47,546 nucleotides of DNA from Candidatus Bathyarchaeota archaeon (lineage in GTDB: Archaea > Thermoproteota > Bathyarchaeia > 40CM-2-53-6). Where the stretch lies: positions 1 through 47,546 of the forward strand of contig VBBQ01000029.1 of NCBI GenBank assembly GCA_005888755.1. The letters run 5' to 3'. This document shows positions 1 to 47,546 of the stretch, in pieces. The notes beneath the pieces were generated by a model. The model was not told the DNA's origin, did not search any database, and saw nothing but the letters and a program-made list of their open reading frames with translations. The translations under genes were made by a program, and so were the position numbers. Each line of letters opens with the position of its first letter. Positions within the stretch are counted from its first letter, which is position 1.

Positions 1-1
1 A

Positions 2-994
2 TTGTACAAGCTTGCAGTGAGACGTGACCGGGACTTAGAAGACCCATCCTATTTTGAAACGATTCGACAAACAGCACCTCCCATCGCGATCAGCCCGGGA
101 AGCTTGGAGCGTGGGATGGACTTCGAGGGAGAAATTTCGCGGCTGACATTCAAAGATGTCGGGGGCATGGACGACGTCAAGGAACAATTCCGGATCAACA
201 TCATTCTCCCGTTGAAAAACCCCAAGTTGTTCCAAACCTACGGCAAGAGAGTAGGAGGTGGAATCCTACTGTTCGGTCCACCAGGCTGCGGTAAGACGTA
301 CCTCTCGCGCGCTCTAGCGGGAGAATGCAACGCTACCTTCTACGGAGTAGGAATCCATGAAATCCTAGACAAGTTCCTCGGAGAGAGCGAGAAGCACATG
401 CACAATCTCTTCGAAACGGCACGACGCAACGCCCCCGCTGTGATATTTCTTGACGAAATTGACTTGCTTGGGCATAAGCGGACAGACGACAGCTGGGGAA
501 GAGCCCTACGAGGAGCAACGAATGTCTTGCTAAGCGAACTGGACGAAGTTGGTAAGCCTGACAAGCCTATTCTGGTCATCGGAGCAACGAACACGCCATG
601 GAGCGTGGATACCGCACTTAGGCGCCCAGGCAGATTCGACAGGATAATTTTCGTCCCTCCACCTGATCAAACTGCGCGGGAGGAAATTCTGAAACTCCAT
701 TTGCGCGAGAAGCCAATTGAGGACGTAGACTATGCCAAGACTGCGTCCAAGCTCGACCAGTTCTCGGGAGCCGACATTCGAGACCTCGTCGATCGGGCTG
801 TAGAACTCGCTATTCGACGAGCAATGCGTTCGGGCAAAACTGAGCCAGTAACCAACCTCGACTTGTTAAGCATCGCTAAGGAGATGCGTCCGTCAACAAT
901 CGAATGGCTTGCGACCGCAAATGACTATGTCAGGTACAGCAATCAGAGTGGGCTGTACGATCGAGTGAAAGAGTACATCGACAAGAACTCCTAG
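2..994 (+). CDS. AAA+ ATPase (Cdc48/VPS4-like single module), 5'-partial
   Basis: This is an AAA+ ATPase module that would couple ATP hydrolysis to remodelling or unfolding of a protein partner in the cytoplasm. Walker A is GPPGCGKT (about residues 92-99), Walker B is VIFLDEID (147-154), sensor-1 Asn lies in GATNTP (about 197), and the arginine-finger region is RRPGRFDR (207-214). A small alpha-helical lid follows, with the usual GADI motif. The frame is open to the window edge and the first possible start is a TTG at base 2, so the true N-terminus, perhaps a substrate-binding domain, is probably outside. One ATPase domain is visible, unlike the two of Cdc48. The partner cannot be told. It sits left of a tRNA-Leu remnant, so it may be element cargo. 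Confidence 0.85.
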   Translation: MYKLAVRRDRDLEDPSYFETIRQTAPPIAISPGSLERGMDFEGEISRLTFKDVGGMDDVKEQFRINIILPLKNPKLFQTYGKRVGGGILLFGPPGCGKTYLSRALAGECNATFYGVGIHEILDKFLGESEKHMHNLFETARRNAPAVIFLDEIDLLGHKRTDDSWGRALRGATNVLLSELDEVGKPDKPILVIGATNTPWSVDTALRRPGRFDRIIFVPPPDQTAREEILKLHLREKPIEDVDYAKTASKLDQFSGADIRDLVDRAVELAIRRAMRSGKTEPVTNLDLLSIAKEMRPSTIEWLATANDYVRYSNQSGLYDRVKEYIDKNS

Positions 995-1213
995 CGGCGG
1001 TCCACCATCAGGAAGAAATGGGCGATAACGAGACCATTTTTCACAAATGGATGCGAACCAGCTCTGGTTCAACCTCCCCCCAGCACCATTCAAAATTGGT
1101 TATCTGGGCAAGATTCTTGCATTTCGGTAGTTCTAGACCGAAGTCTAAATCTAACCCTGTTTTCAGCTAGGACTTGTCACGTTCTCACCTGTAATATTAG
1201 AAGCTGTAGGTTT

Positions 1214-2395
1214 TTACAAGTCATCGCTGCTCTTCAACCATTCACCGAAGAGATTGTCTGGGAACACGTACGCTCCTCTCCCTCTTCTCACAATGATGCC
1301 CTTGTTCACCAAAAGACTGAGAGAATAGCCCACAGTGTCTTTATCCATGAACTGCTGGGCAGCAATCCCGCTCGGTTTGATATCTGAAGATCGAGCGAGT
1401 GCCCTGAGCACCTTCACCTCAGAAGGCGTCAAATCGTCAACGAATTCCTTGAAAGAAAGCTCGCCTTCCTTTCGAAGCACTCCATCAACTACACCTGACA
1501 ATTTCTCGGAACTCAGATCATTGAGCCCTTGAAGCTGAATCTCACTCCCGAGTAGCTGAAGGTTGTATGGGATGCCACTGCTGATTCTGTAGAGTTGTTC
1601 CCTGACGGCATCCCTTGTGAACTTCAGACCTGGTAAGTAGTGTTGAAGAAACTCTTTGTATTCGGACTCGGAGAATGGCTCGATCTCGCGTAGTAGAAGC
1701 TGTTTGTAGAATGGAGCGCTCTGTTTGGCGACAAGATTTCGCATGGTCTGGCGATATGAGCCAGAAATCACGAGTTTCGTGCGCTTGAACCCCTCGTAGA
1801 GAGTCCGAATGAGCTTGATCATACTATCGCCGATCTTCTGGTTCTTTGCCCCGTACGTTAGATCCACCAGCGAAGGGAACTCGTCGACGATCAGGACTGA
1901 GTTCGTCCTAGTCATCTCTCCTAGATGCTCAATCAACGAAAAGCATCCAGTCAACGCATCGTCAACATCACTTGCTTCCCTTCTCACGTAGGATATTGAA
2001 ACTTCGAGGTCGTCTGTGACCTTTGCTGACAACTTTAGGCTGTTTAGAAATCTCGTTAGGGCAGCTTTGCCCGTGACAAGGAGCTCTTCAAACTTGAACT
2101 TTGCGGGCAATCTGTTTCGGAAAGCGTTAAGGGCTGCACGATTCGCCACCCTGACAAATTCGTCTATCGTGTTCGGCGAGACACGCCATACAGACACATA
2201 AGCTACCGGGACCTTTCTGTTCTCTGTTAGTCTCCGTTCGACTTCTTTTAGGATACTCGTCTTCCCAATCCTTCGAACTCCGGAGAGTGAGTAGCCGATC
2301 TTGTTCCTGGATGAGAGTTGATTAACCAACTCTGAGGTTATTTCTTTTCTTCCTACGAAGTCATCCGCCAGCGCGGGCGTGAGTGTGAAAGCCAA
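1214..2395 (-). CDS. Archaeal P-loop ATPase (PF01637-like) with C-terminal winged helix
   Basis: This 393-residue protein belongs to the archaeal ATPase family of STAND/MNS-type P-loop NTPases. The N-terminus has the typical FVGRKEI entry motif at residues 13-19, Walker A is GVRRIGKTS (39-47) and Walker B is VLIVDEFPSL (167-176). A sensor-like VISGS strand follows. The C-terminal roughly 80 residues read as a winged-helix domain (TPSEVKVLRALA, then a beta wing RRGRGAYVF). Such ATPases are abundant in archaeal genomes and mobile elements and their roles are mostly unknown; DNA binding or defence are possible. It is convergent with the AAA+ gene to its left, with 219 bases between them and nothing recognisable there. 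Confidence 0.85.
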   Translation of the reverse strand: MAFTLTPALADDFVGRKEITSELVNQLSSRNKIGYSLSGVRRIGKTSILKEVERRLTENRKVPVAYVSVWRVSPNTIDEFVRVANRAALNAFRNRLPAKFKFEELLVTGKAALTRFLNSLKLSAKVTDDLEVSISYVRREASDVDDALTGCFSLIEHLGEMTRTNSVLIVDEFPSLVDLTYGAKNQKIGDSMIKLIRTLYEGFKRTKLVISGSYRQTMRNLVAKQSAPFYKQLLLREIEPFSESEYKEFLQHYLPGLKFTRDAVREQLYRISSGIPYNLQLLGSEIQLQGLNDLSSEKLSGVVDGVLRKEGELSFKEFVDDLTPSEVKVLRALARSSDIKPSGIAAQQFMDKDTVGYSLSLLVNKGIIVRRGRGAYVFPDNLFGEWLKSSDDL

Positions 2396-2589
2396 GACAG
2401 ATCGCTATAATTGTAAACATTACACGTTTTAAACTTTAAACGGTTATTGGGCACTGTAAAGTAGTTTGCTCCAGAGAAGCTCCTGTCTGTGCGACGACCG
2501 CTCTTTGGTGAGTTTTCATTCATGTAGACTCAGGCGAACAGGGCGATACGCTCTGTCTGAACGAAATTTGCCTTATATGTACTAGTAAA

Positions 2590-2618
2590 GTGGGGTCCAA
2601 ATCCCACCCCCCGCACCA
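2590..2618 (+). pseudogene. tRNA-Leu 3'-end remnant (T-arm, acceptor 3' strand, CCA); candidate attachment site
   Basis: The stretch reads as the last third of an archaeal tRNA-Leu gene. A 5-bp T-stem (GTGGG/CCCAC) encloses a T-loop of 8 rather than 7 bases, followed by the 7-base acceptor strand CCCCCGC, discriminator A and an encoded CCA. The matching 5' acceptor strand GCGGGGG and the D and anticodon arms are absent from the roughly 190 bases upstream. Archaeal integrases commonly recombine into tRNA 3' ends and leave such a displaced fragment at the far boundary. By that geometry the element would extend left, with the intact tRNA beyond the window. No integrase is visible here. Confidence 0.6.
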
Positions 2619-2661
2619 ACAGGTTGGGTAGCTATTGGAAAAACATCTTTCCAAGTAGAGA

Positions 2662-3528
2662 TTAGGGAGAGCCAGTGAGATGAGTCAAAGTGTTGGAGGC
2701 AGGGCTCGCCTTGACTTCTCTCCAAGTGACGATCATTACCGGAATGATCACACCTATCATGAAGGCTAGAACTATCAGATTCCCAAAATCCAGCGGAATC
2801 GTGTCTTGTATACCAGTTCGGAAGAGTATTCCCGCGACGATGAATATTATCCCGCCGTAAAATAAGCTGCGTGCCCCTGCTCTTGTGCCGAAGAGCTGGA
2901 CTCGTTCTGGACCCCACCTCTTCGCGATTTGGAGGACACCGCCAAACACCGAACCGATTGCAAGCAACACTATCAGCGTGCCGAACCCAAATGCGGCCCC
3001 GGGTGCGAATCCAAGATATGCAGCCGGCATCGCTGGAACAGCGACTAGATAGATGAAGGTGGTGAATAGGCCTGTGTCGACGCCGAACCCGGCGATGAAC
3101 CCGTGGATCACGCACCAGTGTGTAGGGACTCGTCTTGAGACTCCTTTCTCGTCATAATGTGTTCCACCACGAGTACGCAGGAATCGGGCCAATGGGTGCC
3201 AAGATGGCAACTTCCCGTGTAGTATCAAGTATCCCGCGATAGTCATGGCGATTCCCACAGCAACGTAGACAAGCGCGTTCAACCCTTCATTGAAGGCGAG
3301 ATAACTAGCGAGGGCAAAGTAGACGAGCTGAGCCATGATCGCGCGCTGAAGCGTAAAAGCTGAGGCGAAGAACACGCCTGAGAGCATTCCCCCTCTCCCC
3401 GTCGCTGAGCCCACAGAATAGCTGAAAGTGATAGGCCATGTGTGCTCGTCCGGAATAACTCCGTGGAGTACTCCAAGACCCAGAGAACCCAACAGAAGAA
3501 CGATCCATTCCGGGAGAGGAGGGATCAC
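2662..3528 (-). CDS. Membrane permease, probable nickel/cobalt transporter (NiCoT/NicO-like)
   Basis: This is a 288-residue integral membrane protein with about seven hydrophobic segments. The first segment carries HGVIPDEHTW at residues 22-31, which resembles the HX4D(X)H metal-selectivity motif of NiCoT/NicO nickel-cobalt transporters. A second motif, HGFIAGFGVDTG, lies in a later segment, and there is no long His-rich loop. It is divergent from a NikR-like regulator, with an inverted repeat overlapping its own putative TATA region, which strongly suggests Ni-dependent repression of uptake. Direction (uptake or export) and metal are inferred from context. The ATG start at 3528 lies close behind the AT-rich promoter. 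Confidence 0.65.
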   Translation of the reverse strand: MIPPLPEWIVLLLGSLGLGVLHGVIPDEHTWPITFSYSVGSATGRGGMLSGVFFASAFTLQRAIMAQLVYFALASYLAFNEGLNALVYVAVGIAMTIAGYLILHGKLPSWHPLARFLRTRGGTHYDEKGVSRRVPTHWCVIHGFIAGFGVDTGLFTTFIYLVAVPAMPAAYLGFAPGAAFGFGTLIVLLAIGSVFGGVLQIAKRWGPERVQLFGTRAGARSLFYGGIIFIVAGILFRTGIQDTIPLDFGNLIVLAFMIGVIIPVMIVTWREVKASPASNTLTHLTGSP

Positions 3529-3550
3529 GGCAAGCGAGATGGGAATGGAA

Positions 3551-3578
3551 TTATTAAGTATTTTCTGGAATTTAATAA
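3551..3578. promoter_or_regulatory. 28-bp inverted repeat, candidate NikR operator
   Basis: TTATTAA at 3551-3557 and its exact reverse complement TTAATAA at 3572-3578 are separated by 14 bases, giving a 28-bp dyad in the divergent promoter region between the permease (start 3528) and the NikR-like gene (start 3630). The E. coli NikR operator is also a 28-bp dyad (6-16-6). On the minus strand the left arm lies about 23-29 bases before the permease ATG, where a leaderless gene's TATA box would be. The arms are AT-rich, so the dyad may partly be TATA sequence by chance. Confidence 0.4.
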
Positions 3579-3629
3579 GACTGATATAAGGGAGAGGCTG
3601 AAAGTTACTAGTCGTACGAGGACGAACAG

Positions 3630-4013
3630 ATGCCGATCGTTAGCGTCTCCTTACCGAGTGAACTCATCGATTCAATGGCCGTGATTCAGGAATCGCAAGG
3701 ATACGCAGGAAGGTCCGACGTAGTCAGAGCTGCGATACGCCTCCTGCTATCCGACACTAGGGAGAAAGGGTCGTTTGCTGGGCGGGTCACAGCAATTCTT
3801 GTGGTTACACATGACGAATCCAATGAAGAACCGATCACTCGGCTAAAGCACACCTACGACGACATCGTTCGAACACACATTCACAATAAGTTGGGCCAAA
3901 ACAATTGCTTCGAGCTCTTTTTGCTAGAGGGAGAGGGGAAGAAGATCGCCTCAATGACTAGCGCATTCCAGAAGGAGAGAAAGCTGAGAAGCGTTAAGCT
4001 TCTCGTAATATAG
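3630..4013 (+). CDS. nikR: NikR-like nickel-responsive transcriptional regulator
   Basis: This 127-residue protein has an N-terminal ribbon-helix-helix DNA-binding domain (IVSVSLPSELID, then GRSDVVRAAIRLLL, residues 3-40) and a C-terminal ACT-like regulatory domain starting with GRVTAILVV at 51. Candidate Ni ligands are His74, His83, His85 and Cys93. They match the order of the E. coli NikR ligands (His76, His87, His89, Cys95), although the Cys is two residues further from the His pair. NikR tetramers repress Ni-uptake genes when nickel is bound, and the divergent permease is the obvious target. A TATA-like GATATAAG lies at about 3583-3590. A Co- or Zn-responsive role is possible. Confidence 0.8.
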   Translation: MPIVSVSLPSELIDSMAVIQESQGYAGRSDVVRAAIRLLLSDTREKGSFAGRVTAILVVTHDESNEEPITRLKHTYDDIVRTHIHNKLGQNNCFELFLLEGEGKKIASMTSAFQKERKLRSVKLLVI

Positions 4014-4132
4014 GCATGGGCTAACGAAGGTTCGGTAGCTAGAAATCGTGCCCGCAAGACCGGATATTAGAAGAACCAGAGAGTCTCCTAATTTGCCAGC
4101 TGGATGGAATCGTTTATTCAGGAACTTACGAC

Positions 4133-4954
4133 TTAACCTGCGTGAAACAGGGCCGCGAAGTAGATTACTAGCAGGCCGAGCCCGAGCAAGAGAGCTATCC
4201 TGATCGACTCTTTGGAGCTTCCTGGTTGCGTGTTGTCGAACAATGGTCCAGCGAGCCTTACGGCAGCGTAGATTGACGTTCCGGTTCCGAGGGCGTAGAA
4301 ATAGCTGGTGTTGTAGGCCAGGTAGTAGCCACTGGCGGCACCGATAAGCGAGGGAATCGCGAACGTTATGCTCAACAGGAGAAGATCTCTCAGGTAGCCC
4401 GCGGGCCTCCGACCATGATCCTTGGCGTATGCGCAGTAGCAAGCACCTATCATCATTGGTTCAAGCGCCTTGTGCAAGATGTATGCCACAGCCGCGTTTA
4501 GTCCTCCTCCGGTAGGCCCACCAAATGCATCGAGCAATGCTGTGCTGGTTGTCTGAGAGGCGAGAGTTCCAAAAGCCGCTCCCTCGCCAAGTCCATGAAT
4601 TCCCACTGACGTTGCTATCAGCAAAGGAATCGCAATTCCAAATTTTCCAATCGCTAGCTGAGGAGCGAAAATATTCCGATTACGATCGACCGAAAAGAAC
4701 ACAACAAGGCCGACCACAAAGAGCCCAACGGTTGCAATCTGAGCCAAGCTTGCCGAGAAGGCGTCAACAACATCAAGACCTGCTGAACCGCCTATCGTGT
4801 CGACGAAAAACCAGAGAAAAATGCCTAGTGCAAAGGCGGCTAGATACCTTGCCTTCAAGGCCTTCCCTGCCATAACAATCATGACTAGCCCAACGAAGGC
4901 GGGAACTAGAGTTGCTGCGGTCCACGGAAGGAAGCTATCAAGGAATCCTATCAT
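4133..4954 (-). CDS. ZIP-like metal transporter
   Basis: This is a 273-residue membrane protein with about eight hydrophobic segments. Two metal-site motifs typical of ZIP permeases are visible: HGLGEG at residues 120-125 (compare HNxxEG in TM4) and HKALEP at 161-166 (compare HExPHE or HNxxEG in TM5). His120, Glu124, His161 and Glu165 would form the intramembrane binuclear site. Length fits GufA-like ZIP proteins. It lies just beyond the NikR-like gene in convergent orientation, so it may belong to the same metal-homeostasis set. Whether it moves zinc, iron, nickel or another ion cannot be read from sequence. Confidence 0.65.
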   Translation of the reverse strand: MIGFLDSFLPWTAATLVPAFVGLVMIVMAGKALKARYLAAFALGIFLWFFVDTIGGSAGLDVVDAFSASLAQIATVGLFVVGLVVFFSVDRNRNIFAPQLAIGKFGIAIPLLIATSVGIHGLGEGAAFGTLASQTTSTALLDAFGGPTGGGLNAAVAYILHKALEPMMIGACYCAYAKDHGRRPAGYLRDLLLLSITFAIPSLIGAASGYYLAYNTSYFYALGTGTSIYAAVRLAGPLFDNTQPGSSKESIRIALLLGLGLLVIYFAALFHAG

Positions 4955-5005
4955 GGCTAGCCTCGGTAGATAGTCACAAATTGAACTAAAGGGGGTTTGG
5001 GCCGA

Positions 5006-5773
5006 CTATAGCTTAGAGTACCAAATGTAACAGATGGTTCCGAGCAAGGCGAAGGCTAGGGAAGGTCCTGCGAGAGTCGCGATAGACCCCAGTGAATCGC
5101 CGGCAGGAACTTGTGCAAAGGCGATGGGAGATAATTGCCTGAACGCCTGAATGGCCCATGTCATTGGGTTCGACGATACAATCGGGGCTAGAAAGCTGGG
5201 AAATACGCTTACTTGGTAGAAGAGGGCGCTGAGAAAGGACAGGTAGAGCTGGATTGCACTTCTGACGGTGACCCACGTTTCTATGCTTGAAGAGAACGCC
5301 GAGATAGCCATGGAGAGCCCGACTATTCCAAGCGAGAAGAGGCCTACTATCAGGTAGGCCACGAAAATTTTCGGAGTGAAAAGTATGTCGTACAGGTAGC
5401 ATATGACAAGGGTCCCAGGGAACGTCGCGATCACACTTCTAACAACCCCGCCTAGGACCCTTGAGAAAGCGAGAACCGGCCGTTGCACCGGAAGAGTCAG
5501 AAGGTACGATGTCAGGTCTTTGATGTACTTCTCACGCCAAACGTCTCTGCCTGATTGGAAGGCCGCCACCATGGCGGTTATCAGATTTGAGCCGGGCGCG
5601 ATAAAGAGGAAGTAGTTGGCGCCTTGGCCCGTAACGAGCCGGCCGAAGGTCGCGGCCGTCACAAAAAGGTCAATCGCGAAATTTGCAAACATTATCGCGA
5701 CAAGAAACGCGTCGGAAAAGAGAATCCTCACATCCCGTTCGATGATTAGCGGGATGAGTCGAGTATTGCTCAC
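5006..5773 (-). CDS. ABC-2 type transporter permease, subunit 2
   Basis: This 255-residue membrane protein has six hydrophobic segments and the ABC2_membrane layout: a cytoplasmic N-terminus, a helix pair, an amphipathic coupling segment (FQSGRDVWREKYIKDL), then four helices. The coupling segment and the QRPVLAFSRVLGG run match the intracellular loop that contacts the ATPase. It is the last gene of a three-gene leftward operon. Its start overlaps the stop of the upstream permease by four bases (ATGA), implying coupled translation and heterodimer formation. The substrate is unknown; ABC-2 exporters move drugs, lipids or glycan precursors. Confidence 0.85.
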   Translation of the reverse strand: MSNTRLIPLIIERDVRILFSDAFLVAIMFANFAIDLFVTAATFGRLVTGQGANYFLFIAPGSNLITAMVAAFQSGRDVWREKYIKDLTSYLLTLPVQRPVLAFSRVLGGVVRSVIATFPGTLVICYLYDILFTPKIFVAYLIVGLFSLGIVGLSMAISAFSSSIETWVTVRSAIQLYLSFLSALFYQVSVFPSFLAPIVSSNPMTWAIQAFRQLSPIAFAQVPAGDSLGSIATLAGPSLAFALLGTICYIWYSKL

Positions 5774-6582
5774 CCGTATATTCCTCCTTCGAGACGGCGG
5801 AAATAGAACGCTGCGCCCAGCCCAAGAAAAATTACGACGAACGCTACCAGCCCTGCCAGGGCGGGAAGGTCCAGAGTGAACCCGACGAGTGACATCCGTG
5901 CTGTATCAGCGGCAAACGAAACCGGCGAGAAGGGAGCGAACAACGAAACATAGAACGGCATGAAAGTTATCGGATAGAGAGCCGTGCTTCCCCTCGACAC
6001 AGCGAGCTCGAGAAGAGCGAGAACCACGTCGAATCTGTTGGCACTCTTCACGCTCACTGCCACGGTTATCGACATACCAGTAACGCCAAAAGCCAAGAGG
6101 AATAGAGCGAGAAGAGCTGTGAGAATCGACAGTGGCTGAGTAAATCCCCAGACAAAAGCGACGATTAGAAACATCGGTATAGTGTAGATTATCGCTCTCA
6201 TCGCTCCGCCGAGAGCTCGTCCAATGATAAACTCCCTTCTTGGTATAGGGAGCGTTAGGAGATAATCGAGTACTCCTTCTTCCGCTTCTTCGAAGATGTC
6301 GTAGCCGATAACAAACGAGATCGACGCGATCGTCGCTACCACGCTCCCAACCGCGTAGTATTCGAAGAAATTGAGCCCTGGAATATGGATGAGTCCGCTA
6401 ATGAGGAAGGCGAAGACAAAGAGCTGTATGATGAAGGCCAGTGCTCGGGTTATGATGATCCAAGGAGTGCGGAAAAGGACCGATACATCTCTGAGAGCCA
6501 TCTGAACGATGAGATGGGTGGGCGATTTTTCGGCTATGGCGGTCTTACTCAAGCCGTTGCCCAGTGTAGGTGAGGAAGACAT
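5770..6582 (-). CDS. ABC-2 type transporter permease, subunit 1
   Basis: This 270-residue protein has six hydrophobic segments and a coupling loop EEAEEGVLDYLLTLPIPRREFIIGRALGG (read in parts across about residues 95-125) that resembles the same region of the second permease, so the two are paralogous half-channels. Its 5' end overlaps the ATPase gene by 38 bases, so the first dozen residues could be trimmed if a later start is used. The role is export of an unknown compound together with the partner permease and the ATPase. Confidence 0.83.
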   Translation of the reverse strand: MSSSPTLGNGLSKTAIAEKSPTHLIVQMALRDVSVLFRTPWIIITRALAFIIQLFVFAFLISGLIHIPGLNFFEYYAVGSVVATIASISFVIGYDIFEEAEEGVLDYLLTLPIPRREFIIGRALGGAMRAIIYTIPMFLIVAFVWGFTQPLSILTALLALFLLAFGVTGMSITVAVSVKSANRFDVVLALLELAVSRGSTALYPITFMPFYVSLFAPFSPVSFAADTARMSLVGFTLDLPALAGLVAFVVIFLGLGAAFYFRRLEGGIYG

Positions 6583-7480
6583 CTTCCAGACTAACCTCCT
6601 TCAGTTTGACGCTTTCGATCTTGAACCCTTGAGTGTTTAGAGTATCAACTATCTTAGGCAGAAGAAGTGTGCCGGAGTTTAGGAAGACCAGGATCTTGTT
6701 ATCTTGTTTCTTGACATCATGGATCTCGGGGAACTTGGTTAACATGTCAGGCCTGAATTCGGACCCATCATCTAGTGTAAGCTCTAACACTTCTCCGCCC
6801 TTCACAGTTCCCTTCAACTGCTCCGGAGTTTCACTCGCAACCAGCTTACCCTTGTTCACTATCGCAACTCTCTCGGAGAGACGTTCAGCCTCGTCCATCA
6901 TGTTCGTGGCAACAATTACAGTCGAACCCTCATCCCTCAGTTGGCGGATCATCTTCCACACCAGCAACCTGCTCGGAACGTCAAGGAAAGCTGTAGGTTC
7001 GTCAAAGACCGCTATGCTTGGCCGCTGAACAAGTATCTTCGCATCCTCCACCTTCTTCTTCATCCCTCCACTCATCAGCCATGTCCGCTTCTTGCGTGAA
7101 TCCCAGAGATCGAGAGCCTTCAAAGCCTCCTCGACTCTCCTTCTCCTCTCGTCCTTGTCAAGCGTCGTGGTCATCTTGAGGTGCCAGTTCAACACCTCGA
7201 ACCCACTCAGGATACCATCCACGCGGGGGTCCTGAAACGCGATTCCGATGAGTCTCCTAACCTCGTTAGGATGCTTCACAACGTCAAAGCCGTTGACCGT
7301 TATCGTTCCGCTCGTAGGGCGATAGACCGTTCCCATCATAAGCATCAGAGTGGTTTTTCCGGCACCGTTCGGTCCGAGAAGCCCTAGAATCTCCCCATCC
7401 TTGATGGTGATCGAGAAATCCTTGACGGCGTCAAGGCTGCCGAAACGCTTTCCAGTCCTCTCGAACGTTATCAAGGACAA
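6545..7480 (-). CDS. ABC transporter ATP-binding protein (DrrA/NodI-type)
   Basis: This 311-residue ATPase energises the two adjacent ABC-2 permeases. Visible motifs are Walker A GPNGAGKTT (about 36-44), Q-loop AFQDP, signature LMSGGMKKK in place of the usual LSGGxxQR, and Walker B IAVFDEPTAFLD. The H-loop position reads VATNMMDEAE, with Asn where nearly all family members have the switch His. The roughly 90 residues after the ABC core form the DUF4162-like tail of DrrA-type exporters. It is the first gene of the leftward operon. ATPase activity may be slow or atypical given the Asn. Confidence 0.9.
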   Translation of the reverse strand: MSLITFERTGKRFGSLDAVKDFSITIKDGEILGLLGPNGAGKTTLMLMMGTVYRPTSGTITVNGFDVVKHPNEVRRLIGIAFQDPRVDGILSGFEVLNWHLKMTTTLDKDERRRRVEEALKALDLWDSRKKRTWLMSGGMKKKVEDAKILVQRPSIAVFDEPTAFLDVPSRLLVWKMIRQLRDEGSTVIVATNMMDEAERLSERVAIVNKGKLVASETPEQLKGTVKGGEVLELTLDDGSEFRPDMLTKFPEIHDVKKQDNKILVFLNSGTLLLPKIVDTLNTQGFKIESVKLKEVSLEDVFLTYTGQRLE

Positions 7481-7614
7481 CCAGTCCTATGTTGTGAAAC
7501 CGCAGGGAACACGGGCACGCAGTCTTGCACAGCGAATCGAATGGGGAGCCGGATAAAAACCCGCGACTCCGTGACGTACGCTTTTGAAGAGGCCCAGAGC
7601 AGGGCTCGACCAAG

Positions 7615-8187
7615 ATGGACTTCACAAGAACGGTTCTTACCCGCAGAATGATTCGAGCCTTCAAACCAGACCCCGTGCCCAAAGAGAAGATAGCGCGGAT
7701 TCTCGCTATCGCCCAACATTATCCTAGCGCTGGGTACAGTCAAGAAGTTGCGTTCGTCGTCGTAACCGACAAAGAGAGACGAAAGAAAATATGCGAGCTG
7801 AGGGATCTGAAAAGCAACCCCCCCGTTTTACTAATACCATGCGTCAGCGAGAGGATCGTCCACGATCGCTACAATGAACCTGACAAGATCCGCTCAGGAG
7901 GAAAAGAGATCGACTGGCCCGTCCCATTCTGGTATTTCGACGTCGGCTGCAGCTGCATGCTGGTTTTCTTGGCAGCTGCAAACGAGGGACTTGCAGCGTC
8001 ATTCGCGGGCAGCGTTGGGATCTTCAAACCAGGACTCCTGAGAAAGGAGGTAGGCATACCCGAACACTACGAACCCGTCGGCGTTCTATCGCTGGGCTAT
8101 CCAGACCCAGCTAGGGAGGTTCCCTCGCCGTCGTTGAAACGTGGAAGACGACCAGTGAAGGATTTCGTCCACTACGAGAAATGGTAA
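7615..8187 (+). CDS. Nitroreductase-family flavoprotein
   Basis: This 190-residue protein has the nitroreductase fold signature. The N-terminal TRRMIRAF contains the FMN-phosphate-binding Arg pair, HYPSAGYSQ follows near residue 40 (compare PSA/SxxNxQ), and the C-terminal GVLSLGYPDP is the canonical strand motif. Members are FMN-dependent NAD(P)H oxidoreductases that act on nitroaromatics, quinones, flavins or dehalogenation substrates. The gene stands alone, divergent from the ABC operon and convergent with alaX. The substrate is unknown; the aromatic-catabolic setting some kilobases to the right makes quinone or aromatic reduction possible. Confidence 0.85.
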   Translation: MDFTRTVLTRRMIRAFKPDPVPKEKIARILAIAQHYPSAGYSQEVAFVVVTDKERRKKICELRDLKSNPPVLLIPCVSERIVHDRYNEPDKIRSGGKEIDWPVPFWYFDVGCSCMLVFLAAANEGLAASFAGSVGIFKPGLLRKEVGIPEHYEPVGVLSLGYPDPAREVPSPSLKRGRRPVKDFVHYEKW

Positions 8188-8221
8188 TGTGCCTCAGGAT
8201 CGGGCGAAGGCTTGGTAATCT

Positions 8222-8944
8222 TCACCCGACGGCGCTTTGTATATCGTAATACAGCCTCCGGTTTGTCTTTCCCTTGTTCTCCAGCTTCAGTAGCTGGATT
8301 TGTCCAATCTCTTTGAGATGAGATACGTGTAGTCCTCCGTCGGCTTGGCGGTCTACGCCTTCGATTTCGACAATTCTCAGCTGGGCTTCAGCCGGTGGCG
8401 CGGCCTCGGCAAGCTTGACCATGTCTGGGAGTTTGAGGGCTTCTTCTCGGTTCAGAAAGTATGTCTTGACGGGTGCGTCTTTTCCGATAAGTTCGTTTGC
8501 TTCTGCCACGTATCCTTCGATCTGGGTCCGGTCGAAGGATTCAAGGTTGAAGTCCATTCTAGATCGGTCGACATCAATCTGGTTCCCCGTTATTCGACAG
8601 TTAGCTCTCGTATAGAATAGAGAGCTTAGGAGGTGGCCGGCAGTGTGCATCTTCATCAGTCGATGTCTCCTCTCCCAATCGACCAGTCCCTTCACCTTGT
8701 CTCCGGGTTTCAGAGATGCTGGAGACTCTATCGTGTGGAGTATCTTGTCGTCGGCCCTTGTTGTCTCTTGGACCCTTGACGTGTTCAGGGTGCCGATGTC
8801 GCAAGCTACACCACCACCGCGAGGATAGAACAGCGTCTGATCTAGAACGACCACCTTGTCCTCCACCGAAACTACTTTCGCATAGAATTCTTTGGAGTAG
8901 GGCTCTTCCCAATACAGCTTCCTTGTAATTGATAATTTCCCCAA
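8222..8944 (-). CDS. alaX: Alanyl-tRNA editing protein AlaX (AlaX-M type)
   Basis: This free-standing editing protein hydrolyses Ser-tRNA(Ala), and possibly Gly-tRNA(Ala), to prevent mistranslation. At 240 residues it fits AlaX-M. The N-terminal barrel ends in TLFYPRGGGVACDIG, where the usual Gln of GGGQ is Val. The Zn-binding HTAGH is at residues 100-104 and the second metal motif reads DGGLHV at 202-207, with Asp202 in the position of the Cys of CGGTHV, as I recall for some archaeal AlaX-M proteins. It is four bases downstream of the LsrF-like gene and is probably co-transcribed with it. Confidence 0.88.
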   Translation of the reverse strand: MGKLSITRKLYWEEPYSKEFYAKVVSVEDKVVVLDQTLFYPRGGGVACDIGTLNTSRVQETTRADDKILHTIESPASLKPGDKVKGLVDWERRHRLMKMHTAGHLLSSLFYTRANCRITGNQIDVDRSRMDFNLESFDRTQIEGYVAEANELIGKDAPVKTYFLNREEALKLPDMVKLAEAAPPAEAQLRIVEIEGVDRQADGGLHVSHLKEIGQIQLLKLENKGKTNRRLYYDIQSAVG

Positions 8945-8948
8945 ACGA

Positions 8949-9776
8949 TTATCGTATAGCAGAGGGCTTTACGATTACTGCCTCTTTGGTGTTCTTTGAC
9001 TGGTTGTAAACTTCCTGAGCCTCCCTCACAGTAGCTCCTCCGTGGACTATTTCTCGAATTGCTCGGATCATTGGCACGGGATGCTCGGACTGCCAGATGT
9101 TCCGTCCCATGTCTACTCCCACAGCTCCCTCTTGAATTGCGTCGCGGGCGAGTTGAAACGCGTCTAGCTCTGTCTCGAGTTTGGGTCCTCCAGCCACAAC
9201 CAGAGGCACTGGACATCCCTTCACGACTTTTCCAAAGTCCTCGCAGTAGTATGTCTTGACAAAATGGGCACCGAGTTCCGCGGCAATTCTGCAAGCTAGC
9301 GCAAGATAGCGCGCGTCTCGTTTCTCCAACTCCTTGCCCACAGCAGTAACAGCGAGAACAGGAATCCCGTGTTCTTCACCCTCGTTGACAAGCCTGCCAA
9401 GGTTCGTCAAAGTTTGATGCTCGTGGGCTGTCCCAATGAAGATCGAGAGAGCCATCGCTGCTGCATTCAACCGAACAGCATCGCCGACCGAGGTTGTGAT
9501 CGCCTCGTTAGTGAGAGAATCGCCGATAATGCTCGCTCCGCCGGAAACCCTGAGGACAATGGGTACATTGGATCTAGGATCAATGGAGGTCCGGAGCACC
9601 CCGCGGGTGCACATTATTGCGTCGGAGTAAGCTAGAAGGGGTTCGATGGTCCTTCGAGGCTCCTCCAGTTTGTGAGTGGGACCCATGAAGTATCCGTGGT
9701 CTACGGCAAGCATCACTGTTCTACCTGTCTCAGGCTTGATTATTCTTGAGAGCCGGTTTTTCATTCCCCAGTCCAC
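8949..9776 (-). CDS. Class I aldolase/thiolase, LsrF-like (DeoC/FbaB superfamily)
   Basis: This 275-residue TIM-barrel enzyme is close to LsrF over its full length: DWGMKNRLSRI at the start, AVDHGYFMGPT, MCTRGVLR, VGKELEKRDARY, then VDMGRNIWQSEHPV. The predicted Schiff-base Lys is Lys174 in HFVKTYY. LsrF cleaves a phosphorylated AI-2 derivative with CoA; related archaeal proteins act as fructose-1,6-bisphosphate aldolases or ADH synthase in aromatic amino-acid synthesis. No other lsr genes are present, so quorum-signal degradation is unlikely and a sugar-phosphate aldolase role is the better guess. Confidence 0.8.
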   Translation of the reverse strand: MDWGMKNRLSRIIKPETGRTVMLAVDHGYFMGPTHKLEEPRRTIEPLLAYSDAIMCTRGVLRTSIDPRSNVPIVLRVSGGASIIGDSLTNEAITTSVGDAVRLNAAAMALSIFIGTAHEHQTLTNLGRLVNEGEEHGIPVLAVTAVGKELEKRDARYLALACRIAAELGAHFVKTYYCEDFGKVVKGCPVPLVVAGGPKLETELDAFQLARDAIQEGAVGVDMGRNIWQSEHPVPMIRAIREIVHGGATVREAQEVYNQSKNTKEAVIVKPSAIR

Positions 9777-10019
9777 GACGTGTCAGCTCAGACGGGGTTG
9801 CGGTGGCAACGGGATATTACAGTTTCTCCCTTTCATCGGGTTCTGATATTCCGATCAAGGAACGAGTTTCCAAGATGGTTTGGAAATGTTCATCGAATCA
9901 TGCTCGAGCAGGGTCGAGAACTCGATACCTGAAATGACAGCCGGAGGCTACTAAATCCCTATATCGCAACCGGGCGTCGGGTGTCGTCAACGAACAGGCT
10001 GCTTTCAAGAGGCTTGTAG

Positions 10020-10853
10020 ATGATCCGACAAGGCTGGCCTTACTTTGACGGATGGCCATTCCCGGAAAGATGGGTTCACCTAGACGGGCTAGCAATCCAC
10101 TATGTGGATGAGGGCTCTGGTACCCGTCCAGTTGTAATGATTCACGGCAATCCCGCTTGGTCCTATATGTGGAGGCGCCTCGTCCCCGCCATCACCGGTT
10201 CCGGTCATCGAGCCCTTGCATTCGACCTAATGGGTTTTGGAAAATCAGAAAAGCCAAACCCTGACCTCCACGACTTTCCACATCACGCGAGAATAGTCTC
10301 CAGCTACATCGAGTCTCTAGGGCTCAGGAATCTAATTCTAATCCTGCACGACTGGGGAGGACCACTCGCAATGCAGTACGTCATACGACACCCTCAAAAC
10401 GTCTCAGGTCTAGTCATCATGAACACCTTCCTAACATCCGACTATCGTCTTCCTCCCCAAGTAGCGGCGAAAATCACCCCCTCGATTATCAAGGAATCAT
10501 CCGTTCATCCTGAGAATATCTCAGAGAGCGCCATGGAAGCCTACTGGGCCCCCTTCCCGGATGATGAAGCGAAGAAAGCCTACCAGGCATTTCCCAGAAT
10601 GTTTCCTGACTCGCCCACACATCCCAGCTTCAAGCCAATGAAAGAGATAGAGCAGGGTCTCCCTAGGCTGAAGCTTCCGACCCTAGTAATCTGGGGAACA
10701 GGAAAATCGCCCCCGACCTACGCTGAGAGAATCGCCAAGATGATTCCAAATGCAAAGTTGACTCAGGTGAAGGCGGGACACTTCGTCCCGGAGGACGCAC
10801 CGGATGAAGTTGAGAAGCTCATCCTAGGTTTCTTCTCCGATAACCTTCTTTAG
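10020..10853 (+). CDS. Alpha/beta hydrolase, haloalkane dehalogenase-like
   Basis: This 277-residue hydrolase has the haloalkane dehalogenase arrangement. HGNPAWSYMWRRLVP holds the halide-stabilising Asn44, the nucleophile elbow HDWGG holds Asp111 next to Trp112, and the catalytic His lies in KAGHFVPEDAP near residue 259. An Asp nucleophile rather than Ser separates it from esterases; some such proteins are epoxide hydrolases or haloacetate dehalogenases. It lies directly upstream of the tyrosine/homogentisate operon but 128 bases away with a separate promoter, so functional linkage is only suggestive. A TATA-like CCCTATATC occurs about 60 bases before the ATG. Confidence 0.8.
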   Translation: MIRQGWPYFDGWPFPERWVHLDGLAIHYVDEGSGTRPVVMIHGNPAWSYMWRRLVPAITGSGHRALAFDLMGFGKSEKPNPDLHDFPHHARIVSSYIESLGLRNLILILHDWGGPLAMQYVIRHPQNVSGLVIMNTFLTSDYRLPPQVAAKITPSIIKESSVHPENISESAMEAYWAPFPDDEAKKAYQAFPRMFPDSPTHPSFKPMKEIEQGLPRLKLPTLVIWGTGKSPPTYAERIAKMIPNAKLTQVKAGHFVPEDAPDEVEKLILGFFSDNLL

Positions 10854-10931
10854 CCAAGCAATAGGAACTCTCCATGAGGTTACCCTCACTAGGGTAGACC
10901 TACTGCCAGCCTAGTAACGTCTAGGTCGTAG

Positions 10932-10950
10932 CGAGAAACAAGTTAAAAGG
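10932..10950 (+). promoter_or_regulatory. Probable BRE/TATA promoter of the homogentisate operon
   Basis: A purine-rich BRE-like stretch (cgagaaac) runs into a TATA-like aagttaaaag about 40 bases before the hpd ATG. With the usual archaeal spacing of about 25 bases to the start site, transcription would begin around 10966-10970 and give a short leader. No other convincing TATA box precedes the four-gene operon. Confidence 0.4.
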
Positions 10951-10981
10951 TTCCCCATAGAACACGGCACGTTGATCCAGA

Positions 10982-12070
10982 ATGAAGAACGACGCGTTAC
11001 CGATAGAAGGAATAGACTACGTCGAGCTGTACGTTGGAAACGCGAAGCAAGCAAGTTACTTTTACAAAAACGGGTTCGGCTTTTCACCCGTCGCATACAG
11101 TGGACCCGAGACGGGAGTCAAGGACAAGACGTCCTATCTTATGCAGCAAGGCGATATCCGACTTCTACTCACCTCCTCCCTGGTCCCAGACCATCCCATC
11201 TCCAGGTATGTCATCACCCACGGAGACGGCGTAGCCGACGTTGCTATGCGAGTCAAGGATGTTGACTGGACGTACAAAGAAGCCGTTCGGCGCGGCGCCA
11301 AAGGAATACAGGCCCCTAAGATCCTCAAGGACGATCACGGTACCATAAGAGGCGCCGCGATCGCTGCCTACGGAGACACTGTTCACACCTTCATTGAGCG
11401 TCACGACTATCGTGGAATATTCGCCCCGGGATATGTGCCATTCCAGGGCAAGGCTGAATCCGTCGGGTTAAAACACGTAGACCACGTCGTCGCCAACGTA
11501 GAAGAAGGAAAGATGGACTATTGGGTAGAATTCTACGGCAACGTTTTCGGATTCACACAGCTAATTAGCTTCGACGACAAAGACATCAGCACCGAATACT
11601 CCGCCCTCCGCTCCAAGGTTATGCGCAACCCAACAGGGACAGTCAAGTTCCCGATCAACGAACCGGCCGCGGGAAAAAGAAAATCGCAGATACAGGAATA
11701 TCTGGATTACTTCAAAGGAGCCGGTGTCCAACACCTCGCAATCTCCACAGATGATCTCGTCGCGACTGTGGCAAGATTGGCCGAGAGAGGAATAGAATTC
11801 TTGCGGACACCAGACAGCTATTACGCGGAGCTTCCTAAGCGCGTCGGAGGAATCTCGGAGAGGATAGATGATCTAAAACGTCTTGGCATACTGGTGGACA
11901 AGGACGAGAAGGGCTACATGCTCCAGATATTCACCAAACCCCTCCAAGACCGGCCCACACTGTTCTTCGAACTTATTCAGAGAAAGGGAAGCGAGTCCTT
12001 CGGAAAGGGCAACTTCAAGGCCCTGTTCCAGTCCATAGAGGCGGAACAGGCGAAACGTGGAAACCTGTAG
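10982..12070 (+). CDS. hpd: 4-hydroxyphenylpyruvate dioxygenase
   Basis: This Fe(II) dioxygenase converts 4-hydroxyphenylpyruvate, made by transamination of tyrosine, to homogentisate with O2. At 362 residues it has the normal length and two vicinal-oxygen-chelate halves. The three iron ligands are readable: His168 in VDHVVANV, His251 in VQHLAISTDD and Glu330 in LFFELIQRKG. The C-terminal FGKGNFKALFQSIE is the family's gating helix. It is first in a tight operon with the fumarylacetoacetase-family gene six bases behind and hmgA after that. The closest alternative, hydroxymandelate synthase, is much less likely because homogentisate dioxygenase is next door. Confidence 0.95.
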   Translation: MKNDALPIEGIDYVELYVGNAKQASYFYKNGFGFSPVAYSGPETGVKDKTSYLMQQGDIRLLLTSSLVPDHPISRYVITHGDGVADVAMRVKDVDWTYKEAVRRGAKGIQAPKILKDDHGTIRGAAIAAYGDTVHTFIERHDYRGIFAPGYVPFQGKAESVGLKHVDHVVANVEEGKMDYWVEFYGNVFGFTQLISFDDKDISTEYSALRSKVMRNPTGTVKFPINEPAAGKRKSQIQEYLDYFKGAGVQHLAISTDDLVATVARLAERGIEFLRTPDSYYAELPKRVGGISERIDDLKRLGILVDKDEKGYMLQIFTKPLQDRPTLFFELIQRKGSESFGKGNFKALFQSIEAEQAKRGNL

Positions 12071-12076
12071 CCTCAG

Positions 12077-13087
12077 ATGAAACTGGTCGCCTACAGCACA
12101 AAGAAAGCACCGAACAAATCTCGTACTGGGCTGCTTTGGGGAGACTGGATACTAGACGTCGATCGGATTACTAGCGTAGCTGAGAAGCTGAGTATTCCAA
12201 CTCCACGATCAATTCGAAACCTGCCGGCCGCGGCGACGATCAGGCAGATCTTGTCCAAGAACCCTAAACTCTTGAATGATCTTCAATCTCTATCTTGGCG
12301 GATCTTCAATAGAGTTCCGCCGGAGCATGTTCACCGCTTCATGACCCGGACTCAAGATGCCACAGTCAGGAGTCCGATTCCAGACCCACCGACTCTGCGA
12401 GATTTCTATGCTTTCGAAGACCATGTCAAGGCCGCCCGAGCACGACGAAGCCTTCCAATGCCCCAAGAGTGGTACGATTTTCCCGCCTTCTACTACTCAA
12501 ACCCGCACGTGATCTACGGTCCCGAAGTGGATGTGCCCTATCCATCCTACACCAAGACGCTTGACTACGAGCTTGAGATTGCATGCGTAATCGGGCGACG
12601 CGGAATCGACATACCTGAAGCCGAAGCGGAGTCCCACATCGCAGGCTACACCATAATGAATGATTGGAGTGCAAGAGATGTTCAGGTGGGCGAGATGAAA
12701 ATTGGACTGGGTCCAGCTAAGGCAAAGGATTTTGCCACCTCCCTCGGACCCTGGCTTGTTACACCTGACGAGCTGCAAGATCGGAAGACTGGTCCTGGCA
12801 AGTACAACCTCAAGATGACCGCCAAAGTCAACAACAGACAACTGTCAATGGGAAACATGGACAAAATGCACTGGACCTTTCCTCAAATGATATCCCGTGC
12901 CTCGCAATCCGTTCAGCTCCAACCTGGAGAAGTGTTCGGATCGGGGACTGTGGGCACAGGGTCTCTCTTGGAGCTCGGAAAGGACGTCCATCCTTGGCTT
13001 CGACCTGGGGATATGGTGGAGCTCGAAATCGAAAGACTTGGAGCGCTGCGAAACAAAGTTATACGCCCCGAGAAAAGCTCAGTGTGA
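12077..13087 (+). CDS. Fumarylacetoacetate hydrolase family protein
   Basis: This 336-residue FAH-fold hydrolase has a C-terminal catalytic half with DYELEIACVIGRRG (metal-binding Glu-x-Glu), then GYTIMNDWSARDVQ, and KAKDFATSLGPWLVT. In the homogentisate pathway the enzyme splits fumarylacetoacetate, or possibly maleylacetoacetate directly, into acetoacetate and fumarate or maleate. Its place between hpd and hmgA makes this the best assignment. The family also contains decarboxylases and other hydrolases, so the exact substrate is inferred from context. It overlaps the hmgA start by four bases (GTGA). Confidence 0.85.
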   Translation: MKLVAYSTKKAPNKSRTGLLWGDWILDVDRITSVAEKLSIPTPRSIRNLPAAATIRQILSKNPKLLNDLQSLSWRIFNRVPPEHVHRFMTRTQDATVRSPIPDPPTLRDFYAFEDHVKAARARRSLPMPQEWYDFPAFYYSNPHVIYGPEVDVPYPSYTKTLDYELEIACVIGRRGIDIPEAEAESHIAGYTIMNDWSARDVQVGEMKIGLGPAKAKDFATSLGPWLVTPDELQDRKTGPGKYNLKMTAKVNNRQLSMGNMDKMHWTFPQMISRASQSVQLQPGEVFGSGTVGTGSLLELGKDVHPWLRPGDMVELEIERLGALRNKVIRPEKSSV

Positions 13088-14259
13088 ACGAATTGCCCAG
13101 TTATTACAGCCTCGGCAAACTTCCTGCCAAGAGGCATACCCAGTTCCGAAAACCGGATGGCTCATTGTACCAGGAAGAGGTTTTTGGGACCGAAGCGTTC
13201 TCAGGTGTATACTCGACGCTCTACCACATCAATCCCCCCACAAGAGTGTCTCACATCAAGAAGCTGAAAGAACTCGCGATAACTCGCTGGCAACCTGACC
13301 TCCATCGTCATCATCACGTCCGCACCAAAAACTCGGAGCTGGCAAAGGACCCGGTCGAAGGACGACAGCCCCTCTTCTACAATGATGACGTATTCGTCTC
13401 GACAGTCCGACCTTCCCACGGGATGGACTGGTTCTTCAGGAACGCCCAAGGAGACGAGCTTTACTTTGTCCATGAAGGAAAAGGAAACATCGAATCCGTG
13501 TTCGGAATTCTCCCGTTCCACGAGGGCGACTTCATCATCGTCCCTCGAGGAACCACCTACAGAATGAACCTGGACGGGAAAGAAAATCGGTTCATGGTGA
13601 CCGAATCCGCGGGACCTATCGAAGTTCCCAAACGCTACAGAAACGACTATGGCCAGCTGGTTGAGCTGGCGCCCTACGCTGACAGAGATTTCCGTCGGCC
13701 CGAGAAACTTGTCCCACACGGCGATTCAGGAGAATTCGAAGTCCGAGTCAAGATCGACAACTCCTTAATGTCGTACGTTTTCGACTATCACCCCATCGAT
13801 GTTGTCGGATGGGACGGCTTCCTCTACCCCTGGATCTTCAACGTCAGCGACTTCGAGCCTCTGACCGGTCGCATTCACCAGCCTCCTCCTATCCACCAGA
13901 CATTCGAGGCACCAGGGTTCGACGTTCTATCCTTTGTCCCGCGAAAACTTGACTACCATCCTCAAGCCGTACCCGTCCCGTACAACCACAGCAACATCGA
14001 CAGCGACGAGGTCCTCTACTACGTTAGCGGAGACTTCAGCAGCCGCCGAGGAATCGAAGTAGGATCTTTCACACTCCACCGGAGAGGGGTGCATCACGGA
14101 CCCCAACCAGGAGCTGTCGAAGCGAGCCTTGGAAAGGATTCCACTAATGAGCTGGCAATCATGATCGAGACCAAGAAGCCGTTGAAGGTGACGTCGATTG
14201 CTGAGAAACTGGACGATCCCAATTACCCCTTCAGCTGGCAAACACCCGTCAAAAAATAG
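13084..14259 (+). CDS. hmgA: Homogentisate 1,2-dioxygenase
   Basis: This non-haem Fe(II) enzyme opens the ring of homogentisate to maleylacetoacetate. The cupin-type C-terminal half shows the iron-site region HQPPPIHQTFEAPGF and NHSNIDSDEVLYYVSGDF, which are hallmark segments of HmgA. The N-terminal half has FVHEGKGNIESVFG and a proton-handling His cluster near RHHHVRTKN. I chose the GTG at 13084, which overlaps the preceding stop, because the upstream in-frame codons from 12994 are antiparallel reading of the FAH gene; this gives 391 residues, a little shorter than the usual 430-440 of bacterial and human enzymes. Confidence 0.93.
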   Translation: MNELPSYYSLGKLPAKRHTQFRKPDGSLYQEEVFGTEAFSGVYSTLYHINPPTRVSHIKKLKELAITRWQPDLHRHHHVRTKNSELAKDPVEGRQPLFYNDDVFVSTVRPSHGMDWFFRNAQGDELYFVHEGKGNIESVFGILPFHEGDFIIVPRGTTYRMNLDGKENRFMVTESAGPIEVPKRYRNDYGQLVELAPYADRDFRRPEKLVPHGDSGEFEVRVKIDNSLMSYVFDYHPIDVVGWDGFLYPWIFNVSDFEPLTGRIHQPPPIHQTFEAPGFDVLSFVPRKLDYHPQAVPVPYNHSNIDSDEVLYYVSGDFSSRRGIEVGSFTLHRRGVHHGPQPGAVEASLGKDSTNELAIMIETKKPLKVTSIAEKLDDPNYPFSWQTPVKK

Positions 14260-14295
14260 ACCAACCGTATTCCTCCAAGTCCGAAGCTGACGCTC

Positions 14296-15402
14296 TTGTC
14301 AAACCCTCAAGTCGTCGGCGGCGAGTACTCCTACCTGCCGATCGAGAGAGTTCACTTTGGACCCGACTCAATCGCACGGCTGTCTGAAGAGCTTGACAAG
14401 ATCAGATCACACCGCCCACTCATTATTACTGGACAGACCATTGCTGAGAAGACCAGACTCGTTGACCATGTCGAGAAGGCATCAGGACGAAAGCTCGTGG
14501 GTGTGTTCTCCGGCATCAAACAACATGCTCCTGTTATTTGCATAAAGCAGGCAATCAGTGAAGCGCAGAAGGCAAGGGCCGATTCTCTGATCAGCCTTGG
14601 AGGAGGTAGCCCTATCGACTCTGCAAAGATCGCCGTCAAAGAGCTGTCCGAAAACTTCGCCAAACCAATCATGGCCCATATCGCGATTCCGACGACTCTC
14701 TCGGCTGCGGAATTCTCATTCTCAGCGGGAATGACTGATGACTCATCGAAAAGAAAGACTGGTGTGCGTGATCCCAGACTCGTTCCGCGTTTCATCTTCC
14801 TCGACCCAAAGATCACAGTTGATACTCCATCCTGGCTCTGGGCTTGTACAGGAATCCGGAGTCTCGACCACGCGGTCGAATCGATCTACTCCCCCAAACA
14901 CCAGCCATATGTTGACACTCTGGCACTCGAATCTATCAAGCTCCTTTTTCAGAACCTCAAGTCCTCGACCAACAACCCAACTCGGATCGGGCCCCGTCTA
15001 GCCTGTCAAATTGCAGCATGGATGTCCTTCGCAGGAGTCCAAAGCGTCGGGACCGGATTGAGCCATGCAATAGGTCGCGTTATCGGCGCAACATGGGACA
15101 TCCCTCATGGCATCACATCCTGCCTGACACTTGCCGAGGTGATGCGGCACCAGGCTCAGAAATATCCGGACAGGCTCTCGTTAATCGCCGAAGCTGAGGG
15201 ACAAGACTTGAAAGGGCTTAGCGAGAGCGAACAGGCCATATCCGCGGCCGACCGAGTCGAAGAATTAGTCAAAGGCCTCGGACTCTCCAAAAAGCTCAGC
15301 GACTATGGAATCAGGAGAGAGGATTTACCATCGATTGCAAGAGACGCGTCCGGTCCAGAAGAATACTCAATGGCGCTACGGGTCCTAGAAGCAATATTCT
15401 AG
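14296..15402 (+). CDS. Iron-containing alcohol dehydrogenase / maleylacetate reductase-like
   Basis: This 368-residue group III Fe-ADH family protein has the Rossmann-like GGGSPIDSAK that binds NAD(P)H, then the metal-site residues in SLDHAVESIYSP and GLSHAIGRVIG followed by DIPHG. The GLSHAIG...DIPHG pattern is nearer to maleylacetate reductases and related enzymes than to ethanol dehydrogenases. It begins 36 bases after hmgA with a TTG start and closes the operon, so reduction of a maleyl- or fumaryl-type ring-cleavage product or of an aldehyde is plausible. No maleylacetoacetate isomerase is present, and this gene cannot replace it by chemistry. Confidence 0.82.
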   Translation: MSNPQVVGGEYSYLPIERVHFGPDSIARLSEELDKIRSHRPLIITGQTIAEKTRLVDHVEKASGRKLVGVFSGIKQHAPVICIKQAISEAQKARADSLISLGGGSPIDSAKIAVKELSENFAKPIMAHIAIPTTLSAAEFSFSAGMTDDSSKRKTGVRDPRLVPRFIFLDPKITVDTPSWLWACTGIRSLDHAVESIYSPKHQPYVDTLALESIKLLFQNLKSSTNNPTRIGPRLACQIAAWMSFAGVQSVGTGLSHAIGRVIGATWDIPHGITSCLTLAEVMRHQAQKYPDRLSLIAEAEGQDLKGLSESEQAISAADRVEELVKGLGLSKKLSDYGIRREDLPSIARDASGPEEYSMALRVLEAIF

Positions 15403-15485
15403 CTGCCAGAAAAGCTGAAAGCCTTAATCCCAACACAGCCCGGTGACCCAGTTCAACCTCTACGAAGAAATTAGGGTTCAACTAT

Positions 15486-16337
15486 ATGCCAGGGCTAACT
15501 GAACGACTTCTCTACCGGGTCGCTAAGCGATGGATAGCAGGATACTCGCTCGAAGACGCGATTAGGGTCGCCCACGATTCGAATGACAGACAACTTAGGG
15601 TAATTCTCAACCGGCTGGGCGAACACACTCCAGATCAGAAGCTGATTCAAGGCTATACGGAAGAATACCTCAAACTTCTCGACCGGATGCAGACAGAGAA
15701 AATAAACGGCACAATTTCCCTAAAGCCGTCTCAGATCGGACTTGCCGCAAGTCCCGCGCTCTACGAGGGAAATCTTCTCCGTATAATAGAAAGGGCTGAA
15801 ACCTATGACGAGTTTGTCTGGATAGATATGGAAAATTCGCCGTATACCACGGCGACGCTGAAGGCTTACAGGGAAATTCTACCCAGCCATCGCCAATTAG
15901 GAGTTTGTTTGCAGGCAAACATGAAACGGACCGAGACAGATCTCAAAGACCTCATTTCAGGCGGTGGAATAATCCGGCTCGTGAAGGGTGCCTACCCCGA
16001 GAGCGCAGAGTTGGCTTACAAGAAGAGAAGTGAGGTTGACGCGAACTACCTCAAGCTCATGACCCTGCTCTTCGAAGGAGGAGGCCGGTTCGCTATCGGG
16101 ACCCATGATGCAAGGCTCATTGACAAGGCTAGAAATCTCGCAAAGGATCGGAAACGAGACTTCGAGTTTCAATTGTTGAAGGGTATCAGAGATGACATCA
16201 AGCCAGCTTTGATCGAGGAAGGATATCGGGTAAGCGAGTACATTCCCTATGGACCAGAGTGGTACAACTATAGCAAGCGAAGGATGCGCGAGCGTAAGCG
16301 GAACATTCTACTCCTCCTGCGATCCATCACCGGCTAG
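15486..16337 (+). CDS. Proline dehydrogenase
   Basis: This 283-residue FAD-dependent monofunctional proline dehydrogenase oxidises proline to pyrroline-5-carboxylate. Supporting motifs are the TIM-barrel strands ISLKPSQIG, VWIDMENSPY and GVCLQANMKRT, the RLVKGAYPE strand, AIGTHDARLI, FEFQLLKGIRDD, and the signature YIPYGPEWYNYSKRRMRER with the substrate carboxylate-binding Arg pair. Length matches the PutA-N/bacterial short PRODH form. It stands alone downstream of the homogentisate operon; pyrroline-5-carboxylate dehydrogenase is not in the window. It adds to the picture of amino-acid oxidation. Confidence 0.92.
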   Translation: MPGLTERLLYRVAKRWIAGYSLEDAIRVAHDSNDRQLRVILNRLGEHTPDQKLIQGYTEEYLKLLDRMQTEKINGTISLKPSQIGLAASPALYEGNLLRIIERAETYDEFVWIDMENSPYTTATLKAYREILPSHRQLGVCLQANMKRTETDLKDLISGGGIIRLVKGAYPESAELAYKKRSEVDANYLKLMTLLFEGGGRFAIGTHDARLIDKARNLAKDRKRDFEFQLLKGIRDDIKPALIEEGYRVSEYIPYGPEWYNYSKRRMRERKRNILLLLRSITG

Positions 16338-16441
16338 CCAGAACTGGAAAGACGGAGCAGAGCTTATCTACAGTTTCGACTTGCCCTCAGAATATTCGAC
16401 GAGATGAGCCTGAGACACGGAGTGTTGTTGTTACGGACCAA

Positions 16442-16597
16442 GTGGACAAGAACTTTATTGCTGACCTCCTGGTCCTACTCGTCATCCTGATAGTTGTCGT
16501 TGGAGGTTTCACGCTTCTCCACACCACAGCTATCCTCTTGGGTGGGGGACTGGCACTAGTCGTCGCTGTTGCCGCCGAGTTTGTATGGTCTCGCTGA
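16442..16597 (+). CDS. Small two-helix membrane protein (51 aa), hypothetical
   Basis: A GTG-started frame encodes 51 residues beginning (V/M)DKNFIADLLVLLVIL, with two hydrophobic segments separated by a short GG-containing turn and ending EFVWSR. Such two-helix mini-proteins are common in archaea and usually missed. Its 3' end overlaps the convergent membrane gene by 42 bases. Support is only its composition and clean hydrophobic pattern; no family is recognised and the start is uncertain. Confidence 0.35.
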   Translation: MDKNFIADLLVLLVILIVVVGGFTLLHTTAILLGGGLALVVAVAAEFVWSR

Positions 16598-17161
16598 GGT
16601 TCCAGCGATTCTCGTTGCTCTCTTTCTGGCCCGTACTCTCCGGGCCTGTCTTTCTCGTTTCTTCTTGGAAACCCTCTCTCGGCTGATGCGGGACCGTAGC
16701 GATACGAGTAGCTTTCTCACCTCTCCAGCATACGAGTCTTTGGGACCTTTGATATGTCTATCCGCGAATACCGCAAAGATGAGGCCTACCCAGGCGATCC
16801 AGAGCGGAGGTCCATAACTGCCTGATGCCAGGGAGGGCACTGAGGTCAACAGGTCGACAAGTCCGAAAGTTGTTCCAAATCCTACGAGTTCCTTTCCTAT
16901 CCTCAAATGGTGTGCATAGCACAGTACGCCGCCCAGTAGGATTGTGACTCCGCCGATCTGCACGAGTATTGCGAGGACTCCAGCTAGTACCGAGAACACA
17001 GTTAGGCCGTTGGACGAGAGGTTCTTGAATAGCGTAAGCCATGGATTGGATGCAGTGCCGGGCACGAGGTTCGATAAGACCGGCCTCGTCAAGGTGAGAA
17101 TAACACCCGCAATCATGGCAAGGGCGCTGGAGTATCTGTTGTCGATGTTTACAAATGCCAT
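16556..17161 (-). CDS. Membrane protein with basic C-terminal tail, hypothetical
   Basis: This 201-residue protein is not recognised. The first 125 residues hold four predicted membrane helices, and the last 60 or so are strongly basic (RISRERVSKKKRERQ, then RARKRATR), giving a cytoplasmic tail that could bind nucleic acid or acidic phospholipid. It begins with ATG at 17161. It is separated from the DUF309 gene by 56 bases on the same strand and might be co-transcribed with it and the aldo/keto reductase. Confidence 0.65.
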   Translation of the reverse strand: MAFVNIDNRYSSALAMIAGVILTLTRPVLSNLVPGTASNPWLTLFKNLSSNGLTVFSVLAGVLAILVQIGGVTILLGGVLCYAHHLRIGKELVGFGTTFGLVDLLTSVPSLASGSYGPPLWIAWVGLIFAVFADRHIKGPKDSYAGEVRKLLVSLRSRISRERVSKKKRERQARRVRARKRATRIAGTSARPYKLGGNSDD

Positions 17162-17217
17162 GGAAGGGTCCCCTCAGCTCAGCTTGGATTCTTCCGCTAA
17201 AAGGGTAGAGATACCCT

Positions 17218-17832
17218 TCACGAGGACTGTGGGCTGTATTTCGTTCTGACCCATTCGATCTGAAGCAGCTTAGGCGTATTGTCTTTCAAGATCTGCTCAA
17301 TGGCTGCTCTCAGTCGTTTCGTGTCTAGACCCTTGAAATTGTCAATCGTGCCTAGCTTTGTCATGGCCCTTCCGAGGATTGAGATGCAAACGGCTTTTTC
17401 ATTTTTTTGGTAGTGAACGAGCGCTGCAGCGGTCAGGATCAGGCCTTGAATGGTGTCTCTTTCAACGCCTTTTGCAGGGTGCCAGATCTCCTCCAGGAGC
17501 TCGTGCGCCTCCCAGAATCTCTCCTGATTGAACAGATCGATTCCTTCTTGCAACGCTTCCTGTTCCCCTCGCGCTGAAGCACGGGGTTCAGTGGATCTGA
17601 GCGTTAGCACTTTTGAGATCTCTGCTTCGAGGAGATTCTTGGATTTGTTGAGATCGTCTTTCTCAGCGAAGAGGTCGAACTCGATCGCACTCGTGCTTAT
17701 TCTGAGGTTTCCAATTTTCTCTGCAGAGCCCAGCAATTCTCGAACCTTCGCCTGTATCATCTTGACGTCTTTCGGTGTGTACCCTTGGTTGTTGGCTAGC
17801 CTCGCAAGATATCTTATCATTCTCGACCGCAC
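17218..17832 (-). CDS. DUF309 domain protein
   Basis: This 204-residue protein carries the DUF309 helical domain in its middle and C-terminal part: GIDLFNQERFWEAHELLEEIW, read as FNxxxFWEAHExLExxW, followed by GLILTAAALVHYQKN. The conserved Glu/His of WEAHE and the Trp are present. The N-terminal 90 residues are helical and not recognised. The function of DUF309 is unknown; the motif looks like an active or metal site. It starts eight bases after the aldo/keto reductase stop, so the two are probably one transcript. Confidence 0.8.
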   Translation of the reverse strand: MRSRMIRYLARLANNQGYTPKDVKMIQAKVRELLGSAEKIGNLRISTSAIEFDLFAEKDDLNKSKNLLEAEISKVLTLRSTEPRASARGEQEALQEGIDLFNQERFWEAHELLEEIWHPAKGVERDTIQGLILTAAALVHYQKNEKAVCISILGRAMTKLGTIDNFKGLDTKRLRAAIEQILKDNTPKLLQIEWVRTKYSPQSS

Positions 17833-17840
17833 TTTTGATA

Positions 17841-18785
17841 CTACGCGAATCCCTGATCGCGGAGAAATTTGATTCGAAGGAGCTCTTCACCTGTCAATGA
17901 AGGCGCTTCAGAAGAAGCAAGGTTTTCACCCACCTGCTCAGGAGTCTTTGCACCTGGAATTACTGTCGATATGTCCTTGTGGTCTAGGATGAATCTCAGT
18001 GCTGCCTGTGCAAGGGTCCGATTATTCGATTCCAAGAACCTCAAGCTATCAGTTGCCATTGTCAGTTGCGAGATGTAATCAGGGGGGAAATTGTGTCGGA
18101 TATCACCATCAGGGAAGGTGGTTTCCGTCTTCAGTTTGCCTGCAAGGAACCCGTTCGCGAGAGGCTCTCGGGCGATGATTCCGACATTGATCTTGGTTGC
18201 CTCTCGAAAGAGCAGGTTCTTGGCTTCCTGTCGTAGGATATTGAAGACTGCCTGAACAGCGCCTATCTCGGCGTTCTTCATCGCGAGCAAGCCTTCTTGG
18301 GGATCGTGGATCGATATGCCGTAGTGTCGGATCTTTCCGGAGGCCTTGAGTTTTTCCAGTGTCTTGAAGATCCTTCCGTCCTTGACGAGTTGGATTGGAG
18401 GATTGTGGAGCTGGTAAAGGTCAATGTAGTCGGAGCTTAATCTCTCACAGCTCTTCCCTAACGCAAACTCGAGATAGTCAGGAGTGAAATTCATTCGAGG
18501 GGTTCCATGGTAAAAGTCGCCACCTACCTTCGTGGCTATGATAACTTCTGATCGGTGCCCCTTGATGGCCTGTCCAATCATCTCCTCGCTGTGTCCATGG
18601 CCGTAGACGTCGGCTGTATCGAAGAAGTTGCATCCCAGCTCTAGCGCCCTTCCCAAAGCAGCGAGGGACTGTTTGTCGTCTGTGGAACCATAGCTATTTC
18701 CATGAGCGTTCCCGCCTATAGCCCAAGCGCCGAAGCCTACCTCGCTTACCTTGAGTCCTGTCTTACCTAGAACTCGGTACTTCAT
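17841..18785 (-). CDS. Aldo/keto reductase
   Basis: This 314-residue NADPH-dependent aldo/keto reductase of the YajO/Tas-type group has a complete catalytic tetrad: Asp and Tyr in FFDTADVYGHGHSE, Lys in VIIATKVGG, and His in LYQLHNPP. The C-terminal cofactor region reads STVIPGAKTPEQVGENL. The substrate is unknown; this subgroup reduces sugars and small aldehydes. It is the first gene of a leftward unit with DUF309. The 361-base region upstream contains T-rich tandem repeats. Confidence 0.92.
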   Translation of the reverse strand: MKYRVLGKTGLKVSEVGFGAWAIGGNAHGNSYGSTDDKQSLAALGRALELGCNFFDTADVYGHGHSEEMIGQAIKGHRSEVIIATKVGGDFYHGTPRMNFTPDYLEFALGKSCERLSSDYIDLYQLHNPPIQLVKDGRIFKTLEKLKASGKIRHYGISIHDPQEGLLAMKNAEIGAVQAVFNILRQEAKNLLFREATKINVGIIAREPLANGFLAGKLKTETTFPDGDIRHNFPPDYISQLTMATDSLRFLESNNRTLAQAALRFILDHKDISTVIPGAKTPEQVGENLASSEAPSLTGEELLRIKFLRDQGFA

Positions 18786-18882
18786 TCGAGTTTTCCAAGA
18801 GTGGCCGGGTAGGAGTCGATAGATTAACCTTGAATGCGTAACAATCCAGTCGACAGAACTCGCCCAAGCAGATCTTTTTTCT

Positions 18883-18942
18883 GTAACTATTTTTTTCCGT
18901 AACTTTTCTTTTCGCGTAACTATTCTTTTTACCTAACTAATC
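18883..18942. repeat. T-rich short tandem repeat, four copies at 16-17 base period
   Basis: Copies of a (G/C)TAACT(A/T)TTYTTTT-like unit begin at 18883, 18899, 18916 and 18933, so the period is 16, 17 and 17 bases, about one and a half helical turns. The repeat lies 98 bases upstream of the aldo/keto reductase and about 200 bases upstream of the small membrane protein. Read on the minus strand it is an A-rich AGTTACG-type array. It could be a multi-site operator or a T-tract transcription stop. Confidence 0.55.
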
Positions 18943-19139
18943 TAGGACCCCCCGGGGTGGTCGATTTTCCCGCGCCCCGCCCTTCGTGAAACAGCCGTTT
19001 CCGGCGTTGGGAGAGCCTTTGGAGGCGGGCGATGGACGCTTTGCAGAATCTTTGCTGTGATTGTGCATCTGGGTGCGTCTTGCACTAGGTCGGGGGTTAC
19101 AGTTCGTTGATAGTCTACAAGCGGGGGTTACCTGTCAGG
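18943..19139. other. GC-rich, hairpin-prone intergenic segment, no gene seen
   Basis: With the preceding repeat this fills the 361-base gap between divergent genes. It contains a GACC...GGTC dyad around the ACCCCCCGGGGT core (about 18946-18962), then AAC(A)GCCG-TTTC-CGGCGTT, a near-perfect stem of seven pairs with a four-base loop (about 18990-19009), and further short GC stems. No open frame of note is present. It may specify a structured RNA or a long leader, but I recognise no known RNA family. Confidence 0.3.
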
Positions 19140-19146
19140 ATGGACA

Positions 19147-19500
19147 TTGGCAGTAAATACGTCGCCAAAGCCAACAGCAGCCTTCGCGCTGTCAGCGCTC
19201 GCAGGGATAATTACCCTGATCAGTGCCTTCATTGCCACCACAGTTAGCTCCTTGCTGATACCAGGAATCGACTCGTCAATGATCCTGGTATGGGGTAGCA
19301 TTGCAGGCATACTGACACTCGTCGGTTCTTGGCTGCTGTACAACAACGCGGCTCAGAGGAAAATAGGATCAATACTCGTGCTCGTCTTCTCTGTAATCTC
19401 ACTGAACTTTGTCGGATTGATCCTAGGCCTCATTGGAGGATTCCTCGGGTACACCTTCAAGGGTGCATCCGTAACAACCTCCAATACCTCAGGCCGTTAG
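19147..19500 (+). CDS. Small membrane protein (117 aa), hypothetical
   Basis: This 117-residue protein has three or four hydrophobic segments rich in Ala, Ile, Leu and Gly and a short Ser/Thr-rich tail. The third and fourth segments (IGSILVLVFSVISL and FVGLILGLIGGFLGYTF) resemble small DUF4064/DUF6114-type archaeal membrane proteins, without a firm match. The start is a TTG; an ATG seven bases upstream is out of frame. A strong hairpin follows the stop codon. Function unknown. Confidence 0.6.
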   Translation: MAVNTSPKPTAAFALSALAGIITLISAFIATTVSSLLIPGIDSSMILVWGSIAGILTLVGSWLLYNNAAQRKIGSILVLVFSVISLNFVGLILGLIGGFLGYTFKGASVTTSNTSGR

Positions 19501-19506
19501 TTTCAA

Positions 19507-19540
19507 TCCGCCCTAGGCAAAGGGCGGACCTCCTTTCTTT
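19507..19540 (+). terminator. Hairpin followed by pyrimidine tract
   Basis: TCCGCCCT at 19507-19514 pairs perfectly with AGGGCGGA at 19521-19528 across a six-base loop, and a pyrimidine-rich run (cctcctttcttt) follows. It begins a few bases after the stop of the small membrane protein, so it probably marks that transcript's 3' end. Archaeal termination relies mainly on the T-tract, so the hairpin may instead protect the RNA end. Confidence 0.5.
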
Positions 19541-19580
19541 GTCTACAAAAATACAGCCGTAGGCGAGGGACGATTCTATA

Positions 19581-19591
19581 ATCCTTAAATC
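19581..19591 (+). promoter_or_regulatory. TATA-like promoter element of the LarA-family gene
   Basis: The sequence atccttaaatc is centred about 32 bases before the TTG start at 19619. With normal archaeal spacing, transcription would start only a few bases ahead of the start codon, so the mRNA would be nearly leaderless. This supports the TTG as the real start. Confidence 0.4.
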
Positions 19592-19618
19592 GGCTACACA
19601 CAGGGTTCAACCGTAGCC

Positions 19619-20923
19619 TTGACCAGCACGGTCAGCCTCTCGGTTCTAGACCAGTTCGGCGGCAGCAAACTACTATCCCCCGAGAAGATCCGATGGATAA
19701 GACCAACGCCCCTGCCCACGAAACCTGTCGACCTCGCCTTCCGCGAGGCACTTGCCACCCCAATAGGGGCGAAGCCCTTCGAGAAGGAAAAGTGCTGGAG
19801 CCCCGCGATTATCTTCTCTGACTTTACACGGAAACACTCACCCTTCATCTCGCAACTCGTCAACCTAATAGAGCCGAAAACAGATGATATCAAAATCATC
19901 TGCGCCGGTGGAACACACGTTCCATCCGAGCCGGACTTCATCAAGAAAGTCGTCGGGGAAGACATCTACAAACGCTACCAGAAAAACATCAGAATAAGCT
20001 CTGTGAAGAACCCCGCGAGCAAGTACGAGTGGATTGGGGTTACCAGTAGAGGCACGCCTGTCGAGCTGAACAAGGAGCTATTCGACAGAGATCTTCTGAT
20101 CTCAACCCTCAACGTTCAGCCACACTACTTTGCCGGTTACGAGGGAGGAGCCAAAGCTCTTCTTCCCGGTTGCTCAGGTCTCAAGACAATAACCACCAAT
20201 CATGGATATGTGATAGGAAACCCAAACTGCAAAGAGCTCGCAATCAAAGGCAACCCGACCAGGGAGGACATGAACGAGGTGCCGAATGTTCTACGCGAAT
20301 CCATGAAGATAGAGCATCGTATCATGGATTTCGTCCTCAACCAGGACGGAACGCTGGTCAAAGCGGCTTATGGAGACCCCAACCTTGCACACCAGCAACT
20401 TGCCGAGAACTATTCCCGAAGAGTCCACTCCGTCACCTCGCGCCCTTCCGCGCTGGTAGTCACGGCTGCAGACGGACCCACCGGAACGAACCTGTACCAG
20501 GCCCTCAAAGCCGCAACCTTCGGTGCGGGACTCGTGATCCCCTCGCACCACCCCAAGTCCACGGTGTTGTTACTCGCCTCGCTCGAAACAGGGGTAGGAG
20601 GAGACGCTTTCAAGGCCGAGATGGAAACGTATGGCAAGATGGACCCCGACAAGGTTATCGAGGACTTGAAGAAGAGAGCCAAGCTTGGAAAGGTTACGGA
20701 GGCTTCGCAAAAACCCAATCGCTTCTCGTTAGACGACAAGAAGACAGATTTCATTGTAGTCTCACCCAAGGCGCCTGTAGCTGTTGAAGAATTCTTGGAC
20801 AAGACAAGGATCAAGTTCTTCAGATCCATCGACGATGCGCTGAGAACTCTTGACCAGAAGTTGTACGAGAAGGATGTCGCCGTGATTCCCTACGGCTCAT
20901 CCACCGTTCCCCTGGTTGTATAG
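19619..20923 (+). CDS. LarA-family (DUF2088) nickel-pincer racemase/epimerase
   Basis: This 434-residue protein belongs to the lactate racemase LarA family, whose members interconvert 2-hydroxyacid stereoisomers with a covalent nickel-pincer nucleotide (NPN) cofactor. Visible family residues are SDFTRKH, GGTH (His100, proton shuttle), QPHYFAGYEGGAK (His169, and Lys179, which would bind the NPN thioamide) and LLPGCSG. Both catalytic His are kept, so it should be active on lactate, malate or a related hydroxyacid. The larB, larC and larE cofactor genes are not in the window. The Ni dependence links it to the NikR/permease module 16 kb away. Confidence 0.82.
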   Translation: MTSTVSLSVLDQFGGSKLLSPEKIRWIRPTPLPTKPVDLAFREALATPIGAKPFEKEKCWSPAIIFSDFTRKHSPFISQLVNLIEPKTDDIKIICAGGTHVPSEPDFIKKVVGEDIYKRYQKNIRISSVKNPASKYEWIGVTSRGTPVELNKELFDRDLLISTLNVQPHYFAGYEGGAKALLPGCSGLKTITTNHGYVIGNPNCKELAIKGNPTREDMNEVPNVLRESMKIEHRIMDFVLNQDGTLVKAAYGDPNLAHQQLAENYSRRVHSVTSRPSALVVTAADGPTGTNLYQALKAATFGAGLVIPSHHPKSTVLLLASLETGVGGDAFKAEMETYGKMDPDKVIEDLKKRAKLGKVTEASQKPNRFSLDDKKTDFIVVSPKAPVAVEEFLDKTRIKFFRSIDDALRTLDQKLYEKDVAVIPYGSSTVPLVV

Positions 20924-20989
20924 AAAGCATTCCAGGCTCACGCACCTGTCTGACTAGCTTAACCACAACCGGACTGATTCGGTCCCTCC

Positions 20990-21424
20990 ATGATCTATGC
21001 TCAACTCGGAACAGGAAAGTATGTCATTAGGCTCGAATCCGGGGACGACATCCTCCAGTCCCTGCGACAATTCGCAACAGCCAAGAGACTGAGCGCCGGC
21101 CTTCTCGAAGGCATCGGCTCTCTGAGTAAGGTGAAACTCGGCCACTATGACTTCAAGACGAGAAAATACAGTTACGAGACATTCGAGGATGATCTCGAAA
21201 TCCTAAACCTCTCTGGTAACATCGCCAGCATGAACCGCCAGCCCATCCCCCATGCACACGTAACCCTTGGTCGCAGAGATTTTTCCGTAATCGGAGGTCA
21301 CTTGGACGAAGGATCATCAGCCAACATGGTAGAGATCGGAATATTGAAACTACCGGGAAAGCTGGTCAAAGCCAAGGATGACGAGATAGGGTTGAATGTG
21401 CTACAGTTAGCACGAAGAATATAG
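20990..21424 (+). CDS. PPC-domain (DUF296) protein
   Basis: This 144-residue protein matches the PPC/PCC domain seen in plant AT-hook proteins and as stand-alone bacterial and archaeal proteins. The core is LEGIGSLSKVKLGHYD, LSGNIASMNRQP, then PHAHVTLG and VIGGHL; the three His (PHAH and GGHL) form a probable metal or ligand site in the trimer. No AT-hook is present, so DNA binding is not implied; these proteins probably act in a small-molecule process. A TATA-like gcttaacc lies about 33 bases before the ATG. Confidence 0.82.
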   Translation: MIYAQLGTGKYVIRLESGDDILQSLRQFATAKRLSAGLLEGIGSLSKVKLGHYDFKTRKYSYETFEDDLEILNLSGNIASMNRQPIPHAHVTLGRRDFSVIGGHLDEGSSANMVEIGILKLPGKLVKAKDDEIGLNVLQLARRI

Positions 21425-21547
21425 CCGGACGAATCGTTCACTCTTTCCCCTGTCCGGATCCGAACAGTTTCCTTCATAATCGTACCGGGAGGACCACTCA
21501 GCCTATTACACGCTCAACATAGGCCCCGAACAAAGACAGGTGCCTCT

Positions 21548-22693
21548 TTGCCGCGTAAGGTCGGGCTGCGAATGGTTCTGTACCTCTACGTGGCCGTTTT
21601 TCTCACAAGGATAGGATTTGGATCAATAACCATCCTCTTCCCACTCTATCTCCAGGCTCCGAGCTACATAATTGGCGTCATACTGGCACTCTACCCAATG
21701 TCTGAGGCAGGCTCGGCCTTACCAATCGGCCGCCTCGCAGACCGGTTCAGCCGCAAGAGACTCCACATCATCGGAATGATAATGATCACGATTCTTACAG
21801 CAGCAATCGGTTTTACCAGAAACCTGCTAAACGTCTCCATCCTCCACGCATTGATGGGGATCTCGGCAGCAACAGCAGCAGTAACGTCGCTGACGCTCCT
21901 AGGAGATGCGACGAAGCTTACCAATCGTGGGAAGAGCATGGGAGGATTTGACCTCGCAAACCTGGGAGGATACGGGCTAGGTTTCGGAGTCGGCGGACTC
22001 CTAGTCAACGTTTTCGCGGATAGGTTGTCTTATGCGTTCTGGGCGACTGCAGGGGTCTTCCTCTTCGCTGGAATAATGGCGGCGAAGTTTCTCGTGGAGC
22101 CGGTGAGAGTCTGGGAACTCAAGCAGCCCAAGATACGACAAAGAAGAATAGGCAGCAAGATTCGTCCGATAATCCCTGTCTGGATCGCTCAAACCATAAT
22201 CTTGGGAATGTACTTTCTTCTGCCAAAGGCTTTCAGAGATTCCAACCTGGCTCTTACCCGCGAGATTCTGATCTTCCTGGGAGTTCTCGGGGGCCTCTTT
22301 GCCCTCGGGGCCATTGTATTCGGCCACATATCTGACAAGGTTGGGCGGACAAGGATAATGATCGTTGGTGCATTTGGAGAGCTTGGCTTCTTGATTGTTT
22401 TCGGGTGGTCGTTCCCTGGTTTCGTTAGGTACGAGCTATTCCTCTGGCCGATGTTCTTCTTGGCATCCGCGGTCGCCCCAGCAATTCTCGCGTACGTCGG
22501 CGACATTTCTGGCAAAGCCAAGAGAGGCTCGGCGAACGCTCTGTACAGCATTATTCTGAGCATCGGTCTTGCAATCGGGAACATCATCGGCGGTTTTGTT
22601 GCTGACCTGGGAATACAATGGATCTTCTACGCGGGAGCAGGAATACTCTTTCCTTCAATACTGGTGACGTCAACGCTCCTTCGGCGACGTTAG
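21548..22693 (+). CDS. MFS transporter
   Basis: This 381-residue carrier has about 11-12 membrane helices. The MFS loop-2/3 motif appears as GRLADRFSRKRL in the N-half and its repeat as GHISDKVGRTRI in the C-half. The ligand is unknown. The gene starts with TTG at 21548 and lies 57 bases ahead of a LigB-like dioxygenase, so it could import an aromatic acid used by that enzyme. Drug or metabolite efflux is equally possible. Confidence 0.88.
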   Translation: MPRKVGLRMVLYLYVAVFLTRIGFGSITILFPLYLQAPSYIIGVILALYPMSEAGSALPIGRLADRFSRKRLHIIGMIMITILTAAIGFTRNLLNVSILHALMGISAATAAVTSLTLLGDATKLTNRGKSMGGFDLANLGGYGLGFGVGGLLVNVFADRLSYAFWATAGVFLFAGIMAAKFLVEPVRVWELKQPKIRQRRIGSKIRPIIPVWIAQTIILGMYFLLPKAFRDSNLALTREILIFLGVLGGLFALGAIVFGHISDKVGRTRIMIVGAFGELGFLIVFGWSFPGFVRYELFLWPMFFLASAVAPAILAYVGDISGKAKRGSANALYSIILSIGLAIGNIIGGFVADLGIQWIFYAGAGILFPSILVTSTLLRRR

Positions 22694-22750
22694 TAGGCAA
22701 CCGTAAGAATCTTCTAGAAGGTAGCTTAAGGCGCTACACTGGCCAAAGAA

Positions 22751-23581
22751 ATGCCTCTAGAATATGCCTGCATAGTCCCGCATGGGGGCGACATCATACC
22801 GCAGCTGGCGGTTCGGAGAACTGAGCACCTATTCGAGAAGACGAGAGAGTCCGTACGCAAGATTGCGAGAGACATTCGAGAAGTGCGGCCCTACACGATC
22901 ATCATCGCAACTCCGCATAACCTGAGGCTTCAAAACAGCATCGCGATCGTGACGGCTGAGAACTCTACCGGCCAGCTGAAGGGCTCTGGGGGAAGAAAGG
23001 TCAGCCTGAGTCTAAGATGCGATCGAAAGTTCGCTCAAGACCTCCTCGAAGAGTCAACGCGAAAGAGCATGCCGGTTGTCGGCGCCAATTACGGGACTTC
23101 TGAAGGGCCGGCGTCAGATATGCCAATGGACTGGGGAACTCTTGTTCCAATGTGGTTTGTTGCGAAGGAAGAACGGGTCAAGGCGAGAACAGTCATAGTC
23201 ACGCCGTCTAGAGAGATTCCGCTCAGCCAAAATATCGCATTTGGGATGGCGATTGCGGAGATTGCTGAGAAGAGTAAGAAGCGCATCGTGTTCATTGCAA
23301 GTGCCGATCAGGCTCACGCGCACAGGAAGTCGGGCCCTTATGGGTATCATCGCAGCGCTGTGAAGTATGACGAGTTCGTCTCACTGGCAATTCAGGAGAA
23401 TCGCATCGAATCCATTTTTCGGCTAAGCAAACGATTTGTCGGGGAGGCGAAGCCGGACAGCCTCTGGCAGATGGCTATGCTAGCCGGCATAACAAAAGTC
23501 GTTGGGATGCGAGGCAATCTGCTATCGTATGCCGTCCCCACCTATTATGGGATGATCTGTGCAAGTTTCGTTCGAGCTTGA
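22751..23581 (+). CDS. LigB-like class III extradiol dioxygenase
   Basis: This 276-residue protein has the fold pattern of the catalytic LigB/DODA subunit: VPHGGDIIP near residue 9 and ATPHNLR near 54 supply metal His residues, and GTLVPMWF and SADQAHAH are the later conserved loops holding the Glu/His set. The family uses Fe(II) and O2 to open catechols or protocatechuate next to the hydroxyls. Some archaeal relatives (MEMO-like) are not dioxygenases, so activity is not certain. The preceding MFS gene may supply its substrate. It ends 23 bases before the convergent DUF359 gene. Confidence 0.75.
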   Translation: MPLEYACIVPHGGDIIPQLAVRRTEHLFEKTRESVRKIARDIREVRPYTIIIATPHNLRLQNSIAIVTAENSTGQLKGSGGRKVSLSLRCDRKFAQDLLEESTRKSMPVVGANYGTSEGPASDMPMDWGTLVPMWFVAKEERVKARTVIVTPSREIPLSQNIAFGMAIAEIAEKSKKRIVFIASADQAHAHRKSGPYGYHRSAVKYDEFVSLAIQENRIESIFRLSKRFVGEAKPDSLWQMAMLAGITKVVGMRGNLLSYAVPTYYGMICASFVRA

Positions 23582-23604
23582 ACTTCGATCTCGGCGTTAT
23601 GCTC

Positions 23605-24120
23605 CTACTCTTTGGTCATTCGGTTCATGATTTTTCTAACGTCACTTTTCGTCTGAGGTGACACGGTTACCACGACAAGCCCCTCTGAAGGCTGTCCATA
23701 GACGACAAGAGCATTGTCAGGCGATTCGAGAACGGCCGGTATCGCCAGCAAGTCCTCTTCCCCATCCACGAAGATCACTGCTTCTCGGTCTTTCAGGGCC
23801 TCCCTGATCGTGTCCCACGCTTCACTTGTTATGACTCCCGCCGGGTTTTTCACTCTGTAGGTCCGCTCTGCTTTGATCTCGACTGGGCTGATCCTTTTCC
23901 TAAGGGTCATCTGGTCGACTATTCTCAGGCCGACTTGGATTCCGGCTGCAAGGGTCTCTCGGGAAACCACATCTCCAACGGTCGTGACCTTGGAGGGCTT
24001 GCTCTGCTGAACAATCACTTTCAGCTTTGGCATTGTTTCTGTTGGTGTGCCTGGGAATAGTTGTCCGAGAGGCGTCTTTAGTCGGACGAGGTCGGATGGA
24101 GCCGGTCGGAAGCTCGTCAA
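23605..24120 (-). CDS. GTP-dependent dephospho-CoA kinase (DUF359)
   Basis: This archaeal enzyme phosphorylates dephospho-CoA with GTP in the last step of CoA synthesis and is unrelated to bacterial CoaE. Family motifs are all present: PSKVTTVGDVVS (about 42-53), LRIVDQMTLRKR, KNPAGVIT, VDGEEDLLAIPAVL (118-131) and VVYGQPSEGLVVV. At 171 residues it has normal length. It overlaps the end of the GAPDH gene by four bases and is probably translated from the same message, an unusual pairing of CoA synthesis with glycolysis or gluconeogenesis. Confidence 0.93.
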   Translation of the reverse strand: MTSFRPAPSDLVRLKTPLGQLFPGTPTETMPKLKVIVQQSKPSKVTTVGDVVSRETLAAGIQVGLRIVDQMTLRKRISPVEIKAERTYRVKNPAGVITSEAWDTIREALKDREAVIFVDGEEDLLAIPAVLESPDNALVVYGQPSEGLVVVTVSPQTKSDVRKIMNRMTKE

Positions 24121-25208
24121 CGCACTGCTCGTCGAGTTCGACGATTCAAACTCGCGGGAGCTGTCCGGTTGTCCTCCGGAGATTTTTGAGAGGAGATCTG
24201 GGGCATCAAAGCAGGGCGCTCAATTCGTTTGAAGGTGTCAACCAAGCGTGTTGCATATGCCCATTCATTGTCATACCAGGCTAGTACGCGGACCATTGAA
24301 CCGTTAGTTCCGGTTGACAGCTCATCTACTATCGCGGAGTGCGGGTTCTTCTTGTAATCAATCGAGACTAACGGCTCGTTCGAGACCGCGAGGATCCCTC
24401 TCAATCCTCCAGTCGAGGCATCAGAGTACGCGTTGTTAACCTCGTTCCTGTTCACGTCTTTACTGCATTTGACGACGAGATCGAGGAGCGAGACCGTTGA
24501 GGTAGGCGCTCGGATTGCCGAGCAGGTAATCTTGCCCTTAAGGCGAGGTAGAACTTTGCCTATCGTCTGGCTGGCGCCCGTTCGAGTTGGAATGAGGGAT
24601 TGGCCCGCTGATCTAGCCCGTCGAAGATCCTCATGAGATCCATCAAGCAGTCTCTGATCGCTAGTGTAAGAGTGGACGGTCGTAGCAAATCCACGTGCGA
24701 CCCCAAAATTATCATCTAGGACCTTCAAGCAGAGAGCGAGACAGTTCGTGGTGCATGAACCCATCGAGATGATTCTGTGATGACTTCGGTCATATGTTTC
24801 CAAGTTGCATCCAGGTATGAGAGTTACGTCTGCTTCTTCTGAAGGAGCACTTACCAGCACCGTATGAGCTCCGTTGGAGATGTAGGTCTCGAGCTCCTCG
24901 CGTTGGAGCCGTTGTCCAGTGCTTTCAAGCACAGCATCAACATCGAACTTTTCCCAATCGATCTTTGATTGGTTCGTCTCGCTGAGACACGGTACTTTTT
25001 TCCCTGCGCACCTGATTCCTTCCGAGTCCCAGCCGACATCTAATGGGAGAGTTCCGTAGGTTGAGTCGTACTTCAAGAGATGAGCGAGTGTTCGTGGCGG
25101 AGAGGTTGAGTTTATCACGGACACTTCTATGTCCGAGCTGTTCTCCTCTAACAATGCCCGGTAGAAGGATCTTCCGATGCGGCCGAAACCGTTGACGGCT
25201 ACTCGCAA
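24117..25208 (-). CDS. gap: Bacterial-type glyceraldehyde-3-phosphate dehydrogenase
   Basis: This 363-residue enzyme has the type I (bacterial/eukaryotic) GAPDH sequence: NGFGRIGRSFYRAL, SMGSCTTNCLAL with catalytic Cys152, HSYTSDQRLLDG with His179, and WYDNEWAYATRLVD. It interconverts glyceraldehyde-3-phosphate and 1,3-bisphosphoglycerate. Most archaea use an unrelated archaeal GAPDH, so this gene suggests transfer. At the cofactor site the NAD-selecting Asp of the usual VNDL is Ser34 (INSTSPPR), hinting at NADP use. The C-terminus is extended by about 30 basic residues. The start is TTG; downstream it is coupled to the DUF359 kinase. Confidence 0.92.
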   Translation of the reverse strand: MRVAVNGFGRIGRSFYRALLEENSSDIEVSVINSTSPPRTLAHLLKYDSTYGTLPLDVGWDSEGIRCAGKKVPCLSETNQSKIDWEKFDVDAVLESTGQRLQREELETYISNGAHTVLVSAPSEEADVTLIPGCNLETYDRSHHRIISMGSCTTNCLALCLKVLDDNFGVARGFATTVHSYTSDQRLLDGSHEDLRRARSAGQSLIPTRTGASQTIGKVLPRLKGKITCSAIRAPTSTVSLLDLVVKCSKDVNRNEVNNAYSDASTGGLRGILAVSNEPLVSIDYKKNPHSAIVDELSTGTNGSMVRVLAWYDNEWAYATRLVDTFKRIERPALMPQISSQKSPEDNRTAPASLNRRTRRAVR

Positions 25209-25294
25209 GTTAGCAGTGTCTCCAATTCCAAGGTATGTGGTCGATGTTCATACCAGGGTTTGTTTGTAAGAGATGGAGCACAGTTCAATGGTTC

Positions 25295-26803
25295 CTATGG
25301 TTGTGGGACGAGGATTTCGTCTAGAGCATGTCCATCACAGTCAACTGGAGGTGTAATCTGCAGTAACTTGAGGAGGGTCGGAGCCATATCTAGAAGTCCC
25401 GCATCTAACTCTGGTCCTTGCCTTACGTTCGGACCGGCGATTCCCCAGAAGCCCTCGCGCGTGTGTATTGATGAGAAGTGTGGTGAAGAGCTCCAGAGTT
25501 CTGCGGTCCCAAGCCGTGGATTGACTTGGATCTTTTCGGTCTTGGTAAAGAGTTCGACGCAGAGGTCAGGGGCCTCGTACTGAAATGGTCCGCTGAACGT
25601 GTCATTTTTGAAATGAAATATCGGCTTGAGTTTCTCCCCTGTTTTGGGGTCGGTCAGCTCACTCATCATGTTACATAGCTTCTCGACTATGTCAGGAACG
25701 GTTTGAGCGGGTTGATCGTCTTTGAGTTTGTCGATGAGGTCGTAATTGACGTATATGTGCGCTTGGTGGCCCCCAGTCGAGAAGGCTAGTGTCTTGTCCC
25801 AGTCGACATTATCGATCAGCCCTTGGAGGGTTCGTTCGATGGCAGCGGACGCTGTGAGTTTGTGGCTGACGAAATCTGGTGTAATCTTGTAGATACTCGC
25901 TACCGCGCCTGGAGGCATGTTCTTCAGAACCCATCGTCTTAGCTTTGTGTACCTATCCCCTTTGTTTTTCACTGGACCCTTGACCGTGAGGAGGCCGTTG
26001 GATTCCAAGTACTTGTTGACAAATAATGCGGAAGAGACAGGTGCTGATCCATGATCGGAGAGGAGTAGCACATTGGTGTTCGCCCCGACTTGGCTTCGGA
26101 GTTCTCCTATGGCGTCATCCATGTTAGTGTACCAGTCTCGCAACACGTTGCAGTATGGAGAGTCTGGGTTGTCCATGTACTTCCAAAAGTCGTGATGAAC
26201 TAGGTCTATTCCTTGGAGCGTCATTACAAATAGCTCAGGGTTGTACCATTCGATCAGTAGCTTTGCAGTTTGTAAGCTCTTATCGTGTAACCGTCGAACA
26301 ACGGGAAGGTATGCCTTCTCCCCTCCCTTCATCTCTGTAGGTTTCGTCAGGGGAACGTCAATCTCGTAACCCCCTACTGCGGAGTTGACTCTGTCCATCA
26401 GCTCCGGGGGACTTGACCAAACTTTGCGTGTTGGGACGGGGAATCCTGAGACCATGAATCCGTTTACGGGATAAGGTGGGTACGTCCCTGGGACGTTGAA
26501 TACTCCTACCTTCATGCCTCTTTCCGAGCAGATGTCCCAGAAGCATCCTATGTCGGGGGTGGTCCGACCGAACTTTAGGTGCCTGTCTCTTCCTATGTAT
26601 GTGAAGCCGAATATGCCGATTCTTGCGGGGTTCTTCCCTGTTGCGAAGCATTGCCAGGCGGGAACGCTTTCGGGCGGAACGATCGACTTGAGAATTCCAT
26701 GGGTTCCGGTTTCAAAGATCGAACGAATGTTGGGAAGCCTGTCTATCCATTTCTCGATGAGATACGGGGAGGCTGAGTCGATCCCTATGACTAGAGCTTT
26801 CAT
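25295..26803 (-). CDS. AlkP-superfamily phosphodiesterase/phosphotransferase (COG3379-like)
   Basis: This 502-residue protein belongs to the type I phosphodiesterase/nucleotide pyrophosphatase branch of the alkaline phosphatase superfamily. The N-terminal GIDSASP contains a metal Asp, PPESVPAW holds the nucleophile Ser46 where Thr is more usual, and the later metal ligands are in GIDLVHHDFW, LLSDHGSAP and GGHQAHIY. There is no signal peptide, so it is cytosolic or membrane-peripheral. It is third in a leftward operon, sharing one base (TGATG) with the kinase gene. Substrate candidates are nucleotide-activated sugars, phospholipids or a phosphorylated glycan. Confidence 0.85.
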   Translation of the reverse strand: MKALVIGIDSASPYLIEKWIDRLPNIRSIFETGTHGILKSIVPPESVPAWQCFATGKNPARIGIFGFTYIGRDRHLKFGRTTPDIGCFWDICSERGMKVGVFNVPGTYPPYPVNGFMVSGFPVPTRKVWSSPPELMDRVNSAVGGYEIDVPLTKPTEMKGGEKAYLPVVRRLHDKSLQTAKLLIEWYNPELFVMTLQGIDLVHHDFWKYMDNPDSPYCNVLRDWYTNMDDAIGELRSQVGANTNVLLLSDHGSAPVSSALFVNKYLESNGLLTVKGPVKNKGDRYTKLRRWVLKNMPPGAVASIYKITPDFVSHKLTASAAIERTLQGLIDNVDWDKTLAFSTGGHQAHIYVNYDLIDKLKDDQPAQTVPDIVEKLCNMMSELTDPKTGEKLKPIFHFKNDTFSGPFQYEAPDLCVELFTKTEKIQVNPRLGTAELWSSSPHFSSIHTREGFWGIAGPNVRQGPELDAGLLDMAPTLLKLLQITPPVDCDGHALDEILVPQP

Positions 26804-27447
26804 CAGTTGACTACCTGTTGGAATAACATCTCTTCCGTGGGGGGCTTGTCCTCAAAGACTGCTTTGATTTGTACGAGCATGTGGTTCCAGACGGTCGAGG
26901 CGGGGTCGCTTGTGTTGACCTTGCTGAGGTTGAACTCTTCGGCGATTTTTCTATAGAGAAATTGTTCTTTGCGAATGAACTCGGCACTGTGCTCGGGTCT
27001 GTCCATCAGAATTCTCTGCTCTGGTGCATCAAAGACAAATGAGATGTCAGGGTGCGGAAGGAGTCTCATCAGCAACATTTCTGACGGAACCGTCATGCCG
27101 TTGTCTCTGAATCCTACCATGAGATCATACAGATACCTGTCCGATACGACGCTGTATCCGAGCAAATGGCGGAGCCGTATTCCGCCGACTAGGATTGGGC
27201 AGTAGATGAAGAGCAGGTAGAGAGACCAAGCAATTCTGGTTGGTGTTAGCTGCTCTAATTCGTTCGGCTCGACATGAAGTATTCTCGCAACTCGTCTGAC
27301 GATGAATCCGAACGGGTCAAGGAGGTCCTGGTGTCTCAGATAGGAGAACTTGTATCCTGATCTATTGAGAAGGTAGTAGCATTTTCCCGCGTTAGTGGAT
27401 TTTCCAGAGCCGTGGGTTCCGCTAAGTGTTAGCAGGATCTTCCTCAT
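26803..27447 (-). CDS. Thymidylate-kinase-like P-loop kinase
   Basis: This 214-residue P-loop kinase has SGTHGSGKST at residues 9-18, a SDRYLYDLMVG motif like the DRY of thymidylate kinases, and a charged lid region RPEHSAEFIRKEQFLYRK. It lacks a clear dTMP-specific pocket and sits between a nucleotidyltransferase-fold gene and a phosphodiesterase, sharing start/stop bases with both (TAATG and TGATG). The substrate is therefore more likely a sugar, lipid or nucleotide-linked glycan intermediate than dTMP. A second, divergent copy lies at 35131-35883 in the facing operon. Confidence 0.75.
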   Translation of the reverse strand: MRKILLTLSGTHGSGKSTNAGKCYYLLNRSGYKFSYLRHQDLLDPFGFIVRRVARILHVEPNELEQLTPTRIAWSLYLLFIYCPILVGGIRLRHLLGYSVVSDRYLYDLMVGFRDNGMTVPSEMLLMRLLPHPDISFVFDAPEQRILMDRPEHSAEFIRKEQFLYRKIAEEFNLSKVNTSDPASTVWNHMLVQIKAVFEDKPPTEEMLFQQVVN

Positions 27448-28505
27448 TACCAGACGCCGCCTCTTCCGCCAGCTCTGAACGCGGCACTGATGAAGTCAAG
27501 TATTATGAGCGGTGGGGCAACTAGGCAGGAAATCGAGCTCCTCCATCTCGCGCTGGCTGCGTCTCGTGCAGCTTTCAAGAGAAAAAGCATGATAATGGCG
27601 GATGCGGGGATCCTGTAGGGAAGGACAAGTCTATCGCGTCTGAGGAACGTCAGTCTATCGTTGCCGAACCTTTCCTGCGCTTGTCGCTTCAACAACTGGA
27701 AGCCAGGGTTCTCAACCCGACATGCTTTCAGAAAGCGTTCTATTGACAATAGATAGAAGATGAAAGCATCGCCTATACGGGCGTTGCTAATTTTCTCTAT
27801 GACCTCTTGAGAGTCAGCCGTTTCAATCAGCTTCAAGAAGTCCAGTATGTCTGACAACTTGAGGAAGTTGTGACGGAACATCGCGTGAATAATTCGTATT
27901 AGTACCCTGTCTGAATCCGAGGTCATCCACACAACATGGCCTTCAATTGATGTCTTTTTTCGATGAAGGAGCACCTGGGTTGGGTCTAGGTGGGTCTCGC
28001 CGAGCTGGCTGATCGTTGGGTAAAGCTCGAAGTCGTGCTTGTAGCCTGGCAGAAAACAGCTGAATTTCCCAAGTAACCTGTCGCAATGAGTTAGTCCCTG
28101 GGGCCGGACTCTGTATTCATTCACCAAGATCTTTTCCGCCTCCGCCAGTTCGGAAGGGGAAGCAACGAGGAGGTCAATGTCGTGTCCAATATCAGGGAGG
28201 GAGTCGAACGATTTTATCGCAACGAATGAAATCCCGTGCTTTGCGAAGACGCCGCTCATACGATCGTAGAGATCAAATGCTTCGTCAACGTCTTTCTTGG
28301 CTTCGTCAATGACGTTTGAGGGCAGATGGATTAGGTCGGCCGCTCGCAAAAGCACTTTGTTCTTCCTGGCTAGCTTCAACATCCGACCTTCGTCCCTCAC
28401 GGTGATCCTGTCATTTCTCAGGAGGGCAGTGGCGAGGAGAAGTGACTCGGCCTCTCTCCTGGCAGTTTTCACGCCCCCTATTTCCTCCAGAAAGTTCAGC
28501 TTCAT
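27447..28505 (-). CDS. Nucleotidyltransferase-fold protein (NTP_transf_5-like) with hydrophobic C-terminus
   Basis: This 352-residue protein has the minimal nucleotidyltransferase signature: VAIKSFDSLPDIGHDIDLLV with the catalytic Asp-x-Asp, then a later Asp in KHDFELY. This pattern matches PF14907-type proteins found in capsule, peptide-modification and surface-glycan clusters. About 70 residues at the C-terminus contain two hydrophobic stretches (ASAIIMLFLLKAA and CLVAPPLIILDFI), so it is probably membrane-attached. It starts the leftward operon; a TATA-like cttagtaat lies about 25-30 bases before its ATG. Confidence 0.75.
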   Translation of the reverse strand: MKLNFLEEIGGVKTARREAESLLLATALLRNDRITVRDEGRMLKLARKNKVLLRAADLIHLPSNVIDEAKKDVDEAFDLYDRMSGVFAKHGISFVAIKSFDSLPDIGHDIDLLVASPSELAEAEKILVNEYRVRPQGLTHCDRLLGKFSCFLPGYKHDFELYPTISQLGETHLDPTQVLLHRKKTSIEGHVVWMTSDSDRVLIRIIHAMFRHNFLKLSDILDFLKLIETADSQEVIEKISNARIGDAFIFYLLSIERFLKACRVENPGFQLLKRQAQERFGNDRLTFLRRDRLVLPYRIPASAIIMLFLLKAARDAASARWRSSISCLVAPPLIILDFISAAFRAGGRGGVW

Positions 28506-28855
28506 AGATGTTCAACCCCACGAATTACTAAGAGAGACCGGAAGACCATTACTTGTACCATCTGTCGAATTTCATGATCGGCTTTGTCTGAAAAGTTTAG
28601 CGCATAGATGACAGGGAAACCTCCAAGATAAATTACCGAGATCATTCTGTACTCCACGGGACGCGGCTTCCTCGAAACTGTTTGCGCAACGAGTTCTCCT
28701 CACGGTCGTATTTATCCAATTCCGGCCGTCTATTTCGTGGAAAGCATGATGATATCTTCGGATTTCTTTGTCATTACAACGATTGAAAGTGACTATTTTG
28801 TCTAGGAAGGGTTAAAACTCGCGAATCGCATGTCCCACGATAAGGTAGCCGAAGA
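28506..28855. promoter_or_regulatory. Divergent promoter region between two glycan operons
   Basis: These 350 bases separate the leftward nucleotidyltransferase operon from the rightward aminotransferase operon. No convincing frame was found on either strand. Near the left edge is a minus-strand TATA-like cttagtaattc. Towards the right edge the AT-rich stretches ctattttgtc and gggttaaaactc (about 28792-28818) are the best candidates for the rightward promoter, 40-60 bases before the ATG at 28856. No repeat or strong hairpin was noticed. Confidence 0.4.
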
Positions 28856-30028
28856 ATGAGCAGAGAAACAGTCCTCACTGCAAATCCCATTGGCGGGGCC
28901 GAAACCGTACCGCAGGTCAAACATGGATTCAAGATTCCACTGATGAGGCCCGTCGTAGACGAAGAGATGCTCCAAGCGGCTCTCTTCGCTTTGCAAAATG
29001 AGAAACTGGTTATGGGAGAGAGTGTATACAAGTTTGAGGAAGAATTCGCCCGATACTGTGGCACTCGATATGCAGTGTCAACCGCCTCTGGTACCGCGGC
29101 TCTTCAAATCGCCCTGCAATCAATGGGAATAGAACAACGCGACGAGGTTGTAACCACCCCGTTCTCGTTCTTCGCAACATCTAACGCAGTAATCCATGCA
29201 GGCGCCCAGCCACGATTTGCCGATGTCGAAAACGAAGGGTTCAACATTGATCCTGCGAAGGTGGAGACGAAACTCACAGCGATGACTCGCGCCATCATTC
29301 CAGTCCATCTTTACGGACAACCTTCAAGGATGGAAGAGTTTCGAGACCTTGCCGAGGACAAAGGAATCAGCATCGTCGAAGACGCCTGTCAAGCTCACGG
29401 TGCAGAGTACGACGGAAAACGAGTGGGTTCTCTTGGACGCGTAGGTTGTTTCTCTTTCTACACCAGCAAGAACATGACGGTATGCGGCGACGGCGGCATG
29501 ATCGTGACCAACGACGAGGAACTTGCTGATTCTGCTCGAAGCTACAGAGACTGTGGCCGAGCGTCGAAATATACAATGTCCCGGATCGGCTACACTTCGA
29601 GGCTCAACACGGTAAACGCTGCCATCGGAAGAGTCCAGTTGAGAAAGTTGGACAACTGGAACAATGCTCGGAGAAGAATAGCCAATCTTTACCGAAGAGA
29701 GCTGGAAGGTGCCCCCGGCATAGAACTACCCCCCTTAGAGACTCCCAAGGAAACATCGGTATATCACCTGTTCGTAGTTCGGAGTCAACGCCGAGACCAG
29801 CTCGCCAAACACCTTGAGACGAACGGAGTAGAAGCAGCCATCCACTATCCCGTGCCGATTCATCTTCAAACCTCATACAGGACAAACTTCGGGTACTCCG
29901 AAGGCTCGTTCCCCATAGCGGAGAGGCTTGCGGGACAAGTCCTCAGCTTACCTATTCACCCCGCCATCACCGAGGAAGAGGTTAGGACCGTCTCCCGGCT
30001 CGTTAGAGAGACTGCAAACTCGGAATAG
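28856..30028 (+). CDS. DegT/DnrJ/EryC1/StrS sugar aminotransferase (WbpE-like)
   Basis: This PLP-dependent enzyme transfers an amino group to a keto-sugar nucleotide. At 390 residues it has the family length, with SASGTAALQIAL (phosphate-binding), VEDACQAHGAEYDGK (Asp176, PLP pyridine contact) and FYTSKNMTVCGDGG with the internal aldimine Lys205. With the following MocA-type dehydrogenase and hexapeptide acetyltransferase it resembles WbpE of the UDP-2,3-diacetamido-2,3-dideoxyglucuronate pathway. This is the first gene of a long rightward operon. Confidence 0.9.
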   Translation: MSRETVLTANPIGGAETVPQVKHGFKIPLMRPVVDEEMLQAALFALQNEKLVMGESVYKFEEEFARYCGTRYAVSTASGTAALQIALQSMGIEQRDEVVTTPFSFFATSNAVIHAGAQPRFADVENEGFNIDPAKVETKLTAMTRAIIPVHLYGQPSRMEEFRDLAEDKGISIVEDACQAHGAEYDGKRVGSLGRVGCFSFYTSKNMTVCGDGGMIVTNDEELADSARSYRDCGRASKYTMSRIGYTSRLNTVNAAIGRVQLRKLDNWNNARRRIANLYRRELEGAPGIELPPLETPKETSVYHLFVVRSQRRDQLAKHLETNGVEAAIHYPVPIHLQTSYRTNFGYSEGSFPIAERLAGQVLSLPIHPAITEEEVRTVSRLVRETANSE

Positions 30029-30042
30029 AAAAGAGCACTAAG

Positions 30043-31053
30043 GTGAGCATGACGAGTCCTGTCCGAATCGCGGTCATAGGCGCTGGTTACTGGGGAAAGA
30101 AGATAATTCGAGAGATCCTGGATGTCGGCCGGTCCACTGGACGGGTCCAGCTCCATGCTGTCGTAGATAACTCGCCGACCATGCTAGCCCAGTGCGAAAA
30201 AGAATTTGGACCGTCGGATTATCGCGTGGACTACCAGGGATTGCTAGATGACCCTGAACTGTCGGGAGTGCACATTTGCACCCCCAACTCTACCCACTTC
30301 GAAGTCGCGTCTAGTTTCCTAAAACATGGAAAGAACGTGTTGGTAGAGAAACCTCTGACACTCAACTCGAAGGAGGCTTATCAGCTCGTCAAGATCGCGC
30401 AAGAGAACAAGAAGGTCTTATGCGTAGGACACATTCACAGATTCAACAACGGAGTAAGAGAACTCCGACAGGCCATTAATAGCGGAATACTCGGGGAACT
30501 CTACTACGTGCGGTTTGGATGGACGGGCTTCTTACCTCCCCAAGGATACCGGGAAGTTATCACTGACCTTGCGCCCCATCCCTTTGACATATGCAACTAT
30601 CTCCTAGATATGTGGCCGAACAAGATTACATGCAGAGGAAAAGGGTATAGGACCAAGGAGAACGAGGAAGTTGCGTTCATAACGGCCGAACACCCGAGCG
30701 GGTTGGCTGCTCAAGTAGAAGTGAGCTGGCTAGACAGGGAAAAGCGTAGAGACGTTACAGTTGTTGGCAGCAAGGGTATGGCCTACCTAGATTGTTCGGA
30801 GCAGAAAGGGCTTCTTCACGCCTCGAACAGTACGGAGATCTCTATCACGCCCAGCAACACGATTAGAGAGGAAGTTACGCACTTCGTCGATTGCATCTCA
30901 GGCAACCTGAACTCCAAACCTTTCTCCAACCTCTCAGACGGGATGCTAGGGGCCCGGGTTGTCAGCATCCTGGAAGCTGCACGGGAATCTCTCCGTCAGG
31001 AGAGGACCGTGGAAGTCCAGATGCCCCTGGCCGAGGAGATACGTGCAAAGTGA
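30043..31053 (+). CDS. Gfo/Idh/MocA-family sugar-nucleotide dehydrogenase (WbpB-like)
   Basis: This 336-residue NAD(P)-dependent oxidoreductase has the Rossmann motif [10 protein letters not shown] near residue 10, [12 protein letters not shown], the catalytic VEKPL, and HIHRFNNGV in the substrate domain. In the Wbp pathway the homologue oxidises C3 of UDP-GlcNAcA so that the aminotransferase can act. It starts 14 bases after the aminotransferase stop with GTG (an in-frame ATG two codons later is possible) and overlaps the acetyltransferase start as GTGA. Confidence 0.9.
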
Positions 31054-31559
31054 GGAGACGCCCAAAATACTCAATTCTCAAGAAAACAAAACTCGCCCAG
31101 TCATCCCGAGTTTATGACCAAGTAAACCTATACGGCTGCACGATCGGAAAGAACACCAAGATAGACGCGTTCGTTTACGTAGAGGAAGGCGTAACGATAG
31201 GCGACAACTGCAAGATTAGGCCATTTGTCTTCATCCCGACTGGAGTAACTATAGAAGACAACGTGTTCGTGGGACCGAGCGTCACCTTCACCAACGACAA
31301 GTACCCGAAAGCCCATGGCGAATGGAAACTCCTCGAGACACGAGTTAAGAGGTTCGCATCGATTGGTGCCCGAAGCGTAATCAATCCGGGGGTAACAATT
31401 GGTGAAAACGCGCTCATCGGCTCGGGCTCAGTTGTAACCAGAGACATACCGGACAATGCTATCGCGTTCGGGAACCCTGCGCGAGTTGTCAACAGAAAGG
31501 TACCTCTTCATGTTACATCAACGAGGCCGAGGAACACGAGAGGGTCCTTGCAGGGTTGA
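31050..31559 (+). CDS. Hexapeptide-repeat N-acetyltransferase (WbpD-like)
   Basis: This left-handed beta-helix acyltransferase of 169 residues has repeats such as [43 protein letters not shown] and ends GNPARVV. It resembles WbpD/WlbB enzymes that acetylate the 3-amino group of the UDP-sugar, using acetyl-CoA in trimeric form. I placed the start at the GTG at 31050, which overlaps the upstream stop; the same frame continues open further left but only as an out-of-frame reading of the MocA gene. Its stop overlaps the next gene (TTGA). Confidence 0.88.
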
Positions 31560-32284
31560 AGACGATAGCCATAATCCCCGTCTACGGGGAATCGGACGCG
31601 ATTGGTACCGTTCTTGGACGGTTCGAACCCGGCTACGTCGATGAAATATGCGTCGTCGCAGACAAGCCGGGCGTTGTGACACTAGGAGCGATTGAAGAAG
31701 CTGGCCGGCGAATACGAGTTCCGATCAAGACCATTCAGAACCCTGTCCGGAATGGAATCGGTTATGCGATACGACAGGGATACAAGTATGCGCTCGAAAA
31801 CAGATTTGAACTTATTGTCATCATGGCAGGAAATAGCAAGGATGACCCGCGCGAAATCCCTCGGTTAACGACTCCTATCTTGGAAGAGGGATACGATTAC
31901 GTTCAGGGCTCCCGGTTTCTCTCGGGCGGCCGGCGAGAGAAGAACCCATTCTTGAGAAGTATTTTCACCCGGGTGTTCCCCTATGTCTGGTCCTTCATGA
32001 CAGGGGTCCGGTGCACCGAGGTAACCAACGGATTCAGAGCGTACAAAGCCTCAATCGTAGAGGACTCGCGCATCAACGTATGGCAGAGCTGGCTTGACAA
32101 TTACGAGCTTGAATACTACCTGCACTACAAAATCCTCACGCTAGGCTACAAGTTCACCGAGAGACCCGTCTCAAAAGATTATTCGGCAATGAAAGACAAG
32201 AAGTATTCCCACATCTCGCCGTCCAAAGACTGGTGGCAGATCGTAGGGCCACTATTCCTACTCAGACTAGGAGTCAGAAAATAA
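31556..32284 (+). CDS. GT2-family glycosyltransferase (DPM1-like)
   Basis: This 242-residue family 2 glycosyltransferase has the N-terminal [12 protein letters not shown] and a catalytic loop [18 protein letters not shown]. The usual Asp-x-Asp of polyprenyl-phosphate mannose synthases is replaced by AGNSKDDP, a variant seen in a known subgroup. [13 protein letters not shown] and [10 protein letters not shown] follow as in DPM1-like enzymes. There is no C-terminal membrane helix. It probably transfers a sugar from a nucleotide donor to a lipid carrier or glycan. The start is TTG within the upstream stop. Confidence 0.85.
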
Positions 32285-32285
32285 G

Positions 32286-33869
32286 TTGAACGAGAAATTC
32301 GCCCCAATCGTTCTTGCTGGGAACAATGATCATGACTTATCCATTTTGAGGGAATACGCCGAATTCTGGAAGGTGCCTTACACTCTCGGAAATCAGTTAG
32401 ATGGAATATCCCTCCTCGTCACTTCTAGCCTCTCGAAGGCGGTTGACAAGCGAGAAGCCGGTCCGGTGATCATTTCGTCGACAGGAATCGAAGGCGCAAA
32501 AGAGATCGCTCGTCAATTCGGGTTGACCGTTTCCATCTACGAAACACTAGTTCGCTTGCCAGTTGCGCCTGGCGCTTCCGTGTCAATGCAAACCAAACTT
32601 TACCGATTCTCGGGGCCCAACCTTGAGCCCGTCTTGACAGATGGGGACACCACCATCCTCTACAAGATCGGTGGATCAAGGATCCATGTTCTCTCATTGG
32701 ACCTCGTCTCGAACTACCAGCAGCTAATGTACGATAAGATGGACGAGAACCCGAGCTGGAGATTCCGTCTCCTAACGAGGATGCCCTTCTCCTATAGAGC
32801 AGTCCCTTCTAGCATCAGAAACAGGTTCTTCAAAGCGAAAGAAAGCATTACAGGGTTAAGAGAAGAGGCTCTTGGCCCCGTTGAATGTCTAAGGTCAATA
32901 TTCCTTGCAGCTCTAGTAATCGCTTCCGGGAATACGATTCCGACAATTAGCTTCTGGAGACGAGGCAAATGCTACGCGCTGGCAATCAGCCATGATGTGG
33001 AAACACGAGTCGGACTTGAAGACGGCGCTGGCCGGCTCGTTGAAGTTGAAGGAGAGCTGGGAATGCGATCAACATGGAACATACCGAGCGATCGCTACCC
33101 ACTGTCCTCGCAGCTGTTGATTGCGCTCGCAGAGACCGGTGAAGTCGGAGGACATGACACGAAGCATGATGGCCGATTGCTCTTCGCGAGCGTCAGAGAC
33201 AAGGTAGACAGGGTTAGACGTTGCAGGGAGCGGCTTGAGCTTCTTTCAAGAAAGGTGGTTCGAGGGTTTAGGGCCCCGCTCCTTCAACACGGTCGACAAC
33301 TTGTGGAAGCGCTTGGAAAGGCGGGATACGAATACGATTCATCAATGCCCAGCTGGGAGCCCTTGTCGCCGACGTCGTTGCAGCCCCATGGGGTTGGAAC
33401 AGTTTTCCCATTCCTGGTATCTGGTCTTGTCGAGATTCCAGTATCGATGCCGCAAGACCACCAGCTCATTAGAGTAGGAGGGTTGAGCGTTGAAAGGGCC
33501 GTTGACCAACTCGTTGAGGTTTCGAGATGGATCAAGAAGATTGGCGGGGCTTGTGTTCTCCTCGTACACCCGGATTATGAGTTCGGTCAAGAGAGTGGCC
33601 GAGAGGAATATCGTCGTCTTCTCGAAGCGTTTCGATCAGACCTCACCTGCGATGTCATGACCCTAGGGGAAATGGCCAGATGGTGGGTCCTTCGACAAGA
33701 GTCACACATTGACGCTAAGGGAATGATTAGTGTGCGTTCAGGCGAGAGTAGAGATCGGATCGATGAACTTGATCTGCAATTTGTCACGGGCTACGGCTCG
33801 GAGGGGTTCAAGGTGGAACGCCTCGGCGATACCGGTGTGATCGAGATACCCAGGGGCTCGGGGAGATAG
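32286..33869 (+). CDS. Polysaccharide deacetylase (NodB-like) with unrecognised N-terminal domain
   Basis: This 527-residue protein has a NodB-type carbohydrate esterase domain in its second half: AISHDVE (catalytic/metal Asp), GGHDTKHDG (the HxxxH metal pair), RGFRAPLL and LVHPDYEF. It would remove N-acetyl groups from a glycan or sugar intermediate. The first 220 or so residues are unrecognised, with a Rossmann-like alternation and a VIISSTG strand. No signal peptide is visible, so it may act on a cytoplasmic precursor. It begins with TTG two bases after the GT2 stop. Confidence 0.8.
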   Translation: MNEKFAPIVLAGNNDHDLSILREYAEFWKVPYTLGNQLDGISLLVTSSLSKAVDKREAGPVIISSTGIEGAKEIARQFGLTVSIYETLVRLPVAPGASVSMQTKLYRFSGPNLEPVLTDGDTTILYKIGGSRIHVLSLDLVSNYQQLMYDKMDENPSWRFRLLTRMPFSYRAVPSSIRNRFFKAKESITGLREEALGPVECLRSIFLAALVIASGNTIPTISFWRRGKCYALAISHDVETRVGLEDGAGRLVEVEGELGMRSTWNIPSDRYPLSSQLLIALAETGEVGGHDTKHDGRLLFASVRDKVDRVRRCRERLELLSRKVVRGFRAPLLQHGRQLVEALGKAGYEYDSSMPSWEPLSPTSLQPHGVGTVFPFLVSGLVEIPVSMPQDHQLIRVGGLSVERAVDQLVEVSRWIKKIGGACVLLVHPDYEFGQESGREEYRRLLEAFRSDLTCDVMTLGEMARWWVLRQESHIDAKGMISVRSGESRDRIDELDLQFVTGYGSEGFKVERLGDTGVIEIPRGSGR

Positions 33870-33883
33870 GTCGTGGTGTCCAA

Positions 33884-35125
33884 GTGACCTTCATCGTATC
33901 TGCTTTGGAAGGGCTCTACTACGCAACGATAGGCATCGTCATCTTAGCGTATACCCTTTGCCTTGCTTTGCTGTACAGGAGTTCTGCAAGACCTCCCCTC
34001 CGGAGAATGAGTCAAATTGTCCCGACTGTTTCCCTGGTTATTCCCACCTACAACGAGGCTTCAGTGATCCGCCAGAAGCTCGAAAACGTTCTCCAGCTTG
34101 ACTATCCAAGAGACAAGCTTGAGGTGCTGGTGGTTGACAGCGCGTCCAGCGATGAAACCCGAAGCATCGTCAACAGGTTTGCAGAGGAGCATCGGCGCGA
34201 GATCAATCTGGATCTGATAGAACAGCCAGTCCGGCGCGGCAAGAGCGAGGCGATAAACGAGGCCTTGCGCAGTGTCCGATCCGAAATGCTCGTTCTCACT
34301 GATGCCGACGTCTCCTTCCCACCAGACTCGTTGTGGAAGTTGGTCCAGAATTTCGAGGGATCTGAGATCGGAGCCGTCTCCGGTGTGGAAGTCCCAGTCG
34401 GAGGAAAGTCACTTCTGACTGGCATCGAGGCGGACTACCGGCGGGTATATACGGCTATAAGATTGGCTGAGGCCGAAACTGATACTCCTTTCATGTGCGA
34501 GAGCGAGCTGTCCGCTTACAGGAGAGAGATTCTGGAGCCGTTGCGTCCAGGGACCGTCTGTGATGATGTGGAACTCACCGTTTGTATTAGATCAAAGGGT
34601 TTCAAGGCCATCTATGCTCCAGAAGTCTCGTTTTTTGAGACAGAAGCCGGCGATGTTAGGCCCAAGCTTCAGCACAAACTGAGGAGAGGAATGAACAATC
34701 AGCATGCTCTCCTCCAGAACTCGAAGGTTTTGTTTAACAGGAATTTTGGCAAATATGGTACATTGGTCTTCCCCTTCGAATTCTTCGTCCACATAGTTTC
34801 ACCAGTACTATTGACGATCTCATTGTTCTTCCTTCTTGTTCTCGGGATTTTTTCGCCTGTCTCTGCTATGTTCGCTCTTCTTGTTACTGCGATATTGTCT
34901 TTGCCGGCTATTGTGATCATGCATTCCTTGGTCAACCGTTTTAATGAAAGCGATGTTGCCTTGCTTCACGGGACGGGGTCGTGGATCTTCGGGGCAGCGG
35001 CGTTCTTGGGCTTCCAGCTTGTCTTGCTGGTTGGTTTATTGAAGCTCGGTTTCAAGGGTCCCCAGCTGAACTGGCAACAGGTCCCTGGGACCAGGGTCCC
35101 TATCGCGGTCGAAGCGTCAAGGTAG
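33884..35125 (+). CDS. Membrane GT2 glycosyltransferase (cellulose/hyaluronan synthase-like)
   Basis: This 413-residue processive-type family 2 glycosyltransferase has an N-terminal membrane helix (IGIVILAYTLCLALLY), a catalytic domain with LVIPTYNEASVI, VVDSASSDET and the TDADVSF Asp-x-Asp, a conserved CDDVELTV, and KLRRGMNNQ as a QRxRW-like acceptor motif. Three C-terminal helices follow. It would extend or initiate a surface polysaccharide at the membrane. The start is GTG, 14 bases after the deacetylase stop. Confidence 0.88.
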   Translation: MTFIVSALEGLYYATIGIVILAYTLCLALLYRSSARPPLRRMSQIVPTVSLVIPTYNEASVIRQKLENVLQLDYPRDKLEVLVVDSASSDETRSIVNRFAEEHRREINLDLIEQPVRRGKSEAINEALRSVRSEMLVLTDADVSFPPDSLWKLVQNFEGSEIGAVSGVEVPVGGKSLLTGIEADYRRVYTAIRLAEAETDTPFMCESELSAYRREILEPLRPGTVCDDVELTVCIRSKGFKAIYAPEVSFFETEAGDVRPKLQHKLRRGMNNQHALLQNSKVLFNRNFGKYGTLVFPFEFFVHIVSPVLLTISLFFLLVLGIFSPVSAMFALLVTAILSLPAIVIMHSLVNRFNESDVALLHGTGSWIFGAAAFLGFQLVLLVGLLKLGFKGPQLNWQQVPGTRVPIAVEASR

Positions 35126-35130
35126 ACGTC

Positions 35131-35883
35131 GTGCGAAGCACCGGAAACCACGGAAAGAGGCCTGCTCGGGCTCGCAGACCCGGGCTGTTGGTCGCTTTCT
35201 CAGGAGTAGATGGTAGCGGTAAGTCGACCCAGGTTGATCTGCTCGAGGAGAGCTTCGAGAAAATCAATGTGGGTGTCCTGAGGATTCGAAGCCGCTGGCG
35301 GCCGGTTTTGTCTCTCCCCTTGCTAGTAATCATGAGAAGGTTGGGATACGCGAAAGTGCATCGGGCAGGCGGAGTCTACATAGTCGAGACGCGGTTGCCG
35401 AGCAGAGGTGGTCTGACATCTCTCTGGTGCATCCTCACACAAGTCGAGAATATCATAAAGACCGGTGTGAAGCTTGTTTTTCCGCTCCTCCTAGGCCGGA
35501 CGGTAATATGTGACAGGTATGCGCTGGACATGCTAGTGGATGGAATGGCCGGGCTGCATGACGCGCCGGGTCATACGAGACTGGGGTTCCAGCTTCTGCA
35601 TCTCCTTCCGAAGCCGAACTTCGCATTTTTCATGGACATTGACCCTGAAGTCGCGTTCAGGAGAAAGCCGGATCTTCCAGGCTTGGAGGATTATGTTGAG
35701 AGGCTTCGGCTCTACCGCGATCTAAGTGCTCGCTGGGGCGTTACCATCGTTAACGCACGAGTCTCTGCTGAAACAATTCATAGAAGAATATGGAATGTCA
35801 TCTATTCTAAGCTCCCCGAAGGCGCGCTAATGGGATTTTCTGAGGAAATCGTAGGACCGATACCCCGCGGCAACGTCCGCTAG
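35131..35883 (+). CDS. Second thymidylate-kinase-like P-loop kinase
   Basis: This 250-residue P-loop kinase has FSGVDGSGKST near residue 24, a VICDRYALDMLVDG motif and the late strand FAFFMDIDPEVAFRRK, all as in thymidylate kinases. I set the start at the GTG at 35131, five bases after the GT2 stop; upstream in-frame codons read the GT2 gene in the wrong frame. A basic N-terminal stretch (GKRPARARRP) precedes the fold. It shares the DRY...D.MV block with the kinase at 26803-27447. The operon position argues for a glycan or lipid substrate rather than dTMP. Confidence 0.75.
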   Translation: MRSTGNHGKRPARARRPGLLVAFSGVDGSGKSTQVDLLEESFEKINVGVLRIRSRWRPVLSLPLLVIMRRLGYAKVHRAGGVYIVETRLPSRGGLTSLWCILTQVENIIKTGVKLVFPLLLGRTVICDRYALDMLVDGMAGLHDAPGHTRLGFQLLHLLPKPNFAFFMDIDPEVAFRRKPDLPGLEDYVERLRLYRDLSARWGVTIVNARVSAETIHRRIWNVIYSKLPEGALMGFSEEIVGPIPRGNVR

Positions 35884-36402
35884 GATAATGTAAACTGTCA
35901 GGACGATAATGTTGTTTGATGGCTGGAAGAAGGGGCCCAATCCTAGTAGCACACCAACGGTTATGGAGATCAGAACGCTTAGGAAAATGCTGAGAGCTAT
36001 TTTCTCCAAAGTATTAATCTGTCCCCTAGGGAATACTACCAAGACGGTGAGGAAACCTGGAATGATGCCTAGGACCCCTAGACCGAACACGTTCCTAAGA
36101 AACAGAGCAGCCCCTACCTGGGCATTGGATAGGACGAGAGATAGTTCTGACACGGTGACGATGATCACGAGATAGAACCACCACGTATTCCAGATGTCGA
36201 TGAGATAATCCTTGAACGAGGTTACGTTCTTCATGGACAGCTTGATTGTTCCATCGGACTGCAATTGTCTGATCAGCGATAGAAGTTCCTCATCGATGAA
36301 TTTGATACCCTCTTCATTCAAGTATTTCTTGAGAGATGCGAGAGTAGAAGGATGGTGCTTCCTAACAACGTCGACTAGCTCTGCTCTCGTTAGTCCGGGC
36401 AA
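35827..36402 (-). CDS. DUF1616-like membrane protein with N-terminal winged helix
   Basis: This 191-residue protein starts with a winged-helix-like domain (LTRAELVDVVRKHHPST through LQSDGTIKLS, about 1-57) and continues with four membrane helices. The segment LRNVFGLGVLGIIPGFLTVLVVFP and the following LEKIALSIFLSVLISITVG resemble DUF1616. The C-terminal end overlaps the kinase gene convergently by 57 bases. It lacks the extracellular domain usual in DUF1616 proteins, which instead appears as a separate product at 36929-37537. Confidence 0.65.
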   Translation of the reverse strand: MPGLTRAELVDVVRKHHPSTLASLKKYLNEEGIKFIDEELLSLIRQLQSDGTIKLSMKNVTSFKDYLIDIWNTWWFYLVIIVTVSELSLVLSNAQVGAALFLRNVFGLGVLGIIPGFLTVLVVFPRGQINTLEKIALSIFLSVLISITVGVLLGLGPFFQPSNNIIVLTVYIILADVAAGYRSYDFLRKSH

Positions 36403-36445
36403 ATCCTAAAGCCTAACCCTTGCCCGTCGGGCCTGAGACCCAGAT

Positions 36446-36928
36446 ATGCGCTTCCGTCATCGGGCCCTTCTGGGAATTCTCCTGCTTCTGATATTCTCTT
36501 TCTCGGTTACTAGCGAGAACGCGTCCGGACAATCATCCCAGGTCGATGATTCTCGGAGCAAGCTCGTCCAAGCATTTGTGCTGGTTCAGCAGGCCGATCT
36601 GCAAGGAGCCTCTCCAGCGCAGATCTCTTTGTTGGCCAACAACCTCAATCTCGCACTTCACTATGAGGAGAATGCGACTGAGCTTTTCACGAAAAACATA
36701 ACGGCGTCCAACATCGAAGCCACCAAGTCTGTGAACCTTTCTAATGCCACATCAGTCCAGGCGCTCGGCGTCGCTAGTACCGCTCAAACGCAAGCACTCT
36801 ACGGCCAGGTCGCCGCATACTCCACAGCAATTGCGGCCGGATTCCTCTCCGCACTGCTAGTCCTAGAGTCCCATCGCCTCAACGATCTTGTGCGAAAGAT
36901 GAAGTTGCGCCGAATGAGAATCGATTGA
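36446..36928 (+). CDS. Secreted or membrane-anchored protein, hypothetical (160 aa)
   Basis: This unrecognised 160-residue protein has an N-terminal signal peptide (ALLGILLLLIFSFSV, then polar SENASGQSS), a helical extracellular middle with three or four N-glycosylation sequons (NAT, NIT, NLS, NAT), and a C-terminal membrane helix (STAIAAGFLSALLVL) ending in a basic cytoplasmic tail. It is divergent from the DUF1616-like gene with 43 bases between, and its stop directly precedes the next start, so it pairs with the following DUF1616-type domain protein. Confidence 0.65.
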   Translation: MRFRHRALLGILLLLIFSFSVTSENASGQSSQVDDSRSKLVQAFVLVQQADLQGASPAQISLLANNLNLALHYEENATELFTKNITASNIEATKSVNLSNATSVQALGVASTAQTQALYGQVAAYSTAIAAGFLSALLVLESHRLNDLVRKMKLRRMRID

Positions 36929-37537
36929 GTGTCGGCTGTGATGCAACGAAGGGTCGCGGTGATGTTACTTCTGTTCGTGAGCTTCAGCCTAGTCTACAGC
37001 TCCATCGCATATTATTCGCTGAGTCGGCCTCCTGCTCAGGAGTTCATGGCCTGGGGAGTGTTCTCCTCCAGCAGTTCTCTCTCGAACTATTTCTCAGGGG
37101 CGGGGGCCAACGTTACAGTCGGCGAGACTCTGAACTGGCATTTTGCCGTCACCAATCAAATGGGATCCATCCAGTATGTACAAGTCGTCTACCGCCTAGG
37201 CAACAGTACAAGCGCTAACCCCAATGCGACGGTGCCTGGAAGCACTGTCCCGCAGGTAGGGAACAGCTCAATCTTCATTCCGAACACGCAGACTGCCCTA
37301 GTGAATTTCACTTGGGTTATTTCCTCGAGGAATATCGTAGGCGGGATGGTGTTCATCACTACGATGATTAATGGCCAACAGGTTTCCCCTTCTGTCGGTG
37401 CGGTTGCGGGTCAAAGGTTCAGATTCTTCTTTGAACTGTGGACCTATGACGTGGCGTTGAACTCGTTCCAATACGGCTACAAGGGGCAGAATTCGAGGGT
37501 TGGAGTTCCTCTCCAAGTCTGGTTCAACTCTCTGTGA
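36929..37537 (+). CDS. Extracellular DUF1616-type domain protein (202 aa)
   Basis: This 202-residue protein has one N-terminal hydrophobic anchor (VAVMLLLFVSFSLVYSSIAYY) and then an all-beta extracellular domain. The start EFMAWGVFSSSSSLSNYFSG, with a following LNWHFAVTNQMG, is similar to the C-terminal domain of DUF1616 proteins, and NAT/NFT/NSS sequons are present. It starts with GTG immediately after the preceding stop. Together with the two neighbours it may form a surface complex; the function of DUF1616 is not known. Confidence 0.6.
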   Translation: MSAVMQRRVAVMLLLFVSFSLVYSSIAYYSLSRPPAQEFMAWGVFSSSSSLSNYFSGAGANVTVGETLNWHFAVTNQMGSIQYVQVVYRLGNSTSANPNATVPGSTVPQVGNSSIFIPNTQTALVNFTWVISSRNIVGGMVFITTMINGQQVSPSVGAVAGQRFRFFFELWTYDVALNSFQYGYKGQNSRVGVPLQVWFNSL

Positions 37538-37551
37538 GAATCTTTGCGTCT

Positions 37552-39672
37552 TCATCCCAGCTCCTGGTTCACATAGATCTGGTCGGTACCTGTCGAGTAT
37601 ACCAGGTTGAAGTTTCGTATTACAGTAGTTGTATAGTTGTTCCTGGCTTGTATGTAGAAGGCCGAGTTCGATCCGAACCTGAGCGCGTAGAGGTTCTGCC
37701 AGTAGCTTGTCATTACGATATAGTTCGCCGAATTATCTGATGTAGTGTAAGTTAGGTTAAACCCGGGAACGGTCGGGTCGGTACCCGGCTTGACAAAACC
37801 TCCAGCCTGATTTGCAAGATTCTTCTGCTCCAGCCTAGGCTCTCTTATCGCCCCGCCGATTCCAGCGTAGAATCTCCATCCGTCCTCGTCTGGATGAAAG
37901 AATAGGAGAGAATGTCGTTGCGTCAATCCCGCTGATATGTTTGATACGTAGAATGATGACCCCGAGATGTACTCGATTGGATCGACCCCGTATCTCGTGA
38001 GCGGTATTATCGCGGAGAAGAGAACCATCATTATGATGAACCCCACCCTCACCAATCGGAAGAGATTCCTTCCGCGCAAGGTGAGAACGGTTCTCTGTTC
38101 GAGAAGCCAGGCTGTGAGAATGACAAAGGGGAACAGGGCGAAAAGATAGCTTCTCTGGAGCACGTCAGCCCGACCGAAAACGGCGATAGGAATGGTTGAT
38201 ACAGACGCAAGGAAGAGCCCCCCCAGGAACAGTTCTCTAGGATGGAGTCTTCGAAATAGGGCAAAGTACGCGAGTCCTGTGGCCCATATTATTGCAGAGA
38301 TTCCTTGCTCGGAAAGGGTCGTTAACCCATAGCTATACGATGGAACTGCTGGGACGTTCGAGGTCTGCGTTGTGATTCCCAAAGGTAGTCGCGAGAAGGA
38401 TATGAGAGCTCTATCCAAGATCGAGGTCTGGACGAGGTTTCGCGCGTCGACAGCTACAAGGCCCCACCAGAAGAAAACCCAGCCAATGAGAACCGCGAGT
38501 GGCAAGGCTATTTTCAGGGTTTGCAGCTGGAATGTACGCCTCGATTTGAGCAGAGATAAAGCTAGGAATCCGGCAAGGCCGAGACTCATGGCGAGGGGCG
38601 TTTCAGGGTGACTGGATACGAAGATGGGGGTTGACGCCAGACCCAGCGCCGTCCAGAGCCTACGGCGGGGTTCGTCTTCGATGATCTTTAGCAGCAGGAA
38701 TATCGCTCCTAGATACAGGATGAGCTCTAGGCTCTGGGGCGAAATGTGAAGCTGGAACCAGAGCCCGCCAAGAAGGGTCGCTGAGGCGATGGAGGCATAC
38801 TGGCCGCTGTGCATTCTGACTATGACGTATACTAGGAACACGACTACTAGCGCTAGGCCGAGGGGGTAGAACCTCATCAGCTGAAAGGGATCGATTTCCG
38901 CCACCGATACCAGCTGACCGATAAACGCGAAGACACCGGGGAACTGGTGAACATACCAATTAGGAGAATTCAGCCATTCCTGATAGTTGAGAAGGTCTAG
39001 GGCGTTTCCTGTATGATAATAGGTATCTAGGAACCTCGGGTCCTGATACGTGAAAGATGGGAGACCGATAAGATAGAATACAAGAAGGAACAGGGCGCCC
39101 ATGTCCAGTCCGATCTTGATCCGTCCTCGAAGAATGGATCGGGTGAAGAATAGGGCTAGTGTTGCCGCGAGCCCCCACCAGTAGGTGAAGGGTAGATGTG
39201 AGTAGTAGTAGAAGCTGTTCGCGGTAAATATTGTGATTCGCAAGGTTGAAGCAGTGATGAACCAGAGAGAGGCTGCCTGAGTAGCGAGCACCAATATTAT
39301 GATGAAAGTCTTTATCTCAACTGTTTCATAGATCGGTTTCGATCTAGAAAACGGCGGCGGTCTCTCGTTCTCGGCCCCGATCTCGGGTTCCGGTTCAATC
39401 AATGCTTTGTTGATCGGTTCGACCCTCACTTTCCGACTGATCTCTGGACTTTCCAGCCGTATGATCCAAAGTCCCGTAACAAGAAATAGCTCGGTGACCA
39501 CTCCCGCCACAACCCATTCGTTTAGCAGGACGAGACCTAAGGGAAAATTCTGAGATAGCCACGCGCTCAAAAACCCGTTCGAATGGCTTTCGAGAGACAT
39601 CCAGTACAACAAGAGAGCTATGACAACAGTTTGTGAGACAAGGAATATCTCTGTACGCCGAACATGTGACAA
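37552..39672 (-). CDS. Large polytopic membrane protein, GT-C glycosyltransferase-like
   Basis: This 706-residue protein has about 13 membrane helices and a C-terminal extracellular domain of about 130 residues with NIS, NLT and NYT sequons. It has the look of GT-C fold enzymes (oligosaccharyl- or mannosyltransferase-like): an acidic YQDPRFLDTYYHTG in the first large extracellular loop and HQFPGVFAF following it. The exact family is not recognised. It is convergent with the DUF1616-type genes. A role in transferring lipid-linked sugars to surface proteins or polymers is inferred from fold and neighbourhood. Confidence 0.6.
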   Translation of the reverse strand: MSHVRRTEIFLVSQTVVIALLLYWMSLESHSNGFLSAWLSQNFPLGLVLLNEWVVAGVVTELFLVTGLWIIRLESPEISRKVRVEPINKALIEPEPEIGAENERPPPFSRSKPIYETVEIKTFIIILVLATQAASLWFITASTLRITIFTANSFYYYSHLPFTYWWGLAATLALFFTRSILRGRIKIGLDMGALFLLVFYLIGLPSFTYQDPRFLDTYYHTGNALDLLNYQEWLNSPNWYVHQFPGVFAFIGQLVSVAEIDPFQLMRFYPLGLALVVVFLVYVIVRMHSGQYASIASATLLGGLWFQLHISPQSLELILYLGAIFLLLKIIEDEPRRRLWTALGLASTPIFVSSHPETPLAMSLGLAGFLALSLLKSRRTFQLQTLKIALPLAVLIGWVFFWWGLVAVDARNLVQTSILDRALISFSRLPLGITTQTSNVPAVPSYSYGLTTLSEQGISAIIWATGLAYFALFRRLHPRELFLGGLFLASVSTIPIAVFGRADVLQRSYLFALFPFVILTAWLLEQRTVLTLRGRNLFRLVRVGFIIMMVLFSAIIPLTRYGVDPIEYISGSSFYVSNISAGLTQRHSLLFFHPDEDGWRFYAGIGGAIREPRLEQKNLANQAGGFVKPGTDPTVPGFNLTYTTSDNSANYIVMTSYWQNLYALRFGSNSAFYIQARNNYTTTVIRNFNLVYSTGTDQIYVNQELG

Positions 39673-39884
39673 GTCTGTCCTTAATTCCTAAGCCCGTTTG
39701 TGGACGTTCCGGTGCCCACCGCTACCTGCCCAGTCATTCGATGGGAAAAAGGCTGCTATAAGGAGTCGTTCGGATCGTGCGACCGTTTTGTATCGATAGC
39801 AACCTTAGGGAGTAGAATTATCGAGGGAAGAAAGCAAGATTCTAAAGGACGATCAGCAGTCGCTCGGTTAGGTGGACGCAAGAC

Positions 39885-40358
39885 ATGTCCCGCGACGATC
39901 ACGCTAACTCTGGCCGGATCACCGCGCAGGGCCCCCTCAAGGACCAGCCCTGCCCCCTTTGTCGCATTTCGCAGGGAGAAGTCTTAGCCGAGTTCCAAAG
40001 GTGGAAGCTCGTTCGTACCAAGACGATGAAGGGGCACAAAGAGCGCTTGATGCTATTCCACAAGGAACACCTCCGGACACTCGATGAGGGATCAGTGGGG
40101 GAAGCCTACTTGTTGTTGATGAATGCTGGTTCCAAGTTCTTTTCCTACACCGACAAGTGGGCCATATTCGAGCCCGTGTATGCTACAGTGCCAGACCATT
40201 GGCATCGCGTTGCTTCCGACCTAGACGAGAAGGCGCAGGATTACGGGCAGATTCTCAAGACTCCTAGGATGATCATCGACAATCACGATGGGACAATCTC
40301 AAGAATGCATCCGGACCGGGACCAAGAATCGCCCGCTCCCTCCAGTAATCCTTTGTGA
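39885..40358 (+). CDS. HIT-like protein with N-terminal CPLC motif
   Basis: This 157-residue protein begins with a polar stretch, then CPLCRISQGEVLAEF, a pattern typical of HIT-superfamily nucleotide hydrolases/transferases with a structural zinc pair. Further on VPDHWHRVASD gives an H-x-H as in the HIT active-site triad, but the usual third His is missing (HWHRV). It is convergent with the PHP gene 15 bases away. Nucleotide phosphate hydrolysis is the likely role if it is active. A non-catalytic role is possible. Confidence 0.5.
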   Translation: MSRDDHANSGRITAQGPLKDQPCPLCRISQGEVLAEFQRWKLVRTKTMKGHKERLMLFHKEHLRTLDEGSVGEAYLLLMNAGSKFFSYTDKWAIFEPVYATVPDHWHRVASDLDEKAQDYGQILKTPRMIIDNHDGTISRMHPDRDQESPAPSSNPL

Positions 40359-40373
40359 AAAACCCATTCCGTC

Positions 40374-41072
40374 TCATTTCCAGAGGGGCCTATTGGCCAA
40401 GGTGGAGGCCAGCTGGCGAAAGTTGAAAACCCTCATGTCCCATGTACCGGTATAAGTTCCGAACAGCTCAGCCCGGCCCCGTCTAATGTCTCTGAGAGGG
40501 TCGTCGCAGACTATTCCGGCATTTCCCACGGTCTTTGCCCAGTGGGCGTCGCTCCCCGCCGTTCCAGGGAGACCATTTGCTCGCGCCAGGGACATAGCTC
40601 TCGCGTTATCGCGGGCCCTGTTTGCCGCGTTGAAGACCTCAACCCCGTCCGTCTTCAGGCATTCCTCACCGAGAGAAGGTCGGACCCGGCTTGAAAACGG
40701 GTGAGAGGTTATGGCAATTCCTCCGAGGTCGTGAATCTTCTCCACGGTCTCCTCTACACTGAGCCTCTTGGGAACGTTTGCTTCTATGCCTATCGCGAGT
40801 ACATGACCAGACCGACTTGTTATCTCTGCTCCCGGGATCACCTGGAAGTCCTTGTACCCTCGGGCAGCCTTTCTCCCGACTAGCCCTCCTGTTACGCTAT
40901 CATGGTCTGTTATTATCATCCCTTGGAGGCCTCTTCTGATAGAAGCCTCAATCATTTCCGTCGGCGTGTTCAGGGCATCGAACCTGCGTCGGCGCATGTT
41001 ACTATAGACAGTATGGCAGTGGGTTTCCCATTTCAATCCGGAGCCTTCCTGCTCGTTGCTAGGATCTAGCAT
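40374..41072 (-). CDS. PHP-domain metal-dependent phosphoesterase
   Basis: This 232-residue PHP-family hydrolase has a complete set of metal motifs: THCHTVYSN, TDHDSVTGG, GAEITSRSGHVLAIG, ITSHPF and GSDAHW. Stand-alone PHP proteins act as phosphatases, for example on histidinol phosphate or 3',5'-nucleotides, or as exonucleases in the RNase AM group. The length and motifs fit the COG0613/COG1387 group. It is convergent with the HIT-like gene, suggesting no shared transcript. The start is an ATG at 41072. Confidence 0.85.
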   Translation of the reverse strand: MLDPSNEQEGSGLKWETHCHTVYSNMRRRRFDALNTPTEMIEASIRRGLQGMIITDHDSVTGGLVGRKAARGYKDFQVIPGAEITSRSGHVLAIGIEANVPKRLSVEETVEKIHDLGGIAITSHPFSSRVRPSLGEECLKTDGVEVFNAANRARDNARAMSLARANGLPGTAGSDAHWAKTVGNAGIVCDDPLRDIRRGRAELFGTYTGTWDMRVFNFRQLASTLANRPLWK

Positions 41073-41147
41073 ATGGTTGAATTTCCGTTCCTAGAATAGG
41101 TTTGAAGATGCCCCAAAGGCTCCCACTTCACTAATGTACTAGCCGGT

Positions 41148-41306
41148 TTATCTAGCCTGTTCTGAGCGTTGGTATCTGCCAAAGGCATAGTGTTCAAATC
41201 CCGCGACCACGAAGTATCCTGTCGTAGCAACTGTTTGAGTTCCTCCGTTGATCAGGGCTGTTGAGAATTGACCTTCCTGGTGCCTAATTCGACCAAGACA
41301 AGCGCG
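41148..41306 (-). pseudogene. 3' remnant of a protein-coding gene
   Basis: On the minus strand a frame runs from an in-frame stop (at 41307-41309) to a stop at 41148-41150. The part from about 41273 down reads GQFSTALINGGTQTVATTGY and then FVVAGFEHYAFGRYQ, ending SEQAR, which looks like genuine protein sequence. There is no ATG, GTG or TTG in the frame, so it looks like the C-terminal end of a broken gene. The GH5 gene on the plus strand begins inside it. I do not recognise the parent family. Confidence 0.4.
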
Positions 41307-42845
41307 TTACTTCTCTGCTCCTTAGCGCTTCTCGGAATATGGGCTCTCCCCCACTTTCCATTACACGATCAACCGGCCAGCGAGCACGCGGATCATGCTC
41401 TCGCGATTTCAGTTATTTCGCCTCTTCTAGGGGTTTCGAGCGTCAGACTTGCTCCTAGTCAAGCCACCACTCGGGCATCGATGCTTCAAGGATGGGGAGG
41501 AATTACCTTGAATGAAGTCGTCGGCAGTAGCATGGTACAGAGATTGAGTCAATTAGGCTACAATACTATTCGAGTAAGTTTTGGAACTGCAACCGGTTTT
41601 CCATGCTTGGATGGAGATCTAGGTTCGTGGGATCCCAATCTGTTCTACAGTGTACTGCAGACGGCTCAAGCCCACAACATGACCGTGGTTCTTGACTATC
41701 ATGGTTACAATAATCCGGACGACGTCGCCTTTCAGCTCTGTTGGCTGAGCTTCTGGAGCGGGGTTCTGTCTACTAACTGGGGGTACAGCAGGATAGTTTG
41801 GGAACCGATCAATGAGCCTGCGGGCTCGGTTTCTATGTTATCCTCAGCGTATCAGGCATGGATTACCCTAGCGAGAAGTCTCGGCGACAAGCACTGGATT
41901 GCGGTCGAGAACACCATTAGCAACGGAGTGTGTAATTTTGACCCGTTATCAATTGTAAACTGCTACCCCGTGATAACTGACCCTCTGAACGAGACTTTTC
42001 TATCAATTCATCCATACTTGTTCTATGATATCTGGCTAAGCAACGGCTACGGAAACTGCAACACTGGCAGCACGAGTAGTTGGGGCAACAGTACTGCCGA
42101 GTGTGTCGCCAACATCTACAACCAAGGAATGCTTGGGGCAAGTATCGCCTATCACATGCCCGTACTTGACACTGAAGGTGGAGCTGTTTACTACAGTTGC
42201 AACAACGTTTGCGCTAGTCCACCTGACGCTGTGGGAACAGATGACGCTAGCTACTCGACAACTACACTCCACTTCATACAGTATCTCACGAATCAAATGC
42301 AATCGGAGAATTTGGGATGGATCTGGTGGGAAGCCGGGGAGGGGTCTTGTTGCGGCGCTTTGGAGACTTGGGGAAGCCTACTGAGCTTCCAACCAATAAT
42401 CCCGCCAGAATCGCACGATCACCCTCCAACTCTCCAAGCACCGAGTGGACTGAGCGTCGTCGCCGGATCCGTATTGTCGTTCCAAGTCAATGCTTCAGAC
42501 CCTAACATGCCTGCCCATGATCTGACATTGTCGTGCATCGAATGCCCGGTTGGAGCCAGCTTCCCGGAAGTCAAAGGCCCCAGCCCTGTCAGAGGGATGT
42601 TCACGTGGACGCCCAGTGTCACCCAAGCAGGTCAATCCTACAATATCACATTCACAGCGACTGATGGCGTTCGGAATTCAAATGCGATTGCGGTTGTAAC
42701 TGTCTATCCGCCGAACGGACATCTGCCCAACATTCCTAGCGGCTCCTCGCTCTTCGCCTCGCCGTTCGTATGGCTTGCGGTCGGCGGAGGTGCGGGACTG
42801 GCAGTAGTTTCAGCAGTTTTACTGTACCGAAAGAGGAATCTGTAG
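41268..42845 (+). CDS. Secreted GH5-family glycosidase, membrane-anchored
   Basis: This 525-residue protein has a signal-like N-terminus (TSALLLCSLALLGIWAL), a GH5 catalytic domain (about 70-370), an Ig-like He_PIG/cadherin-like domain (about 385-480) and a C-terminal membrane helix with a basic RKRNL end. GH5 landmarks are GYNTIRVSF, DYHG (145), the acid/base WEPINEP (Glu183), SIHPY (248-250) and the nucleophile DTEGG (Glu303). It would cleave beta-glucans or mannans at the cell surface. Several Cys suggest disulfides outside the cell. The start is TTG; no better in-frame start keeps the signal peptide. Confidence 0.88.
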   Translation: MTFLVPNSTKTSALLLCSLALLGIWALPHFPLHDQPASEHADHALAISVISPLLGVSSVRLAPSQATTRASMLQGWGGITLNEVVGSSMVQRLSQLGYNTIRVSFGTATGFPCLDGDLGSWDPNLFYSVLQTAQAHNMTVVLDYHGYNNPDDVAFQLCWLSFWSGVLSTNWGYSRIVWEPINEPAGSVSMLSSAYQAWITLARSLGDKHWIAVENTISNGVCNFDPLSIVNCYPVITDPLNETFLSIHPYLFYDIWLSNGYGNCNTGSTSSWGNSTAECVANIYNQGMLGASIAYHMPVLDTEGGAVYYSCNNVCASPPDAVGTDDASYSTTTLHFIQYLTNQMQSENLGWIWWEAGEGSCCGALETWGSLLSFQPIIPPESHDHPPTLQAPSGLSVVAGSVLSFQVNASDPNMPAHDLTLSCIECPVGASFPEVKGPSPVRGMFTWTPSVTQAGQSYNITFTATDGVRNSNAIAVVTVYPPNGHLPNIPSGSSLFASPFVWLAVGGGAGLAVVSAVLLYRKRNL

Positions 42846-42874
42846 TGACGATGACAGAGGCGAGGAACTGGAAG

Positions 42875-44800
42875 CTACTCTGTACCATCAGAAGGACCAT
42901 GTACGAGAGGCTGCGCATAAGCCTCGTCCACCTTCTGCCGCCGGAGGTGCAGGGAGTAGGAGCAAATCAAGCGGCTTATAGATCTCGGTTCGAAACGGGG
43001 TAAAGATCCTCGTCTCAGCATTTTTGCTTGGAAGAGATGTGAACCTTGACTGGCTATTGTCTTGGTTCTCCTTTTGACCAAGAGCACAGTAAGAACTGTG
43101 ATTGCCACAATTGCGGCGGCGACAGAGGTTAGGAGAAGAAGAGACCAGTTAACTGGTGGCGAGGTGTTTTTTGTAGGAGGTGATGTATTGTTTGTCGGAT
43201 TGCTCTGGGGTCTTATCACGAAACTATCTGAGAATTTGGCCGTGTTTTGAGTATTGTGGCTGAAAACTGATGGAACCCATGTGAAGGACACTTGAGTCGC
43301 GTTTACGGTCATCATGCCAACGCCGTTCCCCGAAGCCATATCCATAGGGCTGCCATTGACCCAGCAACAATCTGCCGGCGTTATCGTCAGTGAACCTCTT
43401 GCGCTCATCGCCTTGGCGAAATAATTGATATCGGGACGGCTGAAATTTAGTTGCTCGTCGCGTTGGCTGAAGACGCCCTGGATGACTTCTACAGTTCCTT
43501 TTCCGCGGGTGTAAACACTCGATGACCCATCGTTAGCAACACACGTGGGATCATATTTGATTCCAACTGTTGAGCCCGTAGGAGGTTCACTTGAGCCTAG
43601 GCATGTTAGCTGCTTTGAGCGAGCGTAAATGTGGGCATGTGCGTTGAGCAGAACGTCAACGCCATGAGACATTAGATAGGATTCCAGCTGAAAGTTGGGA
43701 TTGTGTCCGTTGGGCATACCATTACCCTCACAGCCGGTCGCGAGGTCGGGACTGAGACATGGCTTGTGAAAGGCGACGATAATCCAGTGACCCGCGGCTT
43801 TCGCGTCGGCGATAACACTAGTCAACCAGTTCCAGTGCATATCCAAATTTGACATTCCGCAAACCGAAAGAGGACAATAGTTGAAATTGACATTGGCAGT
43901 GGGATCAGTAGAGTTTCCAACGCTATCTGCCACTGTAATCGTAATTATTCGCGCTATCGGGTTCGCTGCTGGATAGTCAAAGTATCCTTCTTTCCCGTAG
44001 CACGTGCTGCTTTCTGAACAAAGTCCAGAGCCTACGAAGTTGATGTATCCGTTCCCGGCCGTCGCCGTCGAGTTGAACGCAGAGAGTGGCAGACAATTAT
44101 TCGCAATGAATGCGTCTATGTACCCGTCTTTCTGGGGCGTGGACGGATTGCCATCGTCATGGTTCCCAGTGATGAAGATGTAGGGGAAGTATGGATTGCT
44201 AAGCCTGTTCTGAACGTTGGCTTTGATAAAGTTGCACCAGTCAGCCTCGTTTCCAGTTGGCGGGTAACCCCTCGAAGAGCCATTATAGCTGATGTCTCCG
44301 AGGGCTAGGAAAAAGTCAGATTGTATCAATCGATTGCTCGAATTAGATGGGAGCAGCGACCCAGAATAGTACCCACTGTCCCCACCGAAATAGAAAGTAA
44401 AACTGACAGGGGGGGTAACCGAAACCTCATGCGATGGTGCTGCAAAGGCGACGACTCCGAGCCCTAGAATCGCAATCATTGAAACCCCAATGAGACGACT
44501 TCGGAGGCGAACAAGGGGCCTTTGACGCAGCTTGAGAAGCAGATGAATTCCTGAAAGGAACATAGCGAACAAAAAGACGATCTCGCTGAGCGGAAGTCCG
44601 GGAGAAGGTGATGGTTGGGATTGGTAGGTCACTGGACCAACAATTGCGACTCCCGCTCCTGTGTGAGCGTGGGCCGATGTAATTAGCGCGACTGAAAGAG
44701 GTAATAGTAGGCCCGCTAGAAAGGATCTTGTTCTCACTAGCGTATCACAGATAACACCTGATTCCCTTCCAGTCTTTTGTAGTTTTTGCAAACGGAACAC
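42875..44800 (-). CDS. Secreted, membrane-anchored calcineurin-like metallophosphoesterase
   Basis: This 641-residue protein has a hydrophobic N-terminus (FLAGLLLPLSVALITSAHAH), a second membrane helix near residue 75, a calcineurin-like phosphoesterase domain (about 130-480) and a C-terminal membrane helix. Metal motifs are FGGDSGYY, LALGDISYNG, ITGNHDDGN, VAFHKP and LNAHAHIYARS, all intact as in purple acid phosphatase-like enzymes. The GTG at 44800 has a GGGAGG Shine-Dalgarno-like stretch; a GTG at 44737 would give a shorter signal peptide. It is divergent from a related gene at 45021. The roughly 40-residue basic tail overlaps the region after the GH5 gene. Confidence 0.82.
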   Translation of the reverse strand: MFRLQKLQKTGRESGVICDTLVRTRSFLAGLLLPLSVALITSAHAHTGAGVAIVGPVTYQSQPSPSPGLPLSEIVFLFAMFLSGIHLLLKLRQRPLVRLRSRLIGVSMIAILGLGVVAFAAPSHEVSVTPPVSFTFYFGGDSGYYSGSLLPSNSSNRLIQSDFFLALGDISYNGSSRGYPPTGNEADWCNFIKANVQNRLSNPYFPYIFITGNHDDGNPSTPQKDGYIDAFIANNCLPLSAFNSTATAGNGYINFVGSGLCSESSTCYGKEGYFDYPAANPIARIITITVADSVGNSTDPTANVNFNYCPLSVCGMSNLDMHWNWLTSVIADAKAAGHWIIVAFHKPCLSPDLATGCEGNGMPNGHNPNFQLESYLMSHGVDVLLNAHAHIYARSKQLTCLGSSEPPTGSTVGIKYDPTCVANDGSSSVYTRGKGTVEVIQGVFSQRDEQLNFSRPDINYFAKAMSARGSLTITPADCCWVNGSPMDMASGNGVGMMTVNATQVSFTWVPSVFSHNTQNTAKFSDSFVIRPQSNPTNNTSPPTKNTSPPVNWSLLLLTSVAAAIVAITVLTVLLVKRRTKTIASQGSHLFQAKMLRRGSLPRFEPRSISRLICSYSLHLRRQKVDEAYAQPLVHGPSDGTE

Positions 44801-45020
44801 ACTATCGGGCCTCCCGCTTCTTCAAAAAGTCCAGGGAGAGAAAGGATCCCTGCAGTTTTGAAAGCCTCCTGTAAAACAAGCACGTTTAACCATCCAACCA
44901 ACACCCGGAATTTCCAGCTATTCACGATTGTATTGACGTGGATATCCTTCTATATCTTCTGCATAGGATGAGGATTATCCATGCTTAAATCCACCGAACG
45001 GGGCCTATCGGCGCAAGCAG

Positions 45021-47321
45021 TTGCTAATACTCCGCAGCAGAGTTTTTCTCTTCAGCGTCTTAGCGGTGCTACCTCTCATCCTATCGGCCTTCACGACCTC
45101 ACCAGCTACTGCGCAGGGAGCTGGGGAGATAAGTTTCGTATTCGCCGCCTCCGGAGATCTAAACAGCCCGATAAAGGGGGCCGGTTCTGACAGTCTGCGC
45201 TCGCTAAAGTCCCTGAACCCTACCCCTGACTTCTTCCTGGGGCTAGGTGACCTAAGCTACAACGCAAGCTACACTGGCACTAAATGGTGCTCGGACTTCA
45301 AAAACCAGTTTAGCAACATTGAGATCATCCCGGGATACCATGATACTGGAGATGATGCAAATCTCAGTGATACTTCTGCAACTCGAAACTATCAGAAGTT
45401 CATAGGTTCGACACCTCCGCCAACCGGGTGCCCGTACACAATTGACGGGGTTTCCTCATTGCCCCCGTGCGAACGTTTCGGCTGCGACTACGGTAGGGAG
45501 TACTACTTCGACTATCCACCCACTGGTGTCCCCATCGCAAGGTTCGTGATGCTGAGCCCGGATATCTACAACATTACCGGCAGGTGCTTTGCAAAGTGCA
45601 TCACGAATTCCACGAAACAATGCGACTCCTTCAGTGATTGCTGGAACTACCGCCAGTCTGATCTGAAAGACAAGGATTATACATACAATTATACGAATTT
45701 TGGAAATCACTATAATTGGACTCAGACAGTCATTGAGAATGCTCATGAAAACGACGAATGGGTCATTGTTGGGGTCCACAAACTCTGCATAAGCGCGGGC
45801 AGTGAAAACTGCGAGATCGGCACCGACCTTCTCAACCTCCTCCTAAGGGAGAAGGTTGATCTGATGCTGTCAGGTGACGACCACGCGTACGAGAGAAGCA
45901 AGCAACTATCCCTGAACTCTACATTTGTGAATGGCCAACCAATCTGTGATGGCGTTCCTCTTAACCTGAACACATGGGCAGTTTACAATCCAGGATGTGT
46001 AGTCGACGACGGGTCAAAGGGCTTCTACTTGCCAGAAGCTGGCACCGTGATTGTGATAACAGGTACCTTCGGCAGGCCTCTTTACAGCGTCAATGACACC
46101 TTTTCGAACGCGGACTGTGTCGGTTGCAATGCGGCCGAAGCTCCTTACTTCGCCAAGCTTATGGGACAAAATACTCCAGGGAACAGTAATGGGTTTGTCA
46201 CTTATGGAGTGACCGGCAAAAGGGGAAATGAAGGGAGAATAGATGTGCAAACACATTTCGCGGGCTCCTTTCAAGACGCGTTTAGCATAACGCCACCGCC
46301 TGTATCAACAGTAAAGTGGTCGCCCGACAACCCTAGCGCAGGGAACATGGTGTTCTTCTCCACCTCGACCGCTGGTGGAGTCCCTCCATACCTGTACAAC
46401 TGGAGCTTTGGAGATGGGGCCACGGCCACAGGTCCCACTCCAACTCACGTCTACGCGTCAATTGGCTACTTCAAAGTGATCGTAACCACGACGGACTCCG
46501 CTGGAAACTCTAGAACAAAAGGACAACTCTTGGGGATCGGTTCTTGGAATCCTGCGGTCCCTTGCAGCCCGACCCTGTCTACCTTAGAAGAGATGCTCGG
46601 CTCGGTAACCGTACGGAGAGTATCATCGAATCCGAACTCCACGGGAGCCGACTATAGCGGTGGGAGTTTCCAGCTGGAAGGCCACCTAACCTACGGTGCA
46701 AACCCTTCACTTTGGCCTTTTTCAAAGAGGCAACTGTACCCATTTTCCGCTCCACTATCTTCACCCTGCTCAACTCCTACAGGAATCCCTGCCTTCATTG
46801 AAATCAACAGCCTTACTGTTTCCTCGTTGGCCGTCTCCGATTGCGGCATCCGCTTCGATAGCTCCAACGGCGGCGATTCATTCCCCAACGGGCAGACCTT
46901 TTGCTCCACGACCTTCAGTCTCGCAAGCTCCACGCCCCCTTGTCCAGCCTGCTACATGCATCGGATATACGCAGTAATAGACCGAGACTGGAAGGCTGAG
47001 GGAATTGCACCTGCCTCGCCTGAGCAAGGACAAACAATAGACGTTCAAGGTTTCGTCTATTGGAACCCGCAGTGGGTGGAGCAGCCTTGGCATTCCTATA
47101 CCGGTTGGGAGTTGCACGTAACTGCATGGAGAATATCGACGACTCCGATTCCCGCTCCTGCTTCACTCTTCTCAGGTAATGGATTGTGGTATGTCCTTGG
47201 GGCCTTGGGGATCACCGTGGTGCTCGTGTCAGCCTACGGGACACGATTCCCTACCCGCATCAAAACATTCGTGAGCCGATCCAAATTGGCTGCTCATCGA
47301 CGACGTCAATTTTCATGTTAG
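45021..47321 (+). CDS. Secreted metallophosphoesterase with PKD domain, membrane-anchored
   Basis: This 766-residue protein has a signal peptide (VFLFSVLAVLPLILSAFTT), a calcineurin-like phosphoesterase domain (about 35-430), a PKD domain (SPDNPSAGN to TTTDSAGNS, with WSFGDG), an unrecognised beta-rich region of about 230 residues, and a C-terminal membrane helix with basic tail. Metal motifs are ASGDLN, LGLGDLSYN, VGVHKL and SGDDHAYERS, but the GNHD motif reads PGYHD, so the metal-ligand Asn is Tyr. Many Cys and Asn sequons fit an exported glycoprotein. The start is TTG at 45021. It may be less active than its divergent neighbour. Confidence 0.82.
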   Translation: MLILRSRVFLFSVLAVLPLILSAFTTSPATAQGAGEISFVFAASGDLNSPIKGAGSDSLRSLKSLNPTPDFFLGLGDLSYNASYTGTKWCSDFKNQFSNIEIIPGYHDTGDDANLSDTSATRNYQKFIGSTPPPTGCPYTIDGVSSLPPCERFGCDYGREYYFDYPPTGVPIARFVMLSPDIYNITGRCFAKCITNSTKQCDSFSDCWNYRQSDLKDKDYTYNYTNFGNHYNWTQTVIENAHENDEWVIVGVHKLCISAGSENCEIGTDLLNLLLREKVDLMLSGDDHAYERSKQLSLNSTFVNGQPICDGVPLNLNTWAVYNPGCVVDDGSKGFYLPEAGTVIVITGTFGRPLYSVNDTFSNADCVGCNAAEAPYFAKLMGQNTPGNSNGFVTYGVTGKRGNEGRIDVQTHFAGSFQDAFSITPPPVSTVKWSPDNPSAGNMVFFSTSTAGGVPPYLYNWSFGDGATATGPTPTHVYASIGYFKVIVTTTDSAGNSRTKGQLLGIGSWNPAVPCSPTLSTLEEMLGSVTVRRVSSNPNSTGADYSGGSFQLEGHLTYGANPSLWPFSKRQLYPFSAPLSSPCSTPTGIPAFIEINSLTVSSLAVSDCGIRFDSSNGGDSFPNGQTFCSTTFSLASSTPPCPACYMHRIYAVIDRDWKAEGIAPASPEQGQTIDVQGFVYWNPQWVEQPWHSYTGWELHVTAWRISTTPIPAPASLFSGNGLWYVLGALGITVVLVSAYGTRFPTRIKTFVSRSKLAAHRRRQFSC

Positions 47322-47521
47322 TTACGTCATTTGACGCGAGCGACCTAGCCAGGAAAACTAGATCAGCAGGGTCCAAAAATCCTGATTCCCACCTCGCTCG
47401 CATCAGCTTGAGCGAAGTTGAAACCCCTTAAACAGAGACCTTTCGAAATCGTTAGCAACAGAGAGAATGATTTGGGAAAGAAAAGCCCTATACGCCTAAT
47501 ATCCCTTTGTGGCTTCATGTG

Positions 47522-47546
47522 CTTATATCGAAAATGGAGGTGTGAT
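47522..47546 (+). promoter_or_regulatory. TATA-like element and purine-rich stretch at the window edge
   Basis: The sequence cttatatcg, then aaaatggagg, closes the window. The TATA-like box suggests a rightward transcript starting just beyond the edge. Between 47322 and this point nothing codes convincingly; a weak 6-bp inverted repeat (TCGCTC/GAGCGA, 47394-47415) is the only structure seen after the metallophosphoesterase stop. Confidence 0.25.

Follow-up and report, generated by a model that had tools for sequence, protein, structure and literature searches.

The 29 bases at positions 2590-2618 of the window, a 47,546-nt stretch of DNA that is the whole of contig C23 of a soil Bathyarchaeia genome, are by sequence comparison the far end of a small mobile cassette. 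The cassette belongs to a family that is class-wide (Bathyarchaeia), mostly integrase-free and anchored at tRNA genes, and by analogy this family resembles a tRNA-anchored counterpart of bacterial integron cassettes. We consider it likely that the fragment is the attR of a gene cassette whose insertion point was a tRNA-Leu 3' end, and that such integrase-free cassettes are moved in trans by XerA-like integrases. Bathyarchaeia rank with the most abundant of the uncultured archaea and, to our knowledge, little is known about how they acquire accessory and defence genes. If our model holds, mobile cassettes and the sites where they insert can be located in fragmented MAGs by a precise sequence tag. 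The model would also define recombination sites that are open to test and describe cassette-array behaviour without an integron. The arrays could also be behind part of the breaks that assemblies of these genomes show close to tRNA-Leu genes.

The right boundary and the intact tRNA-Leu

The fragment reads GTGGGGTCCAAATCCCACCCCCCGCACCA. A sequence-only reading of the window had taken all 29 bases for the 3' end of an archaeal tRNA-Leu, with T-arm, acceptor 3' strand and encoded CCA, and had proposed that they mark the right boundary of an integrated element. A degenerate pattern of tRNA-Leu T-arm, acceptor and CCA had a single match in the window, at 2590-2618, and none in 100 shuffles, while ARAGORN and Rfam, run on the window, reported no tRNA or other RNA family at the fragment. 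The sequence, the acceptor 3' strand and the CCA were as described, but the T-arm is not intact. The GTGGG/CCCAC pairing encloses 8 nt (GTCCAAAT), and a proper T-arm is thus missing from the first half of the stretch. A comparison that took in 98 other right ends assigned only 2600-2618 to the tRNA (19 nt, AATCCCACCCCCCGCACCA: T-stem 3' strand, acceptor 3' strand, discriminator A and CCA) and 2590-2598 (GTGGGGTCC) to the element's own end. In the same comparison the purine at 2599, T-loop position 57, was often unlike the tRNA at the same locus, and is therefore element-derived. The bases before the tRNA part are CTTATA-TGTACTAGTAAA-GTGGGGTCC. The features of the window that matter here are as follows.

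1..2599, + strand: distal part of the inserted cassette; the proximal end is on contig C4 of the same genome, positions 1-211, and empty sites are in genomes G005, G006 and G014
2..994, + strand: AAA+ ATPase, CDC48/IetA-like, 5' end truncated by the contig edge (Pfam AAA 1.2e-37, AAA_lid_3)
1214..2395, - strand: archaeal ATPase_2 (STAND-like P-loop) protein, 393 aa, with a C-terminal MarR-like winged helix (Pfam ATPase_2 5.2e-9, MarR_2 3.8e-6)
2572..2589, + strand: element right-end signature CTTATA-TGTACTAGTAAA; 2578-2589 is the near-palindrome TNTACYRGTAAA; conserved in 99 distinct right ends
2590..2599, + strand: element-derived half site GTGGGGTCCA; consensus nTGGKGYNN, then R; partly complementary to the tRNA terminus CACCA
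2600..2618, + strand: displaced tRNA-Leu 3' end, the right direct repeat; same 3' core on C4, C13, C27 and C35
2619..4013, no strand: chromosomal right flank, which neighbours the same tRNA-Leu in relatives
2662-3528, - strand: membrane-protein gene in the right flank, conserved beside the same tRNA-Leu in relatives
3630-4013, + strand: NikR-like gene in the right flank (NCBIfam, score below cut-off)

The 16-base core CCCACCCCCCGCACCA has five copies in the window's own genome: the window site and one each on C4, C13, C27 and C35. Those on C13 and C27 are intact tRNA-Leu genes. The sequence-only reading had suggested looking for an intact tRNA-Leu with the same 3' sequence, and C4 carries one. 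It is an intron-containing gene that passed the acceptor-stem check, and its 3' CCA is at C4:212, pointing off the contig end. ARAGORN misnames or misses the intron-containing tRNA-Leu genes at C35:8785-8947 and from C4:212; it called the C35 gene a tRNA-His with an 85-nt intron.

At three loci in sister genomes (G005:C11, G006:C83 and G014:C24), the homologue of the C4 tRNA region, about 79-82% identical, runs directly into the homologue of the window from 2619 onward. The right flank has 76-84% nucleotide identity with these three loci; over G005, G006, G013 and G014 together the range is 76-86%, and the similarity starts at or near the junction. From these alignments we take the three loci to be empty sites for the window's insert. 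Since the C4 tRNA is joined straight to the sequence from 2619 onward in relatives, an insert at that tRNA-Leu has its distal part in the window, from 1 to about 2599.

With an intact tRNA on C4 and empty sites in three sister genomes, the proposal of a right boundary of a tRNA-Leu-integrated element was borne out. Synteny conserved across the site in relatives, which had been named as an observation that would speak against it, is indeed present, but it is what an empty site looks like. The two ATPase genes had been placed inside an element extending past the window, and both lie within 1 to about 2599, with the tRNA-proximal end on C4:1-211; the element is divided between C4 and C23. The integrase expected with it is another matter, as there is none in the visible part of the window's element and the single PF00589 match in the genome is unlinked. 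The GC comparison that had been suggested put the element only slightly below the flank (0.495 vs 0.521).

In the window's own genome, the 3' end of the C4 tRNA is followed by TTTTACTTCTGCC and then by about 200 bp that match the start of an insert on G007:C132. This insert is 4.4 kb long, its left end is 98% identical to C4:1-198, and it ends in the same right-end signature as the window. We looked for the missing middle of the window's element, and the TPR gene of the G007 cassette had no match in the window's genome. Other genomes have other inserts at the same tRNA-Leu locus. G010 has a different insert of 2.9 kb with its own right end. The insert in G013 (G013:C91:6424-9470, L225) is 3 kb long. 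It opens, directly behind the tRNA, with a 193-aa ORF that is an integrase-like, N-terminal remnant, and its far end is a longer repeat, an about 44-nt copy of the tRNA 3' half. Judging by this repeat, we take the G013 insert to represent another integration system at this tRNA, one that has longer repeats. Because the inserts in the window's genome, G010 and G013 are different, this tRNA-Leu is an insertion hot spot.

End signatures, arrays and recent movement

The search for further copies started from 84 bases around the fragment and covered 61 genomes. The copies that we found match the sequence before the fragment too, beyond the tRNA part. The window's genome has a second right end, C27:8714-8789, with an intact tRNA-Leu about 0.8 kb before it. 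Within the genus the right-end consensus is TTATATGTACYRGTAAA-nTGGKGYNN-RAATCCCACCCCCCGCACCA, and across the class it is TTTACYRGTAAA-TTGGTGCTG-(A)AATCCC...CCA. The right-end pattern matches 77 of 251 Bathyarchaeia genomes and the reversed control matches 2 of 251. We collected 99 distinct right ends, which are conserved from 6 bases before the palindrome to the CCA (-6..+40). The half site has G at two conserved positions in 87% and 97% of the right ends, and these positions were not fixed by the search pattern. The part that lies 3' of AATCCC agrees with whichever tRNA is the target at that locus, among them tRNAs that end in CCCCGGCGCCA or CCGGAGCACCA.

Scanning GTDB contigs for the right end returned mostly Bathyarchaeota, Crenarchaeota and 'archaeon' metagenome records, plus one 'bacterium' and one 'Asgard'. 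On the Asgard-labelled contig (JAHPYV010000118.1, 'Asgard group archaeon LC30'; L114, 423-7517) there are a tRNA, a left-end-like motif and two right ends over ABC-transporter genes. This contig is either misbinned or a cross-phylum case. A viral origin was rejected, as no IMG/VR contig had the right-end or left-end pattern (exact patterns only) or a relative of the integrase described below.

Beside intact tRNAs we found a left end, nTTTACYRGTAnn, which is the reverse complement of the right-end motif. Allowing at most 2 mismatches, it is present at 11 of the 24 tRNAs that have a right end within 12 kb. It is also present at 7 of 40 tRNAs without a right end; six of these are integrase loci and the seventh is the C27 element of the window's genome. 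Several left ends are degenerate. The full anatomy is an intact tRNA ending in ...CCCCGCACCA, followed by nTTTACYRGTAnn, one or few cargo genes, TNTACYRGTAAA-nTGGKGYNN-R and finally AATCCC...CCA. In G035 both ends are fused with zero cargo: CACCA-TTTTACTGGTAAA-TTGGTGCTG-AAATCCC.

There are two minor observations on the ends. In some families (left ends L299, L305, L319 and L320), the 100 bp that directly follow the tRNA are conserved between cassettes whose cargo differs, and a second copy of TTTACYRGTAAA lies about 85 bp inside; this inner copy is possibly an arm-type binding site. Degenerate right ends of the form ATGTAGCGGTAAR-CTGGTGCGC-GAATCCCACCTCACGRACTATCC occur at C13:88048-88076 of the window's genome (L143), at G015:C3:60-88 (L115) and at G008:C160:10403-10431 (L120). 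Their upstream sequence is common to the three genomes, and they are probably one old relic that was vertically inherited.

Units were delimited from a tRNA, or from the preceding right end, up to the next right end, which gave 44 elements. Their median length is 1.65 kb with a range of 16 bp to 7.6 kb, and the largest may take in chromosomal genes. An associated integrase is absent from 43 of the 44, and in the single carrier (G024) it is decayed. Four consecutive units, with four right ends, stand behind one tRNA-Leu on G017:C38, and this array ends at the same gene that follows the C27 unit in the window's genome. There are further tandem arrays in G004, G019, G030, G151, G155, G156, G165 and G227. 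The order of cassettes is not fixed: behind the cassette with a 197-aa gene comes a PIN-domain cassette on G151:C41 but a 159-aa cassette on G151:C55, and the 159-aa cassette is by itself at a tRNA in G135, which is of another family than G151.

Some cassette ends are far more similar between genomes than the genomes themselves. Window positions 2278-2619 are 96.5% identical to the end of G014:C68, which is a different locus, whereas the identity with G014 is 78% at the flank of the window itself and about 69-71% in the neighbourhood of C68. Likewise, G007 is 70-82% identical along the window's flank compared with 98% at C4:1-198. Near-identical cassette ends in diverged hosts are, on these identities, a sign of recent movement.

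Integrases, a proposed mechanism and its alternatives

Some PF00589 loci within the taxonomic order share the left end of the cassettes. On G036:C134 and G024:C11 the arrangement is tRNA-Leu, then TTTTACYGGTAAA, a small unassigned gene and a tyrosine integrase, which is 325 aa long in G036 and broken in G024. The genes between the integrase and the right end in G024 look chromosomal, so a complete integrase-bearing element is not delimited with certainty. At nine loci an integrase lies by a tRNA with the palindrome immediately after the tRNA, in some with one or two mismatches, and these left-end-linked integrases adjoin tRNA-Leu and other tRNAs. The G036 integrase (P0001) combines a SAM-like domain at its N terminus with a catalytic domain and is XerD/XerA-like. 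It scored 156.5 bits against the XerA equivalog NF040815, for which the cut-off is 220, and by that score it is a relative of XerA and not a member. Relatives of P0001 are present in 13 of 251 genomes. Right ends occur in 8 of these 13 compared with 69 of the 238 genomes without the integrase (one-sided Fisher p = 0.018, phylogeny uncorrected), so integrase and cassette presence across genomes are weakly associated.

No P0001-family member was found in the window's own family, f1, and some 98%-complete genomes that bear right ends (G021 and G026) have zero PF00589 matches. The enzyme that moved the window's cassette is therefore probably not resident in its genome. That genome is 95% complete, and its sole PF00589 match is a 202-aa, catalytic-domain-only tyrosine recombinase (P0002) at C37:56984-57589 (L165:1144-1752). 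It is 85-97% identical over most of the genus, and several relatives have it a few kb from a tRNA-Gly; it could be the Xer-type enzyme of this genus. We rejected it as a general mobiliser because it is confined to the genus (12 of 251 genomes) whereas the signature is class-wide.

When the left and right ends are joined they give a predicted attP, in which inverted arms ATGTACCRGTAAAnTGGTGCG ... CGCACCAnTTTACYGGTACAT lie around a tRNA-identical block. In our model, a XerA-like tyrosine integrase would recombine cassette circles with the tRNA 3' end. Its gene would lie in other elements that have this left end and sit at these tRNAs. Each integration would restore the tRNA. Each insertion would also add a tRNA 3' fragment beside the signature, so that more cassettes can join and tandem arrays open to reshuffling would build up. 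We infer that cassettes excise and that the integrase-free ones are served in trans. Recombination is predicted to depend on AATCCCAC and to be lost if TTTACYRGTAAA or TGGTG is mutated. The DNA fold is strong in a G017-like attP (z = -6.2) and weak in the window's own (-0.8); some copies may therefore recombine at a folded hairpin, but such a site is not general. A broader version of the model, which we put forward tentatively, is that tRNA-Leu/Ser 3' ends act as attI and that in every cassette the part of attC is played by a tRNA-derived sequence with a palindromic arm. The result would be a class-wide analogue of the integron, anchored at tRNAs, whose integrase-free cassettes pass between genomes and rely on XerA-like integrases that come in as visitors.

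Parts of this are familiar. Tycheposons of marine bacteria are cargo blocks put into tRNA genes by tyrosine recombinases; as generally described, they share with our cassettes the placing of cargo at tRNA genes and differ in being larger and bacterial. A later use of tycheposons is PMC10872708. Among archaea, tyrosine integrases commonly target tRNA 3' ends (PMC8371274). Like the pNOB8-, SNJ2- and pT26-2-type elements (PMC8371274), the cassettes target a tRNA 3' end, restore the tRNA, leave a displaced 3' fragment at the distal end and have a XerA-like tyrosine recombinase at some left ends. Unlike those elements, they are mostly 0.5-4 kb, integrase-free and tandem-capable, with a palindromic end signature over several tRNA species. 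The cryptic integrated elements of Thaumarchaeota are multigene, with a median of 17 kb and, by our reading of the paper, the integrase as the most conserved protein (PMC6563490). Our cassettes also have no viral or plasmid signature genes and are often at tRNA genes, but they have a median of 1.65 kb and are integrase-free. We found no description of this cassette family in the open-licence literature.

The main rival to movement in trans is that the cassettes are relics. They would then be deletion remnants of a larger integrase-encoding virus, plasmid or island at tRNA-Leu that lost its integrase later, and would not be mobile themselves. We think this unlikely, although it deserves to be taken seriously: an integrase-type remnant is present at the very same locus in G013 (193-aa ORF, 3 kb, longer repeat), many ends are degenerate, and several genomes have no recombinase. 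However, the same short integrase-free cassettes are found complete from end to end in different genomes and array orders, and their ends are 96-98% identical between species where the flanks have diverged. The right ends are intact and uniform, and the integrase is absent from 43 of 44 delimited elements. Complete recurrence in new contexts speaks against relics as the sole explanation.

Casposons insert differently. A Cas1-family casposase inserts elements with terminal inverted repeats at tRNA 3' ends and makes a 14-15 bp target duplication. The casposons of Methanosarcina mazei (PMC6977970) are like our cassettes in having inverted ends, a short direct repeat, a tRNA-Leu 3' target and tandem insertions, so the inverted terminal motif and short repeat seen here could have come from such a system. 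We judge this very improbable. Cas1 (PF01867) is in 0 of 21 genomes of family f1, with control genomes positive, and the left ends adjoin tyrosine integrase genes. The repeat is also placed differently: here it is wholly within the tRNA (AATCCC...CCA), whereas in M. mazei the duplicated stretch consists of the final 4 bp of the tRNA and 10 bp outside (PMC6977970).

Slighter still is the chance that these are true integron cassettes or CALINs, that is, attC-bearing cassettes served by an integron integrase. The layout is similar, with arrays of small cassettes, one or two accessory genes per unit, recombined orders and an integrase that is often absent, and CALINs are known from archaeal MAGs (PMC9668308). 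But paired RYYYAAC/GTTRRRY (R''/R') boxes are in 0 of 99 right ends, a tRNA 3' end forms the repeat, and the units are anchored at an intact tRNA gene. There is no IntI either; P0001 scores 46.9 bits against an integron integrase cut-off of 265, and the window's genome has only P0002. We give least credence of all to a fragment that is not mobile, whether it is a tRNA gene in decay or a tRNA-like gene from which a small RNA is transcribed. The TATA-like stretch TTTGCCTTATAT upstream does resemble an archaeal promoter but the empty sites refute this as the sole explanation, the flanks vary from copy to copy, and conservation ends at the element and tRNA boundaries.

Cargo of the cassettes

By profile matches only, the cassettes carry ATPase_2, AAA, TPR, NERD, PIN, AbiEi/AbiEii-like, Mads-like and metabolic or transport genes. 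Under the trans-mobilised cassette model we infer that this cargo is accessory, and the window's share of it would be the IetA/CDC48-like AAA ATPase and the ATPase_2 protein. The ATPase at 2..994 matches PADLOC IetA at 1.3e-31; its IetA match stays at 100 bits, below the NCBIfam cut-off of 510, and against NCBIfam CDC48 it reaches 4e-64, also under that model's cut-off. An Iet anti-phage system pairs IetA with the protease IetS; the visible part of the window's element showed no protease. The protein at 1214..2395 has a weak match to the PADLOC candidate PDC-S27, and ATPase_2 relatives of its gene are present in the cassettes of the G017 array.

The G007 cassette encodes a TPR-AAA relative of the ATPase at 2..994. 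Within its 4.4 kb (L206, G007:C132, 150-4266) there are two TPR proteins, a NERD-domain protein and the TPR-AAA (IetA-like) ATPase, and from this gene content it is a candidate defence island related to the window's cassette.
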